Below, one piece after another: positions 1 through 64,000 of a stretch of 64,000 nt of DNA (position 1 is the stretch's first letter; each line of letters starts with the position of its first letter). The notes under the pieces were generated by a model, which saw nothing but the letters and a program-made list of their open reading frames with translations, had not been told where the DNA came from and did no database searches. Source of the stretch: Oscillospiraceae bacterium (GTDB lineage Bacteria > Bacillota > Clostridia > Oscillospirales > Acutalibacteraceae); the NCBI GenBank assembly GCA_910574935.1, contig CAJTCU010000008.1:62001-126000 (forward strand), read 5' to 3'. The position numbers and the translations under genes are program-made.

Positions 1-413
1 CTTTTTTGCCAAACGGTACGGCGGCGGATATGGAGGCGGAGTGCGCCCGGTACGAGGCCCTGGTAGAGGGCCTGGGCTGGCCGGACTTGCAGCTGCTGGG
101 CATTGGGCACAACGGGCACATTGGCTTTAATGAGCCGGACAGCGCCTTTGCCCCCCGGGTGCACACCGTCCAGCTGACAGAGAGCACCATAGCGGCCAAT
201 TCCCGGCTGTTTGACCGGAAAGAGGATGTGCCCACCCAGGCGGTGACCATGGGCATTGGCACCATTATGAAAGCTAAGCGGGTGCTGCTTATTGCCGGGG
301 CGGACAAGAAGGAGATTGTGGAAAAGGCCTTTTATGGACCGGTAACCCCGGAAGTGCCCGCCTCGGTTTTGCAGCTGCACCGGGATGTGACAGTGATTTT
401 AAGCGAGAACTAA
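1..413 (+). CDS. nagB: glucosamine-6-phosphate deaminase, C-terminal part (5' end outside window)
   Basis: Converts glucosamine-6-phosphate to fructose-6-phosphate plus ammonium in the cytoplasm, feeding amino sugars into glycolysis. The visible ~137 residues carry the family signature GIGHNGHIGFNEP, followed by the conserved MGIGTIMKAKRVLLIAGADKK segment (read here as two adjoining parts, MGIGTIMKAKRV and LLIAGADKK). The full family length is about 240-260 aa, so roughly the first 100 residues lie left of the window. The reading frame is open to base 1, and the stop is TAA at 411-413. The next gene follows in the same direction after about 70 bp. Identification is secure from the signature. 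Confidence 0.95.
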   Translation, partial: FLPNGTAADMEAECARYEALVEGLGWPDLQLLGIGHNGHIGFNEPDSAFAPRVHTVQLTESTIAANSRLFDRKEDVPTQAVTMGIGTIMKAKRVLLIAGADKKEIVEKAFYGPVTPEVPASVLQLHRDVTVILSEN

Positions 414-481
414 GCGCCAGCCCCAAGCCCCCACAGCCATTCACCTTACACGCTTTTGCCGCATAGCATGGAAAGAGCGAG

Positions 482-832
482 GTGGTGTACGTGAATGTAG
501 TGTTTTATGTGGCGGGTATGGCACTGATGGTACTGGGTGCGGTGGAGCTGATTCGCACTTTGGTTTTTTGGTGGCACAGGCCCGGGGGAAGCAAAAAGGA
601 GGGGCGGCTGGTCCTGCTGGTATTGCCGGATGGCGAGGAGGACTGCGAGGCCATGGTGCGGGTGGCCGCGGAGCGGGTGAACTGGATGTCCCTGCGGCCC
701 CCCTGCCGCCTGGTTTGCCTGGAGTTTCCGCAGACCAGGGAAGTGCTGGACCGGCTTAGCTGGGATATGCCCGGCCTGGAGCGCTGCACCCCAGACCGTT
801 TGGCAGAGGTCCTGCTGGACCCGGAGAAGTAA
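482..832 (+). CDS. small single-pass membrane protein, unknown function
   Basis: This 116-aa protein has an N-terminal hydrophobic stretch (about residues 2-28) that looks like a membrane anchor. A charged loop containing HRPGGSKKEGR follows, then a cytoplasmic-looking alpha/beta segment beginning LVLLVLPDGEEDCEAMVRVA. I do not recognise the family. The start is taken as GTG 482, but an adjacent GTG at 485 is equally possible because the Shine-Dalgarno site is weak. It sits between nagB and recD2 on the same strand. The codon periodicity and absence of stops support a real gene. Confidence 0.6.
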   Translation: MVYVNVVFYVAGMALMVLGAVELIRTLVFWWHRPGGSKKEGRLVLLVLPDGEEDCEAMVRVAAERVNWMSLRPPCRLVCLEFPQTREVLDRLSWDMPGLERCTPDRLAEVLLDPEK

Positions 833-890
833 GTATAGTGTGTGAACCCATACTGCGCACACGGTTTTTTTGGGAGGGGAGGGAGACACT

Positions 891-3122
891 GTGGAAGGCC
901 TTTTGGAGCTGTACGGCGAAGTGGAGCAGGTGGTGTACCGCAATGAGAATAATCAATATACTGTGCTGCAAATGCTTAGTGGGGACGATATGGTCACTGT
1001 GGTGGGCTCTTTTCCCATGGTGGGCGCCGGGGAAGAACTGCGGGTGTATGGAAGGTGGGAGTCCCACGCGGCATACGGGCCTCAGTTCCGGGCCGAGGCA
1101 TTTCAGCGGGACCGGCCCGCCACCACTGGGGCCATGCTGAAGTACCTGGCCTCCGGGGCTATTCGGGGGGTGGGCCCGGCGCTGGCCGCCCGTATTGTGG
1201 AGGCCTTTGGGGTAAACGCTTTGGAGGTTATTGAGGAGGACCCGGAGCGCCTGGCCCAGGTAAAAGGCATTACCCAGCAAAAGGCCCTGGAAATTAGCGA
1301 AGAGCTCCGGCGGGTCAACGGGGTGCGGGAGCTGATGGCGTACTTGGGGGAGTTTGGCGTGGCCCCAGAAAGCGCCCTGCTGGTTTGGAAGCAGTATGGA
1401 GAGGAGTCCATTGGCTGTGTGCAGGAAGAGCCCTACCTGCTGTGCGCCCCGGAGATTGGCCTAAGCTTTGGGATAGCGGACTCGGTGGCCCAGTCTATGG
1501 AGTGCCCCCCGGACGACATAGGCCGGGTAATGGCCGGGGTTCTCTATGTGCTAAGGCACAACCTGGACAACGGCCACACCTGCCTGCCCAAAGACCGGCT
1601 TTTTGTTACCGCGGCTAAGATGCTGGGGGTACACCAGGAGCTGGTGGAAGAGGCGGTGGACAACCTTTTGGGCAATTTTCAGCTGATGGAAGAGGAAATG
1701 GGGGGCAAGCGGACCTGCTTTCTTCAGCAGCAGCATATTTGCGAAGAGTACATTGCCGGGCGGATGCGGGCTATGCTGGCCTCGCCGGCGGTGCGTCTGC
1801 CTGGGGCCAGCGTGCAGATCGGCCTGATTGAGGAGCGCCAGGGAATCCGCTACGCGGACAAGCAGCGGGCGGCCATTCAGGCAGCCATGGAACAGGGAAT
1901 TCTCATCCTCACCGGGGGCCCGGGCACAGGCAAGACCACTACCCTGAACGCGATGATTCACATTCTAAAGCTGGCGGGGGAGCGGGTGCTTTTGGCTGCG
2001 CCCACGGGCCGTGCCGCCAAGCGCATGAGCGAACTGACCGGCCAGGAGGCAAAGACCATTCACAGGATGCTGCAAGTGGAGTGGGACGAGCTGGATAACC
2101 CGGTGTTCAACCGTAATGAGCGCAATCCCCTGGAGTGCGAATGCCTGGTGATTGACGAAATGTCCATGGTGGACGCCTACCTATTCGAGAGTGTGCTGCG
2201 GGCCCTGCCCCTGGGCTGCCGGCTGATTTTGGTGGGAGACAGCGACCAGCTGCCCTCGGTGGGGGCGGGCAATGTGCTGGGGGACCTGATTGCCTCCGGG
2301 ATGTTCCCCACAGTGCAGCTGCGGGAGATTTTCCGCCAGTCGATGGAAAGTCTAATTGTTACCAGCGCCCACAGGATTGTGGAGGGCCGGCGGCCTGAGC
2401 TGAACCGGCACAACAGCGACTTTTTCTTCTTGCGGGGCGCGGAGCCCACGGCCGCCCAGGAATTGGTAACAGACCTATGCAGCAGGCGGCTGCCCAAAAG
2501 CTATGGATACTCTCCGGTGGAGGACATCCAGGTCCTGTGTCCCAGCCGGAAAGGGGAACTGGGCACCGTGGAGCTGAACAAGCTGCTGCGGGAGGCGATT
2601 AATCCCCCGGCCCCGGACAAGCCCCAGGTGAAGGTGGGGGGGCAGCTGTTCCGGCTGGGAGACAAGGTGATGCAGGTGCGCAATGACTATAACCTGCCCT
2701 GGTCCCGGGATGACGAGACTGAGGGCCAGGGGGTTTTTAACGGGGATATGGGGGTGGTTACCTCCATTGACAAGCCGGGCGGGGCGCTGACAGTGCGCAT
2801 TGACGACAAAAATGTCCTTTATGACCTGGAACACGCCGCCCAGGAGCTGGAGCCCGCCTATGCGGTGACGGTGCACAAGAGCCAGGGCAATGAGTTTACG
2901 GCAGTGGTGATGCCCCTTTTGAAGGTACCAGGGCAGCTGCGGTACCGAAACCTGCTGTATACTGGGGTGACCAGGGCCAAAAAGCTGCTGATTCTTACCG
3001 GTGAGCCGGCAGTGCTGGACGAGATGATTGCCAATAATAAAAAGACCCGGCGGTACACCGGGCTGCTGTGGTTTTTGCGGCGGGATGGGGAAGCGTTAGG
3101 GCGCCCAGCGGCAGAGCTTTAG
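891..3122 (+). CDS. recD2: RecD2-type ATP-dependent DNA helicase
   Basis: SF1B 5'-3' DNA helicase of the RecD2 group, found in bacteria without a RecBCD partner and involved in replication-fork and DNA-damage metabolism. The N-terminal OB-like and helix-hairpin-helix region (roughly residues 1-180) includes AIRGVGPALAARIVEAFG. Walker A is GGPGTGKTTT near residue 340, Walker B is VIDEMSMVD near 420, and the C-terminal UvrD_C_2 motif VTVHKSQGNEF is near 658. Translation could start at TTG 870, but a strong GGGAGGGGAGGG site lies just before GTG 891, so that start is preferred, giving 743 aa. Its 3' end overlaps the convergent MGMT-like gene by 27 bp. Confidence 0.93.
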   Translation: MEGLLELYGEVEQVVYRNENNQYTVLQMLSGDDMVTVVGSFPMVGAGEELRVYGRWESHAAYGPQFRAEAFQRDRPATTGAMLKYLASGAIRGVGPALAARIVEAFGVNALEVIEEDPERLAQVKGITQQKALEISEELRRVNGVRELMAYLGEFGVAPESALLVWKQYGEESIGCVQEEPYLLCAPEIGLSFGIADSVAQSMECPPDDIGRVMAGVLYVLRHNLDNGHTCLPKDRLFVTAAKMLGVHQELVEEAVDNLLGNFQLMEEEMGGKRTCFLQQQHICEEYIAGRMRAMLASPAVRLPGASVQIGLIEERQGIRYADKQRAAIQAAMEQGILILTGGPGTGKTTTLNAMIHILKLAGERVLLAAPTGRAAKRMSELTGQEAKTIHRMLQVEWDELDNPVFNRNERNPLECECLVIDEMSMVDAYLFESVLRALPLGCRLILVGDSDQLPSVGAGNVLGDLIASGMFPTVQLREIFRQSMESLIVTSAHRIVEGRRPELNRHNSDFFFLRGAEPTAAQELVTDLCSRRLPKSYGYSPVEDIQVLCPSRKGELGTVELNKLLREAINPPAPDKPQVKVGGQLFRLGDKVMQVRNDYNLPWSRDDETEGQGVFNGDMGVVTSIDKPGGALTVRIDDKNVLYDLEHAAQELEPAYAVTVHKSQGNEFTAVVMPLLKVPGQLRYRNLLYTGVTRAKKLLILTGEPAVLDEMIANNKKTRRYTGLLWFLRRDGEALGRPAAEL

Positions 3123-3393
3123 GTTCACGTGGGTGGGATCTTTCATGGGAACACCCTCTGCGGCTAAAAGCGCGGCCTGCTCTGTCCAGCCGGGGGCCAG
3201 GCGGCCGCTGTGGTCCACTACCCGGTGGCAGGGGAAGTCGCCGTAGAGCATAGCGTGGCGCAGCACCCGGCCCACCAGCCGGCCCCCCCCGCGGGTGGCC
3301 GGAGAGAGCGGCGACCTGGCCGTAGGTGGCCACTTGGCCGGAAGGGATTTCGGCGACAATGGAGAGGATTTCGTAGGCCAGCTGGTCGTTCAT
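3096..3393 (-). pseudogene. MGMT-family (alkyltransferase-like) protein, frameshifted at a run of eight C
   Basis: Small DNA-alkyl-damage recognition protein, about 98 aa if intact, equivalent to the DNA-binding domain of O6-alkylguanine-DNA alkyltransferase. ATG at 3393-3391 follows AAAGAAGG. The first frame gives MNDQLAYEILSIVAEIPSG and then TYGQVAALSGHPRG. The second frame resumes with RLVGRVLRHAMLYGDF and the active-site motif PCHRVVDHSG. The frames meet at eight consecutive C (plus strand, about 3283-3290); removing one base restores a continuous protein. The cysteine of PCHRV is retained, unlike Atl proteins that have Trp there. The shift may be a sequencing or assembly error, phase variation or true decay. 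The stop overlaps the end of recD2. Confidence 0.8.
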
Positions 3394-3497
3394 GAAAATA
3401 CCTTCTTTCACAAAAGATGAGGCAGGGAAGAGGAGTACGAAGCTGCGGAATGCGACGCTGCCTGCTCCCGCATATTTTTGGCTCTGCTTTACATAGA

Positions 3498-3539
3498 AGC
3501 GTCCCGAAGGGCCTGGCCCCCCGGGACGCTGTTCTTTTT
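3498..3539 (+). terminator. intrinsic terminator
   Basis: A perfect 9-bp stem, AGCGTCCCG at 3498-3506 and CGGGACGCT at 3522-3530, is followed by GTTCTTTTTTT on the plus strand. It lies immediately beyond the stop of the minus-strand oxidoreductase gene, so the hairpin may also end the fucose operon. Confidence 0.7.
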
Positions 3540-3542
3540 TTC

Positions 3543-4511
3543 TTAGAACTGGTACTTTTCGCCCGTGCGGCAGGACTGGTACGCGCCCACCATCAGCCGG
3601 GTTAGAGCTAGGGCGTCGTCCAAGCCATTGGGGGCCTCGCCGCCCTCTGTGACCGCGTCTATCCACGCGTCAATGGGCATGGGATCCGGGGCGGGCAGGT
3701 CCTTTTGCTCCACCACCTGGCCCTTGGTTTCCCGGCTGCTGTATTCCAACGCGCCATTGTGTACCATCAGCGAACCCTGGGTGCCGCTGACCTCCAGCAC
3801 GTAGTTATTGCCCTCGGAGACAAAGCCGGTTTCGGACACGCCGATGGCCCCGCTGGCAAACTCCAGCACGGAGACGGCGTTGTCCTCTACGGGCTTGCCG
3901 GTGACCTGGGTGAACATGGAAACGATGGATTTGGGCTCGCCCATTAGCCAGTGCAGGGTGTACATAGGGTGGGCCCCCAGATCCATCATAGCCCCGCCGC
4001 CGGTTTGGGCCGCGTCGTAGAAGTGGGGGGGCAGCCAGTCGGCGCTGCTTCCGTTGTGGACATTGCGCACCCGGGCATAGGTGATCTGCCCCAGCTGGCC
4101 GCTTTGGGCCAGGGTTTTGGCGGCTTTTAGGGCGGGCCAGGTCTTGTGAGGATAGGAAATGGTAAATTTTACCCCGCTGGCCCGAACGGCAGCGGCGATT
4201 TCTTCGGCCTCCTCGTTGGAGAAAGCCAGAACCTTCTCGGTGAAAATGTGCTTTTTGGCTTTGGCGGCGGCCAGCAGCACAGAGGTATGCTGGCTGGTGG
4301 CTGTGGTAACCTGGATGCCCTCAATACTGGGATCGGCCCAGATGGCTTCCAGGTCGGGCTGAAAGGGAATGCCCAGTTTTTGGGCGGTTTCCTGGCCCCG
4401 GGCGGGGTCGTCATCCCAAAGGCAGCAGAGTTGAGCTTTGGGGTTTTTCTGGATGGCCTGGGCATACTCCATAGTATGTACGTGCCAAGCACCAATGGCG
4501 GCTATTTTCAT
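3543..4511 (-). CDS. Gfo/Idh/MocA-family NAD(P)-dependent oxidoreductase
   Basis: Predicted cytoplasmic sugar or polyol dehydrogenase of 322 aa. The N-terminal Rossmann segment begins MKIAAIGAWHVHTMEYAQAI and continues through CLWDDDPARGQE. EKVLAFS matches the conserved EKPxA-type motif of the family, and the C-terminal alpha/beta domain contains GGGAMMDLGAHPMYTLHWLMG, a typical Gfo/Idh/MocA substrate-side motif (quoted here as GGGAMMDLGAHP then MYTLHWLMG). ATG 4511 is preceded by AGGAGG and is chosen over the longer open frame. It is the last gene of the aldolase-FucI-oxidoreductase run, so a role in deoxysugar or related sugar breakdown is inferred. The actual substrate cannot be read from the sequence. 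Confidence 0.85.
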   Translation of the reverse strand: MKIAAIGAWHVHTMEYAQAIQKNPKAQLCCLWDDDPARGQETAQKLGIPFQPDLEAIWADPSIEGIQVTTATSQHTSVLLAAAKAKKHIFTEKVLAFSNEEAEEIAAAVRASGVKFTISYPHKTWPALKAAKTLAQSGQLGQITYARVRNVHNGSSADWLPPHFYDAAQTGGGAMMDLGAHPMYTLHWLMGEPKSIVSMFTQVTGKPVEDNAVSVLEFASGAIGVSETGFVSEGNNYVLEVSGTQGSLMVHNGALEYSSRETKGQVVEQKDLPAPDPMPIDAWIDAVTEGGEAPNGLDDALALTRLMVGAYQSCRTGEKYQF

Positions 4512-4672
4512 AGGGCAGGACCTCCTTAAGAAGATAATAGAACGAGAAGATGATAGAAAAGAGAAAATGCCAAGCGAAAGAGGGGGCCTGGGGGAAACTT
4601 GCTGCCCCCGGCGGGGGGTGGGACGACGTCCCACGGTCTTGACCTAAAAAGGCGGCGCGGCAGGATTCTGTT

Positions 4673-6457
4673 TTACTGGTACAGCGGGCCGTAGGTCTGG
4701 CAGGCCCGGTAGTCGGCGCTTTGGGCGTCCTCTGTGCCAAAGGCGGCCCAGGCATGGGGCCGGAACAGCTTTTCCGCCTCCACATTATGCATATTTACCG
4801 GAATGCGCAGCATGGAAGCCAATGTAATTAGCTCGGCCCCCACGTGGCCGTACACCGTAACCCCGTGGTTAGCGCCCCAATTGGCCATAACGCTGTACAC
4901 ATCGGCAAAAGCACCCTGGCCCGTAAGCCGGGGCACAAACCAGGTGGTGGGCCAGCTGGGGTCTGTGCGCTTGTCAATGACCGCGTGAATTTCGTCCGGC
5001 AGGTCCGCGGTCCAGCCCTCGGCCAGCTGCAAGACCGGGCCGATGCCGTCCACTACGTTGACCCGCAGCATGGTCACAGGCATTTCCGCGTGGCATCTAA
5101 AGTGGCTGGAGAACCCGCCTCCCCGGAAGTACTCATAGTTGGCCCGGCACCAGTCTGTGGCCGCCAGGCACGCGGCCACATCCTCCTCCGTCATGTCCCA
5201 GAAGGGCTTCATGCAGCCAAGTCCCTGGGAGTTTTTGGCCGCGCCCGAGCCATCCAGGGCGGTAGCGCCGGAGTTGATGAGATGAATAAAGCCGTTTTTT
5301 GCCACGCCCTCCGGCTTTCGCCCGGTGACCCGCTGGCAGGCCTCTGGGCTCCAGTAGGTGCGCACGTCATGGAAGCAGGGGGCCGTGTTGCTGATCAGGG
5401 ACCCCAGCATCATGGCCACGCCGTTAAGGGTATCATTTTCTGTGGCAAAGGGTGTGGGAGTCTTGGGGCCGTTCCAGTCAAAGGTAGAGGCCATAATAGC
5501 TTCCGTAAAGTCCGCGTTGGGCAGCCAGTCGGTCCACTGGCGCTGGCCCTGGAAGCCCCCGGCCACCGCGTTTTTGCCCAGGGCCTCTTCGTGCCAGCCC
5601 AGCTCTGCCAGTTTGGGGTTACCAAAAAGGATGTCCCGGACAATGATGGACATTTTGGCAATGAACTCCCAATCCTGGTCCGGGGGAACGACCTTAGACC
5701 GGGTGATGATTTCCGGCAGGTTTTTGCCGCGGTTTAGGTCAAAGCCTTCGGGACAGTTTGCTTTGATCCAGCCCAGGGCCTTGTGGTATTCTTCTTTGTC
5801 GTAGATTTCCAGAGTGACGCGGCGCAAAATTTCGGTCATGTCCACCCACTCGGCCCGAATGCCGAAGTATTTCTGGAACATATCCGCATTGCAGTAGCTG
5901 CCCGCAATGCCCATGGCCACGCCGCCCAGATTGACATAAGATTTGTTCTTCATCCAGCCCACGGCCACCGCGCCCCGGGCAAACTTGAGGATTTTTTCCG
6001 CCACGTCGGCAGGAATAGAGCTGTCGCCCAGGTCCTGGACATCATGGCCATAGATAGAGAAAGCGGGCAGGCCCTTTTGGGCGTAGGCGGCCATCACGGC
6101 GGCCAAGTACACGGCCCCGGGGCGCTCGGTGCCGTTGAAGCCCCACACGGCCTTGATGGTGTTGGGGTCCATGTCAAAGGTCTCGGAGCCATAGCACCAG
6201 CAGGGGGTAACGCTAAGGGTGGCCACAACATTTTGCGTAGCGAAGAACTGGGCGCACTGGGCGGCCTCGGCGCCGCCGCCGATGGTTCCTTGGTTGATAA
6301 CGCACTGGACGGGGGTGGCGTCGGGGTACTTAAGGGTAGAGCTGATCAAGGCCGCCGCCATAGTGGCCATGCCCATCGTCTGGGTTTCCAGGGCCTCGCG
6401 GACGCCGCCCCAGCGGCCGTCAATGACGGGACGGATGCCGATTTTTGGGTATTGCAT
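4673..6457 (-). CDS. fucI: L-fucose isomerase (or closely related aldose isomerase)
   Basis: Converts L-fucose to L-fuculose (D-arabinose to D-ribulose in some relatives) with a Mn2+ cofactor. The 594-aa length matches FucI. The N-terminus KIGIRPVIDGRWGGVREALE, the segment VINQGTIGGGAEAAQC and the motif SVTPCWCYGSETFDMD are characteristic of the family. ATG 6457 follows AAAGGAGG. The gene lies between the class II aldolase gene upstream and a Gfo/Idh/MocA dehydrogenase downstream, about 115 bp after the aldolase stop. No fuculokinase is seen in the window, so that step must be encoded elsewhere or the pathway differs. Confidence 0.93.
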   Translation of the reverse strand: MQYPKIGIRPVIDGRWGGVREALETQTMGMATMAAALISSTLKYPDATPVQCVINQGTIGGGAEAAQCAQFFATQNVVATLSVTPCWCYGSETFDMDPNTIKAVWGFNGTERPGAVYLAAVMAAYAQKGLPAFSIYGHDVQDLGDSSIPADVAEKILKFARGAVAVGWMKNKSYVNLGGVAMGIAGSYCNADMFQKYFGIRAEWVDMTEILRRVTLEIYDKEEYHKALGWIKANCPEGFDLNRGKNLPEIITRSKVVPPDQDWEFIAKMSIIVRDILFGNPKLAELGWHEEALGKNAVAGGFQGQRQWTDWLPNADFTEAIMASTFDWNGPKTPTPFATENDTLNGVAMMLGSLISNTAPCFHDVRTYWSPEACQRVTGRKPEGVAKNGFIHLINSGATALDGSGAAKNSQGLGCMKPFWDMTEEDVAACLAATDWCRANYEYFRGGGFSSHFRCHAEMPVTMLRVNVVDGIGPVLQLAEGWTADLPDEIHAVIDKRTDPSWPTTWFVPRLTGQGAFADVYSVMANWGANHGVTVYGHVGAELITLASMLRIPVNMHNVEAEKLFRPHAWAAFGTEDAQSADYRACQTYGPLYQ

Positions 6458-6570
6458 GATGAAGAACCTCCTTTGCGGTTGGTTGACGGAAACAGATTAT
6501 AGTTTACATAAAGTGGAAGCCGGCGAAATGCTGAATGAAGCAGAAGGATTGGGCGGCCTCTCTTTGGCCC

Positions 6571-7275
6571 CTACTTCTTATGCAGCAGCGGGTCCTCTGG
6601 CTGAAAGGTCTTATAACCTGGATGACGCCCGGTCACCCGGTAGTATCCCCGCAGATCGATGAGTTTTTGTATGTTCTCCCGGCTAATATCAAAGCTGCCG
6701 CCCAGAATGACCGCGTTAATGGTGATCTTTGCCCAGAGCTCCAGGCTTTCCATACGGTAAAAGGCTGTTAGCACGTCGCTGCCCACAGCCAGGGCCCCGT
6801 GGTTTTCCAGCAACATTACGTCATGCTCCTCCAGAAAGGGCTCAATGGCATCGGGCACCTCCTGGGTGGAGGGGGTACCATAGGGAGTGAGGGGCACAGA
6901 GCCCATCACCGCTACGTCCTCAATCATATTGTACATGTCCATGGCCTTGTGCGCCACCGCAAATCCGGTGGCCCCTGGCGGGTGGGCGTGGATCACGCTT
7001 TGCACATCCGGGCGCTTTTCATAGCAGCGCAGGTGCATTTTGATCTCGCTGGAAGGGCGGTAGTCTCCGCGGGCCTCTAAAACATTACCCTGGCTGTCTA
7101 AAAGCACCAGCTTGTCCGAGGTGATAAAGGACTTGCTGATGCCTGTGGGGGTGGCAAGAACGCGGCCGTCCGGCAAGCGGGCGCTGACGTTTCCATCATT
7201 TGCGGCCACCCAGCCCAGCTGCCACATTTTGTGACACACGTCACAGATGGCGGCTTTGATGCTTTCCAAATTCAT
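6571..7275 (-). CDS. fucA: class II aldolase, probable L-fuculose-phosphate aldolase
   Basis: Zn2+-dependent class II aldolase/adducin-fold enzyme of 234 aa. In this context it probably cleaves L-fuculose-1-phosphate to dihydroxyacetone phosphate and lactaldehyde. Visible family motifs are GWVAANDGNVSARLPDG, TPTGISKSFI, the metal-binding pair in VIHAHPPGATGFA and the second histidine site in LLENHGALAVG. Related L-ribulose-5-phosphate 4-epimerases share this fold, so the fuculose assignment rests on the adjacent fucI. It is the first gene of a minus-strand operon read from the promoter at 7347-7375. Confidence 0.85.
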   Translation of the reverse strand: MNLESIKAAICDVCHKMWQLGWVAANDGNVSARLPDGRVLATPTGISKSFITSDKLVLLDSQGNVLEARGDYRPSSEIKMHLRCYEKRPDVQSVIHAHPPGATGFAVAHKAMDMYNMIEDVAVMGSVPLTPYGTPSTQEVPDAIEPFLEEHDVMLLENHGALAVGSDVLTAFYRMESLELWAKITINAVILGGSFDISRENIQKLIDLRGYYRVTGRHPGYKTFQPEDPLLHKK

Positions 7276-7346
7276 TCACTTCGCTTTCTCCACAATAGTT
7301 TTTATTACTGTTATGAAATCATAGAATCACAAGGATGCCAAGGCTT

Positions 7347-7375
7347 ATTATAATGTGCCAGGTGTGCAAAGTCAA
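7347..7375 (-). promoter_or_regulatory. promoter of the fucA-fucI operon
   Basis: On the minus strand, TTGACT (plus coordinates 7370-7375), a 17-bp spacer and TATAAT (7347-7352) form a near-consensus sigma-A promoter. Transcription would start near 7340, leaving a leader of about 65 nt before the aldolase start codon. Confidence 0.8.
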
Positions 7376-7414
7376 TAAAAGTTTTTCCATTGGCAGAGAA
7401 AAAGCGGGAGTGGT

Positions 7415-7969
7415 TTAGGGCAGATTTTGGTTGATCTCCTGGAGAATTTCCAGCACGTGGATGTCGCCAGCGGCCAGCAGCTCCTTTACCGGGGGTCCTT
7501 CTGGGCTGGGGCCGTTACGCCAGTAATTTCGGGCCCGGGCCAGGTTTTGGGCCTGGTCTGGGACGCCGTCGAAGCAGTTGCAGGCATTGCCCGCGAAGAG
7601 GCTGCCCAGAACGTGCAGACGGACGATGTGGTAGGTGGGGCGCTGACAAGGACCGGCGAAGAACTCGGCCCAGCGTTGGGCCTCCTCCAAGGTTTCAGAC
7701 ACATACAGGCAGGCCATGCGAGAGGGATACTGGGGGAATTCTTGCTGGCGGACTTGCTCCATAGCCAGCTCCCGCAGGGCCACGGCGGTATGGTGTTCCA
7801 GGGGGGTCCCAAGATAGCGCTGGGGGTTGGCATAAATTTCCTTCACAATATCCTGCTGGGCAGTAACCCGAGCATATACGCCGTTGTGATGGGTGCGGTC
7901 AAAACGCAGACGCTGGCCCGGGCACATGGGGCGTTCGGTGACCACGTGGTAGGCGGTATATTCTTGCAT
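7415..7969 (-). CDS. DUF2441-type protein, unknown function
   Basis: This 184-aa cytoplasmic protein begins MQEYTAYHVVTERPMCPGQR. The combination of YHVV near the N-terminus, YPSRMACLYVSETLEEAQRW in the middle and a following YHIVRLHV strand matches the DUF2441 family as I remember it. The spaced Y-H / R / E-like elements are reminiscent of ADP-ribosyltransferase-type folds, but that is inference. ATG 7969 is preceded by AAAAGGAG; the frame is open further upstream to 8014, but that extension overlaps a hairpin. It stands alone, divergent from nothing obvious, upstream of the fuc promoter on the same strand. Confidence 0.65.
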   Translation of the reverse strand: MQEYTAYHVVTERPMCPGQRLRFDRTHHNGVYARVTAQQDIVKEIYANPQRYLGTPLEHHTAVALRELAMEQVRQQEFPQYPSRMACLYVSETLEEAQRWAEFFAGPCQRPTYHIVRLHVLGSLFAGNACNCFDGVPDQAQNLARARNYWRNGPSPEGPPVKELLAAGDIHVLEILQEINQNLP

Positions 7970-8002
7970 AGAATGTGCTCCTTTTTTAGTGATGCATAGC
8001 GC

Positions 8003-8037
8003 AAAGAGCCGCACGCAAAGGGGCGGCTCTTTGTTTT
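8003..8037 (+). terminator. terminator-like hairpin upstream of the DUF2441 gene
   Basis: AAAGAGCCGC (8003-8012) pairs perfectly with GCGGCTCTTT (8023-8032), followed on the plus strand by GTTTT. It lies within the leader of the minus-strand DUF2441 gene, so it could also act there. Confidence 0.5.
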
Positions 8038-8174
8038 AGCGGAAATGTTGTTTTGCGGATACAGGCCCGTATACAGTTTCTTTTCTGTGGATAAGAGCCG
8101 GTGTTTTGGGGCTTGGTCATCCTTTTCTGCGCTTAGAGCCTGTTTAACATCGGTTCGCGCATGGCTTGCTAAGC

Positions 8175-8338
8175 TAGAGTCTATTTTCAGCCGCCGAAAC
8201 AGTCTGTTTTGACCAGAAAGGGCGCTTTCAGTGCCAAAAATCCTGGAAAGGCGGCCAGCATTTCTTGGGGTTCTTCCTTGAAATCCCCGTTTCCTGGCCC
8301 AAAATTCCGCGTTTCTCTGGCTTTCAAATAGACTCCTA
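8175..8338. mobile_element. family A miniature element, copy 1 (divergent)
   Basis: A 164-bp non-coding element with imperfect terminal inverted repeats: left TAGAGTCTATTTTCAG, right (reverse complement) TAGGAGTCTATTTGAAAG. Its interior, with CCTGGAAAGGCGGCCAGCAT, is close to the copy at 19494-19661. Both ends are TA. A further left-end fragment, TAGAGCCTGTTTAACATCGG, lies just outside at 8134. Confidence 0.75.
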
Positions 8339-8385
8339 GCATATTTTCCGCCATAGCACCCAACTTTCGCTTGCCGGATCCTAAG

Positions 8386-8449
8386 ACCATAAGTGGTCTA
8401 ACCATAAATGGTCTAACCATAAATGGTCTAACCATAAATGAAATGGTCT
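8386..8449. repeat. four tandem 15-bp repeats, each an inverted repeat
   Basis: Units of ACCATAAATGGTCTA run at 8386-8400 (with AAGTGG), 8401-8415, 8416-8430 and 8431-8449 (last unit with a 4-bp insertion). Each unit contains ACCAT..ATGGT, so the array presents four short dyads at a 15-bp period. This could be a protein-binding array or simple repeat expansion. No gene start lies immediately beside it. Confidence 0.8.
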
Positions 8450-8965
8450 GATTGGCGGCGCTCCATTTGGGCACTCTGGCGAAAAATCTAACATTGCAAT
8501 GGATGCGCGCCCAGATATGAAACAAGCTCTTAGGCACCACGGGCTTTCATTTGTAGTGATTCCTTGCGGGGATCGTGTGGAGGAAAGAGGGGGTCTCTAT
8601 CGATCTTGTTTGCGGATGAAAGCGGCTGGACTGGACCGGCTGGGGACGACGTATTATTTGATTACGCTAAGTAGCCGGTGGTCCGTGTCCTCCCTTGAGG
8701 CATCTCCTGGTTTTTAAGAAGAGACGAACTCTCGTTGGCCCTTCTTTATTAGTGGCTTCCACCAGGCCGGTTCACGCGTTAACTTGGGGGCAAGGTGGAG
8801 GCCGGCAAAGGTGAGGGGGCCCGCCTGGCGGGGAGCATATTGACGGACCCAAAGTGTTTGGGAGCATCCGAAGAGCGCGCTGGCTATGCCGGCGGACAGC
8901 ACCCAGGGAGGACGGGGCTGCGCCCGGCTCCGCGAAGGAGCGGCGACGTTAGGCTGCCGCTTGTG
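8450..8965. other. intergenic stretch without a recognisable gene
   Basis: About 515 bp between the tandem repeats and the end of the first TM2 gene. A plus-strand open frame at 8499-8717 (72 aa) has no recognisable motif or ribosome-binding site and is not called. Nothing else is supported. Confidence 0.6.
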
Positions 8966-9673
8966 TTAGGGACGAAGGATAACGTTGTTTCCATCAAATT
9001 TGGGGCCGTTGGCGGAAAGAAGCATGACGCCTTCGATAAAGCCCCAGATGACGGCCGCCACAGAGGCAACCCCGCAGGTGATGAGGCCGCCCGCCAGGCA
9101 CAAAACCAGCTGGATGGTGCCCCGGGTGTTGAAGCCCATATAGAAATTGTGAATGCCAAAGCATCCAAATATAATGGCCAAAAGCCCAGCGGCCAAACGG
9201 CTGCGCTGCTGGTACCCAGCGGGGGGCTCGGTATATTGGGGCTGAACCGGCGCCTGGGGCTGCTGGTAGCTTTGGGCCGTGTAATTGGGGGCTTGATAGC
9301 CGTGGTAGGCCTGAGACTGGGTGTACTGGGGCGGTTGATAGCCCTGCTGGGGCTGGCCGCCATAGTTATACTGGTTATTGTACTGGGGAGCCTGCTGCAC
9401 CACTGGCTGGGGGGGAGGCTCCGGAGCGCGGGGAGGCTCTGGGAAGGTGATGGTGGGCGGAGCGGGATCTGGCTCCAAGGTGAGCTGGGGCACGGGCTTT
9501 TCATCCACAGGGGCAGCGGGCACAGGGGGGTCCCCTTCGCCTGCGGGAGCGGCAGGCTCCACAGCGGCAGGGGCCGGGGCAGGTTCTGGGGGCTGGGGTT
9601 CAGAGGCGGCGGGCGCGGGCTGCGCCGGGGTGGCCGGCTCTTGGTTTAGGTCCTTATTTTCAAAATCGCTCAT
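8966..9673 (-). CDS. TM2-domain membrane protein with Pro/Gln-rich N-terminus
   Basis: This 235-aa protein has a long low-complexity N-terminal half rich in Pro, Ala, Gln and Tyr (about residues 12-150). It then has a C-terminal TM2 domain: SRLAAGLLAIIFGCFGIHNF, a short loop FYMGFNTRG and a second membrane segment with CLAGGLITCGVASVAAVIWG. TM2 proteins are two-pass membrane proteins of largely unknown function in bacteria; the disordered half would be cytoplasmic. ATG 9673 follows a GGAGGTG site. It lies 15 bp downstream of the second TM2 gene, so the two form an operon and are likely paralogues. Confidence 0.88.
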   Translation of the reverse strand: MSDFENKDLNQEPATPAQPAPAASEPQPPEPAPAPAAVEPAAPAGEGDPPVPAAPVDEKPVPQLTLEPDPAPPTITFPEPPRAPEPPPQPVVQQAPQYNNQYNYGGQPQQGYQPPQYTQSQAYHGYQAPNYTAQSYQQPQAPVQPQYTEPPAGYQQRSRLAAGLLAIIFGCFGIHNFYMGFNTRGTIQLVLCLAGGLITCGVASVAAVIWGFIEGVMLLSANGPKFDGNNVILRP

Positions 9674-9688
9674 AGGGCACCTCCTGGG

Positions 9689-10021
9689 TCAGTCTTTAAG
9701 AAATACGCCGTTGGCGTCCGTGCTAATGCGGCCATCCAGCAGCTTAACGCCGTCCAGGATGCTCCATATCTCCACCACAATGGCCCCCACGCCGCAGGTT
9801 AAAAGGGAGATGAGCAGCTGCATAAGGCCCCGGGACGTGTTGCCCAGGTAGAAGCTGTGGACACCATACACCCCCAGCAGGATGGCCAAAATGCCTGCCG
9901 CCACCCGGCTGCGCTGGGTATAGCCGGGAGGAGGGTCGATGCCTGCCTGAGGCTGGTACTGGGGCGGGTTATACATGGGCTGGCCCTGGGGCTGGTAGTT
10001 TCCGTGGTTATAGTCTGCCAT
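9689..10021 (-). CDS. TM2-domain membrane protein
   Basis: A 110-aa two-pass membrane protein. A short Gln/Tyr/Pro-rich N-terminus precedes the TM2 core SRVAAGILAILLGVYGVHSF, the YLGNTSRG turn and the second helix LLISLLTCGVGAIVVEIWSI. It is a shorter paralogue of the next gene, with matching ends of the TM2 domain (GVKLLDGR / GVMLLSANG). ATG 10021 has AAAGAGGTG upstream. As with other TM2 proteins, the molecular role is not known. Confidence 0.88.
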   Translation of the reverse strand: MADYNHGNYQPQGQPMYNPPQYQPQAGIDPPPGYTQRSRVAAGILAILLGVYGVHSFYLGNTSRGLMQLLISLLTCGVGAIVVEIWSILDGVKLLDGRISTDANGVFLKD

Positions 10022-10228
10022 AGTGATACACCTCTTTGCGTTTTCGGCGGGCCTGCCAGGCTGGTGGTGAGAGGGGGGCCCTGGGGCGCCGTCTTTGTGT
10101 CTTTATCTTAGCACGAAACCCTTTGGGAAAGCAATAGGGCGGGGGCAAAAGTAAGGGATTCTTAATTTGTAGAAAGCCTTTTGGCGGGAGTTTTGAAAAA
10201 AATTCGAAAATATTTTTATTTTTTCGGG

Positions 10229-10266
10229 AAAAGTTGTCTTTTAGAGAACAACTTTTGTGCTTTTTT
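10229..10266. promoter_or_regulatory. inverted repeat ahead of the phage cluster
   Basis: AAAAGTTGT (10229-10237) and ACAACTTTT (10248-10256) form a perfect 9-bp dyad, followed by GTGCTTTTTT. It may be a terminator protecting the phage cluster from upstream reading, or an operator. It lies in a notably A+T-rich stretch (10140-10330) about 110 bp before the portal gene. No convincing promoter was found. Confidence 0.5.
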
Positions 10267-10366
10267 AAGGGGTATATGAAAGGAGGTTTTAGCGGGACCG
10301 AAAAAAGCGGAGGAAGAGGAGGGACCGGATTTATCAAAACAATCAACAGGAAAGGAGCTTGAACAA

Positions 10367-11497
10367 GTGCTGGGTCTAAAAAAGAAGAACCGGCGGGCCG
10401 GCGGGGCCTTTGACGAGTGCGGGGTGCTGGCCACCAGCGTACAGAGCCGGCCAGCGGAAGGGGGCGTGCTGCTGCCAGCGGGCGCGGGAGAGCGGGAGCT
10501 GTACCGCAGCCTGCGGGAAGCGGTGCCCATTATTGACGCGTCTATTTACAAGCTGCGCCGGCTCATCGGCGGCTTTCAGGTGTCCTGCCCTCAGGAGCGG
10601 GCGGAGAAGAGGCTGAAGGAGTTTTTAGAGGGGGTACAGGTGAACGCTGCGGGCAGCGGTATTCATGAATTCCTGGGCGTTTACCTGGAAGAACTGGTGA
10701 CCTATGGCACGGCGGTGGGCGAGATGGTGCTCTCTGGCGGGCAGGTGGCGGCCTTGTATAATGCGGGGCTGCGAAACCTGGAGCTGGAAGAGGACGGGCC
10801 CCTGGGGGTGAAGGTCTCGGTACTGGAGGAGGGGGAAAAGCGCCCCTGCCCCCACCCAGAACTGCTGCTGGTTTCGGCCCTGAACCCGGCGGCGGGGTCC
10901 CCCTGGGGGGTGTCGCTGCTGCGGGGGCTGCCCTTTGTTAGCGGGGTGCTGATGAATATCTACCGCACCCTGGGGGTGAACTGGGAACGCATGGGCAACG
11001 TACGCTTTGCGGTGACCTGCCAGCCGGAGGGCCCCCTAACAGGAGCCGGAGAGCGGGCCAAGCAGATGGCCCAGGAGTGGAAAGCTGCCATGAGCAGCCG
11101 GGAGCCCAGGGATTTTGTGGCAGTGGGAAACGTGAGTATTAAGGCTATTGGCGCGGACCACCAGATGATGGACAGCCAGGTACCGGTGCGGCAGATGCTG
11201 GAGCAGATTGTGGCCAAGCTGGGCCTGCCGCCCTTTTTGCTGGGGCTTAGCTGGTCCTCCACAGAAAGGATGTCCAGCCAGCAGGCGGACGTGCTGACCA
11301 GCGAACTGGAGGCATACCGGCGGGTACTGACCCCAGTGATACGAAAGATCTGCCGAACCTGGCTGGCCCTGGAGGGCTACCCCCAAGAGTGCGAGATAGA
11401 GTGGGAAGAGATTACCATGCAGGACGAGGTGGACCACGCCAACGCCCGGTATCTGCTGGCCAGGGCCAGGAAGCTGGAGCGAGAGCTGGAGGAATAG
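10367..11497 (+). CDS. phage portal protein (PBSX XkdE-like)
   Basis: Portal proteins form the dodecameric ring at the unique capsid vertex through which DNA passes. This 376-aa protein shows typical portal features: PIIDASIYKLRRLIGGF near the N-terminus, VTYGTAVGEMVLSGG, LPFVSGVLMNIYRTLGVNW and PFLLGLSWSSTERMSSQQAD near the C-terminus. GTG 10367 is preceded by GGAAAGGAG. It is the first gene of the plus-strand structural cluster and corresponds in order to xkdE. No terminase gene precedes it. Base composition resembles the surrounding genes, which suggests long residence (inference). Confidence 0.88.
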   Translation: MLGLKKKNRRAGGAFDECGVLATSVQSRPAEGGVLLPAGAGERELYRSLREAVPIIDASIYKLRRLIGGFQVSCPQERAEKRLKEFLEGVQVNAAGSGIHEFLGVYLEELVTYGTAVGEMVLSGGQVAALYNAGLRNLELEEDGPLGVKVSVLEEGEKRPCPHPELLLVSALNPAAGSPWGVSLLRGLPFVSGVLMNIYRTLGVNWERMGNVRFAVTCQPEGPLTGAGERAKQMAQEWKAAMSSREPRDFVAVGNVSIKAIGADHQMMDSQVPVRQMLEQIVAKLGLPPFLLGLSWSSTERMSSQQADVLTSELEAYRRVLTPVIRKICRTWLALEGYPQECEIEWEEITMQDEVDHANARYLLARARKLERELEE

Positions 11498-11522
11498 ACG
11501 GGTAGTTTTCCGCCAGACGGCC

Positions 11523-11687
11523 TAGGGCTTGTTTGAAAATAGAGGAAATGACGAATTTTGGGCCAGAAGGGGACAATTTCAAGGAGAAAACCGCAAGGCA
11601 ATCTCGCGATTGACGAGGATTTTCGACGTAGAAAGTGGCCTCTTCTGGCAAAAAAGACGACGTTTTCGATTTTTCAAACAAGCCCTA
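11523..11687. mobile_element. family A miniature element, copy 2, inside the phage cluster
   Basis: A 165-bp element with near-perfect ends: TAGGGCTTGTTTGAAAA on the left and TTTTTCAAACAAGCCCTA on the right. The inverted similarity extends about 50 bp inward, including GCCAGAAG on both arms. It is almost identical in reverse orientation to the copy at 39191-39376. It sits between the portal and protease genes. The rest of this 353-bp gap (11688-11850) holds only the ribosome-binding site of the next gene. Confidence 0.9.
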
Positions 11688-11850
11688 GGGCCCCAATATA
11701 TTGTAAACGCACTTGGAAGTCGGTAAAGACCGGTTTTTTTAGCAAGCGGCTGGTCCGCTGGTTCAAAAGGGTGAATGCGCTTGAAGGATTTTGCCTCTTT
11801 TGCACCGCGTGAACCAATAACGCAAAGAATGAATACGAAGGAGGATGCCT

Positions 11851-12801
11851 ATGAATTTGAAAGAGGGACGAGTGGTGAAAGCCGCCCAGGAGCTGAGCCA
11901 AGAAGAGATGGGGGCGATCAACCGCTACACACGCCGGGCCTATGAACCCCAGGAGGTATATGTGTTTTCCCTTGTGCTGTGCGACAACCAGGTGGACCGG
12001 GATCTGGAGCGCTTTCCCAAGGAGAGCCTGGAGCGGCTGAAGGAGCTGTTTTTAGGCAAGACCTGCATTTTAGACCACGAGTGCAAAAGCGCCAACCAGA
12101 CCGCCAGGATTTTCAGCACAGGGATGCGGATTTGTGAGGACCAGCGGACCAAAACCGGCGAACCCCTGGCGCAGCTTACCGCCCAGGCATACCTGCCCAG
12201 AACCAAGGGCAACGAGGAGACCATTGCCCTGATTGACGGGGGAATTTTGAAGGAGGTGAGCGTTAGCTGTAGCGTAAAGCGCCGGGTATGCAGCGTCTGC
12301 GGCCAGGAGCAATGCGCGCATGTGCCGGGCCGGGAATATGGGGGCCAGGTGGCCCACCACCTGCTCTTGGAGCCCACGGACGCCTATGAGTGCTCCTTTG
12401 TGGCAGTGCCTGCCCAGCGGGGCGCGGGGGTGACCAAACATTTTGCCGGGGAAGAAGCGGTGGACAAGCTGCTAGGCCAGGCCCAGGCGGAGGCAGTGGT
12501 GATTTCAAAAGCCCAGGCCGGGGAGATTGGTCGTAGATTCCGGGCCCTGGCGGAAAAGGCCCGCTGGGGCCAGCGCTATCGCCGGGAGCTGGAAAAGGGG
12601 GTGCTGAAGTACAGCGCCATAGTACAGCCGGAAATGCCCCGGGAGGTGATGGAGGCCACGGTAAAGGCGCTGGGCATAGAGGAGCTGGCCGCCATGGAAA
12701 AGACCTATGGCCGGATGGCGGAGAGAGCCCTGCCCCTGCGGCCCCAGCTGGCCCCAGAGCCCGGAGACCGGGAAGAGGGCAACGGGGAGTTTCGGATATA
12801 A
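11851..12801 (+). CDS. phage prohead protease (XkdF-like)
   Basis: Capsid maturation protease candidate of 316 aa. A possible catalytic pair is seen in CILDHECKSA (His) and ILKEVSVSCSVK (Ser), the spacing expected for HK97-type prohead proteases. The following CSVCGQEQCAHVPGREY looks like a zinc-binding insertion, and YECSFVAVPAQRGAGVTK closes the protease domain. A helical C-terminal part (about residues 215-316) could act as a scaffold. ATG 11851 is chosen because GAAGGAGG ends six bases before it; ATG 11845 is too close. It corresponds in order to xkdF. Confidence 0.8.
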   Translation: MNLKEGRVVKAAQELSQEEMGAINRYTRRAYEPQEVYVFSLVLCDNQVDRDLERFPKESLERLKELFLGKTCILDHECKSANQTARIFSTGMRICEDQRTKTGEPLAQLTAQAYLPRTKGNEETIALIDGGILKEVSVSCSVKRRVCSVCGQEQCAHVPGREYGGQVAHHLLLEPTDAYECSFVAVPAQRGAGVTKHFAGEEAVDKLLGQAQAEAVVISKAQAGEIGRRFRALAEKARWGQRYRRELEKGVLKYSAIVQPEMPREVMEATVKALGIEELAAMEKTYGRMAERALPLRPQLAPEPGDREEGNGEFRI

Positions 12802-13089
12802 GTGAGGACCTTTCCTTTTAGAAAGGAAGTGGCAAAAATGGAACATGACGAGGTGAAGGCGCGGGGAAAGCCGCCAGCGGCAAAGAGCTGACGCGCAAAG
12901 GGGTTACGCGGGTCTCAGGCCGGCCGGCGAGACACTGTGCCCCACGCATTTACCAGCGTGAGAAGTCTGGTCGCTCCATAGGGCGCAATACCAGCGCAGA
13001 GCGGGCGTTCCAGGGCAATTGAAAAACTTTACGGCTTTATCGTGATGAGAACACCTAAAAATTATAATTTTTTAAAGGAGAATGAACTT
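12802..13089 (+). other. leader of the capsid gene: hairpins and a 17-codon reading frame
   Basis: A 288-bp gap. At 12838-12891 a 17-codon frame (MEHDEVKARGKPPAAKS) follows AAAGGAAG and could be a vestige of a scaffold gene. Beyond it, GTCTC...GAGAC and CACGC...GCGTG form successive hairpins, and the region ends with AAAGGAG before the capsid start. No full gene is supported here. A structured leader giving high capsid expression is one possibility. Confidence 0.5.
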
Positions 13090-14124
13090 ATGGCTTATTA
13101 CGAGAATATTGGGTTGGAAAAAGGCATGTACCACACCCCGGGCAAGAGCTTTACCCAGGTGCTGGAAGAGCTGGACCGCTCGGAAAATTACCGGGGCACA
13201 GCCCTGGAGGGCCTAGACGCCTACCAGCGCCAGCTGAAGCGCTTTGCCATTAAGGTGAGCGGGCCGGACTCCGGCACAGTGGAACAGTTCTTCCAGAGCG
13301 GCGCCAGCGCCGCGCTATTCCCGGAATATGTGGCCCGAGCCGTGCGCCAGGGCATGGACAGCGTGACGAAGATTAACGACCTGGTGGCCACGGTGACCAA
13401 AATTGACGGGATAGACTACCGCACCATTGCCGCCAAAGAGGAGGCCGGCACCCAGGCCGCCGAGACCAGCACCACCCCGCTGGAGCTAGAGGGCGCCGCG
13501 CTGCCAGTTACCAATATCCGCGCCAACCAGAGTTTGGTACCTATGAAAAAGCATGGACGGATGCTGGTGAGCTCTTACGAGGCCCTGCGTTTTCAAAAGC
13601 TGGACCTGTTTACCGTGGCCCTGCGGCAGATTGGGGCGTACATTGCCACCGAGCAGCTAAACGACGCGGTGGGGGTGCTGATCAGAGGAGATGGGAGTAA
13701 GGACGGCGTGGCCTTTCTCTCAGGAGCCACCCCCAATTATGGGGATTTTATTGGCGCGTGGGCCGCGCTGGCGCCCTTTAAGCTGAACACTGTGGTGGCA
13801 GGGACCGACGCCATGCAGAAGCTTTTGCAGGTGGAGGAGTTTAAGGACGCCCAGGCTGGCATGAACTTCCAGGGCACGGGCAAGCTGTGTACACCCCTGG
13901 GCGCGAAGCTCATCCATGTGCCGGGCATGGAGAATCACAAGATCATTGCCCTGGACAAGAACGCGGCCCTGGAGATGGTGCAGTCTGGCGGGGTAGTTAC
14001 AGACTGCGACAAGCTGATCGACCGGCAGCTGGAGCGGGCCGCCATTAGCGTGACCTGCGGCTTTGCCAGAATTTTTGAAGGCGCGGCCATAGGGCTAGAG
14101 ATTACGGAAGCCGCAAAGGCGTAA
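13090..14124 (+). CDS. phage major capsid protein, HK97-like fold
   Basis: A 344-aa capsid subunit, corresponding to xkdG. Segments typical of the HK97-like coat fold are visible: SASAALFPEYVARAVRQGMD-like ASAALFPEYVARAVRQG near residue 80, LVPMKKHGRMLVSSYEALRF in the spine/P-domain region, VALRQIGAYIATEQLNDAV and the late beta strands LGAKLIHVPGM and KIIALDKNAALEMV. There is no long N-terminal delta or scaffolding domain, so any scaffold would have to come from the protease tail. ATG 13090 follows AAAGGAGAATG; the frame is open upstream to 13042 without a good site. The protein appears intact. Confidence 0.85.
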   Translation: MAYYENIGLEKGMYHTPGKSFTQVLEELDRSENYRGTALEGLDAYQRQLKRFAIKVSGPDSGTVEQFFQSGASAALFPEYVARAVRQGMDSVTKINDLVATVTKIDGIDYRTIAAKEEAGTQAAETSTTPLELEGAALPVTNIRANQSLVPMKKHGRMLVSSYEALRFQKLDLFTVALRQIGAYIATEQLNDAVGVLIRGDGSKDGVAFLSGATPNYGDFIGAWAALAPFKLNTVVAGTDAMQKLLQVEEFKDAQAGMNFQGTGKLCTPLGAKLIHVPGMENHKIIALDKNAALEMVQSGGVVTDCDKLIDRQLERAAISVTCGFARIFEGAAIGLEITEAAKA

Positions 14125-14176
14125 GCAGGGTTAACCATAGGAGTTGCCGGGCGGGCGGGAGGACGAAGGGGGTTTT

Positions 14177-14548
14177 ATGGAAATCAGCTTGGAGAACGTG
14201 CAAGAAAAATTTATACTGTACAGCGGCGAACCCATGGACGGGCAGGACCCTCGGCGGGACAAGCTTTGCGGGGAGCTGTGCCGGGAGTGCGCGGGCTGGG
14301 TGGGGCGGCGGCTGCTGCCCGGAGCAGAAGAGGGCCGGGCCGGGGAGGCCGAGAGCTGGGCCGCTGCCAGGGCCTTTTATCAGCTGACCCTGCTGGACCA
14401 GGCCACGGGGCCTATGGCTGTGGCTTCGCCAGAGCTAAAGGTGGAGCTGGGAGACCGGGCCCGGCACGCCTGGGAGCTTTGTGAGGAAAAGTACCGGGCC
14501 TGCGCCGGGCTGCTGGGCTGGGACAGGTTCTATTTTGGACAGGTGTAA
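14177..14548 (+). CDS. probable phage head-tail connector (adaptor)
   Basis: A 123-aa mainly helical protein (MEISLENVQEKFILYSGEPM at the start, LCEEKYRACAGLLGWDRFYF at the end) directly after the capsid gene. This is where PBSX-like phages encode the helical adaptor ring that joins portal and neck. Sequence similarity to a specific family cannot be claimed; the call is from position, size and helical character. ATG 14177 has GAAGGGGG upstream. The next gene starts 10 bp later. Confidence 0.6.
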   Translation: MEISLENVQEKFILYSGEPMDGQDPRRDKLCGELCRECAGWVGRRLLPGAEEGRAGEAESWAAARAFYQLTLLDQATGPMAVASPELKVELGDRARHAWELCEEKYRACAGLLGWDRFYFGQV

Positions 14549-14558
14549 GGAGGCGCGG

Positions 14559-14891
14559 ATGGGGGACTTATCGCGGAACATCTACCGGCGCGCGCCGGTA
14601 GCGGTATTGATAAAAGGAGATGGCTCCCGGACCCTGGGCCGGGGGGCCGTGGCGCGGTTGAAAGGACAGGCTGGTATGTTTGGCCCCCGGCTGGCGGCGG
14701 AGATAGGCCTTTTATGCAGTCCGCTGTACGTGTTTACAGGCTGGCTGGAAGGGGTGCGGCCGGGGGACGCCCTGGAACAGGCCGGGCAGACGTACCGGGT
14801 GCTTTTGGCAGAGGAGCTGGCCATTGGCGGGACAAAAATATGCCTGCGGGTTCTGCTGGAAAAGGAGGTGGGCGCGGATGAGAGCCCATGA
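14559..14891 (+). CDS. probable phage head-closure (stopper) protein
   Basis: A 110-aa protein rich in predicted beta strands, with YRVLLAEELAIGGTKICLRV near its end. Small beta-barrel head-closure proteins occupy this position between adaptor and tail-completion genes in PBSX-like phages. ATG 14559 follows TAAGGAGG, and the coding sequence overlaps the next gene by 14 bp, indicating translational coupling. Assignment is from order and size, so moderate. Confidence 0.55.
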   Translation: MGDLSRNIYRRAPVAVLIKGDGSRTLGRGAVARLKGQAGMFGPRLAAEIGLLCSPLYVFTGWLEGVRPGDALEQAGQTYRVLLAEELAIGGTKICLRVLLEKEVGADESP

Positions 14892-15576
14892 GCTATTAAT
14901 AGATCTGCTGGAACGCTTTGCCCTGGCTGTGCCAGAGGCGGATTTTCGCTTGGGGTGGCGGCAGCTGCCGGCCGGACGGCTGCCCACCCGGCCGGTGGTT
15001 ACCGGGCAGGTGGAAAAGGAGGTCCGGGCTGGAGGGGGCTGGGAGGCCAGCCTGGGGTTTACGGTATGGCTGCCCAGGAATGCCCAGGCGGACTGGGCGG
15101 AAGAAATTATGGCGGCCATCACCGCCACGGCAGAAACCGGACAAGCAGCCCCTACGGGGATGGAACGAGGGGCGGTCTGTGTGGACAAGAATACCGGGCT
15201 GCTGGCCCTGGCGGTAGTCTTTCGCTTTGGAACGGTGGGAAGCGCTGCTGGCAAAAAGACCTATCCGGTCTGGCTGGACGGGAAGAAGTATGCGGTAACT
15301 GGGTGGAAAGTTTCGGTGGGGGGCAGTGTGGAAGAGCTGGTGGCCGTGGGCGAGGACGAGCCCTTTGCCTGTATGGGCAGAACCGTATATACCGTGGAGC
15401 TGAAAGGGCTTGGCGGCCTGGGACTGGCCCTGGAAGGAAGCGTTGCCCTTCAGGTGGAGAATTGGCGTTTTGAGGGCTGCCGGTGGAAGAGCCTCTCTGC
15501 TGAGGGCGGGGTACTGGTATCGGAAAAAAGGACGGAGGTGGAAGGATGGAGGAGCTGGAACGGGCTGAGGAACTGA
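14878..15576 (+). CDS. probable tail-completion protein with an extra C-terminal beta-rich domain
   Basis: A 232-aa protein. The first ~125 residues (MRAHELLIDLLERFALAVPE then strands to LALAVVFRFGTVG) fit a tail-terminator/neck protein of the type that follows head closure. The remaining ~100 residues are a separate beta-rich block, with YPVWLDGKKYAVTGWKVSVG and ALQVENWRFEGCRWKSL. That block vaguely recalls phage tail-tube proteins, which would be notable because no separate tube gene is present. That resemblance is inference only. ATG 14878 is preceded by AAAAGGAGGTG inside the upstream gene. Confidence 0.5.
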   Translation: MRAHELLIDLLERFALAVPEADFRLGWRQLPAGRLPTRPVVTGQVEKEVRAGGGWEASLGFTVWLPRNAQADWAEEIMAAITATAETGQAAPTGMERGAVCVDKNTGLLALAVVFRFGTVGSAAGKKTYPVWLDGKKYAVTGWKVSVGGSVEELVAVGEDEPFACMGRTVYTVELKGLGGLGLALEGSVALQVENWRFEGCRWKSLSAEGGVLVSEKRTEVEGWRSWNGLRN

Positions 15577-15623
15577 GCCGGGAGCTGGAACGGGATAGCC
15601 GCCGCTATCCGGCGCAGCTGTGA
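15546..15623 (+). CDS. 25-residue peptide at the place of the missing tail genes
   Basis: MEELERAEELSRELERDSRR followed by YPAQL, a charged helix. ATG 15546 has GGAGGTGGAAG upstream and overlaps the end of the preceding gene; its TGA overlaps the longest possible start of the next. It lies exactly where PBSX-like phages carry sheath, tube, chaperone and tape-measure genes. It may be a real micro-protein, or the remnant of a longer gene left by deletion. Confidence 0.4.
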   Translation: MEELERAEELSRELERDSRRYPAQL

Positions 15624-15637
15624 AAGGGGGCGAAAGA

Positions 15638-16147
15638 GTGAACCTGATGACCATGCGTTTTAAAGACTTTACCTGGCGGATAAATCCTACCCAGCTGTAT
15701 GTGGAATGCGCCCGGAACCTGAAGGAGACCCTGCTGCCCTTCCAGGGCGGGGAGGCCGTGGACCTGGGGCCCAAAAAGCGGCGGGTCAGCGGCGTGGGGT
15801 ATTTTACCGGGGAGGACTGTGCCGGACAGTGGCGGCGCCTGGAAGCGCTGCTGGCCGAAGGCGGGCCGGGATATTTGCAGCTGCCTGGGCAGGCGCCTTT
15901 TTTGGCGGTGCTGGACAACCTAAAGCTGCTGGGAGAGGCAGGCGGGGGGCTGGTAAAGTACAGCTTTGCATTTACCGAGTATAAGGCCGGGGCTCGGTAC
16001 CTGGGGGTGCGTTACGCGGCCGCTGGGGAGAGCCTGTGGGACTATGCCGGGCGCTTTGGCTGGGACATAGAAGCCCTGCGGGCGGCCAACCCCCATATAC
16101 GGGACATCGCGGACCTGAAAGAGGGAGAGGAGGTGCATGCCCCATGA
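15638..16147 (+). CDS. LysM-type baseplate/tail protein (XkdP-like)
   Basis: A 169-aa protein. The N-terminal part (FKDFTWRINPTQLYVECARN, VSGVGYFTGEDCAGQWRRLE) resembles the domain that links tape measure and hub in contractile tails. The C-terminal ~55 residues are a LysM-like peptidoglycan-binding repeat, with ESLWDYAGRFGWDIEALRAA followed by NPHIRDIADLKEGEEV. GTG 15638 is preferred because GGGGG lies eight bases upstream. Its TGA overlaps the ATG of the next gene. It corresponds to xkdP in order. Confidence 0.75.
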   Translation: MNLMTMRFKDFTWRINPTQLYVECARNLKETLLPFQGGEAVDLGPKKRRVSGVGYFTGEDCAGQWRRLEALLAEGGPGYLQLPGQAPFLAVLDNLKLLGEAGGGLVKYSFAFTEYKAGARYLGVRYAAAGESLWDYAGRFGWDIEALRAANPHIRDIADLKEGEEVHAP

Positions 16148-17058
16148 CTTTTTGGGGAACTTTAGCCGGGGGCGGGCAGATGCTGCTGGGCGCCCCCAAG
16201 GAGGCGGTGCTGTCTTATGACAGGGAGGCCCCGGCCTGCCAGCTGAAAGCGATATTTCCCGCAGAGCGGATCTGGGAGGACCTGGAAGAGGTGCGGGTAT
16301 ACGAAGGCGGCCGGGGGCTGTTTCGGGGGATGGTAGATGAGCAGAACACCGCCATGGGCCCCAAGGGGCTGCTAGTGGAGTTGGTGTGCAGAAGCCGGGA
16401 AGCCCTGCTGCTGGACAACGAGGCGGAGCCCAGAGCTTTTGGGAACCCTTCTTTGGGCGCTATCCGGCGCAGGCTGCTGGAGCCCCTGGGCTTTGACCAG
16501 GTGACAGGAGAGGACGGACGCTTTCCTGGGGAGCTTTTGGTGGAGAAGGGGCGGTCTTGCTGGCAGGTGCTGGCAGAATTCTGCCAGGACTACCTGGGCA
16601 CCCGGCCCTATGTGGACTTTGAGGGAGTCCTGCACTGCGAGGGGGCCGGGCCCGGGGAACTGGAGCTGGACCGAGTGATGGAGGCCAAACTGTGCCGCCT
16701 GCCCTGTAAACGGCTGAGTGCCCTATACAAGCAGGGATACCGCGGGGGCTATGATACCCGGTTTACCGACCCGGAGGCGGCTGTTCCCAGGCGCAGGTAC
16801 ATTAGCGCCCAAAGCGGCCAAAACCCCCGGCAGCTGCTGAAAGAGGCCCGGCAGGCGAGCTTTTTGCTGACAGTAACCTGTGCGGGGGCCTGGTGGCCCC
16901 AGGGAGACTGCACCGCCCGGGTGGCCCTGCCCCGGGTGGGACGATTTGTGGGATGCCCGGTAAAAAAGGCGGTGGTGTGGATGGATGGCAGCGGAGTGCG
17001 CACTCGGCTGACCCTGGAGAAAGGAGAGGATGAGCGTGTGGCTGACAGAGAGGCTTAA
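16144..17058 (+). CDS. baseplate hub protein (gpD/XkdQ-like)
   Basis: A 304-aa homologue of contractile-tail hub proteins of the late-control-D/XkdQ type. VLSYDREAPACQLKAIFPAE, VRVYEGGRGLFRGMVDEQNT and LVCRSREALLLDNEAEPRAF form the N-terminal barrels; SCWQVLAEFCQDYLGTRPYV and YKQGYRGGYDTRFTDPEA occur further on. The start ATG overlaps the preceding stop (ATGA) and the end overlaps the next gene by 29 bp. The hub would hold the spike at the tail tip. Confidence 0.78.
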   Translation: MTFWGTLAGGGQMLLGAPKEAVLSYDREAPACQLKAIFPAERIWEDLEEVRVYEGGRGLFRGMVDEQNTAMGPKGLLVELVCRSREALLLDNEAEPRAFGNPSLGAIRRRLLEPLGFDQVTGEDGRFPGELLVEKGRSCWQVLAEFCQDYLGTRPYVDFEGVLHCEGAGPGELELDRVMEAKLCRLPCKRLSALYKQGYRGGYDTRFTDPEAAVPRRRYISAQSGQNPRQLLKEARQASFLLTVTCAGAWWPQGDCTARVALPRVGRFVGCPVKKAVVWMDGSGVRTRLTLEKGEDERVADREA

Positions 17059-17365
17059 GCCCGGAGATAACGTGCGGCTGCGCAGTGGGCTGGTGGAGAG
17101 CGAGGGGGGCTTTGCGGTGCGGAGCGACAGCGAGCACCGGGCCCCAGAGCAGCTGTTTCCCTATGGTTTTGCCAGCGCCGCCCAGAGCGGTCGCCCGGCG
17201 GTGATGCTGAATGGCTACTGCGCGGGGCTGGCCAGCGCCCCGGACCCCACCCTGGAAGAGGGGGAGGTACGGCTGTACTCGGCCGGAGGGGCGGAAATTT
17301 TGCTGAAAAATAACGGGCAGGTGGTGGTGAACGGCCAGGTCTTTGCCCCAAAGGAGGCGGGGTGA
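17030..17365 (+). CDS. baseplate spike-associated protein (XkdR/DUF2577-like)
   Basis: A 111-aa beta-rich protein: an OB-like segment (SVWLTERLKPGDNVRLRSGL), QLFPYGFASAAQSGRPAVML and a C-terminal repeat with LYSAGGAEILLKNNGQVVVN that resembles the short beta-helix of phage spikes. Order matches xkdR between hub and XkdS. ATG 17030 has AAAGGAGAGG upstream within the hub gene. Family assignment is moderate. Confidence 0.65.
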   Translation: MSVWLTERLKPGDNVRLRSGLVESEGGFAVRSDSEHRAPEQLFPYGFASAAQSGRPAVMLNGYCAGLASAPDPTLEEGEVRLYSAGGAEILLKNNGQVVVNGQVFAPKEAG

Positions 17366-17709
17366 TGGACCTAAAGCTGGAAAACGGAAACATCGCCCTG
17401 GGCCCTGGGGGCCTGCCCCAGATGGTGGGAGGCCTGGAGGAGCTGCTGCAAAACGCCTGGCTGCGGCTGAGCATCCGCCGGGGCAGCCTGCCCTATTGCC
17501 GGGAACTGGGCAGCGGGCTGTGGCAGTGGGACCCCCAGGAGGACCATGCCCTGGACCGGGCTGTGGCACTGGCCAATGAAGCCCTTCTGGACCTGCCGGG
17601 GGTGCGGGCCAAAAGGGCGGAGACAACAGAGGGCGGCGTGCGGTTTTTGATGGAGACGCCGCTGGGAGAGGGGGAAATTATCATTGGAGACATACCAAGA
17701 GATACTTGA
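17365..17709 (+). CDS. baseplate protein gp25/XkdS-like (DUF2634)
   Basis: A 114-aa wedge component of contractile-tail baseplates. It begins MDLKLENGNIALGPGGLPQM and contains ELLQNAWLRLSIRRGSLPYC then ELGSGLWQWDP, a pattern typical of gp25/XkdS proteins, which help trigger sheath contraction. ATG 17365 lies after GGAGGCGGGG and overlaps the previous stop. The 3' end overlaps baseplate J by 26 bp. A gp25-like protein without a sheath gene is odd. Confidence 0.75.
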   Translation: MDLKLENGNIALGPGGLPQMVGGLEELLQNAWLRLSIRRGSLPYCRELGSGLWQWDPQEDHALDRAVALANEALLDLPGVRAKRAETTEGGVRFLMETPLGEGEIIIGDIPRDT

Positions 17710-18739
17710 CAGGATGCGGAGACAGTACGCGGACAAAAGCGGCGGGACACCCGACGAAGCGGGGGACATTGGCATACGCCTACAGGTGCTGGCCGGAGAA
17801 ATCTACCGCTTGCAGGCGGGGATTGAGTGGGTCCGGCGGGAGGCGTTTCCCCAAACGGCCCAGGGGGAGCAGCTGGACCGCCACGGGGCCCAGCGGGGGC
17901 TGGCCAGAAAGCCCGCCCAAAAAGCCCAGGGGGTGCTGCACTTTTGCCGGTACCTGCCCCTAAGCTTTGACCTGGTGATTCCCAAAGGCACGGTATGCGC
18001 CGCTTACGGAGACGAGGCGGTGGAGTATGAGACCACCCAGGACGTGTCTTTGCCCGCTGGAGACCTAGCTGTGGGGGCTCCGGCCCAGGCGGCGGAAGCA
18101 GGCAGCCGGGGAAACGCGGCCTCTAACTACATTAACACCTTGGTGACGCCGGTCAACGGCATACAGTATGTGGTGAACCACGGCGCCTTTACCGGTGGGG
18201 CCGAGGCGGAGGACGACGAGGCCTACCGCCAGCGGGTGCTGGAGGCCTTTTCCCGGCCTATTTTAATGGGCAATCCGGCCTACTATGAGGCCCTGGCCCG
18301 GGCGGTGCCGGGGGTGACAAAGGCCCAGGCCGTAGCGGCGGAAAGCGGCGGGGCGGCAGTGTACCTTTGGGGAGAAGGCCAGGCCCCGGACGAAGCCCTG
18401 CTGGCCGCGGCCACAGAAGCTTTGAGCCGGGAAAAGCCCCTGGGGGCGGCATTGACCATACAGGCGGCCACCACCCGCAAATGCAATGTGATGGCCACCA
18501 TGAAGATGCGGCCCGGGCTGAACTTTGCAGAGGCCAAGGAGCGGGCCAAAGCCGCCCTGGGTCAGTGGTTTGACCAAAGGGAGATTGGCGGCGGGGTGTA
18601 TACAGGGGACTTAGCCCGGGTAATCCTGGGAGACTCCGCCATTGGCAAGCTGACCTTGAACAACGCGATTGCGGACTATGCCGGGGCGGCGGGAGTATTG
18701 CCCATTATGGGCGTGGTCTCCCTGACGGAGGCCGCATGA
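17684..18739 (+). CDS. baseplate J-like protein (gp47/XkdT)
   Basis: A 351-aa baseplate wedge protein. The core reads AAYGDEAVEYETTQDVSLPA, then GNAASNYINTLVTPVNGIQYV (given here as GNAASNYINTLVTPV and NGIQYV), and GGAEAEDDEAYRQRVLEAFS, which is the baseplate J hallmark; VPGVTKAQAVAAE follows. TTG 17684 starts the protein (METYQEILDRMRRQY), with GGGAGAGGGGG upstream. It follows gp25/XkdS and precedes the tail gpI-like gene, the order seen in PBSX, Mu-like and P2-like phages. Confidence 0.88.
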   Translation: METYQEILDRMRRQYADKSGGTPDEAGDIGIRLQVLAGEIYRLQAGIEWVRREAFPQTAQGEQLDRHGAQRGLARKPAQKAQGVLHFCRYLPLSFDLVIPKGTVCAAYGDEAVEYETTQDVSLPAGDLAVGAPAQAAEAGSRGNAASNYINTLVTPVNGIQYVVNHGAFTGGAEAEDDEAYRQRVLEAFSRPILMGNPAYYEALARAVPGVTKAQAVAAESGGAAVYLWGEGQAPDEALLAAATEALSREKPLGAALTIQAATTRKCNVMATMKMRPGLNFAEAKERAKAALGQWFDQREIGGGVYTGDLARVILGDSAIGKLTLNNAIADYAGAAGVLPIMGVVSLTEAA

Positions 18740-19203
18740 GCGCCGGGGAGGACCTGCGCCGGATTCTTTCTGCCACAGGCGCGTACCAGTTGACCGGCAG
18801 CAGTCCGCTGGACTGGGAGTTGGACGCCTACGCCGAAGGATTGGACGCGGCGTGGGCACAGGTAGACCGGGCACTGGCGGAGCTGTTCATTGAGACCGCG
18901 CCAGAAGAAACGCTGGGCCAGTGGGAGATTTTGTTCCACGGCCAGGCCCTGCCGGGAGAACCGGCGGACCGCAGGCGGGCGCTGCTGGGGCTGCTGGGGG
19001 CCTACCGGGGGCCGGGGACCCTGGCGGAACTGAGGAGCGTGGTAGAAGCGGCGGGGATTGACGGCGCGGTGGAAGAGACAGAGACAGGAGTAATCATTCG
19101 GGCTAAAGGATTTTTGGGCGTGAGCGAGACGGAGGCCAGACGGCTGCTGGCGAGGCTGATGCCACTGCATCTAAACTGGGAACTGATTGTGGAAACGGAA
19201 TAG
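18736..19203 (+). CDS. tail protein of the XkdU/DUF2313 (gpI-like) type
   Basis: A 155-aa protein. Typical features are SSPLDWELDAYAEGLDAAWA, DRALAELFIETAPEETLGQW and RRRALLGLLGAYRGPGT-like ADRRRALLGLLGAYRGPGT, ending with a small C-terminal domain (LMPLHLNWELIVETE). Such proteins join baseplate J to tail fibres. No fibre gene follows; a terminator begins five bases after the stop. Start ATG overlaps the previous TGA. Confidence 0.78.
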   Translation: MSAGEDLRRILSATGAYQLTGSSPLDWELDAYAEGLDAAWAQVDRALAELFIETAPEETLGQWEILFHGQALPGEPADRRRALLGLLGAYRGPGTLAELRSVVEAAGIDGAVEETETGVIIRAKGFLGVSETEARRLLARLMPLHLNWELIVETE

Positions 19204-19207
19204 GCGA

Positions 19208-19242
19208 AGAGGGCTTCTCACAGGGGAAGCCCTCTTTTTTTT
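19208..19242 (+). terminator. intrinsic terminator of the phage cluster
   Basis: A perfect 10-bp stem, AGAGGGCTTC (19208-19217) and GAAGCCCTCT (19226-19235), is followed by a run of T to 19242. It closes the structural operon immediately after the XkdU-like gene, so no further phage genes are co-transcribed. Confidence 0.9.
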
Positions 19243-19330
19243 CGGAAAGGCCCAGAACCCCAAGGGGAAGCCGGCGGGACCACAGAGGGCGTCTCCTTGG
19301 CAACAGATAAAGCTTATGGTTCACACAGGC

Positions 19331-19495
19331 TAGGGCTTGTTTGAAAAATCGCAAACACCGTCTTTTTGCCCGGTCCGGGCGGATTTGTGTGTGGAAAATC
19401 CTTGTAATACGAAAGGATTCCTGGCGGTTTTCTTCGTCAAACCGCACCGGCCAGGGCAAAAAGACGGCATTTTCTCTGTTTTCAAACCAGCCCTA
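19331..19495. mobile_element. family A miniature element, copy 3
   Basis: A 165-bp element. Left end TAGGGCTTGTTTGAAAA; right end TTTTCAAACCAGCCCTA. It abuts copy 4, and the two share one TA. Confidence 0.85.
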
Positions 19496-19661
19496 GAGTC
19501 TGTGTGAAAACTCCGAAACAGGGGCTGTTTTGCCCAGAAATGGTGGCTTCGGCGTCAAAAGTTCTGGAAAGGCGCCAGCATTTCTTGCGGCTTTTTTCCT
19601 TGCAAGGGCCCCTCTTCCGGGCCAAAAAAGATCATTTTTCTCTATTTTCAAACAAGCTCTA
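19494..19661. mobile_element. family A miniature element, copy 4
   Basis: A 168-bp element directly adjoining copy 3. Left end TAGAGTCTGTGTGAAAA; right end TTTTCAAACAAGCTCTA. Its interior, with TCTGGAAAGGCGCCAGCAT, resembles copy 1 at 8175 more than copy 3, so the neighbours are not a simple duplication. Both ends are TA. Confidence 0.8.
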
Positions 19662-19683
19662 TTAAAATTTAGAATCTTTTGTT

Positions 19684-20016
19684 TTAGGACAGAAACAAGG
19701 ATATCTTAACTTGAAAAATTGATTTTGCTGTTTCTTTAGTGGATGGACGATAGCGCCCGCCCCGGCCGGCGCAGCGCCGGGGCACAGGACCATAGTCAAA
19801 GGCCAGGGGGCTTGCCGCGGCTTTTTCCGGCAGCGGAGAGCAGAGGAAGGGCGGCACGGTAAACCCCAGGCCCCCGAACCACAGATACCGCAAGGGGGAC
19901 CCCCAGGGCAAATCGTACTGCATCAAATAACGTAGACCGCAAAGGAGCAGCCCCACAACCGGAACATATACCGTAAAGGGGGCACTCACTGGGCATGACC
20001 GGGCCGCTGGGCGCAT
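19684..20016 (-). CDS. possible small membrane protein or gene remnant
   Basis: An open frame of 110 codons from ATG 20016. It contains a hydrophobic stretch FTVYVPVVGLLLCGLRYLMQ and a second, LRYLWFGGLGFTVPPFLCSP, suggesting two membrane segments, then a polar tail. No ribosome-binding site is evident and I do not recognise it. It runs divergently from the carboxypeptidase gene. It could equally be a decayed remnant or chance. Confidence 0.3.
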   Translation of the reverse strand: MRPAARSCPVSAPFTVYVPVVGLLLCGLRYLMQYDLPWGSPLRYLWFGGLGFTVPPFLCSPLPEKAAASPLAFDYGPVPRRCAGRGGRYRPSTKETAKSIFQVKISLFLS

Positions 20017-20092
20017 ATTAGTAGAACAATGGAGGCAACACCCCACAAAAACCTTGCACAGTGTTGCTTTGAAAGGGAAAGGATGATCTGTT

Positions 20093-21229
20093 GTGAAAAA
20101 GTATTTGGCCCTTCTTCTTGCTCTGCTGACAGCGGCCCTCTCTCTGCCGGCTTTGACCGCCCACGGCCAGGAGGAGCTGACCCTTTCGGCCCCGGCGGCG
20201 GTGCTGATGGAGGCCGGCACCGGGCAGGTACTCTTTGAAAAAAACGCCCATGAGGTGCGTCCCTGTGCCTCTATCACCAAAGTAATGACCCTGTGCCTGA
20301 CCTTTGACGCCCTGGAGGCGGGCCAGCTGCGCCTGGAGGACCAGCTGACGGCCTCGGCCCACGCGGCCTCCATGGGCGGGTCGGACATCTGGCTGAAAGA
20401 GGGAGAGCAGATGAGCGTGGACGACCTGCTAAAAGCCACGGTGATTATGAGCGCCAACGACGCGGCGGTGGTGCTGGCCGAAAACGTGGCGGGCAGCGAA
20501 GAGGCCTTTGTGGCCAGAATGAACGAAAAAGCCCAGGAGCTGGGCATGGGGGACAGCGCCTTTAAAAATTGCAACGGGCTGGATGAGGAGGGCCATGTGA
20601 CCAGTGCCTTTGACGTGGCACTGATGAGCCGGGAACTGATCAAACACAAAAAAATTCAGGACTACACGCTCACCTGGATTGACTATGTACGGGACGGGGC
20701 CACCCAGCTGGTGAACACCAACAAACTGATCCGCAGCTACCAGGGCATTACGGGGCTAAAGACCGGCACTACCACCCAGGCGGGCAGCTGTATCACTGCC
20801 ACGGCGGAGCGGGGCGGCCTGCGGCTGATCGCGGTGGTGCTGGGGGCCCCCAGCACGGACGACCGGTTCCGGGACGCGGCGGCGCTGCTGGACTATGGGT
20901 TTGCCGGGTGGACCGTCACCGTGCCCGAGAGCCCGGAGCTGCCGCCGGTGGCGGTGGCGGGGGGCATGGAAGAAACAGTACCCGTGCGCGCGGGCGAGAT
21001 GCCGGAGATTCTGATGAGGACCTCGGCTAAAGGAGAGGTGGAGGAAAAAATCAGCTGGAAGCAGGGGGTGACTGCTCCGGTAAAAGAGGGGGATGTGCTG
21101 GGGAAGATCAGCTATCTGGCAGGGGGAGAGACCGTGGCCCAGGTGGAGATTAAAGCGGCGGGAGAGGTGGCGGCCATTACCTTTGGCTCGGCCTTTGGAT
21201 ATTTGCTGCGGGGGCTGCTGACGCTATAG
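20093..21229 (+). CDS. dacF: D-alanyl-D-alanine carboxypeptidase (penicillin-binding protein 5/DacF type)
   Basis: A peptidase S11 enzyme that trims the terminal D-Ala from peptidoglycan stem peptides outside the membrane. The 378-aa protein begins with a signal peptide (KKYLALLLALLTAALSLPAL). The three active-site motifs are present: SITK near residue 60, SAN near 119 and KTG near 222. A C-terminal beta domain and a final hydrophobic helix (FGSAFGYLLRGLLTL) would tether it to the membrane. GTG 20093 is the start. It is a monocistronic plus-strand gene. Confidence 0.93.
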   Translation: MKKYLALLLALLTAALSLPALTAHGQEELTLSAPAAVLMEAGTGQVLFEKNAHEVRPCASITKVMTLCLTFDALEAGQLRLEDQLTASAHAASMGGSDIWLKEGEQMSVDDLLKATVIMSANDAAVVLAENVAGSEEAFVARMNEKAQELGMGDSAFKNCNGLDEEGHVTSAFDVALMSRELIKHKKIQDYTLTWIDYVRDGATQLVNTNKLIRSYQGITGLKTGTTTQAGSCITATAERGGLRLIAVVLGAPSTDDRFRDAAALLDYGFAGWTVTVPESPELPPVAVAGGMEETVPVRAGEMPEILMRTSAKGEVEEKISWKQGVTAPVKEGDVLGKISYLAGGETVAQVEIKAAGEVAAITFGSAFGYLLRGLLTL

Positions 21230-21243
21230 GAGCGAGAAGGGTT

Positions 21244-21410
21244 TTAAGGCAACACCGCACAATTCTAAGCACCGTCCTGCTTGCAGATTTTCCGTGATAG
21301 CGCACAGCTTTCGCTGGTCAATGGTGAGATGGACGGCGCTCAATCTGTACCCTCTGAAGAAAAATCTGACTGCGCAATACGGTGCTTAGAATTGTGCGGT
21401 ATTGCCTTAA
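21244..21410. mobile_element. family B miniature element, copy 1 (complete)
   Basis: A 167-bp element with about 32-bp terminal inverted repeats differing at one base. The left arm begins TTAAGGCAACACCGCAC and continues AATTCTAAGCACCGT; the right arm, read inward, is TTAAGGCAATACCGCAC and the same continuation. No coding capacity. The outermost TTAA may be part of the repeat or a duplicated target. Confidence 0.9.
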
Positions 21411-21673
21411 GGAAAGAGCAGACGGTGAAGAGGCGAAGAGCTGGCTTTAGTCCATGCTTCGCCTCTTCTCGGGTCCGGGGATGAAGCGCCCGGGCTTTGT
21501 CTGCCGTCTTGGCCGGATCCATAAGGGCGGTGCTGTGCCCTTTCCTTTTTGGGAAGCGGCTTTCCAGGCGGCAAGGGGGATTTTCCCCTTTTTTCTGGCG
21601 GCGCCCGCTTTTGGCAGAGACTCTGCACAAAAAGACGCCCGGAGAATTTAGAGATATTTCATAAAACCCCCTC
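21411..21673 (+). other. intergenic DNA between family B element and pgi promoter, with two hairpins
   Basis: GAAGAGGCGAAG (21427-21438) pairs with CTTCGCCTCTTC (21457-21468), and a terminator-like AAGGGG...CCCCTTTTTT lies at 21573-21594. No gene is seen. The second hairpin probably ends transcription entering from the carboxypeptidase side. Confidence 0.5.
21573..21594 (+). terminator. short intrinsic terminator
   Basis: AAGGGG (21573-21578) and CCCCTT (21585-21590) with a run of T after it. The stem is short, so it is moderately supported. Confidence 0.5.
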
Positions 21674-21702
21674 TTGCAAAACAGAAAAATATATTGTAAA
21701 AT
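21674..21702 (+). promoter_or_regulatory. promoter of pgi
   Basis: TTGCAA (21674-21679), 17-bp spacer, TAAAAT (21697-21702). The spacer and upstream bases are A+T-rich. It would give a leader of about 90 nt before pgi. Confidence 0.65.
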
Positions 21703-21801
21703 AAGAGTAATAAAAATCCCGGCGTTGGGCGGAGGAATCTTTCAGTTTTATAGAGGCTGGTTTCTTCCCTGGCGGACGGAAAGAGTAAAGGAGTTTTGCA
21801 A

Positions 21802-23142
21802 ATGCCGCTAAAATTGGACGACAGGTATTTAAAAGGCTTTATTTCTCAACATGAGTTCGACGGTATGCAGCCCGCTGTGCAGGCCGCCAGCGATCTATTG
21901 GCCTCTGGAAAAGGCCCGGGGAATGACTTTTTGGGCTGGACCACCCTTCCCGAGGATTATGACAAGGAGGAGTTTGCCCGCATCAAGGCCGCGGCCCAGC
22001 GGGTAAAGGAAAATTCTCAGGTGTTTGTGGTCATTGGCATCGGGGGCTCCTACCTGGGGGCCCGGGCCGCTATTGAATTTTTGAAGTCCGACCATTACAA
22101 CGCCCTGCCAAAGGATACGCCGGATATCTATTTTACCGGCAATAGCATTAGCTCTACCGCTTTGCAGGAGCTGGTGACGATTTGCCAGGACAAGGACGTT
22201 TCCATCAACATGATCTCCAAGTCCGGCACTACCACCGAGCCCGCTATTGCGTTCCGGGTGTTCCGGGAGCTGCTGGAAAAGAAATATGGCAAAGAAGGGG
22301 CCCGGCAGCGCGTTTTCTGCACCACGGATAAGGCCAAGGGCACTTTGAAGCAGCTGGCTGACGCCGAGGGCTACGAGACGTTTGTGGTACCGGATAATGT
22401 GGGCGGACGCTACTCGGTGCTGACCGCCGTGGGGCTTTTGCCCATTGCCGTGGCGGGGTGTGACGTTGACGCCCTGATGGAAGGGGCGCGCAAGGCCATG
22501 AAAGCCTATAGCAGCCCGGTGCTGGAGGAGAACGACTGCTACAAGTATGCGGCGGCCCGGAACATCCTATACAACAAGGGCAAGTCCGTAGAGGTGATGG
22601 TGAGCTATGAGCCCTGCTACGCCATGATGAACGAATGGTGGAAGCAGCTGTATGGAGAGAGCGAGGGCAAGGACCAGAAAGGCCTGTTCCCAGCCTCGGT
22701 GGTGTTTTCCACGGACCTGCACTCCATGGGGCAGTATATCCAGGACGGCCGGCGGCAGTTGTTTGAGACCGTGGTGCTCATTGACAGCCCCAAGCACCAG
22801 GTGACCCTGGGCAAGGACCCCACGGACGTGGACGGGCTGAACTATCTGGAGGGCCGGACCATGGCCTTTGTCAACGAGAAGGCTTTCGAGGGCACCGTGC
22901 TGGCCCACAACGACGGCGGCGTGCCCAATGTGGTGCTGCACGCCAGCGACTTTTCTGAAGAGACTCTGGGGCAGATTATCTACTTTTTTGAGAAAGCCTG
23001 CGCCATTTCCGGCTATCTGCTGGGTGTGAATCCCTTTGACCAGCCTGGGGTGGAAAGCTATAAGAAGAACATGTTCGCCCTGCTGGGCAAGCCCGGTTAC
23101 GAAGCCCAAAAGGCGGCGCTGGAGGAGCGCCTGAACGGTTAA
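21802..23142 (+). CDS. pgi: glucose-6-phosphate isomerase
   Basis: Interconverts glucose-6-phosphate and fructose-6-phosphate in glycolysis and gluconeogenesis. The 446-aa length fits the short bacterial PGI form. Visible motifs are [20 protein letters not shown], the phosphate-binding segment [38 protein letters not shown] and [23 protein letters not shown] 21802 follows TAAAGGAG and is preferred to TTG 21796. The gene has its own promoter and stands alone; nagB, at the left edge of the window, makes the same product, fructose-6-phosphate. Confidence 0.95.
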
Positions 23143-23289
23143 AAAAAGTCCAGTACCGGACATTGGGCAAAGGCCGGTGCCTATTGGCAGAGGGAGAAGT
23201 TCCCGTGGGAAATCTTTCCCGTCATTTGGCCCGGGTAATGCTCTTGTTGTTTCGTAAGAGCAATAATAAAAAAATAAAGGAGCAAAAAA

Positions 23290-23703
23290 ATGGTTACTCT
23301 TTTGACTGGTAAAAAAGGTTCGGGCAAGACAAAGAAACTGATTGAGATGGTCAACGCCGCCCTGGAAAAGTCCAACGGCAACGTGGTGGTCATTGAGAAA
23401 GGCCAGCAGATGACCTACAACATTCCCTATGCCGCCCGCTTGGTAGATTCTGACGCGTATGATATTAAGGGCGAGGACGCCCTGTTGGGCTTTATCAGCG
23501 GCATTTGCGCGGGCAACTATGACGTGACCGACATCTTTGTGGACTCCACCCTAAAGATTACCGGCACTGGGGCCGAGGCCTGCGCTTACCTGGTACCCGA
23601 GCTGAAAAAGCTTAGCGAGTCCGCCAGTACCTCGATTGTGCTTTCCATCTCTGCCGCCGACGAGGATATTCCAGCCCAGGTGGCTGACTGCGTGCTGAAA
23701 TAA
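23290..23703 (+). CDS. small P-loop ATP-binding protein, unknown function
   Basis: A 137-aa cytoplasmic protein with an N-terminal Walker A motif, LLTGKKGSGKTKKLIEMVN, a nucleotide-binding-like strand NVVVIEK and a possible Walker B-like DIFVDSTLKI. It is about half the size of typical AAA or PilT ATPases, and I do not recognise a named family. ATG 23290 follows AAAGGAG. It lies between pgi and the DUF177-rpmF pair, with the strong promoter of that pair starting just after its stop. Function is not assignable. Confidence 0.75.
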   Translation: MVTLLTGKKGSGKTKKLIEMVNAALEKSNGNVVVIEKGQQMTYNIPYAARLVDSDAYDIKGEDALLGFISGICAGNYDVTDIFVDSTLKITGTGAEACAYLVPELKKLSESASTSIVLSISAADEDIPAQVADCVLK

Positions 23704-23728
23704 CGGCAAAATTCTCCTGGCTTCGGGC

Positions 23729-23757
23729 TTGACAAAGGTCCTTTTAACAGGTATAAT
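23729..23757 (+). promoter_or_regulatory. strong promoter of the yceD-rpmF operon
   Basis: TTGACA (23729-23734), exactly 17 bp, TATAAT (23752-23757): a perfect sigma-A consensus. Its position rules out the longer upstream start of the DUF177 gene, because transcription would begin near 23764. Confidence 0.92.
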
Positions 23758-23782
23758 ATACCGGTACGGCATGAGGTGCGAT

Positions 23783-24274
23783 ATGGTGATCGATTTAAAA
23801 AAGTATTTTCAGTCTGATGGCCTTGGGGACAAGGTCAGTTGCCAGCTGGACTTTTCCGGGGTGGAATTGGGCGGCGTCAAGCCGTTTTGTGCGCCCGTGA
23901 AGGTAGAGGCTGCGCTGAAAGGCTTTGCGAGCGCGGTGGATTTTCAGGCGCGGGTGGAGTTTTCCCTTTTGATGCCCTGTGACCGCTGCGCGGAGGAGTT
24001 CACCAGAGAGTACGAGAAAACCTTCCGTCATATGCTGGTTCGGGAGACCCAGGGTGAAGAGGATGAAGACACCATCCTGACGCCTGAGGAAAAGCTGGAC
24101 TTGGACAGGCTAGTGCTGGAGGACGTCCTGCTGAACATGCCCGGTCAGTTCCTTTGTAAAGAGGACTGCAAGGGCTTGTGCCCCACCTGCGGAACCAACT
24201 GGAACCACGGGATGTGTGGCTGCGGCGGCCCGGTGATAGACCCGCGGCTGGAGGTTTTGAAGGAATTGCTGTAG
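23783..24274 (+). CDS. yceD: DUF177 (YceD) family protein
   Basis: A 163-aa member of the DUF177 family, which in bacteria and plastids is linked to 23S rRNA accumulation and precedes rpmF. A CDRCAEEF motif mid-protein and C-terminal cysteines in FLCKEDCKGLCPTCGTNWNH suggest a bound metal. ATG 23783 is taken because the perfect promoter at 23729-23757 overlaps the upstream part of the open frame and GAGGTG precedes it. It is followed by rpmF after about 57 bp, the usual arrangement. Confidence 0.88.
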   Translation: MVIDLKKYFQSDGLGDKVSCQLDFSGVELGGVKPFCAPVKVEAALKGFASAVDFQARVEFSLLMPCDRCAEEFTREYEKTFRHMLVRETQGEEDEDTILTPEEKLDLDRLVLEDVLLNMPGQFLCKEDCKGLCPTCGTNWNHGMCGCGGPVIDPRLEVLKELL

Positions 24275-24331
24275 GTTAAATGAAAAAGTTGGGATAATGT
24301 ACGAGTTTTTGAAGCTAAGGAGGTGCTGAAA

Positions 24332-24514
24332 ATGGCGGTACCCAAGAGAAAGGTGTCCAGTGCGCGGCAGAATAAGCGGCGCTCTAATGTGTGGAAGCTG
24401 CAAGCCCCTGCTCTGACCAAGTGTGCCCAGTGCGGCAGCTACAAGGCTCCTCACCGGGTTTGCCCCACCTGCGGCTATTATAATGGCCGGAAAGTGGTTG
24501 AGGTGGACCAATAA
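24332..24514 (+). CDS. rpmF: 50S ribosomal protein L32
   Basis: A 60-aa ribosomal protein of the large subunit. It starts MAVPKRKVSSARQNKRRSNV and carries two CxxC pairs (CAQCGSYKAPHRVCPTC), the zinc-binding version of L32. Copies lacking cysteines are used under zinc starvation in some bacteria; this is the zinc-containing type. ATG 24332 follows AAGGAGGTG. A terminator lies just downstream. Confidence 0.97.
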   Translation: MAVPKRKVSSARQNKRRSNVWKLQAPALTKCAQCGSYKAPHRVCPTCGYYNGRKVVEVDQ

Positions 24515-24537
24515 GCAGGTTTCCATAAGGAAGATCG

Positions 24538-24590
24538 AAAAGGGAAACGCCCCCTTGGCAATGCCAATGAGATGGGTGCTTCCCTTTTTT
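24538..24590 (+). terminator. intrinsic terminator after rpmF
   Basis: AAAAGGGAAACGCCCC pairs, with small irregularities, with GGGTGCTTCCC, followed by TTTTTT. The remaining ~200 bp to the next gene shows no gene. Confidence 0.7.
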
Positions 24591-24797
24591 GATTTAGTGA
24601 GAATAAAAAGCGGAAAGCAGTGTATATCAAACAATGCATCATTAAGGATTTGTTTGCGTGGAAGGATTTAGAGCCCTGGAACCCGGCTTTTTTAAGGGGA
24701 AAACCTGCCGTGGATTCAGGAGCGCGGGCGGGCTTTTTAAGCGGCTGCCAGGGATTTTCCATAAATGTGGGACAGCTTTCCCGGTAAGGAGGAGGCA

Positions 24798-26144
24798 ATG
24801 GTTAGAATTGACGGAGTAGAGCCGGGAAGCCGGGCCCAGCGGGCCGGAATTTTGCCCGGAGACCTACTGGTGAGTATGAATGGCCACTCGGTAACAGATG
24901 TGCTGGACTTCCGCTTTTATGAGACCGAGCGAGAGCTTCGGCTGGTACTGCGACGGGAGGGACGGGACTTGGCGGTGGAACTGATAAAACCGCAGTATGC
25001 CGGGCTGGGGCTGGAATTTGAGACCTACTTGATGGACCAGCAGCGTTCTTGCCGGAACAAGTGCGTGTTCTGCTTTATTGACCAGCTTCCCCCTGGAATG
25101 CGGGAGACCCTTTATTTTAAGGATGACGATAACCGGCTAAGCTTTCTGTTTGGAAACTATATTACGTTAACCAATATCGATGATAGGGAGATTGACCGCA
25201 TTCTGCAAATGCACATTAGTCCGATCAATATTTCCGTGCACACCATGGACCCCGCGCTGCGCTGCAAGATGATGAACAACCGGTTTGCCGGGGATTCTCT
25301 GCGGTATCTTTACAGGCTGGCAGAGGGGGGCGTGCAACTGAATTGCCAAATTGTGCTGTGCCCTGGGCTTAACGACGGGGCGGCGCTGGAGTATAGTTTG
25401 AGAGAGTTATGTAAACTTGGGGGCGCCATACAGAGCGTGGCCTGTGTGCCAGTGGGCTTAACCCGCTACCGCCAAGGGCTGTATCCGCTGATTCCTTTTG
25501 ATCAAGACACAGCCGGGGCGGCGCTGGAAATCATTGAAAAATGGGGGAGCCGCTGCCTGAAAGAGCGGGGGGCCCGAACCGTGTTTGCGGCGGACGAGCT
25601 ATATCTTTTGGCAGAGAGAGAGCTGCCGACAGTGGAATTTTACGAAGATTTTCCTCAGATTGAGAACGGCGTGGGCATGCTGCGGGACCTGGAACAGGGC
25701 TTTTTATGGGCCGTGGAGGATCTGGAGCCCTGGGGCGGAAAGCGGCGGGTGACCATCCCCACGGGAGAAGCGGCCTTGGCTTTTTTGGATAAAATGCTTG
25801 ACGTGCTCCGGGAAAAATGCGATAATTTAACTATCGACTTAGTCCCTATCCACAATGATTTCTTTGGGGGCACGGTGAATGTGACGGGCCTGCTGACTGG
25901 GCGGGACATCATAGCCCAACTTTCCGGGCGAGAGCTGGGAAACGAGATTTTGATTGCGGGGAATATGCTGAAGGCAGGAGAGGATGTTTTCCTGGATGAC
26001 ATGACCCTGGAGCGGCTGAGCCAGGCCCTGGGCAAACCGGCCCGGCGGGTGGGCAGCACGGGAGAGGAACTGCTGGCGGCCATTCTGGGGCAAGAAACGC
26101 CGGGCGTGACAGAACACCAGCCCTATGAGGGTGCGGGAACTTAA
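24798..26144 (+). CDS. DUF512-family radical SAM/PDZ protein
   Basis: A 448-aa protein. The N-terminal PDZ-like domain reads VEPGSRAQRAGILPGDLLVS. A cysteine cluster, SCRNKCVFCFIDQLPPGMRE, matches the radical-SAM-like CxxxCxxC. A TIM-barrel-like section follows, and the C-terminal DUF512 part contains VTGLLTGRDIIAQL and DVFLDDMTLERLS. The biochemical function of DUF512 proteins is not established. In Firmicutes they are commonly found next to der, as here. ATG 24798 follows AAGGAGGAGG. Confidence 0.9.
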   Translation: MVRIDGVEPGSRAQRAGILPGDLLVSMNGHSVTDVLDFRFYETERELRLVLRREGRDLAVELIKPQYAGLGLEFETYLMDQQRSCRNKCVFCFIDQLPPGMRETLYFKDDDNRLSFLFGNYITLTNIDDREIDRILQMHISPINISVHTMDPALRCKMMNNRFAGDSLRYLYRLAEGGVQLNCQIVLCPGLNDGAALEYSLRELCKLGGAIQSVACVPVGLTRYRQGLYPLIPFDQDTAGAALEIIEKWGSRCLKERGARTVFAADELYLLAERELPTVEFYEDFPQIENGVGMLRDLEQGFLWAVEDLEPWGGKRRVTIPTGEAALAFLDKMLDVLREKCDNLTIDLVPIHNDFFGGTVNVTGLLTGRDIIAQLSGRELGNEILIAGNMLKAGEDVFLDDMTLERLSQALGKPARRVGSTGEELLAAILGQETPGVTEHQPYEGAGT

Positions 26145-26263
26145 AAGCTCCGGCAGACGCTTACCCCTTGCCCCTGCCAGGCATTTTGCGGTTCTGGAGC
26201 CAGCTTTTACTGGTGCTCTCCGGGGCCGCGGGGAAATTTGCATTTTCAAAAGGAGGCTTTCAT

Positions 26264-27592
26264 ATGGCAAAACCCATTGTGGCTATTGTCGGCCGGCCCA
26301 ATGTGGGCAAATCGACCTTGTTTAATAAAATCGTGGGGCGCAGGCTCTCCATTGTGGAGGACACCCCTGGTGTCACCAGGGACCGGATTTTTGGCGACGC
26401 CGAATGGTGCGGCAGGGAATTTTCCCTGGTGGATACCGGCGGTCTGGAGCCTGCCTCTAAGGACATTCTAATTTCCCAGATGCGGGAACAGGTACAGATC
26501 GCCATTGACGCGGCCAGTGTGATTATTTTGGTCACCGACCTGCGGGCCGGAGTGACAGCCAACGACATCGAGGTGGCCGAGCTGCTGCAAAAAAGCGGCC
26601 GCCCTGTGGTGCTGTGCGTCAATAAGTGCGACAGCGTGGGCCAGCCTCCGGCAGAGTTTTATGAATTTTACAACCTGGGCCTGGGAGACCCGGTGATGGT
26701 CTCTTCTGTCCATGGCCACGGCACTGGGGACCTGCTGGACCGGGTGCTGGAGGACCTGCCCCAAGCGGAGGAAGAGGGGCCCGATGGAGAGATTATTAAA
26801 GTGGCAGTGATTGGAAAGCCCAACGTGGGCAAGTCCTCGCTGGTGAACCGGGTGGCGGGGGAAAACCGCTGCATTGTCTCTGATATGGCGGGCACCACCC
26901 GGGACGCGGTGGACATGACCATTGAGAACCGTTTTGGCACTTTCACCTTTATCGACACCGCTGGGCTGCGGAAAAAGGCCAAGGTGGAGGATTCCATTGA
27001 GTATTACAGCAACCTGCGGGCCGAAATGGCTGTGGAGCGGGCGGACGTGTGCCTGATTCTTATCGACGGTACGGTGGGCTTTACGGACCAGGATTCTAAG
27101 GTGGCGGGCATTGCCCACGAGGCAGGCAAGGGCTGCGTCATCTGCGTGAACAAGTGGGACGCGGTGGAAAAGGACGACAAGACCATGGACCAAATGCGCC
27201 TAAAACTGGCCCAGGACTTTGCCTTTATGAGCTATGCGCCCATTATCTTTATCTCTGCCAAAACAGGCCAGCGGCTGGACCGGATGTTTGAACTCATCAA
27301 GCTGGCGGCCATGAGCAACGCGATGCGGGTGACCACCGGGGCCCTAAACGACGTGCTGGCCCAGGCCACAGCCCGGGTGCAGCCCCCCACGGACAAAGGG
27401 AGGCGGCTGAAGATCTACTATATTACCCAGGCCAGTACCAAGCCCCCCACCTTTGTGTGCTTTGTTAACGACCACGAGCTGTTCCACTACTCTTACCAGC
27501 GGTTTATTGTCAACCGCATACGGGAGACCTTTGGCCTGGAGTGCACCCCGGTGCGCCTGCTGATTCGAGACAAAAAGGACGAGAAAGCGTAG
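26264..27592 (+). CDS. der: ribosome-assembly GTPase Der (EngA)
   Basis: A 442-aa double-GTPase needed for 50S subunit assembly. It has two G domains in tandem: GRPNVGKSTLFNKIVGRRLS near residue 9 and GKPNVGKSSLVNRVAGENRC near residue 183, each with DTAGL-type (DTGGL, DTAGL) and NKxD (NKCD, NKWD) motifs, then a C-terminal KH-like domain ending near RLLIRDKKDEKA. ATG 26264 has AAAAGGAGG upstream; the frame is open for 32 codons before it. It is followed by plsY after about 50 bp. Confidence 0.97.
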   Translation: MAKPIVAIVGRPNVGKSTLFNKIVGRRLSIVEDTPGVTRDRIFGDAEWCGREFSLVDTGGLEPASKDILISQMREQVQIAIDAASVIILVTDLRAGVTANDIEVAELLQKSGRPVVLCVNKCDSVGQPPAEFYEFYNLGLGDPVMVSSVHGHGTGDLLDRVLEDLPQAEEEGPDGEIIKVAVIGKPNVGKSSLVNRVAGENRCIVSDMAGTTRDAVDMTIENRFGTFTFIDTAGLRKKAKVEDSIEYYSNLRAEMAVERADVCLILIDGTVGFTDQDSKVAGIAHEAGKGCVICVNKWDAVEKDDKTMDQMRLKLAQDFAFMSYAPIIFISAKTGQRLDRMFELIKLAAMSNAMRVTTGALNDVLAQATARVQPPTDKGRRLKIYYITQASTKPPTFVCFVNDHELFHYSYQRFIVNRIRETFGLECTPVRLLIRDKKDEKA

Positions 27593-27641
27593 GGCGTACG
27601 AACGCTTATGGGAATACGTCCAAACTATAGGGGGAAAGAAC

Positions 27642-28376
27642 ATGTCAAAGCAAGAGCTTTACTGTGGGATCGGGCTGGCCGTTTCGGCGGTCATCGGGTA
27701 TCTTCTGGGGGGGATTAACTGGGCCATTATCCTAACCCGCATTGTCCAGCGGAAGGACATCCGCAACCAGGGCAGCGGCAATGCGGGCATGACCAACGTG
27801 CTGCGCAGCGTGGGCAAGCTGCCGGCGCTGCTGACCTTTGTGGGGGACTTTCTCAAGTGCGTGACGGCGGTGCTGCTGGGCCAGCTGGTGATGCGCTGGG
27901 TTATGATGAGCCCAGCGGTGCTGGCCGGTTCCACCCTTTTCTCCAGCGAGGTGTTCCAGTATGCCCGGTACCTGGCGGGCGCGGCCTGCGTGGTGGGGCA
28001 TATTTTCCCCATCTACTACGGATTCCGGGGGGGAAAGGGCATTGTGGCCGCCGCGGCCATGATTCTGCTGGTAGACTGGCGGGTGTTTTTGCTGGTCATC
28101 GCCACTTTCCTGGTTCTCTTTATCGCCAGAAGGATTATCTCCCTGGCCTCGGTGGTGTGCGCGGCGGCGTACCCGGTATATACCTTTTTGGTGGCCTTTT
28201 TCCTGGACTACGGGGGCAGCCCCTGGGCCGGGAACAAGGGGCACTCGCTGGCATACCTGCTGGTGGCCACAGGGGCGGCGCTGTTCATTGGGGTGCTGGT
28301 GCTGGTAAAGCACCGGGCCAACATAGGGCGGCTGCTGCGGGGCCAGGAAAAGCCGATTATTGGCAAAGGGAAGTAG
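27642..28376 (+). CDS. plsY: glycerol-3-phosphate acyltransferase PlsY
   Basis: An integral membrane enzyme that uses acyl-phosphate (made by PlsX) to acylate glycerol-3-phosphate, the first step of phospholipid synthesis. The 244-aa protein shows the conserved loops GSGNAGMTNVLRSVGK, GHIFPIYYGFRGGKGIVAAA and, near the end, VKHRANIGRLLRGQE, with about seven hydrophobic helices. The central loop is longer than in short PlsY forms. plsX lies far away at 50.2 kb on the other strand. It follows der on the same strand. Confidence 0.95.
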   Translation: MSKQELYCGIGLAVSAVIGYLLGGINWAIILTRIVQRKDIRNQGSGNAGMTNVLRSVGKLPALLTFVGDFLKCVTAVLLGQLVMRWVMMSPAVLAGSTLFSSEVFQYARYLAGAACVVGHIFPIYYGFRGGKGIVAAAAMILLVDWRVFLLVIATFLVLFIARRIISLASVVCAAAYPVYTFLVAFFLDYGGSPWAGNKGHSLAYLLVATGAALFIGVLVLVKHRANIGRLLRGQEKPIIGKGK

Positions 28377-28421
28377 CGGGCTATAAAGTTTACATAATTT
28401 TCACATATTACCAGCTGCCCA

Positions 28422-28450
28422 TTGACTTTTTTGCCCGGATGTATTATTAT
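28422..28450 (+). promoter_or_regulatory. promoter of murA
   Basis: TTGACT (28422-28427), 17 bp, TATTAT (28445-28450), about 65 bp upstream of the TTG start of murA. Confidence 0.75.
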
Positions 28451-28520
28451 AGCTCTTGGACCCAATACTAAGAGTAAAGTCAATTCCGGCCTGTCCTGCG
28501 GGCCATAAGGAAGTGTAAAT

Positions 28521-29813
28521 TTGGATAAATATGTGATACATGGGGGGCGTCGCCTTTGCGGCGAGGTCAATATTAGTGGCGCAAAAAACGCGGCAGTGGC
28601 TATTTTGCCCGCCATCATTCTGTCCGATTCTCCTTGCTGTATAGAAAATTTGCCAGATATTTCAGACGTGAAAAACTCCGCTTATATTTTAGAGGAGATG
28701 GGGGCCCGGGTGGAGTATCCGGACCGGCACACCATGGTGATTGACCCCCGCCCCATTGACACGGACACCGTGAGCGCCGACGTGGCCCGGCGGATGCGGG
28801 GCTCGTATTATTTTATTGGCGCTTTGCTGGGCCGGTGCCGCCGGGCGCTGGTGCCCCTGCCCGGGGGCTGCGACTTTGGCGTACGGCCCATTGACCAGCA
28901 TTTAAAGGGTTTTGAGGCCCTGGGCTGTGAGCACAGCCTGGACAACGGCGGCATGATCTCTGTTACCGCGCCGAACGACCTGCACGGGGCCCATATTTAT
29001 CTGGACGTGGTCACAGTGGGGGCCACCATGAATATTATGCTTACTGCCGTTAAAGCCCGGGGCGTTACGGTCATTGAAAACGCCGCCCGAGAGCCCCACG
29101 TGGTGGACCTGGCCAACTTTTTGAACACCATGGGGGCCGATATCCGGGGCGCGGGCACGGATACCATCAAGATCCATGGGGTTCAGCAGCTGCGGGGGGT
29201 GACCTATACCATCATCCCAGACCAGATTGAGGCTGGCACATATATGATGGCCGCGGCCGCCACCTACGGGGACATCACCGTGAAAAACGTGACCCCCAAG
29301 CACCTGGAGTCCATCTCCGCCAAGCTGGTGGAAATGGGGGTACGGGTGGAAGAGGGCGACGATACGGTGCGGGTTACCTGCGACCGGCAGCTGCGCAAAT
29401 GCAATGTAAAAACCCTGCCCCACCCGGGTTTTCCCACCGACATGCAGCCCCAAATCACCACTCTGCTGACCACGGCGGGGGGCATCAGCATGGTGACAGA
29501 GAGTATCTTTAGCGGCGGACGCTTTAAATATGTGGACGAGCTGCGGAACATGGGGGCACAGATTACCGTAGAGGGCAGCCTGGCCGTGGTAGAGGGCGTA
29601 CAAAGGCTAAAGGGCGCCCCGGTGCGGGCCCTGGACCTGAGAGCCGGTGTGGCCATGATTTTGGCTGGGCTGATGGCCAGCGGCGTCACCCAGGTGGAAA
29701 ACATCCGGTTTATCGAGCGCGGCTACGAAAATATTGTAGACAAGCTGGCGGGGCTGGGAGCGGATATCTTCTATCAGTCCGCGCCGGAGCCCAGGATGTA
29801 TCATATTGGATGA
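28521..29813 (+). CDS. murA: UDP-N-acetylglucosamine 1-carboxyvinyltransferase
   Basis: Transfers enolpyruvate from PEP to UDP-GlcNAc, the first committed step of peptidoglycan synthesis. The 430-aa protein begins with GRRLCGEVNISGAKNAAVAI. It has the active-site loop LPGGCDFGVRPIDQHLKGFE with the catalytic Cys near residue 117, which is the fosfomycin target, and PTDMQPQITTLLTTAGGIS. TTG 28521 follows AAGGAAG. Firmicutes often have two murA copies; only one is here. The next gene begins four bases after the stop. Confidence 0.95.
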   Translation: MDKYVIHGGRRLCGEVNISGAKNAAVAILPAIILSDSPCCIENLPDISDVKNSAYILEEMGARVEYPDRHTMVIDPRPIDTDTVSADVARRMRGSYYFIGALLGRCRRALVPLPGGCDFGVRPIDQHLKGFEALGCEHSLDNGGMISVTAPNDLHGAHIYLDVVTVGATMNIMLTAVKARGVTVIENAAREPHVVDLANFLNTMGADIRGAGTDTIKIHGVQQLRGVTYTIIPDQIEAGTYMMAAAATYGDITVKNVTPKHLESISAKLVEMGVRVEEGDDTVRVTCDRQLRKCNVKTLPHPGFPTDMQPQITTLLTTAGGISMVTESIFSGGRFKYVDELRNMGAQITVEGSLAVVEGVQRLKGAPVRALDLRAGVAMILAGLMASGVTQVENIRFIERGYENIVDKLAGLGADIFYQSAPEPRMYHIG

Positions 29814-29816
29814 GCT

Positions 29817-30689
29817 ATGGAGATAGCAAGGCGGCGCTATGAGGCCAGCGCGGCTTCGGTGCTGGCCCTACAGAACCCGGACGGCACCTGGGGGAGCCAG
29901 TTCCACACCCTCTCCATGCCGGACCGGCGCAGGGGCTTGATCACCACCGAACAGGCCCTGCGGCGGCTGAAAATTTTGGGCTATACCCTGGAGGACGAGC
30001 CCATCCGCCGGGCGGTGGACTGCATGACCCGCTGCCTGCGGGGGGAGAGGAAGATTGACGGCTATTGGGAAAAAGGCCATGACTGGGCGCTTTTTACCAA
30101 GCTGATGCTCTCCGCGTGGGTGCGGGAATTTTGCCCGGACGAGCCCCTGGCGCTGGACTTTGCCAAAAAATGGGCCAGAGTGATGGAGCGGACCTTTGCG
30201 GATGGTACGTATGCTGTCGGCGCGTACCGGGAGGCGTATGGAAGGGAGTTCCACTCGCCGGTAAGGGGCGGCCGGGAGCGGGATTTTGTGGACTTTTACC
30301 ATGTGAGCCTGCTTAAGGGGATGCTCACCCCGGAGACAGAGGACAGGTTTCTCCACTATGTGATGGGGAAGCCAGAGGGGATATACTATATCTGCGGCCC
30401 CGTGGGCTGTCTGCCGGAGGAGTTTGCCTCCCGGGAGACGGTGCGGTACTTGAGCGGGGTGGAGCTTTTGTCAGGCTATGCTCTTGCGGCGGAGAAGCTG
30501 GGATTTGCGGCGGACTGGATGGAGGAGAACCGGGATAGTTCGGGCCAATGGGACCTAGGGCCAAAGGCCAAAGACGGGGTTCATCTGCCCCTTTCAGAAT
30601 CTTGGCGGAGAAAAGGAGCCCGGCAGGCGGACTGCACCCAGTGGGTCGGGAGCATTTTAGCCCGACTCCGGCGGAAGGAAGATTCATAA
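29817..30689 (+). CDS. alpha/alpha-toroid-like hypothetical protein
   Basis: A 290-aa protein, almost entirely helical, with no signal peptide. LALQNPDGTWG near the start and NRDSSGQWDLG near the end resemble the QW-type repeats of terpene-cyclase/prenyltransferase alpha/alpha toroids. No catalytic DxDD or similar motif is evident. Function is unknown. It follows murA after 3 bp and so is translated with it; a terminator-like hairpin lies after its stop. Confidence 0.7.
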   Translation: MEIARRRYEASAASVLALQNPDGTWGSQFHTLSMPDRRRGLITTEQALRRLKILGYTLEDEPIRRAVDCMTRCLRGERKIDGYWEKGHDWALFTKLMLSAWVREFCPDEPLALDFAKKWARVMERTFADGTYAVGAYREAYGREFHSPVRGGRERDFVDFYHVSLLKGMLTPETEDRFLHYVMGKPEGIYYICGPVGCLPEEFASRETVRYLSGVELLSGYALAAEKLGFAADWMEENRDSSGQWDLGPKAKDGVHLPLSESWRRKGARQADCTQWVGSILARLRRKEDS

Positions 30690-30699
30690 GAAAACTGCG

Positions 30700-30738
30700 C
30701 CCTGCCCGGGATGAGAGCCCGGCAGGGTGATTTTGTGA
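30700..30738 (+). terminator. terminator-like hairpin after the murA operon
   Basis: CCCTGCCCGGG and CCCGGCAGGG form a stem with one bulged base, followed by TGATTTTGT. The T run is short, so termination may be partial and allow reading into the hydrolase gene. Confidence 0.5.
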
Positions 30739-30751
30739 GGAGGAACTTGCA

Positions 30752-31534
30752 ATGGCACGGCTTTGTCCGCTGTTCTCGGGCAGTTCTGGGAACAGCTATT
30801 ATATTGGCTCCCGCAGCCAGGGGGTGCTCATCGACGCGGGCCGCAGCGCCCGCCAGCTGGACGGGATGCTGAAGCTCTGCGGCATTGACCCCCTGGCCAT
30901 TCATGCCATTCTCATTACCCACGAGCACACGGACCACATTAACGGCCTGCGGGTGTTTGCCAAGAAGTACGGCCTACCCGTGTACGCCAGCCCCGGCACC
31001 CTGGGGGCCCTGCCCGCTGGCCTGGAGGGCCTGGACCTGCGGCCCATAGAAGGAGAGGTGAACCTGGCTGGCATGGGGGTGCGGCCTTTTTCTGTGTCCC
31101 ATGACTGTGCTCAGCCGGTGGGATACCGGATACATACTGGAGATGACCGGAAGTTCTGTCTGGCCACGGACCTGGGGTTTCTCTCGGACCAGGCCAAAGA
31201 GGCCCTTTTTGGCTGCGACCTGGTGGTGATTGAATCCAACCACGATGTGGAGATGCTGCGCAACGGGCCCTATCCCTACCCGCTAAAGCGCCGCATTCTA
31301 TCAGACCAGGGGCATCTTTCTAACGCGGTGTGCGCGGAATTTTTGCCCCAGCTGTTAAGTACAGGCGTCCGGCGTTTTGTGCTGGCCCATATCAGCCGAG
31401 AAAACAACACCCCTGCCCTGGCCCTGGAAACCGCCCGCTGCGCCCTGACCATGGCTGGATACATAGGTGACGTGGACTATACCTTAGAGGCGGCGCCGGT
31501 GGAAAATATAGGGGGCCGGGTGGTGATTTTCTAA
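30752..31534 (+). CDS. metallo-beta-lactamase-fold hydrolase (WalJ/YycJ-like)
   Basis: A 260-aa cytoplasmic MBL-fold protein with the metal site THEHTDHINGLRVF, SVSHDCAQPVGYRI, ATDLGFLSD and VIESNHDVEML, matching the YycJ/WalJ group. In Firmicutes those proteins are linked to cell-wall/division control and DNA repair. It begins MARLCPLFSGSSGNSYYIGS, typical of the group. ATG 30752 has GAGGAGG upstream. Its TAA overlaps the ATG of rlmH, the usual pairing at the end of walRK-HIJ clusters; the two-component genes are not nearby. Confidence 0.88.
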   Translation: MARLCPLFSGSSGNSYYIGSRSQGVLIDAGRSARQLDGMLKLCGIDPLAIHAILITHEHTDHINGLRVFAKKYGLPVYASPGTLGALPAGLEGLDLRPIEGEVNLAGMGVRPFSVSHDCAQPVGYRIHTGDDRKFCLATDLGFLSDQAKEALFGCDLVVIESNHDVEMLRNGPYPYPLKRRILSDQGHLSNAVCAEFLPQLLSTGVRRFVLAHISRENNTPALALETARCALTMAGYIGDVDYTLEAAPVENIGGRVVIF

Positions 31535-32004
31535 TGCTTTTGGTAAAGCTTGTGTGTATGGGCAAGCTGAAAGAGGCCTTTTGGCGGCAGGCTGTGCAGG
31601 AGTACGAGAAGCGGCTGGCAGGTCTGTGCCGGTTTGAACTGGCAGAGCTGCCAGAGGCAAGGCTTCCCAGCGCCCCCAGTCCAGGAGAAGTGGCCAGTGC
31701 CCTGGAAAAGGAAGCGGCCGCCATTCTTTCCAAGCTGGAGGGGACGGTATACCCCCTGTGCATTGAGGGGAAAGGGATAGACTCGCTGGGAATGGCCGCG
31801 CTGCTAAAGGAGGCCATGCGGTCGCCAGGGGCGGTTAGCTTTGTCATTGGCAGTTCTTTTGGCTTGTCTGAGCAGGTGAAGAGGGCGGGGCGGCCCATCT
31901 CCATGTCTGCCATGACCTTTCCCCACCAGTTGGCCCGGGTCATGTTGTGCGAACAGGCATACAGAGGGCTGCAAATTTTACGGGGGGCGCCTTACCATAA
32001 GTAG
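31534..32004 (+). CDS. rlmH: 23S rRNA (pseudouridine1915-N3)-methyltransferase RlmH
   Basis: A SPOUT-fold methyltransferase acting on helix 69 of 23S rRNA in the assembled 70S ribosome. The 156 residues match the family length. Conserved parts are LVCMGKLKEAFWRQAVQEYE at the N-terminus, YPLCIEGKGIDS, the knot motif FVIGSSFGLSEQVK and the C-terminal MTFPHQLARVMLCEQAYRGL. The start overlaps the upstream stop (TAATG). Confidence 0.95.
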   Translation: MLLVKLVCMGKLKEAFWRQAVQEYEKRLAGLCRFELAELPEARLPSAPSPGEVASALEKEAAAILSKLEGTVYPLCIEGKGIDSLGMAALLKEAMRSPGAVSFVIGSSFGLSEQVKRAGRPISMSAMTFPHQLARVMLCEQAYRGLQILRGAPYHK

Positions 32005-32066
32005 AAGCGCCGCCGGTGTGCCTGGTCCAGAACTTTTTACCCTGGTCCTGTTTCCAGATGCATTGT

Positions 32067-32178
32067 TAGGGCTTGTTGAAAACATCGAAAAACACTGTGC
32101 CCAGGAAGCGGCCTCTTTCCGCGTCAAACCTCCTGGGCGCAATCATTCGTCTTTTCCTCTATGTTCAAACAGGCCCTA
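32067..32178. mobile_element. family A miniature element, copy 5 (internally deleted)
   Basis: A 112-bp element with ends TAGGGCTTGTTGAAAA and TTCAAACAGGCCCTA. The middle is shorter than in other copies. Flanking TA on both sides. Confidence 0.8.
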
Positions 32179-32231
32179 AAGCGAAATTACGAATGGCCGA
32201 ATTTTGCGCCGTACATGCTCCCCTTAAAGCT

Positions 32232-32271
32232 AAGACAGCAGACCCACCTGCCAGGGTCTGCTGTCTTTTGG
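32232..32271. terminator. bidirectional terminator hairpin downstream of the PTS gene
   Basis: AAGACAGCAGACCC (32232-32245) and GGGTCTGCTGTCTT (32254-32267) form a perfect 14-bp stem with an 8-nt loop, ending in TTTT on the plus strand. It lies between the converging rlmH side and the end of the minus-strand PTS gene. Confidence 0.8.
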
Positions 32272-32289
32272 GTTCATACTTGTGCTTTT

Positions 32290-33390
32290 TTACACTAAGT
32301 CCAATTTGAGATCTCCGTCTTTTACCCAGCCCCGTTTTCGCAGGCCCAGGTTAATAATCCAGCTTAGCACAGCCGGTAATACAAAACAGATCAACAGCAG
32401 GCCCAGCCAATCGATGGCCCCAATGCTGGCCTTGGCCCCAGTGGCCACGTCGTTGACCCAGCCGGAGTACACGCCGATCTGACCCACCAGCCCGCAGGTG
32501 CCCATGCCCGAAGCCACGCCCCCCGAGGGGTCGTTCATCTCCAGGCCCAATAAACAGGTGGCGATAGGCCCGGTAATGGCTGCGGCCAGAGTGGGGGCAA
32601 TCCACACCCGCGGGTTTTTGATAATATTAGGCACTTGCAACATAGAAGTGCCCAGGCCTTGGGCCACCAAACCGCCCCAGCGGTTTTCCCGAAAGCTGAT
32701 AACCGCGAAGCCCACCATTTGGGCGCAGCACCCGGCCACAGCCGCGCCGCCCGCCAGGCCGGTGAGACCAAAAGCCGCGCACAGGGCAGCGGAGGAGATG
32801 GGCAGGGTGAGGGCAATGCCCACCAGCACAGACACCACAATGCCCATCCAAAAAGGCTGAAGGACTGTGGCGTCCTTAATGAGCTGGCCAAAGGCATGGG
32901 CCGCAGAGCCCACCCAGGGGGCGCATAGATATGCCAGCACAGCCCCGCTGCCAATGGTTACCAAAGGGGTAACCAAAATGTCCACCGGGGTTTTTTTGCT
33001 TACCAGTTTGCCTAGCTCGGCGGCCACAATGGCAATGAGCAGCACGGCCAGAGGCCCGCCGTCGCCCCCCAGGGTATTAGAGGCGCTGCCCACGGCGGTT
33101 AGGCTAAACAAAACCAAGGGCGGGGCCTTTAGAGCGTAGCCAATGGCAATGGCCATGGCTGGACCGGACATGGATTTGGCAAAATTACCCACCTCCACCA
33201 GTATAGGCAGGTTTAACTGAGAGCCCAGGGTAGAGATGATGGTGCCCACCAGCAAAGAGGCAAAAAGCCCCTGGGCCATAGCGCTCATGGCGTCCACAAA
33301 GTATAGGCGCAAGTAGGCTTTAACAGAGCCCCAAACGCCCTGGGACTGAGCGGGCAGGACCGTGTGGGAGGCATTTTTTTTATTGCTCAA
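32290..33390 (-). CDS. PTS EIIC-type membrane protein (PfoR/PTS_EIIC_2 family), stand-alone
   Basis: A 366-aa integral membrane protein with about ten hydrophobic segments. FVDAMSAMAQGLFASLLVGT at the N-terminus, KSMSGPAMAIAIGYALKAPP and the C-terminal VNDVATGAKASIGAIDWLGL match the EIIC family that includes PfoR. No EIIA or EIIB domain or gene is seen nearby. It may use general components, or act as a non-PTS transporter or sensor; the substrate is unknown. The AGGAAGGAAGG site lies about 20 bases upstream of ATG 33390, rather far, so the exact start is less certain. Confidence 0.85.
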   Translation of the reverse strand: MSNKKNASHTVLPAQSQGVWGSVKAYLRLYFVDAMSAMAQGLFASLLVGTIISTLGSQLNLPILVEVGNFAKSMSGPAMAIAIGYALKAPPLVLFSLTAVGSASNTLGGDGGPLAVLLIAIVAAELGKLVSKKTPVDILVTPLVTIGSGAVLAYLCAPWVGSAAHAFGQLIKDATVLQPFWMGIVVSVLVGIALTLPISSAALCAAFGLTGLAGGAAVAGCCAQMVGFAVISFRENRWGGLVAQGLGTSMLQVPNIIKNPRVWIAPTLAAAITGPIATCLLGLEMNDPSGGVASGMGTCGLVGQIGVYSGWVNDVATGAKASIGAIDWLGLLLICFVLPAVLSWIINLGLRKRGWVKDGDLKLDLV

Positions 33391-33613
33391 AAGATTTCCT
33401 TCCTTCCATCAGGAGGGAGAAAGCCCCAGAGGGCCTTTCGATCCCTCCGGCAAATTTTATTGGTAGAGCCATCTATATTCACTATGTTGCCCAGGCGGTG
33501 CAGCCGCGTTCAGTGGGGGAATCGCCGCCGGAGGCTTTCCGGCCAGGCTTTTGCCCAAAAGGTCGTTCCCTTGTCCTAGTAGCGGTCCGCGTCAACTGGG
33601 CCGTGTTGGGTTC
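33391..33613 (-). promoter_or_regulatory. long structured 5' leader of the PTS gene
   Basis: About 220 nt separate the predicted transcription start from the PTS start codon. Hairpins visible in the RNA sense include GGAGGGA...TCCCTCC (plus 33409-33449) enclosing GAAAGGCCC/GGGGCTTTC just before the ribosome-binding site, and a GCCGG/CCGGC stem further upstream. This layout suggests RNA-level control. I could not match it to a known riboswitch. Confidence 0.5.
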
Positions 33614-33620
33614 AAGAACT

Positions 33621-33649
33621 ATTATAGCGGCAAAGGGGCGAAAGGTCAA
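33621..33649 (-). promoter_or_regulatory. promoter of the PTS gene
   Basis: On the minus strand TTGACC (33644-33649), 17 bp, TATAAT (33621-33626). It diverges from the promoter at 33773-33801. Confidence 0.85.
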
Positions 33650-33772
33650 TAGTTTTGTGAGCAAAGCCGGGGGCAAAAAGTTTCGTCCTAATGTTGGCTC
33701 TGTGAGCCAGGGCAGGACCCGCTATAGATGCCAAGTCACGTCCCTTTGGCTGTGAATTGGGGGAAGAGACGG

Positions 33773-33801
33773 TTGACAGTATATGGTTCCAGGTGTATAA
33801 T
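33773..33801 (+). promoter_or_regulatory. consensus promoter of the 170-aa hydrophilic protein
   Basis: TTGACA (33773-33778), 17 bp, TATAAT (33796-33801): perfect consensus, 24 bp before the start codon, implying a very short leader and high expression. Confidence 0.9.
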
Positions 33802-33825
33802 GATGATTAAGAAAGGGATGGTCTT

Positions 33826-34338
33826 ATGGAAATGAATACTGTGAAGAACAATATTAATGCAAATCTTAGCGCCCAACAGCTGCAAAGGGTCCAAGAAGCC
33901 CAAGAAGCCCAGCGCCCCTTGGACGAAAAGCCGGTGGAGGGCGCCGCTCAAGGGGAGTTTTACCAGGAGCCGGACCAGTACAGCCCCCGCCAGGCCCAGC
34001 CGCCCAGCGGTCTGTACTGGGTGGAGCCCGGCGAGAACGGCCCCCGCATCCGCCAGGACGGCGCGACCCCAGCCCAAGAGGACCAGGACCCGGAAAAGCC
34101 CGAGAAAGAGGAGCCCAAAGAGCCGGTGGAGCGGACCACCACCGACACCGACGAGGTGGACCGGGAGATTAAGCGGGCCAAGGAGAAGGCCAGCCAGCTA
34201 CAGCAGCAGGTGGACCACGCCCCGGAGGGCCCGGAGCGGGACCGGCTGGAGAAGCAGCTGCGGCAGGCCGAGAACGAGGTTCAGCTGAAGGACAACGACA
34301 CTTACCGCCGCCAGCACGCGAAGATTAGCTTCGGCTGA
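33826..34338 (+). CDS. highly charged, probably disordered protein with C-terminal coiled coil
   Basis: A 170-aa hydrophilic protein without signal peptide or membrane segment. Residues ~17-110 are rich in Pro, Gln and Glu (QDPEKPEKEEPKEPVERTTT). Residues ~112-160 form heptad-like helices (DEVDREIKRAKEKASQLQQQ, RDRLEKQLRQAENEV). It ends KISFG. I do not recognise the family. A perfect promoter and a strong terminator frame it as a single-gene unit, which suggests an abundant product. Confidence 0.75.
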   Translation: MEMNTVKNNINANLSAQQLQRVQEAQEAQRPLDEKPVEGAAQGEFYQEPDQYSPRQAQPPSGLYWVEPGENGPRIRQDGATPAQEDQDPEKPEKEEPKEPVERTTTDTDEVDREIKRAKEKASQLQQQVDHAPEGPERDRLEKQLRQAENEVQLKDNDTYRRQHAKISFG

Positions 34339-34352
34339 CAGGAAAAGAGAAA

Positions 34353-34391
34353 CGCCCCGGGCGCAGTTGCCGGGGCGCTTTTATTTTTTGT
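34353..34391 (+). terminator. intrinsic terminator
   Basis: CGCCCCGG (34353-34360) and CCGGGGCG (34370-34377) with CTTTTATTTTTT after it. The next ~140 bp (34392-34534) contains further small hairpins (CTTAGGGG...CCCCTAAG, CCACCTTT...AAAGGTGG) near the end of leuS, and no gene. Confidence 0.85.
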
Positions 34392-34534
34392 GACGATGGT
34401 ATGGCCACCGGCGGCTTAGGGGCGTTGCCCCTAAGAACCCCACCACCTTTGAAAAGGTGGACGAAACCTTTACGGTTTGGCCGCCAGAACCTACTTCTAA
34501 AAGGATACTTTTGCTACCCTTTCGACCTTTTGTC

Positions 34535-36943
34535 CTACTTCACCACCAAGTTCACCAGCTTGCCGGGAACATAGATCTCCTTGACAATGGCCTTGCCGGC
34601 GATCTCCGCCGCGACCTTCTCGTCGGCCTTTGCGGCCGCGATGGCGTCCTCTTGGCTAATATCCGCCGCCACCATTAGCCGGGCGCGGACCTTCCCCTTG
34701 ATCTGTACCACAATCTCCACCGTGCTCTCCTTGCATTTCTCTGGGTCATAAGCAGGCCATGGCTGCTGGCAGGCCATGCCCTGGCCCAGGCCGCAGGCCT
34801 CCCAGACCTCCTCGGTGATGTGAGGAGCAAAGGGATTTAGCAGCAGGGTGAACAGCCGCAGCTCCTCCTGGGTGATGCCGCCCTGGGCGTTGATGTCGTT
34901 CATCAAAGCCATTAGGGCCGCAATGGCGGTGTTGAACTTCAGCACTTCGGTGTCCTCGGTAACCTTCTTAATTGCCTTGTGGAAGGGGCCCTCCAGGGCG
35001 GGGCGGATGCCCTCTCCGGCGGCAAGATTGTCCTGTAAGGCCCAGTACCGGTCCACCAGCCGGCGGCAGCCCCGAATGCCCGCGCTGCTCCAGGGGGCGG
35101 ATTTCTCAAAATCGCCGATGAACATCTCGTACAGGCGCATGGTGTCCGCGCCGTACTCCTGGACAATGTCGTCTGGGTTTACCACATTGCCCCGGGACTT
35201 GCTCATCTTTTGGCCATCTTCGCCCAAAATCATCCCGTGGCTGGTGCGTTTGGCATAAGGTTCCGGGGCGGGCACTATGCCAATATCATACAAAAATTTA
35301 TGCCAAAACCGGCTGTACAACAGGTGCAGGGTGGTGTGCTCCATGCCGCCGTTGTACCAGTCGATGGGAGACCAGTAGTCCAGGGCCTCTTTGCTGGCCA
35401 GAGCCTGATCATTGTGAGGGTCCATGTACCGCAGGAAGTACCAGGAGGACCCGGCCCACTGGGGCATGGTGTCGGTCTCTCGGGCGGCAGGGCCGCCGCA
35501 GTGGGGGCAGGTGGTGCTTACCCAGTCCGTCATCTTGGCCAGGGGGGATTCTCCGGTGTCGGTGGGCTCATAGCTATCCACCTGGGGCAGGCGCAGGGGC
35601 AGCTCGCTTTCCGGGATGGGCTGCCAGCCGCATTTTTCACAGTATACCATGGGGATGGGTTCGCCCCAGTACCGCTGGCGGGAAAACACCCAGTCCCGCA
35701 GCTTATAGTTCACCTTGGCGTGGCCAATGCCCTTTTCCTGCAAAAACTCGGTGATTTTCACCTTGGCGTCCTCTACGGAAAGGCCGTCTAAAATGCCGGA
35801 GTTCACCATCACGCCAGTGTCGCAGTCGGTGAAAGCGGCCTCTTGCACATTGCCGCCTTTGACCACCTCAATAATGGGCAGCTGGAACTTTTTGGCAAAG
35901 TCCCAGTCTCGGTCGTCGTGGGCGGGCACGGCCATAATGGCCCCGGTGCCGTAGCTGACCAGCACATAGTCGGAGATGAATATGGGGATTTCCTTCCCGT
36001 TCACCGGGTTGATCGCGGCCACACCCTCTAGGCGTACGCCGGTTTTGTCCTTTGCCACCTCGGTGCGCTCAAAATCCGACTTCCGGGCCGCCTGGGCCTG
36101 ATATTCCCGTACAGCTTCCATGTTGCTAAGGATTTCAGCCCATTTTTCAATATAGGGATGTTCGGGGGAGATGACCATGTAAGTGGCCCCGTACAGGGTG
36201 TCGGGCCGGGTGGTGTAGATGGTCAGTCTGTCCCCAGCGGTGGTGTCGAAGTCCACCTCCGCGCCAGTGGAACGGCCAATCCAGTTCTCCTGCTGGGTTT
36301 TTACCCGGTCTGGGTAGTCCACCAGGGCAAGGTCGTCAATCAGCCGCTGTGCGTATTCGGTAATCTTCAGCATCCACTGGCTCTTCACCTTGTGCACCAC
36401 TTCACTGCCGCAGCGTTCACACACGCCGTTTACCACTTCTTCGTTGGCCAGCACACATTTGCAGCTGGTGCACCAGTTAACGTTCATCTCTTTTTTATAG
36501 GCCAGGCCGTGCTTATACAGCTGGAGGAAAATCCACTGGGTCCATTTGTAGTAATCTGGATCAATGGTGCTAACCTCCCGGCTCCAGTCAAAAGAGATGC
36601 CCAAGGACTTGATTTGGGCCGTGAAGCGGGCAATATTGTCCCGGGTAATGCCCTCTGGGTGCACGTGGTTTTTAATGGCGTAGTTTTCGGCCGGCAGACC
36701 AAAGGCGTCCCAACCAATGGGGTACAGCACGTTATAGCCCTGCATCCGGCGCTTTCTGGCCACCACATCCAGGGCGGTATAGGGCCGGGGGTGGCCCACG
36801 TGCAGGCCCTGGCCCGAGGGATAGGGGAACTCAATCAGAGCGTAGTACTTGGGTTTATCGCTGCCGTTTTGGGCATGGAATACCCCAGCCTCTTCCCATT
36901 TTTGCTGCCATTTGGGCTCCACGGCCCGATGGTCGTATTTCAT
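34535..36943 (-). CDS. leuS: leucyl-tRNA synthetase
   Basis: Class I aminoacyl-tRNA synthetase charging tRNA-Leu. The 802-aa length fits bacterial LeuRS. Visible are the HIGH-type signature [14 protein letters not shown], the CP1 editing domain with [20 protein letters not shown], a zinc-type cluster [20 protein letters not shown] (as [11 protein letters not shown] and later CPHCGG) and the KMSKS loop [16 protein letters not shown] near residue 580. The N-terminus is [20 protein letters not shown]. It is controlled by a T-box leader immediately upstream. Confidence 0.97.
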
Positions 36944-36997
36944 TTTCTATCATCCTTTCTATGGATTGCGGTCCCGCGACGGGATAGTAAGGCGGCA

Positions 36998-37293
36998 GAA
37001 AAAAGCCCCGGACGCTTATAAAAGCATCCGGGGCGAAAATCCGAAGATTTCGCGGTACCACCCGTGACTTTGGAATGTGCTCACGCGCATTCCCTCATAG
37101 TCTCCAACAAGACTGGGCCTATAACGCCGCCACACGTCCCAAACCTACTAAGCGAGATAAAAAAAGCAGCGCCTTTGGGCAGGGAGACTCAGGGATCAGT
37201 ATACGCAGCCCGCCGCCTGCCTGCTCACACCACCCGCAAGCTCTCTGAAAGGTGATCGCGGCGCCTTCTTCCCGTCACAGTCTTTCACTATTT
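36998..37293 (-). ncRNA. T-box leader controlling leuS
   Basis: In the RNA sense the leader contains stem I elements (AGAGAG, GGTGG...GTGA), the conserved T-box GGGTGGTACCGCG (plus 37051-37063) and a terminator whose stem is GCCCCGGATGC.../GCGTCCGGGGC (37005-37034), followed by TTTTTT. Uncharged tRNA pairs with the T-box and prevents termination. A CTG in TATACTGATCC (plus 37197-37199) is the likely leucine specifier codon, consistent with the downstream gene. The specifier assignment is by eye. Confidence 0.92.
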
Positions 37294-37299
37294 TTTCTA

Positions 37300-37328
37300 A
37301 TTATATACGATTCGGCGGGGTTTGTCAA
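37300..37328 (-). promoter_or_regulatory. promoter of the T-box-leuS unit
   Basis: On the minus strand TTGACA (37323-37328), 17 bp, TATAAT (37300-37305): perfect consensus. Confidence 0.9.
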
Positions 37329-37384
37329 GCTGGAAATAGGGGGCGGGCGATTACGGTTTTTAGATTCATATTGACCTCACCAAC

Positions 37385-37897
37385 CTATTTCTCCGCTTCT
37401 GCCTCATACTCCATCAAAAACCGGTGTTCCTCCTCTATAAGGCGCTTTACCTCCGGCACATCGGCCCGGCAAAGGCCAGGGATGACCAAGGGCACGGTAC
37501 CGCAGTGTCGCCGGACCTCCCCGTCCGGCATGGTGTGGCTGTAGGTGTGCTGGCTGGGCTCTCCCCGGCAAAAGCCGCAGGCGTTTTGGGTGCAGGGGGC
37601 CGCCCGGTACCTGGGGCCCGTGACCCAATCCTGCACAATCTTCTCGAATCGGGAAGAGTATTCCTGGCAGGCGGAAAAGCGCAGGCCGAAAAAGGGCTTT
37701 TCCTCTTTATCAAAGCCGATTTTGGCAATTTGCTTGCCGTGCCAAGGACAGGTGAATACAATGTTCGCCCGCTGCTTTTTCGGGTCATACCCCAGGAGAG
37801 ACAGGTGGAGGACCAGATCCTGGTATACTTCGCCTTGTTCTAAGTCCAGGTTTGCCAAAAAGGCCTGTATCAATTGGGTCTGTCTCTCAGTCCGCAT
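37385..37897 (-). CDS. cysteine-containing hypothetical protein
   Basis: A 170-aa soluble protein that begins MRTERQTQLIQAFLANLDLE. Its distinctive central part contains IVFTCPWHGKQIAKIGFDKE and a cluster APCTQNACGFCRGEPSQHTY, which could bind a metal, then MPDGEVRRHCGTVPLVIPGL. I do not recognise the family. It follows rsfS by six bases and is the last gene of the rdgB-to-rsfS run, just before the leuS promoter. Confidence 0.7.
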   Translation of the reverse strand: MRTERQTQLIQAFLANLDLEQGEVYQDLVLHLSLLGYDPKKQRANIVFTCPWHGKQIAKIGFDKEEKPFFGLRFSACQEYSSRFEKIVQDWVTGPRYRAAPCTQNACGFCRGEPSQHTYSHTMPDGEVRRHCGTVPLVIPGLCRADVPEVKRLIEEEHRFLMEYEAEAEK

Positions 37898-37903
37898 GGT
37901 CTT

Positions 37904-38260
37904 TTACCCCTCCGGCTGGTCCGCCCACTCCACCCGGGCGCCGTCCGCCCACAGCCGGTCCAGGTCGTAGAAGTCCCGGGCCTCCTGGGTGAAAATATGC
38001 ACCACCACGTGGACATAGTCCAGGAGGATCCAGCTGTTAGAGCGGTAGCCCTCTATGCGGGCAGGGGCCGCGCCCTGGGCTTTCAGCTTTTCGTCCAGCT
38101 CGTCCGAGAGCGAGTGCACGTGGGTCTCGCCCCGGCCAGTGGCAATCACAAAGTAGTCGGCCAGGCTGGAGATGTCGTCGATTTTGATGACGCTGATGTG
38201 TTCGGCTTTTTTCTCGTCCAGCAGATTTGCGGCCTGCTTGGCCAGTTCAAAGGATTCCAT
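37904..38260 (-). CDS. rsfS: ribosomal silencing factor RsfS
   Basis: A 118-aa protein of the Iojap/RsfS family that binds L14 and blocks subunit joining when nutrients are scarce. It has the usual form: ISVIKIDDISSLADYFVIAT near residue 20, GRGETHVHSLSDELDEKL, and WILLDYVHVVVHIFTQEARD near the end. Length is standard. ATG 38260 is preceded by GAAAGGAAA. It follows yqeK, as in most Firmicutes. Confidence 0.96.
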   Translation of the reverse strand: MESFELAKQAANLLDEKKAEHISVIKIDDISSLADYFVIATGRGETHVHSLSDELDEKLKAQGAAPARIEGYRSNSWILLDYVHVVVHIFTQEARDFYDLDRLWADGARVEWADQPEG

Positions 38261-38305
38261 AGGTTATTTCCTTTCTTGATTATAAAGAGTGGAGACGGTC
38301 TTTCT

Positions 38306-38908
38306 TTAGAGGGCTTGCGTAGGAGCGTTCCGCTGTTTTCGGGCCTCCAGGGTCCACAGGGCCTCGTTATACGCGTCAATGGATCGGGGCTCCAGGGTCA
38401 GCCGCGCCTCCATCCGCTCTGGAATGGTAAAAGCAATGCCCTCAATCATCACATCTTCCAGGCTGCTCTCCGCCAGCCGCCGCAGTTCCTCCACCCCGGG
38501 ATAATCCCGGTCGGCGGAGATGTAGTCCGCCACAAAGAGCACCTTGTCCAGCAGGGTCATGCCGGACTTTCCCCCAGTGTGGCAGGCGATGGCATCCAAA
38601 ATTTCCTGGTCGGTAATGCCCATATAGTGCTGTATATAGGCCGCGCCCGACACCGCGTGCCACAGCTTTTGGTTTTTCCGTTGGCTTTCTGAGAGCATTA
38701 TACCAAATTTATCCATAATTTTCAACTGCTCTTCATCAGAAGTATCTTTCATGATGTCGTGGAGAATGCCCGCCAGCCGGGCTTTTTCCACATTGGCGCC
38801 ATATTTTTTTGCCAGATGCACGCAGCTTTCTGCCACGCATTCACAGTGGTAAAAGCGTTTTTCGGTCAGATGCCGGCGCGCTTCTTGGCAACAGGACTCA
38901 AAATCCAT
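38306..38908 (-). CDS. yqeK: HD-domain nucleotide hydrolase YqeK
   Basis: HD-superfamily phosphohydrolase of the YqeK type; family members cleave diadenosine tetraphosphate symmetrically. The 200-aa protein shows HCECVAESCVHLAKKYG, the HD pair in ARLAGILHDIMKD, the later HAVSGA and the metal-side motif CHTGGKSGMTLLDKVLFVAD. ATG 38908 follows GAGGAGGAG; the frame continues nine codons upstream. It would normally follow nadD directly, but an inserted pair of mobile elements separates them here. Confidence 0.93.
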   Translation of the reverse strand: MDFESCCQEARRHLTEKRFYHCECVAESCVHLAKKYGANVEKARLAGILHDIMKDTSDEEQLKIMDKFGIMLSESQRKNQKLWHAVSGAAYIQHYMGITDQEILDAIACHTGGKSGMTLLDKVLFVADYISADRDYPGVEELRRLAESSLEDVMIEGIAFTIPERMEARLTLEPRSIDAYNEALWTLEARKQRNAPTQAL

Positions 38909-39015
38909 AGGGTTCTCCTCCTCTTGATGGATCAAAATTTTGCACAGCCTCTGGCGGAGTCTTTAGGAATAGTGTCTCTAAACTGCCAAAGAGCCTTACT
39001 GGACGCGTATAGTAT

Positions 39016-39438
39016 TTGAGGCAACACCGCACAGAGACTTTGCGCGCGGTCTGCTTGCGCCTTTTCCATCATAATACGGCCGCGCGATTGCGCACAGTTT
39101 TCGTTTGGCAAATCACAAAACCATGCGTGGTTAAGACCATATAGGGTCTAATTGGCCGCACGCAATAGAGCTGGTTTTGCCAACGCTTGCTAGGGCTTGT
39201 TTGAAAAATCGAAAACGTCGTCTTTTTTGCCATAAGAGGCCACTTTCTACGTCGAAAATCCTCGTCAATCGCCAGAGTGACGTAGTTAGCGCAGCTAACT
39301 ACAGCGGTTCTTCTCCTTGAAATTGTCCCCTTCTGGCCCCAAATTCGTCATTTCCTCTATTTTCAAACAAGCCCTAACCTCTGACGAAAAGTCCTGACCG
39401 CGCAGCTCACGCACAATCTTTACGCGGTGTTGCCTTAA
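39016..39438. mobile_element. family B miniature element, copy 2, split by a family A element
   Basis: Left end TTGAGGCAACACCGC (39016-39030); right end GCGGTGTTGCCTTAA (39424-39438). The outer parts total about 237 bp and are interrupted by the family A copy at 39191-39376. The interior has diverged from copy 1. The right-hand TTAA contains the stop codon of nadD. Confidence 0.85.
39191..39376. mobile_element. family A miniature element, copy 6, nested in family B
   Basis: A 186-bp element with ends TAGGGCTTGTTTGAAAA and TTTTCAAACAAGCCCTA. It is nearly identical to the inverted copy at 11523-11687, apart from about 20 extra bases around 39277-39303 that contain GTAGTTAGC...GCTAACTAC, itself a perfect small dyad. 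TA flanks both ends. Confidence 0.92.
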
Positions 39439-40037
39439 GAGCAATACAATCTGTGCTGGCGGATGTAGTCCGCCACGCTTTTGGGCGTCAGTTCTTCCAG
39501 GCCGCCGCCCTGGGCCGCCAGCTGCCGCACCTGGGTGGAGGACACATCCCAAAAGGGAATATCCTCCACAAAGCAGCGGGCTCCCAGGGCCTCTAGAGCC
39601 TGCCGCTTTTTCAGCAGCTTTGAAAGGCCGTCCTGGCTGCGGGGCGAAGCGCATAAACTGGACAGGCGAAAAATAGTATCTGCCTGATGCCAGCTGTCTA
39701 CAGTGAGGAACATGTCCTCGCCCATCAAGAGGAAAAACTCGTCCTGGGGAAAGCGTTCCCTAAAGCCCAGCAGGGTATCTGAGGTAAAGCTTTTCCCCGG
39801 CCGGTCCAGCTCAATAGTGCTTACCCGGGCGGGCAGGTCGGCCTCCCGCACCGCCAGGCCGCACATCATGGCCCGGTCCTGGCCCGGGGCCAGGGCGGGG
39901 GCTGCCTTGTGCGGGGGAACGCCGGCGGGCACCAGCAGCACTCGGTCCAGGCCCAGCCGGGCGGTGAATTCTTTTAAAATATGCAGGTGCCCCAGGTGGA
40001 TGGGGTTAAAGGTGCCGCCGTAAACTCCTGTTTTCAT
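39435..40037 (-). CDS. nadD: nicotinate-nucleotide adenylyltransferase
   Basis: Adenylates nicotinate mononucleotide to deamido-NAD in NAD synthesis. The 200-aa protein starts MKTGVYGGTFNPIHLGHLHI, with the nucleotidyltransferase GGTFNPIHxGH signature. The C-terminal ISSTxIR-equivalent is DVSSTQVRQLAAQG, and it ends YIRQHRLYCS. The TAA stop lies in the terminal TTAA of the adjacent mobile element, so the last codons may have been altered by the insertion. It follows yhbY by six bases. Confidence 0.95.
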   Translation of the reverse strand: MKTGVYGGTFNPIHLGHLHILKEFTARLGLDRVLLVPAGVPPHKAAPALAPGQDRAMMCGLAVREADLPARVSTIELDRPGKSFTSDTLLGFRERFPQDEFFLLMGEDMFLTVDSWHQADTIFRLSSLCASPRSQDGLSKLLKKRQALEALGARCFVEDIPFWDVSSTQVRQLAAQGGGLEELTPKSVADYIRQHRLYCS

Positions 40038-40043
40038 AGGCGG

Positions 40044-40337
40044 CTACCTGGGCAGGGTGATTTTCGGCTGGTCCTTGCGCCGCTTGTACAGCACGAACCG
40101 GGAGCCGATTACCTGCACCACCTGGCTGCGGGTGGCCGCGGCGATTTCCTCGGCGGCCTCCCGGGGGGGGACCGGGCAGGTCTCGGGCAGCACCCGTCCC
40201 TTGATAAGCTCCCGCTTTTCCAGGGCCTCTCGGGCCTGCTGGACCACCTGGGGGCCCAGGCCAGCCTTGCCCACAGTGAGGATGGTGTCCTCATTAACGG
40301 CCAAAGAGCGTAAATACGCGCGTTGTTTGCTGGTCAA
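40044..40337 (-). CDS. yhbY: CRM-domain RNA-binding protein YhbY
   Basis: A 97-aa single CRM domain that binds pre-50S ribosomal particles. MTSKQRAYLRSLAVNEDTIL at the start, TVGKAGLGPQVVQQAREALE and the loop QVIGSRFVLYKRRKDQPKI are typical. It lies between rdgB and nadD, a common Firmicutes order, with 10 bp to the upstream gene. Confidence 0.94.
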   Translation of the reverse strand: MTSKQRAYLRSLAVNEDTILTVGKAGLGPQVVQQAREALEKRELIKGRVLPETCPVPPREAAEEIAAATRSQVVQVIGSRFVLYKRRKDQPKITLPR

Positions 40338-40347
40338 TAGAATCTCC

Positions 40348-41394
40348 TCATTTCTCTGTTTGTTGAGAACCCGGCTTTTCTCTTCTCTTAAATACCACCA
40401 GCTCCGGGTCCGCGCCGTTGTCGCCGTACTCGGCCACCATCAGGTAGCGCTCGTCGGCGGTCAGGCCGTAGCACCGGTCGCTGCCCCGCTTGTGCAGCTG
40501 GCTGCCCAGGTAGACCCGGCCGTCATCCCAAAGCGTCACCTTTTGGCCCCCGGGCAGGGTGTACGCTAGATTGACGTAAGAGCCCGCCAGGGCGTTCAGG
40601 TCCGTGACCTCTTCCATATCCTTTATGCCCAGGGCGTTGAACTCCCGAATCAGTTGGGCCTTTAGGGCGCAGGGGCCCTCAAAGGGCCGGCAGCTGGCGC
40701 AGGGACCTGAATTTTTTTGATGTGCGCACTGGGCGACGACGCAGCCCTTGGCCAGTTCCCCGCACCCGGGGCAGTTGTTTTTGCGGCCCGGGCACTGGGC
40801 GCAGTCCAGGCCGCAGGGGGTGGGCTCGCCCTTGGCCAGGTAGGCCTTTAACTTTTCCTCAAAGGCGGCAAAGGCGTGGCCCCGGTGGCTGCGGGCGTCT
40901 TTTTCGGCGGCGGAGAGCTCCCCAAAGGTCAGCTCTCCCTGCTGAAAGATAGAGTCGTAGCCAAAGCCGTTTTCTCCCCGGGACTCGTAAGCGATTTTGC
41001 CAAAGCACTTGCCCTCGGCTTCCACCCGGTCGCCGTTGGGGAACACGCAGCACACCGCGCTGACAAAGTGGGCGTCCCGCTGGTCCCAGGGCACGTCCTT
41101 TAACTTTTCCAGCACGGTTAGACGACGCTGGCCGGGCTGGGCGAACCGGGCGGAGTAGATGCCGGGGGCCCCCTCCAGGTAGTCCACGCACAGGCCAGAG
41201 TCGTCGGCCACAGCGGGCAGGCCGGTCTCCTGGCAGGCGGCGGCGGCCTTGATGTAAGCGTTTTCGGCAAAGGTCTTGCCGGTCTCCTCGGGCTCGGAGA
41301 TGTCCATGGTGACGGCCTGGATGCCCATGGGCTCCAGCAGGCGCTGGAACTCTGCCAGCTTGCCTTTGTTATGGGTGGCAATGACGAATTTCAT
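40348..41394 (-). CDS. rdgB: RdgB-type dITP/XTP pyrophosphatase fused to a cysteine-rich DUF3795-like domain
   Basis: Residues ~1-195 form a complete HAM1/RdgB enzyme that removes non-canonical purine nucleotides: KFVIATHNKGKLAEFQRLLE, VADDSGLCVDYLEGAPGIYS, GENGFGYDSIF and ARSHRGHAF. After a short linker, ~65 residues hold a cysteine-rich block, PCGLDCAQCPGRKNNCPGCG and GPCASCRPFEGPCALK, resembling DUF3795 metal-binding proteins. The last ~85 residues are a beta-rich segment (YTLPGGQKVTLWDDGRVYLG). Normal RdgB is about 200 aa; this is 348. ATG 41394 follows GGAGGAT. There is no internal start or stop at the joint, so it is one polypeptide. Confidence 0.9.
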   Translation of the reverse strand: MKFVIATHNKGKLAEFQRLLEPMGIQAVTMDISEPEETGKTFAENAYIKAAAACQETGLPAVADDSGLCVDYLEGAPGIYSARFAQPGQRRLTVLEKLKDVPWDQRDAHFVSAVCCVFPNGDRVEAEGKCFGKIAYESRGENGFGYDSIFQQGELTFGELSAAEKDARSHRGHAFAAFEEKLKAYLAKGEPTPCGLDCAQCPGRKNNCPGCGELAKGCVVAQCAHQKNSGPCASCRPFEGPCALKAQLIREFNALGIKDMEEVTDLNALAGSYVNLAYTLPGGQKVTLWDDGRVYLGSQLHKRGSDRCYGLTADERYLMVAEYGDNGADPELVVFKRREKPGSQQTEK

Positions 41395-41606
41395 TTGGTA
41401 TCCTCCTGCGGTTTTGGTTGATATGCTTGCTCCAAATAGCATGGATTTTGAGGGGAAAGATGGGGTCCAGGGGATGGTTGTCCCCTGAGGGATTGGGGGG
41501 GGGCTCCGTCAGCACCGGTGGCTGACTCTGGCAAGGCCGGCGAAGCTTTTACTGCCGTCCCACGTGGATGTTTCCGTCAGGCCCTTCCACGAAGCAGAGT
41601 ACGCCA

Positions 41607-42818
41607 TCATCCATGGCTCATATTACTCACCGTCAGCAGCAGGTTGCGCACCAGGCGCTGGTCGTCCCGGTCCAGCTCCCGGTCGTCCCGCCACCGGTTC
41701 AGCTCCGGCAGCAGCCCGGCCACGTTTTCGCCACGGTCCATGCGGGCCATCAGGTCCTCCACAAACCGCCGGAACCGCTGGTGCCGTTCCTCGGGGCTTT
41801 CCGGCTGGGCGGGGGCCTCCAGCGGGGGGGCGGCTTCGGCCTGCTGTAATACAGGGGGCGCTGGGGTCTCTGGGGGCTGGGGTGCCGGGGCGGGTTCCGG
41901 CGGGCGGCCGGTGGTATCAAACAGCGCGGCGGCAAAAGCGGCGGGCTCAAAGGGCTGTAGGTCGTCCAGCCGCTCGCCCACGCCGATAAACTTCACGGGC
42001 AGGCCCAGATCCCGCTTAATGGGCAGCACCACGCCGCCCTTGGGGGTGCCGTCCAACTTGGTAAGGATGATGCCCGTAATGCCCGCCGCGCTCTGGAACT
42101 CCCGGGCCTGGTTCACGGCGTTCTGGCCAGTGGCGGCGTCCAGCACCAGCAGGTTTTCCCGGTCGCAGCCAGGCAGCTCCCGGTCGATGACGCGGCTGAT
42201 TTTCGCCAGCTCGTCCATTAGGTTCTTCTTGTTGTGCAGCCGTCCGGCGGTATCGCAGATGATTACGTCGCAGCCCCGGGCTTTGGCGGCAGCAATGGTG
42301 TCGAACACCACGGCGGCGGGGTCCGCGCCCTCGCCCTGCTTGATGATAGGCACCCCGGCCCGGTCGGCCCACACCTCCAGCTGCTCAATGGCCGCGGCCC
42401 GGAAGGTATCCGCCGCGCCCAGAATCACGGACTTGCCCTGATTTTTCAGCATCATAGCCAGCTTGCCAATGGAAGTGGTTTTGCCCACGCCGTTGACCCC
42501 GATCACCAGCACTACAGAGGGCTGGGTGCCGGCGTGCAGGGCGCAGTCCCCCTCCAGCAGCTGGGCCACAATTTCCTGAAGTTGGTCCATAATCAGCGCC
42601 GGGTCAGTAATGCCCTCTTCCTTAATCTTTTTCCGCAGCTCGCCGGTGATAAACTGGGCGGTGTCCATGCCCACGTCGCCCATCACCAGCAGCTCTTCCA
42701 GTTCCTCAAACAGTTCCTCGTCGATTTTTGTGAAGGAGTTCACCATCTGGCTAATCTGCCCGCTGATGCTCTCCCGGGTCTTTTTTAAGCCCTGGCGGAT
42801 TTTTTCAAAAATTCCCAT
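41607..42818 (-). CDS. ftsY: signal recognition particle receptor FtsY with a C-terminal extension
   Basis: SRP receptor GTPase that docks ribosome-SRP complexes at the membrane. The NG domain spans about residues 1-305: VLVIGVNGVGKTTSIGKLAM (G1) near 106, GAADTFRAAAIEQLEVWADR, DTAGRLHNKKNLMDEL, LTKLDGTPKGG and FIGVGERLDDLQPFEPAAFA. A Pro/Ala/Glu-rich linker and a charged helical tail follow (RHQRFRRFVEDLMARMDRGE, LPELNRWRDDRELDRDDQR), adding about 100 residues beyond the usual end. The usual acidic N-terminal region is short. The start overlaps the end of the methyltransferase gene by 14 bp. Confidence 0.95.
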   Translation of the reverse strand: MGIFEKIRQGLKKTRESISGQISQMVNSFTKIDEELFEELEELLVMGDVGMDTAQFITGELRKKIKEEGITDPALIMDQLQEIVAQLLEGDCALHAGTQPSVVLVIGVNGVGKTTSIGKLAMMLKNQGKSVILGAADTFRAAAIEQLEVWADRAGVPIIKQGEGADPAAVVFDTIAAAKARGCDVIICDTAGRLHNKKNLMDELAKISRVIDRELPGCDRENLLVLDAATGQNAVNQAREFQSAAGITGIILTKLDGTPKGGVVLPIKRDLGLPVKFIGVGERLDDLQPFEPAAFAAALFDTTGRPPEPAPAPQPPETPAPPVLQQAEAAPPLEAPAQPESPEERHQRFRRFVEDLMARMDRGENVAGLLPELNRWRDDRELDRDDQRLVRNLLLTVSNMSHG

Positions 42819-43599
42819 AATCTCTCTCCTTTTTACACAGCTTTCTGGCCTTAAAAATCACCGAGAACGGCAGCATCTGCGCCTTGCGTACCTTCTGGCT
42901 CTCGGGCTGACTTTCCAGGGTGGCCCGGCTGGTCTGCTCTACCATTTGTTCTATGGTAAAGCCAGCCTGGCTAAGGGCGTTTACATAGGTGGATATCTTC
43001 CGGTTGCACAGCACCACCCGGCTGCCGTCCACCGGCATGGTGAAAGGCTCTTCGTCAAAGTAGCTGCGGGTAAAGGGCATTTCCTCCCCCTCCCAGCAGT
43101 GGCCCCCCTCCGGCGTCCAGCCCACGCAGTAGGCCAGGGTGTGGTGCCAGCTGAAAATGAATATGCCCCCGGGCTTTAGGTAGGACGCGACGCGTGCAAG
43201 GGTCCCGTCCAGGTCGGTGGTCCAGCCCATGCCGTAGGTGGAATACACATAGTCAAAATATTCCTGGGGCAGGCCCAGGTCCTCCTCCATGGCCCCGCAG
43301 ACCAGCCGGGCCTTACGGCCGTTTTCCGCCAGGTACCTTTGGGCGTTTTCCAGCTGCTTCTCCGAGAGGTCCACACCCCACAGCTCTCCCGCCCTGTGGT
43401 CCGCTTGGTACTTCAGCGAGTGCCCGCTGCCACAGCAGATTTCCAGCAGCTTCTTGCCCCGCACATCCCCAAACAAGTGCAAATCCTCCTCGGTGACACA
43501 GTTTACACCGTACACGGGCAGGGCCGAGGTACCAAACCATTTGTCCGCGTGGTCGTTCCAGTACTGCCGGTTTACCTGGATGATGGTGTGGTCTTTCAT
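42805..43599 (-). CDS. class I SAM-dependent methyltransferase
   Basis: A 264-aa methyltransferase. The SAM-binding motif I is KLLEICCGSGHSLKY, followed by WGVDLSEKQLENAQRYLAEN, motif IV-like FDYVYSTYGMGWTTD and LKPGGIFIFSWHHTLAYCVG. The substrate is unknown; the sequence resembles ubiquinone/menaquinone or small-molecule methyltransferases only generally. ATG 43599 follows GGAGGCC. Its 3' end overlaps ftsY, so the two are co-translated, although a functional link to secretion is not evident. Confidence 0.85.
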   Translation of the reverse strand: MKDHTIIQVNRQYWNDHADKWFGTSALPVYGVNCVTEEDLHLFGDVRGKKLLEICCGSGHSLKYQADHRAGELWGVDLSEKQLENAQRYLAENGRKARLVCGAMEEDLGLPQEYFDYVYSTYGMGWTTDLDGTLARVASYLKPGGIFIFSWHHTLAYCVGWTPEGGHCWEGEEMPFTRSYFDEEPFTMPVDGSRVVLCNRKISTYVNALSQAGFTIEQMVEQTSRATLESQPESQKVRKAQMLPFSVIFKARKLCKKERDYGNF

Positions 43600-43843
43600 C
43601 AAGGGGCCTCCTTATGTTCTAGAGATTGTTTGAAAGCTGGGGAGGAAAAGGCTTTTGACGATGTGTTGGCTATCTTTCGAAAAGGGCGCTGGTTTCCAGT
43701 GGGGGAGCGGCAGGCGCCGACCGAGTCGAGGAAGTTCCCCGGTTGCTTGGCAAAGCCAAGGAATGGGACCGACCCGACCGGGCCGGCAGGCGAGACGGAA
43801 AAACTTTTCCTGTTTGTTGGCCGGAAGGTAGAGGGTAGGCCGG
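43600..43843. other. intergenic DNA between smc and the methyltransferase gene
   Basis: TAGAGATTGTTTGAAAG at 43620 resembles one end of the family A element, but no matching right end is seen before smc ends. It may be a decayed half-element. No gene is seen here. Confidence 0.4.
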
Positions 43844-46800
43844 TCAAGCGGAAAACTCCGCCGCCTCGTCGGTCTTTAGGGCCAGCAGCTTGCTGACCCC
43901 CTGGTCCTGCATGGTCACTCCATACAGCATGTCGCTCCCCTCCATGGTACCCCGGCGGTGGGTGATGGTGATGAACTGGGACTGGCTGGTCATGCGCCGC
44001 AGGTACTGGGCAAACCGCGCCACGTTCACGTCGTCCAAGGCGGCTTCTATCTCGTCCAGCACGCAGAAGGGCGGGGGATTCACCCGCATAATGGCAAAGT
44101 AGATGGAGATGGCCACCAGGGCTTTCTCTCCGCCGGAGAGGGACTCGATATGAGTGACAATTTTGCCCGGGGGATGTACCTTGATGTCAATGCCGGAAGT
44201 GAGAACGTCCGCAGGGTCGCTAAAGCTCAGCTCTGCCGCGCCGCCGCCGAAGAGCTCCCGGAAAATGCGGCCAAAGTTTTCGTTGATCTCTCCGAACCGC
44301 TGGGTAAACTGCTCCCGCATAGCCCCGGTTAGGTCGCCGATTAGATCCAGCAGCTCCTTTTTTGCGGTCTCCGCGTCGGTTACCTGGGTATTTAGGAAGT
44401 TATAGCGCTCCGCTACCTCTTGGTACTCCACCACTGCTCCCACGTTTACCGCGCCTAGGGCCTTGATTTTGTTTTTCAGTTCCTGCAAGCGCCGCTGAGC
44501 AGTGGGGAGGTCCTCAATGGGTTTGCCCTGTTCCTCGGCCTCCCGGCGGGTGAGTTCATACTCTTCCCACAGCCGGGTAATAATGCCGTCATACTCCTTT
44601 TGCAGGTTGTCCGAGCGCTCCTGTAGCCGGGCCAGCTCCCGGCCGGCGCTTTCCCGGCGGGAGACCGCCTCCCTCTCTTGGGTGCGCAGCTGGGCGGACT
44701 CTTTTTCCAGCTCTGCCCGGTGCTGGGCGGCCTCTTCCACAGACTGGCGCTGGGCCTGGGCCTGGGCCCGCAGGTCGTCTACCCGGGCGGTTAGGCCGCG
44801 AATTTCCTCGGCCAGCTGGCCGGACTTTTCCTCCAGCCCATCAATTTCAGCCGCCAGGCGGCTCTGGAGCCCGGCGGCGTCCTGCTGGCGGGCTTTTAGC
44901 TCCTCCAGACCCGCTGCCAGGGTGTCCCGGTCTTTCTGGGCGGAAAACTCTTCCATGCGCAGGGCCTGAATGGTGTCGCCAATCTCGTTGCAGCGGGCCA
45001 TCTGGATCTCTCTGCTGCCTGAGAGACTCTGGCTTTTTTCCTCCCAAACCCGGGCCGCTTCTTCCAGCTTGTCCAGTTGTTCCCGGCTGGCGGCCTCTTG
45101 AACGGAAAGAGTTTCCAGCCGGGCGTTGGTTCCCTCCCGTTCCGCCCTTAGGGTTTGGGCGCTCTCCAAAATGGCGTCTAGTTCCCGCTGGGCCTGGGTT
45201 AATTCGGCTGAGATTTTGGCGCGTTCCTCTTGGCAGGCGTACAGTTCGCCCTGGGCCGCGTTCAGCTGGGCCTCGCAGGCGGAAACCTCCCCCTGGCTGG
45301 CCTTATAGGTCTGGTTAGCTTGTTCGGCCTGTGCCCGCAAAGCCGCCGCTTTTTCTTTTATGCGCTGGATCTCCCCCGCGCGGCTGAGTAGCCCGGAATT
45401 TTTTGCCCGGGAGCCGCCGGTTAGGGAGCCCCCGGCGTTGACCACCTGGCCGTCCAGGCTCACCACCCGGAACCGGTATCCAGTGCGCTTCGCAATGGAT
45501 ACCGCGCTGTCCAGGTCCTCCGCCACGGCCACCCGGCCCAAAAGGGAGTCGCGGATACCGCCGTACTTTTCCTCGCACTGGCAAAGCCGGGCCGCCACCC
45601 CCACAAAACCCGGCATGTTTTCCATTTCCCGGGGGTCCAGCACATGGCCTTTAATGGTGGTTAAGGGCAGAAAGGTGGCACGGCCCAGATCCCGCTGTTT
45701 CAAAAGACTAATGGCGCTTTTGGCGTCCTGCTCGGTTTCCACCACAATATTCTGCATGGCCGCGCCCAGGGCGGTTTCCAGGGCTACGGCATACTCTGGC
45801 GGAGGCTTCAAAAGCCTGGTCACCGGCCCGCATACACCTTTCAGCATCCCTCGCTGGGCCTCTTTCATCACGGCTTTTACACTTTGGGCAAAGCCCTCTA
45901 GGTTTCGTTCCAGGTCCTCTAGAAGCCGGGCCCGGCGCAGCTGCTCGTTGGCGTCCAGGGTCAGTTTATCCAGCTGTTCCCGGGCGGCCTGGGCCCGCTT
46001 TTTTCGGGACATCAGCCGCAGCTGGTGTCCGCTGACCTCATTCTCCTTGGCCACAATGGCGGCCCCGGCCTCTTCCAGCATTTGCGAGAGTTCCCGGCCC
46101 TCTTCCCGGGCGGCGGCCTCCCGCTGTTCCGCCTGGCATAGGCTCTCTTCCACAGCCTGGGCCCGCAGGCGGATTTCACCCATAGAGGACTGGGCCGAGG
46201 TCATCCGTACCCGCTCCTCAGAGAGGCTGGCGTTAATGCCCGCCAGTTCCACGGCGGCCTGCTCAATCTCCCGGGTGGACTGGTCCGCCCCCTGGCGCAG
46301 CTCTTCCAGCCGGGCGGTATAGTCCACCAGCTTTTGACGGCTTTGGTTGATACGGGCCTCTTGGGCAGCCAGCTCTTGGGTTTTTCGTTCCATCTCCTGC
46401 TGGGTGTCCTGGTGAGACTGCTGGGCGGCCTGAATCTGCCCTTTCAGCCGTTCCACATCCTGGCGGTTATGGGAAATTTCGCTGTTTAACAGGCCAATTT
46501 CCCCCTCGGCCCGCAGGGCCTGTTCGTCCAGGGCGGCGGCCTGGTTCCGGGCCAGTTCCATGCTGGCGGTGCATTGGTTGGTCTCCCGGTAGTTTTCTTC
46601 TGCGCGGCGGTTGACGCCCTCTATTTCTTCCTCGATCTCCTGGTGCTGGGCCCGCATAACCCCCAGCTTTTCTTCGTGTTCCCGCAGGGTGCGGCCGCTG
46701 CGCTCCAGGGTCTCCAGCCAAATGCCGATTTCCAGCTCTTTCTTTTCCGCGTCGTACTGGATGAACTTTTCGGCCTTTTCAGCCTGCTCTTTTAGGGGGC

Positions 46801-47407
46801 CCACCCGGCCCTCTAGTTCGCTGAGAATATCCCGCAGGCGCACCAGATTCTCTTCTGCCTTGGTTAGGCGGCGCTGGGCCTCCTCTTTGCGGTAGCGGTA
46901 GCGGGAAATGCCCGCAGCCTCCTCAAAGATCTCCCGGCGGTCCTCGCTGCGGGCAGCCACAATGCTGTCAATTTTACCCTGGCCAATAATGGAGTAGCCG
47001 TCCCGGCCCAGGCCCGTATCCATAAACAACTCATTAATGTCCCGCAGGCGGACCGTGCTCTTGTTAATCAGGTACTCGCTTTCGCCCGAGCGGTAGTACC
47101 GGCGGGTAATGGCCACCTGGTCGTTGTCAAAGAGCAGGCGGCGATCGCTGTTGTCAATGGTGAGGGTCACCTCGGCAAAACCCAAAGCCTTGCGCTGGGG
47201 GGTGCCGCCAAAGACCACGTCCTCCATTTTAGAGCAGCGCAGAGTACGCAGAGACTGTTCACCCATGACCCAGCGCATAGCGTCGCTAATATTGCTTTTT
47301 CCGCTGCCATTGGGCCCCACCACGGAAGTGATGCCGGGCTCAAAGGAAAGCGTGGTCTTGTCGGGAAAGGTCTTAAAGCCTTGCAGCTCGAGAGATTTCA
47401 GAATCAT
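43844..47407 (-). CDS. smc: chromosome segregation protein SMC
   Basis: A 1187-aa structural-maintenance-of-chromosomes ATPase that condenses and segregates DNA with ScpA/ScpB. The N-terminal head has Walker A (GPNGSGKSNISDAMRWVMGE) near residue 33. Long coiled coils (~170-490 and 680-1000) flank the hinge, which contains VCGPVTRLLKPPPEYAVALE and GYRFRVVSLDGQVVNAGGSL. The C-terminal head has the ABC signature LSGGEKALVAISIYFAIM near 1088 and Walker B CVLDEIEAALDD. It overlaps the upstream gene by 4 bp. Confidence 0.97.
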   Translation of the reverse strand: MILKSLELQGFKTFPDKTTLSFEPGITSVVGPNGSGKSNISDAMRWVMGEQSLRTLRCSKMEDVVFGGTPQRKALGFAEVTLTIDNSDRRLLFDNDQVAITRRYYRSGESEYLINKSTVRLRDINELFMDTGLGRDGYSIIGQGKIDSIVAARSEDRREIFEEAAGISRYRYRKEEAQRRLTKAEENLVRLRDILSELEGRVGPLKEQAEKAEKFIQYDAEKKELEIGIWLETLERSGRTLREHEEKLGVMRAQHQEIEEEIEGVNRRAEENYRETNQCTASMELARNQAAALDEQALRAEGEIGLLNSEISHNRQDVERLKGQIQAAQQSHQDTQQEMERKTQELAAQEARINQSRQKLVDYTARLEELRQGADQSTREIEQAAVELAGINASLSEERVRMTSAQSSMGEIRLRAQAVEESLCQAEQREAAAREEGRELSQMLEEAGAAIVAKENEVSGHQLRLMSRKKRAQAAREQLDKLTLDANEQLRRARLLEDLERNLEGFAQSVKAVMKEAQRGMLKGVCGPVTRLLKPPPEYAVALETALGAAMQNIVVETEQDAKSAISLLKQRDLGRATFLPLTTIKGHVLDPREMENMPGFVGVAARLCQCEEKYGGIRDSLLGRVAVAEDLDSAVSIAKRTGYRFRVVSLDGQVVNAGGSLTGGSRAKNSGLLSRAGEIQRIKEKAAALRAQAEQANQTYKASQGEVSACEAQLNAAQGELYACQEERAKISAELTQAQRELDAILESAQTLRAEREGTNARLETLSVQEAASREQLDKLEEAARVWEEKSQSLSGSREIQMARCNEIGDTIQALRMEEFSAQKDRDTLAAGLEELKARQQDAAGLQSRLAAEIDGLEEKSGQLAEEIRGLTARVDDLRAQAQAQRQSVEEAAQHRAELEKESAQLRTQEREAVSRRESAGRELARLQERSDNLQKEYDGIITRLWEEYELTRREAEEQGKPIEDLPTAQRRLQELKNKIKALGAVNVGAVVEYQEVAERYNFLNTQVTDAETAKKELLDLIGDLTGAMREQFTQRFGEINENFGRIFRELFGGGAAELSFSDPADVLTSGIDIKVHPPGKIVTHIESLSGGEKALVAISIYFAIMRVNPPPFCVLDEIEAALDDVNVARFAQYLRRMTSQSQFITITHRRGTMEGSDMLYGVTMQDQGVSKLLALKTDEAAEFSA

Positions 47408-48471
47408 TCCGTTAACTCCTGTTCATGAGGGCTTGTGCTGGCACAAATAGCGGCTGCGCGGGTATAAGCGGAGGGGTTACTTGCACAATCTCTTAGGTAC
47501 GTGTCTCGGTCTAGGTAATACAGGGGGTCGCCGCATTCGCTAGTCCCCGCGGGGCGCATGCCGGACTTTTCCATCACTCTGGCAGAGGCCAGGTTATCCT
47601 TGTAGCAGCCGCCGTTTACAAAGGGCACGCCGGCTTGGGTAAAGGCATAGTCCAAAAGGGCCCGGACCGCCTGGGTGGCAAAGCCCCGCCCTCGGTACTC
47701 TGGCACAATGGAATAGAATATGTGTAGTTCATGGCCGTTGGTCCCATCCAGGCCGCACCAGCCGAGGAGGAAACCCGGGTTTTCCCGCTTTGTCACTGCC
47801 AGGCACAGGTGGTAGATAGATCCGGGGCGGTTCTTCCGGTGGTTATCCTCTATCCGCGCCAGCACCCTCCTGGCCTCATCCTCTGGGATAGGCCCCTGGT
47901 CCATGTCCCAGATCCTGGCTACCTCCGGCAGGTCCTCTGGACCCGGGGCCCGCAGGATCAGCGGCCCTGCGGAAAGCGTCAGGCAGGGCGTGTCGATGAT
48001 CTCCTTCATCTTCGCCGCCACCTCGGCGGGGGTAAGGTCGTCGGTGTGTATCACGTGGTCCCCAGGGTAAGGGGGCAGGCTCAGCCACTCAAAGGAACAC
48101 TGGGTCTGGTCCCCACGGGCTTTGTGCCGCTGGCGGAGGGTCTCTCCCGTGCAGGTCAGGGTGAAGCCGATGACTTCATATTGCTGGGCCGTGATGTCCC
48201 GCAGGATGCCCTGCCGGATATTCTCATACATGGCCACTACAGTGGAGAACACCACATAGTCAAAGCCCAGCCGCAGGTAGTTGGAAAGCACCGCAGACAT
48301 AGCCTTGTCCCCCTCCCGCAGCCGGGGATCATCGAGGGAAAAAGGATGGACACACCAGCACCAGTCGCCGTCCAAATAGGCGGAATTATGGTATTGCTCA
48401 TACAAAACTTTTGCCGCGGTGGTTTTTCCCACGCAGGGGGAACCGCTAATGATGATCAGCTTTTGTGCCAT
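47404..48471 (-). CDS. P-loop kinase-like domain fused to GNAT acetyltransferase
   Basis: A 355-aa two-domain protein. The N-terminal ~165 residues are a small P-loop kinase-like domain, KLIIISGSPCVGKTTAAKVL, with HTDDLTPAEVAAKM at the end. Residues ~175-330 are a GNAT acetyltransferase: LILRAPGPEDLPEVARIW, HIFYSIVPEYRGRGFATQAV (the acetyl-CoA-binding motif A) and NLASARVMEKSGMRPAGTSE. The substrate is unknown. ATG 48471 has GGGAGG upstream and lies inside the radical SAM gene by 26 bp. Each half is complete, so it reads as a true fusion. Confidence 0.85.
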   Translation of the reverse strand: MAQKLIIISGSPCVGKTTAAKVLYEQYHNSAYLDGDWCWCVHPFSLDDPRLREGDKAMSAVLSNYLRLGFDYVVFSTVVAMYENIRQGILRDITAQQYEVIGFTLTCTGETLRQRHKARGDQTQCSFEWLSLPPYPGDHVIHTDDLTPAEVAAKMKEIIDTPCLTLSAGPLILRAPGPEDLPEVARIWDMDQGPIPEDEARRVLARIEDNHRKNRPGSIYHLCLAVTKRENPGFLLGWCGLDGTNGHELHIFYSIVPEYRGRGFATQAVRALLDYAFTQAGVPFVNGGCYKDNLASARVMEKSGMRPAGTSECGDPLYYLDRDTYLRDCASNPSAYTRAAAICASTSPHEQELTE

Positions 48472-49468
48472 AGGCTTCCTCCCAATAGAATTCGCCCCGG
48501 GCTGTATCCGGGCTTTGGACAAAGGCCACAGAATACCCCCGCTCCGCCAGGGCCGCCAGGTTGCCCCGCCTTTGCCCCAGGGCGGTGGAGAGGTCCCGGG
48601 GGTGTACGGCCACCTGATAGGAGCCGGGGCCGGGCAGGCTTTTCAGCAGCCGCCCCAGAAAGATCCGGCTTTCCACCAGCTGGCCCAAAGCTGGGTGGTA
48701 CGGGCCAGCCAGTACCCGGCGCTCCAGTTCTGGCCCGGGATGCAGCCCCAGCCGGATCACCCGCACCCCGGCCCCCCGGAAGAGTTCCAGCAGTTGGGCG
48801 CACAGGTCCACTGCCTCTTCCAGGGTTTGGGGAGCGTACAGGCCCCGGCCGCAGAGCTCTGCCAAACAGGTGCCCGGCAGCACAAGGGTGGGGTATATCC
48901 GCACAGTGGCCGGGCCCAGGGCAATTAGCTCTTGAGCGGTGGAAAGGTCCTTTTCCGGGGAGCTGGCGTATAGACCGGTCATCATTTGCAGGCCCAGTTC
49001 AAAGCCCATTTTTTTGATAAGGAAAGCGGCCTGACGGGTGGCTTCCGCAGTGTGGCCCCGGCGGTTGGCATAAAGTACCCCGTTGTCCATGGACTGGGCC
49101 CCCAGCTCTATGGCAGTGACGCCCCGTTCTTTTAAGAGCCCAAGCGTCCCTTCATCTATAGCGTCCGGCCGGGTGGAGCAGCGCACCCCAAAAAAGCCGT
49201 AGCGGTCCACAGCGGCTTTGGCCGCGTCCAGCAGGGCCAGCATGTATCCCGGGTCAATGGCCGTAAAACTGCCCCCAAAAAAGGCAATTTCCGCCTGGGA
49301 GCAGCAAGGCCCCAGACTTTTGGCAGCGGTTTGGGCGGCGGAAAGCACGTCCCGCGGGGTGGGCGGGGGCGTATGGTTTTGGCCGGTGATAGTGTTCTGC
49401 TCACAAAAGCTGCACTGCTGGGGGCAGCCCAGATGGGGCACGAATAGAGCGATATTGACGTGGCCCAT
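48446..49468 (-). CDS. radical SAM protein, Elp3-like N-terminal family
   Basis: A 340-aa radical SAM enzyme. The 4Fe-4S motif CPQQCSFCEQN lies near residue 15, followed by AEIAFFGGSFTAIDPGYMLA, STRPDAIDEGTLGLLKERGV and VTAIELGAQSMDNGVL, the Elp3-type radical SAM signature. There is no acetyltransferase domain in this protein, but the next gene encodes a GNAT domain. ATG 49468 shares one base with the rnc stop (TGATG). Similar rnc-radical SAM-smc orders are common in Clostridia (recalled, not checked); function is unproved. Confidence 0.88.
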   Translation of the reverse strand: MGHVNIALFVPHLGCPQQCSFCEQNTITGQNHTPPPTPRDVLSAAQTAAKSLGPCCSQAEIAFFGGSFTAIDPGYMLALLDAAKAAVDRYGFFGVRCSTRPDAIDEGTLGLLKERGVTAIELGAQSMDNGVLYANRRGHTAEATRQAAFLIKKMGFELGLQMMTGLYASSPEKDLSTAQELIALGPATVRIYPTLVLPGTCLAELCGRGLYAPQTLEEAVDLCAQLLELFRGAGVRVIRLGLHPGPELERRVLAGPYHPALGQLVESRIFLGRLLKSLPGPGSYQVAVHPRDLSTALGQRRGNLAALAERGYSVAFVQSPDTARGEFYWEEAYGTKADHH

Positions 49469-50148
49469 CAGTAGCCCATCAGTTCCAGGGCCTCTCGGGC
49501 GGCCTGCTGCTCGGCCTCTTTTTTGCTGCGTCCGCCTCCCTTGCCAATCACATTGCTGTTCAGGTGCACCTCCACGGTAAAGTGCTTTTCGTGGTCTGGG
49601 CCGCTTTCGCCAGTGAGCACATACTCCAGCTGTTCCTCTGGGTTCTGTTGGATGATCTCTTGCAGGGTGGTCTTATAGTCCTTAAAGGCCTTGCCGCTGC
49701 GGCTTTTAGCGGCGGGGGCGATGAACCGCAGGATAAAGGTTCGGGCCTGGTCCAAGTCGCCGCTGTCCAGATAAATAGCGGCGGTGGTGGACTCGAACAC
49801 GTCTGCCAGAATACTAGCCCGCTCTCGTCCCCCAGAATGCATTTCTCCGTGGCTTAGCCGCAAAAAACTGCCTACCTCCAGGCTCCGGGAAAAGCCGCAC
49901 AGGGACTTTTCGCACACCAGGGCGGCCCGGGTTTTGGTCAGCTGGCCTTCAGGCAGGCTGGCGTAATGGCGAAAGAGAAACTCCGCCGTAACAAAGCCCA
50001 GCACCGAATCGCCTAGAAATTCCAGACGTTCATAGCTTTCACACTTGTGCTCGTTGGCGTAAGAGGAGTGGGTAAGGGCGGTTTCCAGCAGTTTTCTATT
50101 TTGAAAGGTGTAGCCAATTTTCTTTTCGTATTCGTCCAGTGATCTCAT
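49468..50148 (-). CDS. rnc: ribonuclease III
   Basis: Double-strand-specific endoribonuclease that processes rRNA precursors and structured mRNAs. The 226-aa protein has the RNase III signature ERLEFLGDSVLGFVTAEFLF, the second catalytic segment with VFESTTAAIYLDSGDLDQAR, and a C-terminal double-stranded-RNA-binding domain (YKTTLQEIIQQNPEEQLEYV, GKGGGRSKKEAEQQAAREAL). ATG 50148 starts MRSLDEYEKKIGYTFQNRKL. It follows plsX after about 90 bp. Confidence 0.97.
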   Translation of the reverse strand: MRSLDEYEKKIGYTFQNRKLLETALTHSSYANEHKCESYERLEFLGDSVLGFVTAEFLFRHYASLPEGQLTKTRAALVCEKSLCGFSRSLEVGSFLRLSHGEMHSGGRERASILADVFESTTAAIYLDSGDLDQARTFILRFIAPAAKSRSGKAFKDYKTTLQEIIQQNPEEQLEYVLTGESGPDHEKHFTVEVHLNSNVIGKGGGRSKKEAEQQAAREALELMGY

Positions 50149-50239
50149 GTTCTAGCTCCTTTTGCGGCAGAGTTTTGAAGGGGAGAGGGGGAGATTCCCC
50201 AGCGGTTTAGAGGGGGCCACAGGGGCCGGGCAAGGTTCC

Positions 50240-51235
50240 TTACAAATTCAGCGCGCCAGAGATAGCCTCCACATACCCGGACCCAGCGCAGTCCCTTACC
50301 AGCCCAAGAGCGTTTTTCACCGCCAGGGCAGTGGCGTTGCCATGCATTTTGAACACAGGCTTTGCCGCGCCGATAATAGGCGCGCCGCCGTAGGAATTGT
50401 AGTCCATTTGTTTTTTCAGGCCTTGCAGGTCGCCGTAAATCATGGCGGCGGCCAGCTTGTTTTTGGCGCTCTTCTTAAAAATATCCTTCACCATGCCCAT
50501 CATGGCTAGGGCGGTGCCCTCGTACAGCTTTAGCACCGTGTTGCCCGTAAAGCCGTCGGCCACCACCACGTCACAAACTCCATAGGGAATGTCCCTGGGC
50601 TCCACATTGCCCACAAAACGCAGTGCGCCGCACTGTTCCAGCAGCTTATAGGCCTCCTGGCGCAGGGGGTCGCCCTTATGGGACTCGGTGCCCACGTTCA
50701 CCAGGCCCACCCGGGGCGTTTTGACGCCCATCACCTTTTCCATGTATACCGAGCCCATCAGGCCGAATTGCAGCAGCATTTCCGGCCGGCACTCTACGTT
50801 GGCTCCCGCGTCGGCGATCATAAAGGGGGTCTTTGTGCTGGGCATTACCGGGGCAAAGGCCACCCGCTTGATGCCCTTGATCCGCTTGACAATCATGGTG
50901 GCCCCCATGGTCAGGGCCCCGCTGTTTCCCGCACTGGCAAAGGCGTCGCCCCGGCCTTCCGCCACGGCCCGCAGGCCCACGGCCATGGAGCTGTGGCTTT
51001 TGTCCTTCAGTACGCTGCTGGGCTCGTCCTCCATGGTCAGGATGTCCGGGCAGTCCAGCACCTCCATCTTGCTAAAGGCGGCCTCCAGGCCGTTTTCGGC
51101 CGCGCACTGGGCCAGCTTGTCCCTGCTGCCGGAGAGGAGGATGTCCACCCCCAGTTCTTCCATGGCTTGGGCGCAGCCCAGCAGGATCTCTTTGGGGGCG
51201 TTATCGCCGCCAAAGCCGTCTACAATTATTTTCAA
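50240..51235 (-). CDS. plsX: phosphate acyltransferase PlsX
   Basis: Makes acyl-phosphate from acyl-ACP for PlsY, initiating phospholipid synthesis. The 331-aa sequence carries IIVDGFGGDNAPKEILLGCA at the start, DCPDILTMEDEPSSVLKDKS, SAGNSGALTMGATMIVKRIK and VVADGFTGNTVLKLYEGTAL. The start is TTG 51235, preceded by GAAAGGATGATCC. It heads the plsX-rnc-radical SAM-kinase/GNAT-smc run. acpP, which often lies between plsX and rnc, is missing here. Confidence 0.95.
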   Translation of the reverse strand: MKIIVDGFGGDNAPKEILLGCAQAMEELGVDILLSGSRDKLAQCAAENGLEAAFSKMEVLDCPDILTMEDEPSSVLKDKSHSSMAVGLRAVAEGRGDAFASAGNSGALTMGATMIVKRIKGIKRVAFAPVMPSTKTPFMIADAGANVECRPEMLLQFGLMGSVYMEKVMGVKTPRVGLVNVGTESHKGDPLRQEAYKLLEQCGALRFVGNVEPRDIPYGVCDVVVADGFTGNTVLKLYEGTALAMMGMVKDIFKKSAKNKLAAAMIYGDLQGLKKQMDYNSYGGAPIIGAAKPVFKMHGNATALAVKNALGLVRDCAGSGYVEAISGALNL

Positions 51236-51688
51236 GGTGGATCATCCTTTCGGAAAGTAGTTTTCTCCGGAGATTGGGCTGGGTATATCTTTTTTTGCGG
51301 GCAGGGGCCGGGGGCTTTCGGGCAGGCGCAGGATTTTTGCCTGGGGGAAGAGGGGCCGCCGTCTATTTCTCCCTGCGGGAGAAACGGGGCGAAGTTCGCG
51401 CCCCCCTGCGGCTCCGGGCTTTGCCCGGCCCGCGACGGCTGGGCTTATTAAGCCTTAGCTTTGGACTTGGGATGGCGCTTTTTGCGGCGTCTTGGAGGGC
51501 CGCTGTTTTCCCATCATTTTTTACAAATGATGGGAAAAGGCGCTACTTTTGGGGGCGGCGCGGTACCAGCGAGGTCCTATTTTAACTGGGTGGGACGTGG
51601 TTTTCTTGCCGCTCCTTTTTGCGTTCCGCGCCGCCTTTACGGGCAAGGCCGCCTCCGGCGGGTTAAGGAACTTCTTGAAAGAAGTTTC
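51236..51688. other. intergenic DNA between trmFO and plsX
   Basis: A 453-bp gap with no recognisable gene. It holds a perfect inverted repeat at 51506-51538 and an imperfect one at 51662-51692 (GTTAAGGAACTTC / GAAGTTTCTTAAC) at the end of trmFO, likely a terminator structure. No clear promoter for plsX was identified. Confidence 0.5.
51506..51538. repeat. perfect 14-bp inverted repeat
   Basis: TTTTCCCATCATTT (51506-51519), a 5-nt loop, then AAATGATGGGAAAA (51525-51538). On either strand it would form a stable hairpin with a short T or A run at its base, so it could be a bidirectional terminator. Confidence 0.7.
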
Positions 51689-53029
51689 TTAACAATCTTC
51701 AAGAACTTTTTCTGTCGCTGCGCTGTTCTCTGTTTTTTCCGCCAGGTCGTTTAGGGCGCGCTGGGCTAGGGCGGCGTAGCGCTGCCGTTTGTCCCGGATG
51801 GGCTCTGCCAGGGGCGGCAGTACCCCGAAGTTGGCCCCCATGGGCTGAAAGTCTTTTCCCTCATACCCCGAGACGTACCGGCTTAGGGCCCCCATCATGG
51901 TGGTGGCGGGCAGGGTCAGCCCGGGCTGGCCCCGCAGCCGCCGCACGGCGTTTTGCCCCGCCAGGATGCCAGAGGCGGCGGACTCCATATAGCCCTCCAC
52001 CCCGGTAATCTGCCCGGCAAAGAACAGCCCGGGCCGCTGCCGAAGGGAAAAGTCGCTGTTCAGCAGCCGGGGGGAATCTAAAAAGGTATTCCGGTGCATG
52101 ACCCCGTACCGGGCGAACTCCGCCTCTTCCAGGCCGGGAATCATCCCGAACACCCGCCGCTGCTCCCCGAACTTCAGGTTGGTCTGAAAGCCCACCAGGT
52201 TATAAAGGGAGTTCTCCCGGTTTTCGGTGCGCAGCTGTACCACGGCCCAGGGGCGGCGGCCGGTGCGGGGGTCTGTAAGGCCCACGGGCTTCATGGGGCC
52301 AAAGCGCATGGCGTCCCGGCCCCGGCTGGCCAGCACCTCGATGGGCATACAGCCCTCATAGACCTTGGGCCCAGCCTGGTCAAAGCCGTGGACAGGGGCG
52401 CGCTGGGCCGAGACCAGGGCGGCGGCGAAGGCCTCGTACTCCTCTTTGTTCATGGGGCAGTTGATATAGTCCCCGTCCCCCTGACCCCGGCCGTAGCGGT
52501 CGGCGGTAAAGCAGCGTTCCATACGGATGCTCTCCCGGGTGACAATGGGCGCGGCGGCGTCGAAAAAGCTTAGCCCGCCCCCGCACAGGGACTGTATCTC
52601 GGTAGACAGGGCCTCCGCCGTTAAGGGGCCAGTGGCAATAACGGCCACATCCTCTGGCAGGCGGGTCAGTTCCTCCCGGCGCAGGGTGATAAGGGGCTCG
52701 TTCTCAATGGCCTCTGTGGCCAGCCGGGAGAACAGGTCCCGGTCCACTGCCAGTGCGCCGCCGGCGGGCACCGCGGCCTTTTCGGCAATGGGTACCAGCA
52801 GGCTGCCCATACGGCGCATTTCTTCTTTTAGCAGACCGGCGGCGCTCTCAATTCGGGCGGCTTTTAAGGAGTTAGAGCAAATTAGCTCTGCAAGGCCCGG
52901 GCTCTTGTGGGCCGGGGAGAAGCGCTGGGGCTTCATTTCCACCAGGTCCACGGCCACGCCCCGGCAGGCAATCTGCCAGGCGGCCTCGCACCCGGCCAGG
53001 CCTGCTCCTACTACGGTGATTTTATCCAT
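51689..53029 (-). CDS. trmFO: tRNA (uracil-54-C5)-methyltransferase, folate-dependent TrmFO
   Basis: FAD- and methylenetetrahydrofolate-dependent enzyme that makes ribothymidine-54 in tRNA of many Firmicutes. The 446-aa protein opens with the FAD-binding motif ITVVGAGLAGCEAAWQIACR. It contains LICSNSLKAARIESAAGLLK, VIATGPLTAEALSTEIQSLC and FFAGQITGVEGYMESAASGI. ATG 53029 is preferred to TTG 53035. It starts 9 bases after topA and both lie behind dprA, the typical dprA-topA-trmFO order. Confidence 0.96.
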   Translation of the reverse strand: MDKITVVGAGLAGCEAAWQIACRGVAVDLVEMKPQRFSPAHKSPGLAELICSNSLKAARIESAAGLLKEEMRRMGSLLVPIAEKAAVPAGGALAVDRDLFSRLATEAIENEPLITLRREELTRLPEDVAVIATGPLTAEALSTEIQSLCGGGLSFFDAAAPIVTRESIRMERCFTADRYGRGQGDGDYINCPMNKEEYEAFAAALVSAQRAPVHGFDQAGPKVYEGCMPIEVLASRGRDAMRFGPMKPVGLTDPRTGRRPWAVVQLRTENRENSLYNLVGFQTNLKFGEQRRVFGMIPGLEEAEFARYGVMHRNTFLDSPRLLNSDFSLRQRPGLFFAGQITGVEGYMESAASGILAGQNAVRRLRGQPGLTLPATTMMGALSRYVSGYEGKDFQPMGANFGVLPPLAEPIRDKRQRYAALAQRALNDLAEKTENSAATEKVLEDC

Positions 53030-53038
53030 AAGCAACCC

Positions 53039-55123
53039 TTAGTCCTTGGGGACCCGGCCCGGGTAGGTGCAGCCCTGGGTGGCGCAGTAGATGCGCTTAT
53101 CCTTGGTTTTCTTCTGCAACAGGGTTTTTCCGCACACCGGGCATTTCTCCTTGGTGGGCGGATCCCAGCTAACAAAGTCGCAGTCCGGGTAGCGGTCGCA
53201 GCCGTAGAACACCCGGCCCTTTTTGGACTTGCGCTCAATAATTTTGCCCCCGCACTTGGGGCATTCCGCGCCAGTGTCTTTGACGATCTTCTTGATATTC
53301 TGGCACTCTGGGTAGCCGGAGCAGGCAATGAACTTGCCAAAGCGCCCGTGTTTTACCACCATGGGCCGTCCGCATTTATCGCAGATCTCGTCGGTCTCGT
53401 CCTCTTTTAGGTGGATCTTCACCCCGTCCATGGCCTTTTTAGCCTTCTGCACGGTTTTGTCAAAGTCGTCGTAAAAGGTCTGTAGGGTGTCCACCCACTG
53501 CTCGTCGCCCCGCTGTACGGCGTCCAGGTCATTTTCCACCTGGGCGGTAAACTTCACATTGACGATTTTGGGGAACTGCTCCTTCATCAGCTGGGTAATC
53601 ACCTCTCCCAGCTCTGTGGGACGAAAGGCTTTACCCTCCCGGGTCACGTACTCCCGCATGGTAATGGTGGAGATGGTGGCCGCGTAGGTGGAGGGACGGC
53701 CAATGCCGTTTTCTTCCAGGGTCTTAATCAGCGAGGCCTCGGTGTAGCGCGGGGGCGGCTGGGTAAAGTGCTGGTTGCCAGAAAGGTCCCGCACCTTTAG
53801 CTTCATGCCTTCCTCCAGAGGAGGCAGATCTTTGCCGGCCTTTTCGTCCTCGTCGCGGCTTTCTTCATACAGGGCGGTAAAGCCGTCAAAGGCCACGTTA
53901 AAGCCGCTGGCTTTAAAAATATATTTTCCGGCCAGAATGTTGGCCTGGGTGGTGTTCAGCACGCAGTTGGCCATTTGGCTGGAGATAAACCGCTCCCAAA
54001 TGAGTTTGTATAATTTGTACTGGTCAGAGGTCAGGGAGTCTTTCACCCGCTCGGGAGTCAGACTGATGGTGGAAGGACGAATGGCCTCGTGGCCATCCTG
54101 GGCCCCGGCCCGAGACTTAAAGTGCCGGGGCTTTGGGGGTAGATACTTGCCGCCCCAGCGTCCCTCTATAAACTCCGCCGCGTCCCGAATGGCGTCCTCC
54201 GAGATGCGCAGGGAGTCGGTACGCATGTAGGTAATCAGGCCCACGGCGCCCTGGTCCTCAATCTCCACGCCCTCGTACAGCTCTTGGGCGGCCCGCATCG
54301 TGCGGTAGGCCTGAAAGCCCAGCTTTCGGCTGGCCTCCTGCTGTAGGGTAGAGGTGATAAAGGGCGGGGCGGGCTGGCGGCTGCGCTTGCTTTTTTTTAC
54401 CGGGCCCACCACAAATTCCTGCTGCTTTAGGTAGTCCAAAAGGGCGTCTGCCTCTTCCTTAGACCCCACGGCGATTTCCCCGGTTTCATCCCCGTAAAAG
54501 GCGGCGGGGAATATGGAGCGGCTGGGGGGCGCGGTCAGCTTGGCGTCCAGGCTCCAGTACTCTTTAGGCACAAAGGCGCGAATCTCCTCTTCCCGGTCCA
54601 CAATCATCCGTACAGCCACGGACTGCACCCGGCCGGCGGAAAGGCCTTTGCGGATGGTCTTGACCAAAAACGGGCTCAGGGTATAGCCCACCAGCCTGTC
54701 CAGGATACGCCGGGCCTGTTGGGCGTTTACCAGGTCCATGTCAATGGTGCGCGGGTGGGCCATTCCCTCGGCCACGCCGGTCTTGGTTATTTCGTTAAAA
54801 GTTACCCGGTCTGGGGCGCTTTCATCCAGGTTTAAAATATAGGCCAAGTGCCAGGAGATGGCTTCGCCCTCCCGGTCCGGGTCAGTGGCCAGCAGCACGT
54901 CGTCCGCGTCTGCGGCGGCGGCCTTTAGGTCCTTCACCAGCTGCTCTTTGCCTTTTATAATGGTATACTTGGGTTTAAAGTGGTCCTTCACGTCCACACA
55001 GAGCCTGGCCTTGGGCAGGTCCCGCACGTGGCCCATGGAGGCCACCACCTTGTATCCGGGCCCAAGATATTTTTGAATGGTTTTCGCCTTAGAAGGCGAC
55101 TCCACAATGACTAATTTTGACAT
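53039..55123 (-). CDS. topA: DNA topoisomerase I
   Basis: Type IA topoisomerase relaxing negative supercoils. The 694-aa protein begins SKLVIVESPSKAKTIQKYLG (TOPRIM domain) and has LATDPDREGEAISWHL. The catalytic tyrosine lies in GLITYMRTDSLRIS near residue 300. Three C-terminal zinc ribbons follow: CDKCGRPMVVKHGRFGKFIA..C, CPKCGGKIIERKSKKGRVFY..C and CPVCGKTLLQKKTKDKRIYC. ATG 55123 follows GAAAGG; the open frame runs further upstream into dprA without a site. Confidence 0.97.
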   Translation of the reverse strand: MSKLVIVESPSKAKTIQKYLGPGYKVVASMGHVRDLPKARLCVDVKDHFKPKYTIIKGKEQLVKDLKAAAADADDVLLATDPDREGEAISWHLAYILNLDESAPDRVTFNEITKTGVAEGMAHPRTIDMDLVNAQQARRILDRLVGYTLSPFLVKTIRKGLSAGRVQSVAVRMIVDREEEIRAFVPKEYWSLDAKLTAPPSRSIFPAAFYGDETGEIAVGSKEEADALLDYLKQQEFVVGPVKKSKRSRQPAPPFITSTLQQEASRKLGFQAYRTMRAAQELYEGVEIEDQGAVGLITYMRTDSLRISEDAIRDAAEFIEGRWGGKYLPPKPRHFKSRAGAQDGHEAIRPSTISLTPERVKDSLTSDQYKLYKLIWERFISSQMANCVLNTTQANILAGKYIFKASGFNVAFDGFTALYEESRDEDEKAGKDLPPLEEGMKLKVRDLSGNQHFTQPPPRYTEASLIKTLEENGIGRPSTYAATISTITMREYVTREGKAFRPTELGEVITQLMKEQFPKIVNVKFTAQVENDLDAVQRGDEQWVDTLQTFYDDFDKTVQKAKKAMDGVKIHLKEDETDEICDKCGRPMVVKHGRFGKFIACSGYPECQNIKKIVKDTGAECPKCGGKIIERKSKKGRVFYGCDRYPDCDFVSWDPPTKEKCPVCGKTLLQKKTKDKRIYCATQGCTYPGRVPKD

Positions 55124-55208
55124 AATACAATCCTTTCCTCCCTCATGAGGGCAACCCCGCCCCAACGGATGGACGGGTAGTTTCGGGCTGGGGCTGGCAG
55201 CCGCCCGG

Positions 55209-56471
55209 TTATTTCTTTGTGGACCGGTACCGTTTGCCAGAACAAGAGGCAATGTGCCCGTCTAGTTCCAGTTCGGTAAGCAGGGCCATCAGCTGTCCGG
55301 CCTTTAACCCGGTGAGCTCTTCCAGCTGGCCAAAGGTCTGCTCACCCGCGTCCAACCCCTCTACAATTTGCCGCTGCTTAGCATTCAGAAGCTCTTTTGG
55401 CCTGGAAGCCTCTTTTGGGCCGGGTCCGCCAGAGTCTGCCAGGGCCAAAAAAGGAGAGGCGGTGCTGGCGGGTAAGACATCCTCTGGCTGAAAGACGTCT
55501 GCGAGCCGAGGCGCTGGGGGCTGGGCAGCTTTTGGCATCAGCGGCTGAACGGACGGCGGTGGGTGAACAGGAGTGGGCGCAAAGGGCCGAAAGCATTTGG
55601 AGAGAAATTCTAGCACTTCCGTACCGCTGGTAATGGGAATAGCGCCGTCATCAATGAGAGTTTGGCTGCCGGAAAAGGCGGGGTCACCCGGAGGACCGGG
55701 ATATACAAATACTTCCCGGCCCTGTTCAATGGCATGACGGGAGTAAATCATGGTGCCGCTCTTCTCTTTAGCCTGCACCAATACTACGCCGTCGCTGATA
55801 CCAGAGATCAACCGGTTGCGAAGCTGAAAGCAGCCATGGCCAGGGGTGCGGGCGGAGAAATATTCGCTTATTACAGCGCCGCCCATTTCCAGCACCTGCC
55901 GGCGCAGCACAGCGGTCCCTGCCAGATATTCACTGGAAAGATCCACCGGCTGAATACAGATGATCCGTCCAAAAGCCATAAGCGCTCCCTGCAACGCGGC
56001 CTGGTCTACACCGGCGGCCCCGCCGCTGACTACAATGGCCTGGCTGGCAGCCAGCTGGTAGCTAATGCGCTTAGCCGCGTCGCGGCTTTCCTCCCGGGCT
56101 TTTCGCGAACCCACCACAGCGACCACCGGAGAACCTTCCAGGTTGGGCAGAGCTCCTTTTATATACAGTACCGCAGGAGGGTTTGAAATATTCCTGAAGC
56201 TGTCGGGATATTTCTCACACTCTGGGGTCAGAACCCCCCAGCCCATTTTTGCGGCGTATTCCAGCCGTACCTGGGCTTCCTCCAAAGCGTGAGCGCTAAG
56301 GGCCATGGCGTGGCGCTCTTTAATATAGGGCAGACGATTCCACAAGGACGAACCTGCCCGAAAGAAACTTTCCAAATCGCCGCCGCAGTAGTTGTAGATC
56401 ATCCAGGGCACAGGGCTTCCTTCGCCAAAAGCATGCTGTAGCCACATCCAGTACACCCGATGGTCAATCAT
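55209..56471 (-). CDS. dprA: DNA-processing protein DprA
   Basis: Loads RecA onto incoming single-stranded DNA during natural transformation. The 420-aa protein has an N-terminal SAM-like helical domain and the Rossmann-like DprA core: VAVVGSRKAREESRDAAKRI, AIVVSGGAAGVDQAALQGAL, RNRLISGISDGVVLVQAKEK and GREVFVYPGPPGDPAFSGSQ. A Pro-rich linker precedes a C-terminal winged-helix domain (AGEQTFGQLEELTGLKAGQL). The start overlaps the end of the upstream methyltransferase by 8 bp. Confidence 0.95.
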   Translation of the reverse strand: MIDHRVYWMWLQHAFGEGSPVPWMIYNYCGGDLESFFRAGSSLWNRLPYIKERHAMALSAHALEEAQVRLEYAAKMGWGVLTPECEKYPDSFRNISNPPAVLYIKGALPNLEGSPVVAVVGSRKAREESRDAAKRISYQLAASQAIVVSGGAAGVDQAALQGALMAFGRIICIQPVDLSSEYLAGTAVLRRQVLEMGGAVISEYFSARTPGHGCFQLRNRLISGISDGVVLVQAKEKSGTMIYSRHAIEQGREVFVYPGPPGDPAFSGSQTLIDDGAIPITSGTEVLEFLSKCFRPFAPTPVHPPPSVQPLMPKAAQPPAPRLADVFQPEDVLPASTASPFLALADSGGPGPKEASRPKELLNAKQRQIVEGLDAGEQTFGQLEELTGLKAGQLMALLTELELDGHIASCSGKRYRSTKK

Positions 56472-57285
56472 AACACATCCCCTTTCTCGGTGTCCGGCAC
56501 ATCTCCCACAAAAGCACAGTGGCCGCCGCCGCCGCGTTTAAAGATTCCGCCCGCCCTAGCATGGGAATCGTAATGGGCCCGTCACAAAGCGCCTGAACAG
56601 CAGGAGAGAGCCCGCTGCCTTCGTTGCCGATAAACACCGCGTGCAGGCCCCGGGTAAAGTCAATTTGAGTAACATCCCCAGCCGCCGGCTGGGGCACGGC
56701 CGCGTGGCAGGTATAGCCCTGGCGGTGCAGCAGGTTAAGCAAAAAAGAGGCGGAGGGCTGCTCTGAGAGGGCTAGGCGAAACACCGCCCCCATAGAGGCC
56801 CGCAGCGCTTTGGGGGAGAGGGGATCGCAGCAGTCTCCCAACAAGAATACCTGAAACTGCCCCAGGGCTTCGGCGGTACGCAAAATAGTCCCCAAGTTGC
56901 CCGGGTCCTGAAGATTTTCCAGCACTAAACAGGGGCGCCGGGGGGCAAAGCCGATTACTTGGCCTAAACTGGCGGGACGGGCGCACACGCAAAAAATACC
57001 CTGAGGGCTTTTGGTGGAGGCCAGCAATTGGGCCACAGGCGGCTCCACCTGATAAACGGTCTTAGCAGCCTTTAGAATTAGGTCCAGGTAAGAGGCGTAC
57101 TTTTTTTGGGCGTCCGGGGTAAAAAAGCAGGCCTCCACCGGAATGCCGGAAAGCACTGCGTCCTGACAGAGACGAGCCCCTTCACAAAGGAAAGCGCCCC
57201 GCTCCCGACGTTCCTTGGCAGAGGAAAGCGCTGCCGCTGCCCGAACAACCGGACTGCGGCGGCTGGTGATGGGCACGATTTCCAT
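56464..57285 (-). CDS. TrmH/SpoU-family RNA 2'-O-methyltransferase
   Basis: A 273-aa SPOUT-class methyltransferase. The N-terminal substrate-binding domain contains RGAFLCEGARLCQDAVLSGI. The C-terminal knotted domain has LVLENLQDPGNLGTILRTAE, AVFIGNEGSGLSPAVQALCD and IPMLGRAESLNAAAAATVLL, the three SpoU motifs. The RNA target is probably 23S rRNA, but the exact site is not readable. ATG 57285 follows AGGAGGTG. It is the first gene of the dprA-topA-trmFO run. Confidence 0.93.
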   Translation of the reverse strand: MEIVPITSRRSPVVRAAAALSSAKERRERGAFLCEGARLCQDAVLSGIPVEACFFTPDAQKKYASYLDLILKAAKTVYQVEPPVAQLLASTKSPQGIFCVCARPASLGQVIGFAPRRPCLVLENLQDPGNLGTILRTAEALGQFQVFLLGDCCDPLSPKALRASMGAVFRLALSEQPSASFLLNLLHRQGYTCHAAVPQPAAGDVTQIDFTRGLHAVFIGNEGSGLSPAVQALCDGPITIPMLGRAESLNAAAAATVLLWEMCRTPRKGMCYD

Positions 57286-57383
57286 AGGATGGGCACCTCC
57301 TGAAAAATAATGGAACCAGCGAAAAAACAGGGGAACAAAGTGTAAAGCGCCATGGGGCCAAGCGTTCGCCCGGCAAACGGAAA

Positions 57384-57407
57384 CGCCAAAGGCAGCTGCC
57401 TTTGGCG
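57384..57407. repeat. 24-bp perfect palindrome between rplT and the methyltransferase gene
   Basis: CGCCAAAGGCAG followed directly by its reverse complement CTGCCTTTGGCG. With no loop it is best seen as a DNA dyad; as RNA it would be a terminator-like hairpin for the infC-rpmI-rplT operon. A possible TATAAT (minus strand, 57419-57424) lies just upstream on the minus strand. Confidence 0.65.
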
Positions 57408-57484
57408 CGGTCAACAAAATTATAAGGCAGACTGTAGGCCCGCAAAAATCCAGGCGCGCAATCTTCTTAACTATAAAAAAACTC

Positions 57485-57838
57485 TTACAGCGCGGCCTTT
57501 GCTTTCTCTACCAGAGCGGTAAAGCCCGCAGGGTCCGCAATCGCGATCTCGGAAAGCATTTTCCGGTTTAGAGTGACTCCCGCCTTTTTCAGGCCGTTCA
57601 TAAAGGTGGAATAATTTACCCCGTTCATGTGGCATCCAGCGGAAATGCGGGTGATCCACAGCCGGCGGAAGTCCCGCTTGCGCTGCTTGCGGCCAATGTA
57701 GGCGTAATTGCCAGACTTCATTACAGCCTGTTTGGCCATTTTAAAGTGGCGGCTTTTAGAGCCCCAGTAGCCTTTTGCCAGCTTTAGTACCTTTTTCCTT
57801 CTTTTGCGCGTCATCATCGCGCCCTTTACTCTTGCCAT
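57485..57838 (-). CDS. rplT: 50S ribosomal protein L20
   Basis: A 117-aa 23S-rRNA-binding protein needed early in 50S assembly and an autoregulator of its operon. The start is [20 protein letters not shown], then [20 protein letters not shown] and [20 protein letters not shown], all characteristic. ATG 57838 has GAAAGGATT upstream. It is the last gene of infC-rpmI-rplT. Confidence 0.98.
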
Positions 57839-57895
57839 ATCGATTCAATCCTTTCCCGGCCGCCGCCGGATTATTTATTCCTGTTTTGCAAATCT

Positions 57896-58099
57896 TTATT
57901 TATAGGGCAGCATTCTCTTCACAGCCGCAGTGTTGGTCTTGTCTGTCACGGTGGTGCCCCGGGCGTGGCGCTTTACCTTGGGGGTTTTGCCGTGACCGTT
58001 GAACAGATGGCTGGTAAAGGCGTGAGCGCGGATAACCTTCCCGTTTTTGGAGAGCTTGAAGCGCTTTTTTGCGCCGCTATGGGTTTTTAGTTTCGGCAT
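57896..58099 (-). CDS. rpmI: 50S ribosomal protein L35
   Basis: A 67-aa basic ribosomal protein, PKLKTHSGAKKRFKLSKNGK at the start and DKTNTAAVKRMLPYK at the end. GGAGGA lies upstream. It sits between infC and rplT in the usual order. The spacing to rplT is about 57 bp. Confidence 0.98.
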   Translation of the reverse strand: MPKLKTHSGAKKRFKLSKNGKVIRAHAFTSHLFNGHGKTPKVKRHARGTTVTDKTNTAAVKRMLPYK

Positions 58100-58235
58100 A
58101 ATGATTCCTCCTTGTTTTTCGGCGGCAGGCCATATCCCTGCGCCGTCCTGTGGCCCTGCCCCGCAAAAGAGCGGGCCCGCCGGCTTTTATCTGTAAAATT
58201 ATAGAAAAACCGGCCATGTTCCCGCTGGGTGGGCC

Positions 58236-58754
58236 TTACTTTGTCGGCTTTGGCGCCAAGAACATCAGCATGGTCCTGCCGTCCAGCTTGGGCTGGCGCT
58301 CCACGTTGGCAGTTTCCGCCATGGCCTCGGCAAAGCGGCGCATAATGTCCTGCCCCAGCTCTGGGTGTCCCATTTCCCGGCCGCGAAACCGGATGGACAC
58401 CTTTACCTTGTTTCCCTCGGCAATAAACCGGGCCGCGTGGCCGCGTTTGGTATCAAAGTCGTGGGTGTCAATGTTTAGCGAGAGCCGTACTTCTTTGATC
58501 TCAACAATTCGCTGGTTTTTTCGCTGCTCTTTTTCCCGCTTGGACTGCTCGAACCGGTACTTGCCGTAATCAATGATCTTACATACCGGAGGCGTGGCCT
58601 GGGGAGCGATCTTCACCAGGTCCAGGTTCTTCTGTTCGGCCAGTTCCAGGGCCTTTCGCGCGGGCATAACCCCCAGCTGTGAGCCGTCGGCATCGATGAG
58701 CCGGACCTCTTTGTCGCGAATCTGCTCGTTGATCTGTAGTTCCTTGTTGCTAAT
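58236..58754 (-). CDS. infC: translation initiation factor IF-3, probable ATT start
   Basis: IF-3 prevents premature subunit joining and checks the start codon. The sequence NKELQINEQIRDKEVRLIDA, ICEDYGKYRFEQSKREKEQR-like IIDYGKYRFEQSKREKEQRK and RFRGREMGHPELGQDIMRRF is typical; length from ATT is 172 aa. I place the start at ATT 58754 because GGAGGTG lies six bases upstream and the family usually begins at this residue, as with the AUU starts of E. coli and Geobacillus infC. ATG 58769 and TTG 58772 are in frame but fit less well. A weak start codon lets IF-3 limit its own synthesis. Confidence 0.9.
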   Translation of the reverse strand: MSNKELQINEQIRDKEVRLIDADGSQLGVMPARKALELAEQKNLDLVKIAPQATPPVCKIIDYGKYRFEQSKREKEQRKNQRIVEIKEVRLSLNIDTHDFDTKRGHAARFIAEGNKVKVSIRFRGREMGHPELGQDIMRRFAEAMAETANVERQPKLDGRTMLMFLAPKPTK

Positions 58755-58794
58755 TGTCAGCACCTCCATCAAGCAATATCCTCATTTGAGAACG

Positions 58795-58972
58795 AAAAAA
58801 GCGGGCGGAAAAGCTCCACCCACAAAAGCGATTTGCCAAAGTATAGACCACCCCTCATTAAAAGGCGGTTCTGACTCTGCTCTTATCGACCTGTGGCGGA
58901 CCTGCCGCACGGGTGGAGAAAGGTTTACCTCTAATTAAAGAAGAGCGGACAACCGTTCCCACTTCATTTTCC
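58795..58972 (-). ncRNA. L20-type leader of infC-rpmI-rplT
   Basis: About 180 nt of transcribed leader before infC ends in a terminator hairpin, GGGTGGA.../TCCGCCC (plus 58803-58821), followed by TTTTTT. This matches the position and form of the Firmicutes L20 leader, in which L20 binding favours termination. The upstream L20-binding fold was not verified base by base. Confidence 0.75.
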
Positions 58973-58978
58973 ATAAAA

Positions 58979-59007
58979 ATTATACTACGGCGCAAGCGGA
59001 AAGTCAA
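58979..59007 (-). promoter_or_regulatory. promoter of infC-rpmI-rplT
   Basis: On the minus strand TTGACT (59002-59007), 17 bp, TATAAT (58979-58984). Confidence 0.88.
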
Positions 59008-59067
59008 GGGCTTTTTTTGCAAGCATTACAATTGACATGCGCTAAGCAAAGGCCAAAACGCGCTGTT

Positions 59068-59727
59068 TTATAGATGCAGCCGCCGTACGGCGTCGTCCTT
59101 TAGCTCCTTTCCTTTAAACAAGAGCAGACCTGCCAGGGCCACCAGGCTGACGCCCACACAGATCACGGACGGATAAATGATTTTCAGCACGCTGCACAGC
59201 AAAAGAATCAGCGGGAGAAAACCCGCAAGGATGCAGAGGGTCATACAAAACAGGTACTCCGCCGGGCGCAGGCATAGTGCCATGGCGACAATGAAAGCGG
59301 CCAGCTGGGCGCAGGGGATAAAGATGGGCAGGACAAAATTTAGGGACCAGCCAGCAAACCCGGTGAATAGGTCCCACAAAAGGGTGATGGCAGAGATGGC
59401 CCCCAGCTGCCAGACAATGGCTTTCATGGGGCTGCCCCGTTTATGGATGGTAACGCCCAATACCAGCCAGGTGCTGGCCAAGGCGGCCATGACAAGAACA
59501 CTCCACCAGCCGGTTTGGGGTAAACTGAAGTTCACGGCAGAGCAGACGACCGCAACCACAATGGTAGCCAAAGCGGCCAGCCGGAGAAACAGCCGCATGG
59601 TCTTTTGGGTGGGCGGAAGAACAGGGTAGACGGTTTCCTCTTGTTTGCCTGAGAGCGGGCTTTGGCAGAGAGGGCAGCAATGGAGAGCCCCCCTTACATG
59701 CACCTTGCATTGTTCACAAAACAGCAT
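59068..59727 (-). CDS. zinc-ribbon six-helix membrane protein (DUF6320-like)
   Basis: A 219-aa protein with an N-terminal zinc ribbon, MLFCEQCKVHVRGALHCCPL with CQSPL following, then about six membrane helices (e.g. LFLRLAALATIVVAVVCSAV, LNFVLPIFIPCAQLAAFIVA). The zinc ribbon would lie in the cytoplasm. It resembles DUF6320-type proteins as I recall them. Its start overlaps the condensation-type gene by 14 bp, and that gene overlaps the hydrolase gene, so the three proteins are made together. The function is unknown; it could anchor or assist the acyltransferase. Confidence 0.75.
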   Translation of the reverse strand: MLFCEQCKVHVRGALHCCPLCQSPLSGKQEETVYPVLPPTQKTMRLFLRLAALATIVVAVVCSAVNFSLPQTGWWSVLVMAALASTWLVLGVTIHKRGSPMKAIVWQLGAISAITLLWDLFTGFAGWSLNFVLPIFIPCAQLAAFIVAMALCLRPAEYLFCMTLCILAGFLPLILLLCSVLKIIYPSVICVGVSLVALAGLLLFKGKELKDDAVRRLHL

Positions 59728-61000
59728 TTTGTTCTACCTCGTCTTCCATATTCGTAGTCAAGGTCACATCCAGCCCCAGCCGGGAGAGTTCCTGAAAGAA
59801 GATCCGTTCGGTTTCTCGAGACCGGTAAGGGCTGGCGAATGTGATAACAAAGCTGTCTCCAAAGGAAACGGAGCAGGCCTGTAGGCATCCCGCGCAGGTG
59901 AAAACGCCGAACTGCTGGATATACTGTTCCGAGCCCTCTGGCATGGAGAGCTTTCCTACATTGGAAAAGGAGACGGTGGCGGCTTGCGCGGCAATACGGT
60001 TTGCATACCGAAGTACAACATCCTTCAGGGGCAGCGGCGCGATTCGTGCGAGAAAATTGTGTTCCAAAGCGCAGAGGCTGTCTACATGGGCCTTTAGCTT
60101 TTCCACAGCAAGCTTTTCTTGAAAGCCGCGTTTCACTTGGGCTAGTACAGACGCCAGATCCGTGCTGTTTTTGCTGAAGTCATAGCCTACGTGAATGATG
60201 GCGAAAAAGTTTCGTGAGGAAAATGAAGGGAAATAATTGCGCAGGTTTACAGGGATGGTAACAACGACTGGCTTTTTCCGGCTCCGTACCGACATGCCCT
60301 CATAGATGGAGCGAAGCAGAACAGCGGTTAGCAGTTCGGTGATAGTAGCTTTCTGGGTGCGGGCGCAGGCCAGCAGTTCTTTAACGGAAATTCTTCCTTC
60401 CAGGATGGCCAGATGGTTTTTTGGCAGGCGGTCCCCAGGGATCTGGTAAGCGGAAGGGGAAAGGCCCAGCCGGCGTACAGGCTTTTCATAATACTTTTGG
60501 AAGCTATCCGCCTCCTTCTGCTGGTCGGATATGCCTAAGACCGGCACGCCACTAGCGGAAAGACCATCCTCTGGGTGTCGGACATAAAGATATTCATAGA
60601 CCAGGACCCGCAAAAAGTCAAGAGCCCCGGCTCCGTCGGACAAAACGTGGTACACCTCCAGGCTGATGCGCCTACGGTAGTAGAGCACGCGAAACAGCAG
60701 GCTGCGCCGGGAAGAGGGGTAGATGGGAAAACAGGGAGGCGTCTGCTCTGGGCGCGCTAGAGCAGGCAGAGGACTCTCCTCCAGATAGTACCAGAACCAG
60801 CCCCGCCTGAGCACACATCGGTAAAGAGGGAACCGCTCCATGGTTTTGTCAAGAGCGGTTTGGAGGGCGGCGGGATCTACATCTTCCTTCAGTTCGCAGA
60901 AAAAGCGGAATACCTTAGAGTCGTGCGCCGAGCTGGTGGAGGGAAATATCTTTGCGGCGTTGTCCAGCCGCCACCAGGGCAGATAATTCCTATCGCTCAT
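59714..61000 (-). CDS. condensation-domain/alcohol acyltransferase-like protein
   Basis: A 428-aa protein of the CoA-dependent acyltransferase/condensation superfamily. The catalytic HxxxDG motif is present as EVYHVLSDGAGALDFLRVLV near residue 118. A second conserved region is VVTIPVNLRNYFPSFSSRNF, followed by VSFSNVGKLSMPE, which matches the late floor-loop region. Alcohol acetyltransferase-type (AATase) proteins have this layout. It lies alone, without NRPS modules, so it probably joins an acyl group to an alcohol or amine. ATG 61000 is inside the hydrolase gene end (11-bp overlap). Confidence 0.82.
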   Translation of the reverse strand: MSDRNYLPWWRLDNAAKIFPSTSSAHDSKVFRFFCELKEDVDPAALQTALDKTMERFPLYRCVLRRGWFWYYLEESPLPALARPEQTPPCFPIYPSSRRSLLFRVLYYRRRISLEVYHVLSDGAGALDFLRVLVYEYLYVRHPEDGLSASGVPVLGISDQQKEADSFQKYYEKPVRRLGLSPSAYQIPGDRLPKNHLAILEGRISVKELLACARTQKATITELLTAVLLRSIYEGMSVRSRKKPVVVTIPVNLRNYFPSFSSRNFFAIIHVGYDFSKNSTDLASVLAQVKRGFQEKLAVEKLKAHVDSLCALEHNFLARIAPLPLKDVVLRYANRIAAQAATVSFSNVGKLSMPEGSEQYIQQFGVFTCAGCLQACSVSFGDSFVITFASPYRSRETERIFFQELSRLGLDVTLTTNMEDEVEQNAVL

Positions 61001-61925
61001 AATTTTCCTCCAGGAAAGAATTTATAATGGCATACGTTTTTTTGACCTGCTTAAACCAAACAGGGAGAGAAAAATAACCGTGCAAAGCGTCAGGAATTCG
61101 GTGGATCTCCACATGATTTCCCGCTTCCCGCAGTCTTTCGCCATAGGCCTCGCCTTCGTCCCGCAGGGGACAGAATTCCGCGGTGATTATCAGGGTGTTC
61201 GGTTGATTTGCAAAGGATTTGGCGGCCAGCGGCGCAAAATAGGGGTTTTCCAGGTCGGATTCACACTCGCGGTATAGGGAAAAAAAGTCTCGCACACGTT
61301 TGGCGGTAAGCAAATAGCCTGTCCCGTTCTCTCGTACAGAAGGGAAAGGGGAGTTTTCTGAATGGTCGTTTCCCACCGCGGGGTAGATCAAGAGCTGCCC
61401 CGTGGGCAGAAACTCCCCTCGATCCCGGGCCATAAGAGAGACAGCGGCAGCCAGGTTGCCCCCAGCGCTGTCTCCTATCAGCACCACGTTTTCAGGGGGG
61501 GCTCCCAGCAGGTCACTGTGCAAAAAGACCTCCCAAGCTGCCGCGTAGCAGTCCTCCACTGCCGCGGGGAAACGGTGTTCAGGGGCCAGACGGTAGTCAA
61601 CTGAGGCCACCACGCAGCCGGTCTGGGCAGCCATATCACCGCATATGCCGTCGTAAGAGTCAATGGAGCCCGTTACCCAACCTCCGCCATGAAAAAACAG
61701 CAGAACACAGTTCCTTTTCCGCTGTGTGGGCGTAAAAATGCGCATGGGAATATGGTGCTCACCAGAGGGGATGCTATGCTCCCATATCCGATAAAGCCAG
61801 GGTTTTCTGGCACGGCGGGCGGTCAGCTTTTGCAGCTTGCGTTCCACCAGATAGGTTCTTTCTATGTCCAGATCAGGGTATGATAATAGACTAAGCGCTG
61901 CCAGCATGGTTTTATGGATGGGCAT
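60990..61925 (-). CDS. alpha/beta hydrolase of the hormone-sensitive-lipase type
   Basis: A 311-aa esterase/lipase. Oxyanion-hole motif LLFFHGGGWVTGSIDSYDG, nucleophile elbow VVLIGDSAGGNLAAAVSLMA, the Asp/Glu-containing segment near FCPLRDEGEAYGERLREAG and the histidine in IPDALHGYFSLPVW form a complete triad. There is no signal peptide, so it is cytoplasmic. ATG 61925 follows AGAGGAG. It is the first gene of the overlapping three-gene operon from the promoter at 62026-62054. An ester-forming and ester-cleaving pair in one operon suggests acyl-ester or lipid metabolism (inference). Confidence 0.9.
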   Translation of the reverse strand: MPIHKTMLAALSLLSYPDLDIERTYLVERKLQKLTARRARKPWLYRIWEHSIPSGEHHIPMRIFTPTQRKRNCVLLFFHGGGWVTGSIDSYDGICGDMAAQTGCVVASVDYRLAPEHRFPAAVEDCYAAAWEVFLHSDLLGAPPENVVLIGDSAGGNLAAAVSLMARDRGEFLPTGQLLIYPAVGNDHSENSPFPSVRENGTGYLLTAKRVRDFFSLYRECESDLENPYFAPLAAKSFANQPNTLIITAEFCPLRDEGEAYGERLREAGNHVEIHRIPDALHGYFSLPVWFKQVKKTYAIINSFLEENYER

Positions 61926-62025
61926 AGTGACTCCTCTTTATTCTAGGCGAATGAATAGCCATAGGGACGTTGTGTGATTTACGCGGAAAACATTCGTGCC
62001 TGTTAAGATAACCTATTAATAGTAT

Positions 62026-62054
62026 ATTGTACTCCAATGATTTTAGTTTGTCAA
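62026..62054 (-). promoter_or_regulatory. promoter of the hydrolase-acyltransferase operon
   Basis: On the minus strand TTGACA (62049-62054), 17 bp, TACAAT (62026-62031). Confidence 0.85.
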
Positions 62055-62252
62055 ATTGTATAGAATTCAGGGAGCGTTCAAAAGAAGAGTTTATGACGAT
62101 TGAGTGGAGTCTCACCAGCCGGTTTCATCTGCGGGCGAGACTTTTACCCTTTGTTCGTCGGGGCTGCGCCTTTAAAAGCTTCATTTTGGACACGCCCAGA
62201 ATTCACGGGCCGTCATGCCGCTTAAAAGCCGTATTCCGTTTAACGCGCAAGG
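62055..62252. other. intergenic stretch without a supported gene
   Basis: Between the operon promoter and the recombinase fragment. A long plus-strand frame crosses it, but only the part after about 62283 resembles a protein. No further features are recognised. Confidence 0.4.
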
Positions 62253-62281
62253 TAGGGCTTGTTGGAAGCATCGAAAACAGC
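62253..62281 (+). mobile_element. left-end fragment of a family A element
   Basis: TAGGGCTTGTTGGAAGCATC continuing CGAAAAC-like bases matches the left end of the copy at 32067. It is followed at once by recombinase coding sequence; no right end is seen. Confidence 0.6.
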
Positions 62282-62282
62282 A

Positions 62283-62805
62283 ACCCGCCAATCGTCAGCC
62301 GGGAGGTGTTTCAAGCGGCCCAACGGCTGCAGAAATCCAGAATTACAACCACAAGGCGCGAACACAACTCAAGTTTGTCTGGCATCCTGCGCTGTTCCGA
62401 CTGCGGGAGTACCTTCTGCCGACAGCTGCTGCGTGGAACTGTATACTGGATGTGCAGTGATAAGGCGGCAGGCGCCGCAAACTGCCAGAGCAGACCTGTG
62501 CGGAAAACTGCTGTGTACGACACTTTTTGCTTGATGGCAGATAAGCTTGCCTCTCACCGGCCAGACCTGCTGGGTACGCTGATCCACCAGATGGAGATGA
62601 TGCAGAACCGTGGCGGCGAGAGCCAAGATAAGATATGTCAGACCGTCAAGATGATTTATGAGCGGTCCCTGGCCGGGGAAAGCATGAGGAGGATTGTGGA
62701 AACGCTTGATGAGATGGGCGCACCCACCTCCAGCGGCCAAGGAAAATGGCACCGCTCCACGGTGTGCTCGATACTGCAAAACGAAAAATACGCCCGAAAC
62801 GCCGT
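62283..62805 (+). pseudogene. serine recombinase fragment with rearranged domain order
   Basis: Reading PPIVSREVFQAAQRLQKSR, then a zinc-ribbon (LSGILRCSDCGSTFCRQ ... YWMCSDK), then QTVKMIYERSLAGESMRRIV and GKWHRSTVCSILQNEKYA. These parts belong to large serine recombinases, but there the Recombinase domain comes before the zinc ribbon, whereas here it follows. The N-terminal catalytic resolvase domain is missing. The fragment ends abruptly where the truncated MerR gene, on the other strand, begins. It appears to be scrambled mobile-element debris. Confidence 0.8.
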
Positions 62806-63481
62806 CCTCCACCGCCCAGATCCAGGTGGCCTTGTCCTCCTCGAACCAGAGGAAGTCCGGCGAACCGTACATCATCTTCTTCACCAGATGGTTGTGTGCC
62901 TCCTGCCACTCCTGGAAGGGTCCCATCACGTTCTCGATAGAGTCCGCGCCAGAGGAAAACGCCTTGAAGGGGTTGATTTGAACAATCCGCACCTCCGGGG
63001 CCTTTTTGAGCTTCTCCGAAATATCAAACAGTCGATTTGCCTTGGAGGCGTTGCCCTCATAAGGAATATTCTCAATGCGGGTCTCCACGGTCGCGGCCCG
63101 CTCATAGAGCAGTTTCACATCGGCGTCGCTGCTGAAATCCATCTTCCTGATCTGCTCGATAAATTCCAAAATAATGTCCCGCAGATCCCGGAGCAGGTCC
63201 ACCTCGTCGTTGATGTCCTCCACCTTTCTTCCCAGCACATCCAAAACCACATCCGACCCGGCAGACTGGAAAATGAGCTGGATGTCCTTGATGCTGATAT
63301 TGAGCTTGCGGAGGATAAGAATTTGCTCCAGCCGTTTCAGCGCCCGCTGGTCGTACAGGCGGTAGGCGTAGTCTGCCACCCGAGCGCTCTCAATCAGCCC
63401 CATATCCTCATAGTACCGCAGCGTACGGGCCGGGATATTGTAGCGCTCTGTGACCTCTCGGATTTTGATTAAATCTGTCAT
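62806..63481 (-). pseudogene. MerR-family regulator, 3'-truncated
   Basis: The first ~224 residues are a MerR regulator: a winged-helix DNA-binding domain (IKIREVTERYNIPARTLRYY then EDMGLIESARV), a dimerisation coiled coil, and part of a GyrI-like effector domain (WQEAHNHLVKKMMYGSPDFL, WIWAVEDGV). The effector domain stops mid-way at about 62806, where the reading frame runs on into antisense recombinase sequence to 62369. From memory of related regulators, perhaps 80-100 C-terminal residues are lost. ATG 63481 is the start. Confidence 0.82.
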
Positions 63482-63523
63482 GTAAAACACCCTTTCCGTG
63501 GTTTTGAGTGTGATAGTTAACAC

Positions 63524-63552
63524 GCTTGAAAACTGGTTATTAGTTTTCAAGC
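63524..63552. repeat. inverted repeat in the merR leader
   Basis: GCTTGAAAACT (63524-63534) and AGTTTTCAAGC (63542-63552) form an 11-bp stem. A second dyad, GGTACAAG...CTTGTACC, lies at about 63572-63601. Both are in the leader between promoter and merR start. Confidence 0.65.
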
Positions 63553-63609
63553 CGGCTTTTTGCCGCCTGGTACAAGGAAATCGAAAAATTTTCTTGTACC
63601 GTGTTTACT

Positions 63610-63640
63610 ATTTTACACGCTTCCCCAACGGCAGAGTCAA
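63610..63640 (-). promoter_or_regulatory. MerR-type promoter with 19-bp spacer
   Basis: On the minus strand TTGACT (63635-63640), a 19-bp spacer and TAAAAT (63610-63615). The over-long spacer with an imperfect dyad is the hallmark of promoters activated by MerR-family proteins, so merR is probably self-regulated. Confidence 0.75.
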
Positions 63641-63659
63641 GCCCTTTTCAAAAACATTT

Positions 63660-64000
63660 TTACAGCATGACAGATGAAATCTCTTTCAGGGCGTCCATCT
63701 CCAGTTCCTTGCTCCTTTGCAGAATAGCGATCAGTATTTGTCGCTTTTCGCTGGCCTCCCCGGCGGTCTCAGGAGTTTGCAGTCCTTGCAGGAATTTTTC
63801 GCACATACTGATAATTTCCTCATATTTGGAAATCGCCGTTGTAATAGGCCGGTGGTCTAAGCCGTCTATCAGCCGCACGCATAGCTCCAGAAATTGCTTG
63901 ATACGAAGTTTTCCCTCATAATGAATGAAAATATGCGGGGACAGGCACTCTATATCCACCATACCCTGGTTGCTCTCTTTTTGAAGTAATTGGCGCCAAT
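63660..64000 (-). CDS. unknown protein, cut by the right edge of the window
   Basis: The frame is open through the window end: upstream of the methionine at 63962 it reads WRQLLQKESNQG without a stop, so the gene probably starts to the right of the window. The visible ~113 residues include VDIECLSPHIFIHYEGKLRI, a helical middle and QILIAILQRSKELEMDALKE near the C-terminus. I do not recognise it. It lies upstream of merR on the same strand. Confidence 0.6.
   Translation of the reverse strand, partial: WRQLLQKESNQGMVDIECLSPHIFIHYEGKLRIKQFLELCVRLIDGLDHRPITTAISKYEEIISMCEKFLQGLQTPETAGEASEKRQILIAILQRSKELEMDALKEISSVML

Follow-up and report, generated by a model that had tools for sequence, protein, structure and literature searches.

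Why should a bacterial chromosome keep genes for a phage head and a phage baseplate without those for a packaging motor or a contractile sheath? The question is raised by a gene cluster at positions 10367-19203 of the 64,000-nt stretch of DNA analysed here (the window), which the first-pass annotation had described as a preserved, repurposed particle. Our answer, to which we assign a probability of roughly 0.6, is that the cluster encodes a domesticated, vertically inherited mini-particle resembling a gene transfer agent (GTA), with a tail of about one tube ring and a packaging motor that was lost in this genus.

The portal, protease, capsid and baseplate genes were found where the first-pass annotation had placed them, all on the plus strand and with matches in Pfam or PHROG, and the neck genes were assigned by position. 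The portal gene (10367..11497; GTG start, with an alternative later GTG at 10424) matches phrog_30703 (E = 7.8e-123), and the gap between it and the protease gene holds a 167-nt repeat (11522..11688), MITE-like in appearance and inverted with respect to a 72% copy at 19330-19496. The prohead-protease-like protein (11851..12801) carries a CxxC...C.H motif and matches phrog_16951 (E = 4.4e-89), a PHROG family without functional annotation; its position, its residues His76 and Ser137 (unchanged in all 14 sequences aligned) and a weak NCBIfam match (0.0066) suggest that it is a protease, and NCBIfam named none of ten cluster proteins above its cut-offs. The major capsid protein (13090..14124) matches phrog_3922 (E = 7.8e-77) and PF25209 (2.4e-10). 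Two small neck proteins follow, n1 (14177..14548), head-completion- or connector-like, and n2 (14559..14891), stopper-like: neither gave a convincing match in Pfam or PHROG, and their families recur in 26 and 24 of 30 loci, respectively.

At the other end of the cluster, also on the plus strand, are the genes for an XkdP-like baseplate/LysM protein (15647..16147; PF07157, DNA_circ_N, 3.4e-4; PF01476, LysM, 1.1e-3; phrog_184, 1.6e-7), an XkdQ-like baseplate hub (16144..17058; phrog_177, 4.7e-8), a possible central spike resembling XkdR and Mu gp45 (17030..17365; weak matches to phrog_25991, 3.7e-4, and PF06890, 0.1), an XkdS/gp25-like wedge protein (17365..17709; phrog_120, 1.1e-5; PF10934, 0.0036), the Baseplate_J wedge protein XkdT (17684..18739; PF04865, 5.5e-48; phrog_6, 5e-65) and an XkdU/gp48-like baseplate protein (18736..19203; phrog_521, 2.5e-6; PF10076, 0.0017). 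The XkdS/gp25-like protein belongs to the sheath-initiator family and is retained although the cluster has no sheath. Gene order and these baseplate families are what the label "PBSX-like" is based on. The operon terminator that had been reported is matched by a terminator-like hairpin of 14 pairs with a T-rich tail (19206..19237, plus strand), the longest of its kind, such matches being about as frequent in shuffled sequence. Two TM2-domain host genes (8966..10021, minus strand; PF05154) form the left flank; these are conserved left neighbours within the genus, adjoining the cluster in genus loci that reach that far and also present at empty sites.

Between neck and baseplate, the tail is less completely absent than had been thought. 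The claim that there is no tube gene was mistaken: n3 (14878..15576, plus strand) is a fusion, with a tail terminator as its N-terminal half and a tail-tube domain as its C-terminal half. In Foldseek, the AF2 model of n3 (pLDDT 85.7) matched the Mu terminator and lambda gpU (E = 2e-4 to 4e-4) and, at rank 33, the tube protein CD1364 (6gkx; E = 0.013). A tube profile search matched three tail-tube proteins (best E = 0.016), a single-sequence search of the PDB with the tube returned designed proteins only, and the two halves of n3 match two separate genes of other genera. Neck-tube fusions are of two kinds among relatives, terminator joined to tube as here and n2 joined to tube in other genera; for the latter, a chain of a stopper-terminator complex (8gtf) is among the weaker fold matches (E = 0.024).

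Similarly, no full tape-measure gene exists, as had been claimed, but a remnant does: a micro-ORF of 25 codons (MEELERAEELSRELERDSRRYPAQL; 15546..15623, plus strand) shares bases with the end of n3 but is read in a different frame, and it matches the C-terminus of the protein found at the tape-measure position elsewhere, aligning to positions 159-187 of the tape-measure profile (E = 4.4e-9 in a 30-row scan). Relatives carry the micro-ORF at the same place (it was also seen in loci L036, L041 and L043), and its pN/pS is 0.187 over 120 pairs, the pattern used having taken in 16 of 23 genus loci. All 18 complete genus loci carry the tape-measure motif, compared with only 29 of 49 outside the genus; the sheath-bearing loci L103 and L108 were scored as lacking it because theirs is spelled differently.

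The other absences stand. With purpose-built profiles for terS, terL, sheath, decoration and fibre, no window ORF of at least 40 codons matched at E <= 1, and when the intergenic gaps were scanned permissively, weak matches appeared in the protease-capsid gap only (terS, 0.02; on the opposite strand terL, 0.013), which we take for chance. The same profile scan led us to reject a sheath or terminase gene at some other place in the window, and a full prophage hidden nearby was rejected because a Pfam scan of 16 flanking ORFs revealed no integrase and no phage lysis gene. These flanks, previously called ordinary chromosomal genes, match host-type Pfam families in 13 of 16 cases, the three without a strong match being 8187-8540, 10008-10346 and 23290-23703. 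The composition, which had been said to match that of the host, differs slightly: 3-kb blocks within the cluster have a GC content of 59-64% versus 55-61% in the other blocks measured, placing the cluster slightly above its surroundings. We also set aside the idea that a second element supplies the sheath, since sheath family PF17482 occurs in only four of 29 genus genomes, in separate contractile elements, and was not found in the other 25.

The cluster is one reduced form of a family carried in single copy by Oscillospirales chromosomes. The fullest members, of about 12-13 kb and some with a fibre gene, follow the order terS-terL-portal-protease-decoration-capsid-neck-terminator-sheath-tube-chaperone-short tape measure-baseplate. 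Some homologous clusters retain a sheath of about 350 aa, usually with a tape measure of 96-260 aa; many are sheathless with a baseplate, and some have lost the baseplate (G018 was scored in this way because its cluster is split). In most members looked at within the window's own family, no sheath remains and the tape measure has shrunk, mostly to 25-56 aa. This survey removed nine of 140 loci as duplicates, 31 of the 131 kept are without 6.5 kb downstream, three loci fall between classes, and 80 loci represent the top-ranking 80 out of at least 505 relatives. Other genera and families include homologs with a sheath and homologs with a terminase, so the reduced form was derived stepwise. Caproiciproducens, for example, has a terminase-bearing relative without a sheath.

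Loss of the terminase is a trait of this genus, in which tube and terminator form one fused protein and most species are without both terminase genes. Outside the genus, 96 of 97 loci have a neighbouring terminase, compared with three of 21 inside it (in G003, the terminase side lies beyond the contig end), suggesting that DNA packing was probably ancestral. On a rooted RpoB tree, loss of the terminase precedes the divergence of most of the genus, and the other genes stayed. When the terminase of locus L040 was used as query, relatives were detected in nine of 29 genus genomes, three of them within the clusters themselves, and the remaining six do not represent a shared ortholog (G007, 54%; G020, 44%; G000, 35%; G018, 31%; G009, 30%; G022, 26%). 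G007, which has the 54% relative, is without the cluster, and one TAG was flagged in the terminase match of G016.

Portal orthologs are present in 24 of the 29 genus genomes, as are XkdT orthologs at >=42% identity, and relatives in the genus share the gene order and the TM2 neighbours; at the corresponding position they lack the same genes and carry no full prophage. Across the order, 101 of 395 genomes gave one portal match each (up to five candidates were scored per genome), including 51 of 60 for the window's own family among those listed; a draw from the class gave a match in nine of 393 genomes, all nine within the order. The portal-protease-capsid tree follows RpoB both over 48 genomes (Mantel r = 0.875, 0 of 999 permutations) and within the genus alone (18 genomes; r = 0.773, 0 of 999 permutations): the two trees share 24 of 45 splits versus a shuffled mean of 0.13, and three element splits with strong support disagree with RpoB. 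Four genus genomes (G006, G007, G028 and G013) have clean empty sites, and G015 gave no match for portal or XkdT. Three, perhaps four, of the 24 carriers in the genus have broken clusters: the capsid gene of G018 is interrupted, G027 has a deletion from portal to capsid, G024 (a 60% complete genome, on a 4.5-kb contig) has a protease-to-hub deletion, and G011 is possibly broken, with its portal match in two pieces and a short capsid frame. The portal match of G017 contains one flagged TAG, and the open frame there has 375 codons. These losses and breakages indicate that the cluster is dispensable.

Where the cluster persists, selection still acts on it. In seven pairs other than the terminase-keeping pair, omega is 0.03-0.43, indicative of purifying selection, a range that leaves out two short xkdR rows (G000/G014, 37 codons, 0.79; G002/G005, dS not computable) and in which synonymous sites are near saturation for some pairs; the terminase-keeping pair is under weaker constraint (0.35-0.78). 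Frames are open in most loci, the encoded proteins are about 30 to 98% identical to those of the window, and lengths are near-constant (XkdP has 168 aa in 18 of 21 loci). That selection still preserves the cluster suggests that the host puts the particle to some use. The earlier reading as a preserved, repurposed particle thus holds as far as maintenance under purifying selection is concerned, and is tempered by the several relatives that broke or lost the cluster; the idea of a capsid and baseplate with no real tail and no normal packaging fits the anatomy, except that a tube and a tape-measure remnant persist.

Judged from this anatomy, the gene products would form a small capsid, matured by the protease and fitted with a portal and neck; a stub of a tail, about one tube ring long, with the micro-protein standing in for a tape measure where the ring meets the hub; and a baseplate that has a hub and spike but would be incapable of contraction. 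The ancestral form may have been GTA-like, using its own terminase to pack host DNA. In this genus, the particle would either be free of DNA and act through a surface-binding baseplate or be filled by an unlinked, unrelated terminase, and we consider the DNA-free form slightly more likely. Its fullest version, a non-contractile, DNA-free capsid with a one-ring tail, a full baseplate and a 25-residue micro-protein for a tape measure, domesticated by the host after the motor was lost, is put forward tentatively. That the cluster remains a working GTA, packing host DNA with a terminase encoded elsewhere and delivering it through the stub tail, seems unlikely to us: known GTAs can be spread over several loci, the portal and neck are kept and constrained, and nearly all loci outside the genus adjoin a terminase, but the six non-cluster terminases, in a search confined to relatives of that of L040, are not one shared gene. 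The example of the Faecalibacterium agent FpGTA, which is split into two operons and forms particles without identifiable tails (PMC12946183), favors this possibility.

A slowly decaying ancient prophage, losing genes singly and leaving the remainder as neutral residue, would account for the empty sites, the broken carriers, the TAG in G016 and a window already without decoration, fibre and terminase genes. Decay of this sort predicts omega near 1, frameshifts and scattered presence, and we instead observed omega well below 1, mostly open frames of near-constant length, a conserved micro-ORF, and a terminase lost early in the genus with the other genes staying, making this explanation improbable. 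Least credible, to the point that we give it hardly any weight, is a mobile satellite or helper-borrowing phage spreading horizontally: the gene set is capsid-rich and incomplete, and the separate contractile elements of four genomes could be helpers, but congruence with RpoB, a single portal match per genome, a fixed site within the genus, the lack of an integrase in the scanned flanks and the 25 genomes in which the PF17482 sheath was not found all oppose it.

If the GTA-like mini-particle is the right reading, the family displays, as a natural series, the piecewise dismantling of a contractile phage tail under selection, with the sheath lost, the tape measure reduced to a micro-protein, the tube fused to the neck and the baseplate gone in places; the minimal length of a tail, the minimal part of a tape measure and the use of a particle without a terminase would then become testable. 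Should the particle also be free of DNA, it would be a host-owned nanoparticle marking the endpoint of a tail reduction that runs stepwise through an order, of a kind for which we found no description among the papers listed on GTAs, prophages, tape measures and Acutalibacteraceae.

Several known systems share parts of this anatomy. PBSX of Bacillus subtilis, which kills by its contractile tail and is equipped with terminase, sheath, tube, long tape measure and lysis genes, is likewise chromosomal and defective and has the same order of portal, protease, capsid and neck followed by XkdP-Q-R-S-T-U, whereas searches of the window revealed neither terminase nor sheath nor lysis gene, and tube and tape measure are represented only by a domain and a 25-codon remnant. 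R-type tailocins and extracellular contractile injection systems (eCIS) also have domesticated hub, spike and wedge genes; they kept sheath and tube and dropped the head, whereas the window cluster retains the head genes and dropped the sheath. RcGTA and other alphaproteobacterial GTAs, with a siphovirus-like tail and a terminase, resemble the cluster in vertical inheritance, purifying selection and the lack of replication and integration genes, and were compared with it by description and through a weak tube fold match to 6tba. Of the features by which we assessed GTAs, the window has a chromosomally fixed, vertically inherited structural cluster and purifying selection on its genes (the two xkdR rows aside), but no terminase of its own.

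Among the papers listed on GTAs in Oscillospirales, on domesticated prophages and Faecalibacterium, on Firmicutes and Clostridia, on tape measures and on Acutalibacteraceae, we recognised none that describes the cluster; the nearest published system, likened by description, is FpGTA (Borodovich et al., 2026; PMC12946183). Four presumed Faecalibacterium genomes (g120), probably part of the order draw, gave no match to the window portal profile, nor did the 800 kb scanned of one presumed Faecalibacterium genome (28% of its 2,816 kb) match the cluster profiles. Unlike the window cluster, known here from its genes and found to include neither a terminase nor a lysis gene, FpGTA has been observed as particles of about 40 nm, with no identifiable tail and about 9 kb of DNA; it has baseplate genes and two operons, with lysis genes in the second, and its authors consider it most likely podovirus-like (PMC12946183). 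If our reading is correct, a GTA-like family extends across Oscillospirales alongside this newly published one of Faecalibacterium.

Genes on the forward strand between 10367 and 19203 encode a portal, then a prohead-protease-like protein and a capsid protein, followed by three neck proteins and six baseplate proteins resembling XkdP to XkdU. No window frame of at least 40 codons matched the profiles built for terS and terL or those for sheath, decoration and fibre proteins; two weak matches between the protease and capsid genes (terS 0.02, terL 0.013) we take for chance. A histidine and a serine of the protease-like protein are invariant in all 14 aligned sequences. Two TM2-domain genes lie about 345 bases from the portal gene, the operon ends in a terminator-like hairpin, and 13 of the 16 flanking ORFs compared with Pfam belong to host-type families (the other three lack a strong match). 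A repeat of about 167 nt occupies the portal-protease gap (11522-11688), with inverted and partial copies 3' of the operon (19330-19496, 19623-19661). Downstream lies a D-alanyl-D-alanine carboxypeptidase gene (20093-21229), taken as a host gene and also present in some relatives (L033, L034, L035, L037, L060).

The first-pass annotation had reported neither a tube gene nor a tape measure, but a tube domain and a probable tape-measure remnant are present. The third neck gene (14878-15576) encodes two domains, and the AlphaFold model of its product (pLDDT 85.7) has tail terminators among its top Foldseek matches (Mu, 1.9e-4; lambda gpU, 3.9e-4) and a tail tube, 6gkx, at rank 33 (E 0.013; aligned ranges not displayed). 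The halves of this protein correspond to two separate genes in other genera; in sheath-bearing clusters a gene matching the second half lies directly 3' of the sheath, and a profile of the second-half protein matches tail tubes in the PDB (8q01 at E 0.016, two others at about 0.5). A fusion protein containing this second-half protein (model pLDDT 78, pTM 0.52) has chains of phage 812 neck-tail entries as top fold matches (2e-4 to 4e-4), among them the tail tube 8q01_A. The fold matches to terminator and tube, the separate genes elsewhere and the PDB tube matches thus place a tube domain in the third neck gene. Such neck-tube fusions take at least two forms: terminator plus tube in the window cluster, and n2 (the second neck protein) plus tube in Caproiciproducens and others, the latter in six of 131 non-redundant loci (140 minus nine duplicates; 80 of the loci are the best 80 of at least 505 relatives), with domain borders mapped. 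Thirteen loci lack the baseplate and have a terminator joined to a fibre-like protein, a head-plus-fibre form of the same family (L054, L079, L087, L109 and others).

The tape measure probably persists as a remnant: a 25-codon micro-ORF (15546-15623) matches the C-terminus of the protein that occupies the tape-measure position in sheath-bearing relatives (E 4.4e-9, 30-row scan). Where found in those relatives, that protein is mostly 96-260 aa long (54 aa in locus L129), with RDARRYDGGF or a similar sequence as its common ending. Its counterpart in sheathless clusters is mostly 25-56 aa long, usually with a DSRRYP-like core retained, and in some of those examined no such ORF was found. The micro-ORF core has pN 0.110 versus pS 0.590 (120 pairs within the genus). 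Judged by its place, this protein family is probably the tape measure; tails extend about 1.5 Å per tape-measure residue, so 25 residues would span about one tube ring.

At 100 of the 131 loci at least 6.5 kb is visible past the capsid gene. A sheath is present at 11 of these and missing from 56 with four or more baseplate genes; another 30 show no more than one baseplate gene, and three are intermediate. The sheath of locus L103 is a true sheath (PF04984, 8e-13; PF17482, 5e-12; pyocin sheath in the PDB, 0.0016). In f14, another family of the order, all seven genomes fetched contain sheath sequence (one ends at a contig edge), and the six uncut ones have a tape measure of 163-215 aa. Within the window's own family only one of 18 genomes fetched in one set (G312) has a sheath, with a tape measure of 100 aa, and in a third family, f25, only one of five (G426), the other four lacking most of the baseplate. 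At one f25 locus (L333:9384-11316), and likewise at L178, capsid-like and protease-like genes are swapped in order 3' of the portal. Terminase adjoins the cluster at 96 of the 97 loci outside the genus with a visible upstream side, versus 3 of 21 inside. When the RpoB tree is rooted, the three terminase-keeping loci form one clade (with G015, in which no cluster was found), the sister group of the remaining ones, so that a single loss suffices there; the 48-genome tree used for comparing element and RpoB would need two.

Portal orthologs, and XkdT at 42% identity or more, each occur in 24 of the 29 genus genomes, with constant gene order beside the same TM2 genes wherever contigs extend. The portal profile matched 101 of 395 genomes drawn evenly from the order, once each (51 of 60 among the own-family genomes listed), and 9 of 393 drawn from the class, all nine within the order. 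Among 50,697 phage records it matched six: five faecal contigs that lack annotation, and a Microcystis phage at 27%. Four genus genomes show a clean absence, TM2 being followed directly by an hflX-like gene (by Pfam), and three carry broken clusters (G018, G027, G024), as G011 may too; many species retain the cluster, which is not essential to the genus. In G018 (contig C16) about 126 kb of other DNA splits the capsid gene near codon 77-79 (L338:1791-2114, L312:9091-9861; about 38.1 kb and 164.1 kb), nine bases are common to both junctions, and the insertion looks like a site-specific element. G007, whose cluster site is empty, has a terS-terL pair on contig C14 (L310:7925-10037) whose terL shares 54% identity with the cluster type; the 18 kb fetched there contains no further cluster gene. 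The window's own genome contains a contractile-type element on contig C14 (L308, L309) that combines a terminase and a Baseplate_J relative with a sheath frame of 474 codons, and another on C2 (L313) with a distant Baseplate_J relative.

Trees of portal-protease-capsid and of RpoB were compared across 48 genomes, 18 in the genus and 30 outside. They correlate at r 0.875 (reached in 0 of 999 permutations), at 0.773 within the genus and 0.755 outside, and have 24 of 45 splits in common, against a mean of 0.13 and a maximum of 2 after shuffling. Of the 25 strong element splits, 18 recur in the RpoB tree and three conflict with a strong RpoB split. The cluster is therefore mostly vertically inherited. 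Across seven species pairs, Nei-Gojobori omega for the genes of the cluster is 0.03-0.43 once two short xkdR rows are set aside, with synonymous change close to saturation in some pairs; for RpoB it is 0.03-0.09 where measured. Between the window and its nearest relative it is 0.048 for portal, 0.067 for protease, 0.24 for capsid and 0.21 for XkdT; the terminase-keeping pair is looser (0.35-0.78; RpoB 0.12).

In the particle that we propose, capsid and portal would assemble, the protease would mature the head, and n1 and n2 would close the portal; a single fused terminator-tube ring would form the whole tail, bridged by the micro-protein to the hub of a baseplate built of XkdP-U. Lacking a sheath, such a particle cannot contract, and lacking a terminase it cannot fill itself; it would function either empty or after filling by a different terminase. 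We lean slightly towards an empty particle, because the terminase was lost long ago on the rooted tree and no shared relative of it serves as replacement in the 29 genus genomes searched with the old terminase as query, a search that reaches related families only.

Our literature searches on gene transfer agents, domesticated prophages, tape measures and Acutalibacteraceae turned up no earlier description of the cluster. The genus coded g120 we take to be Faecalibacterium from a 16S probe target, present in six copies in G1122 and in one or two copies in one genome each of three other genera. None of the four g120 genomes apparently included in the order draw matched the portal profile, and G1122 had no match to cluster profiles in the 800 kb scanned of its 2,816 kb. 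The nearest published system that we found is FpGTA, the likeness being one of description (PMC12946183). There, an operon of terminase, portal and capsid is reported in all 12 Faecalibacterium genomes that its authors examined, and the particles are described as 40 nm in size, without identifiable tails and carrying about 9 kb of DNA (PMC12946183).
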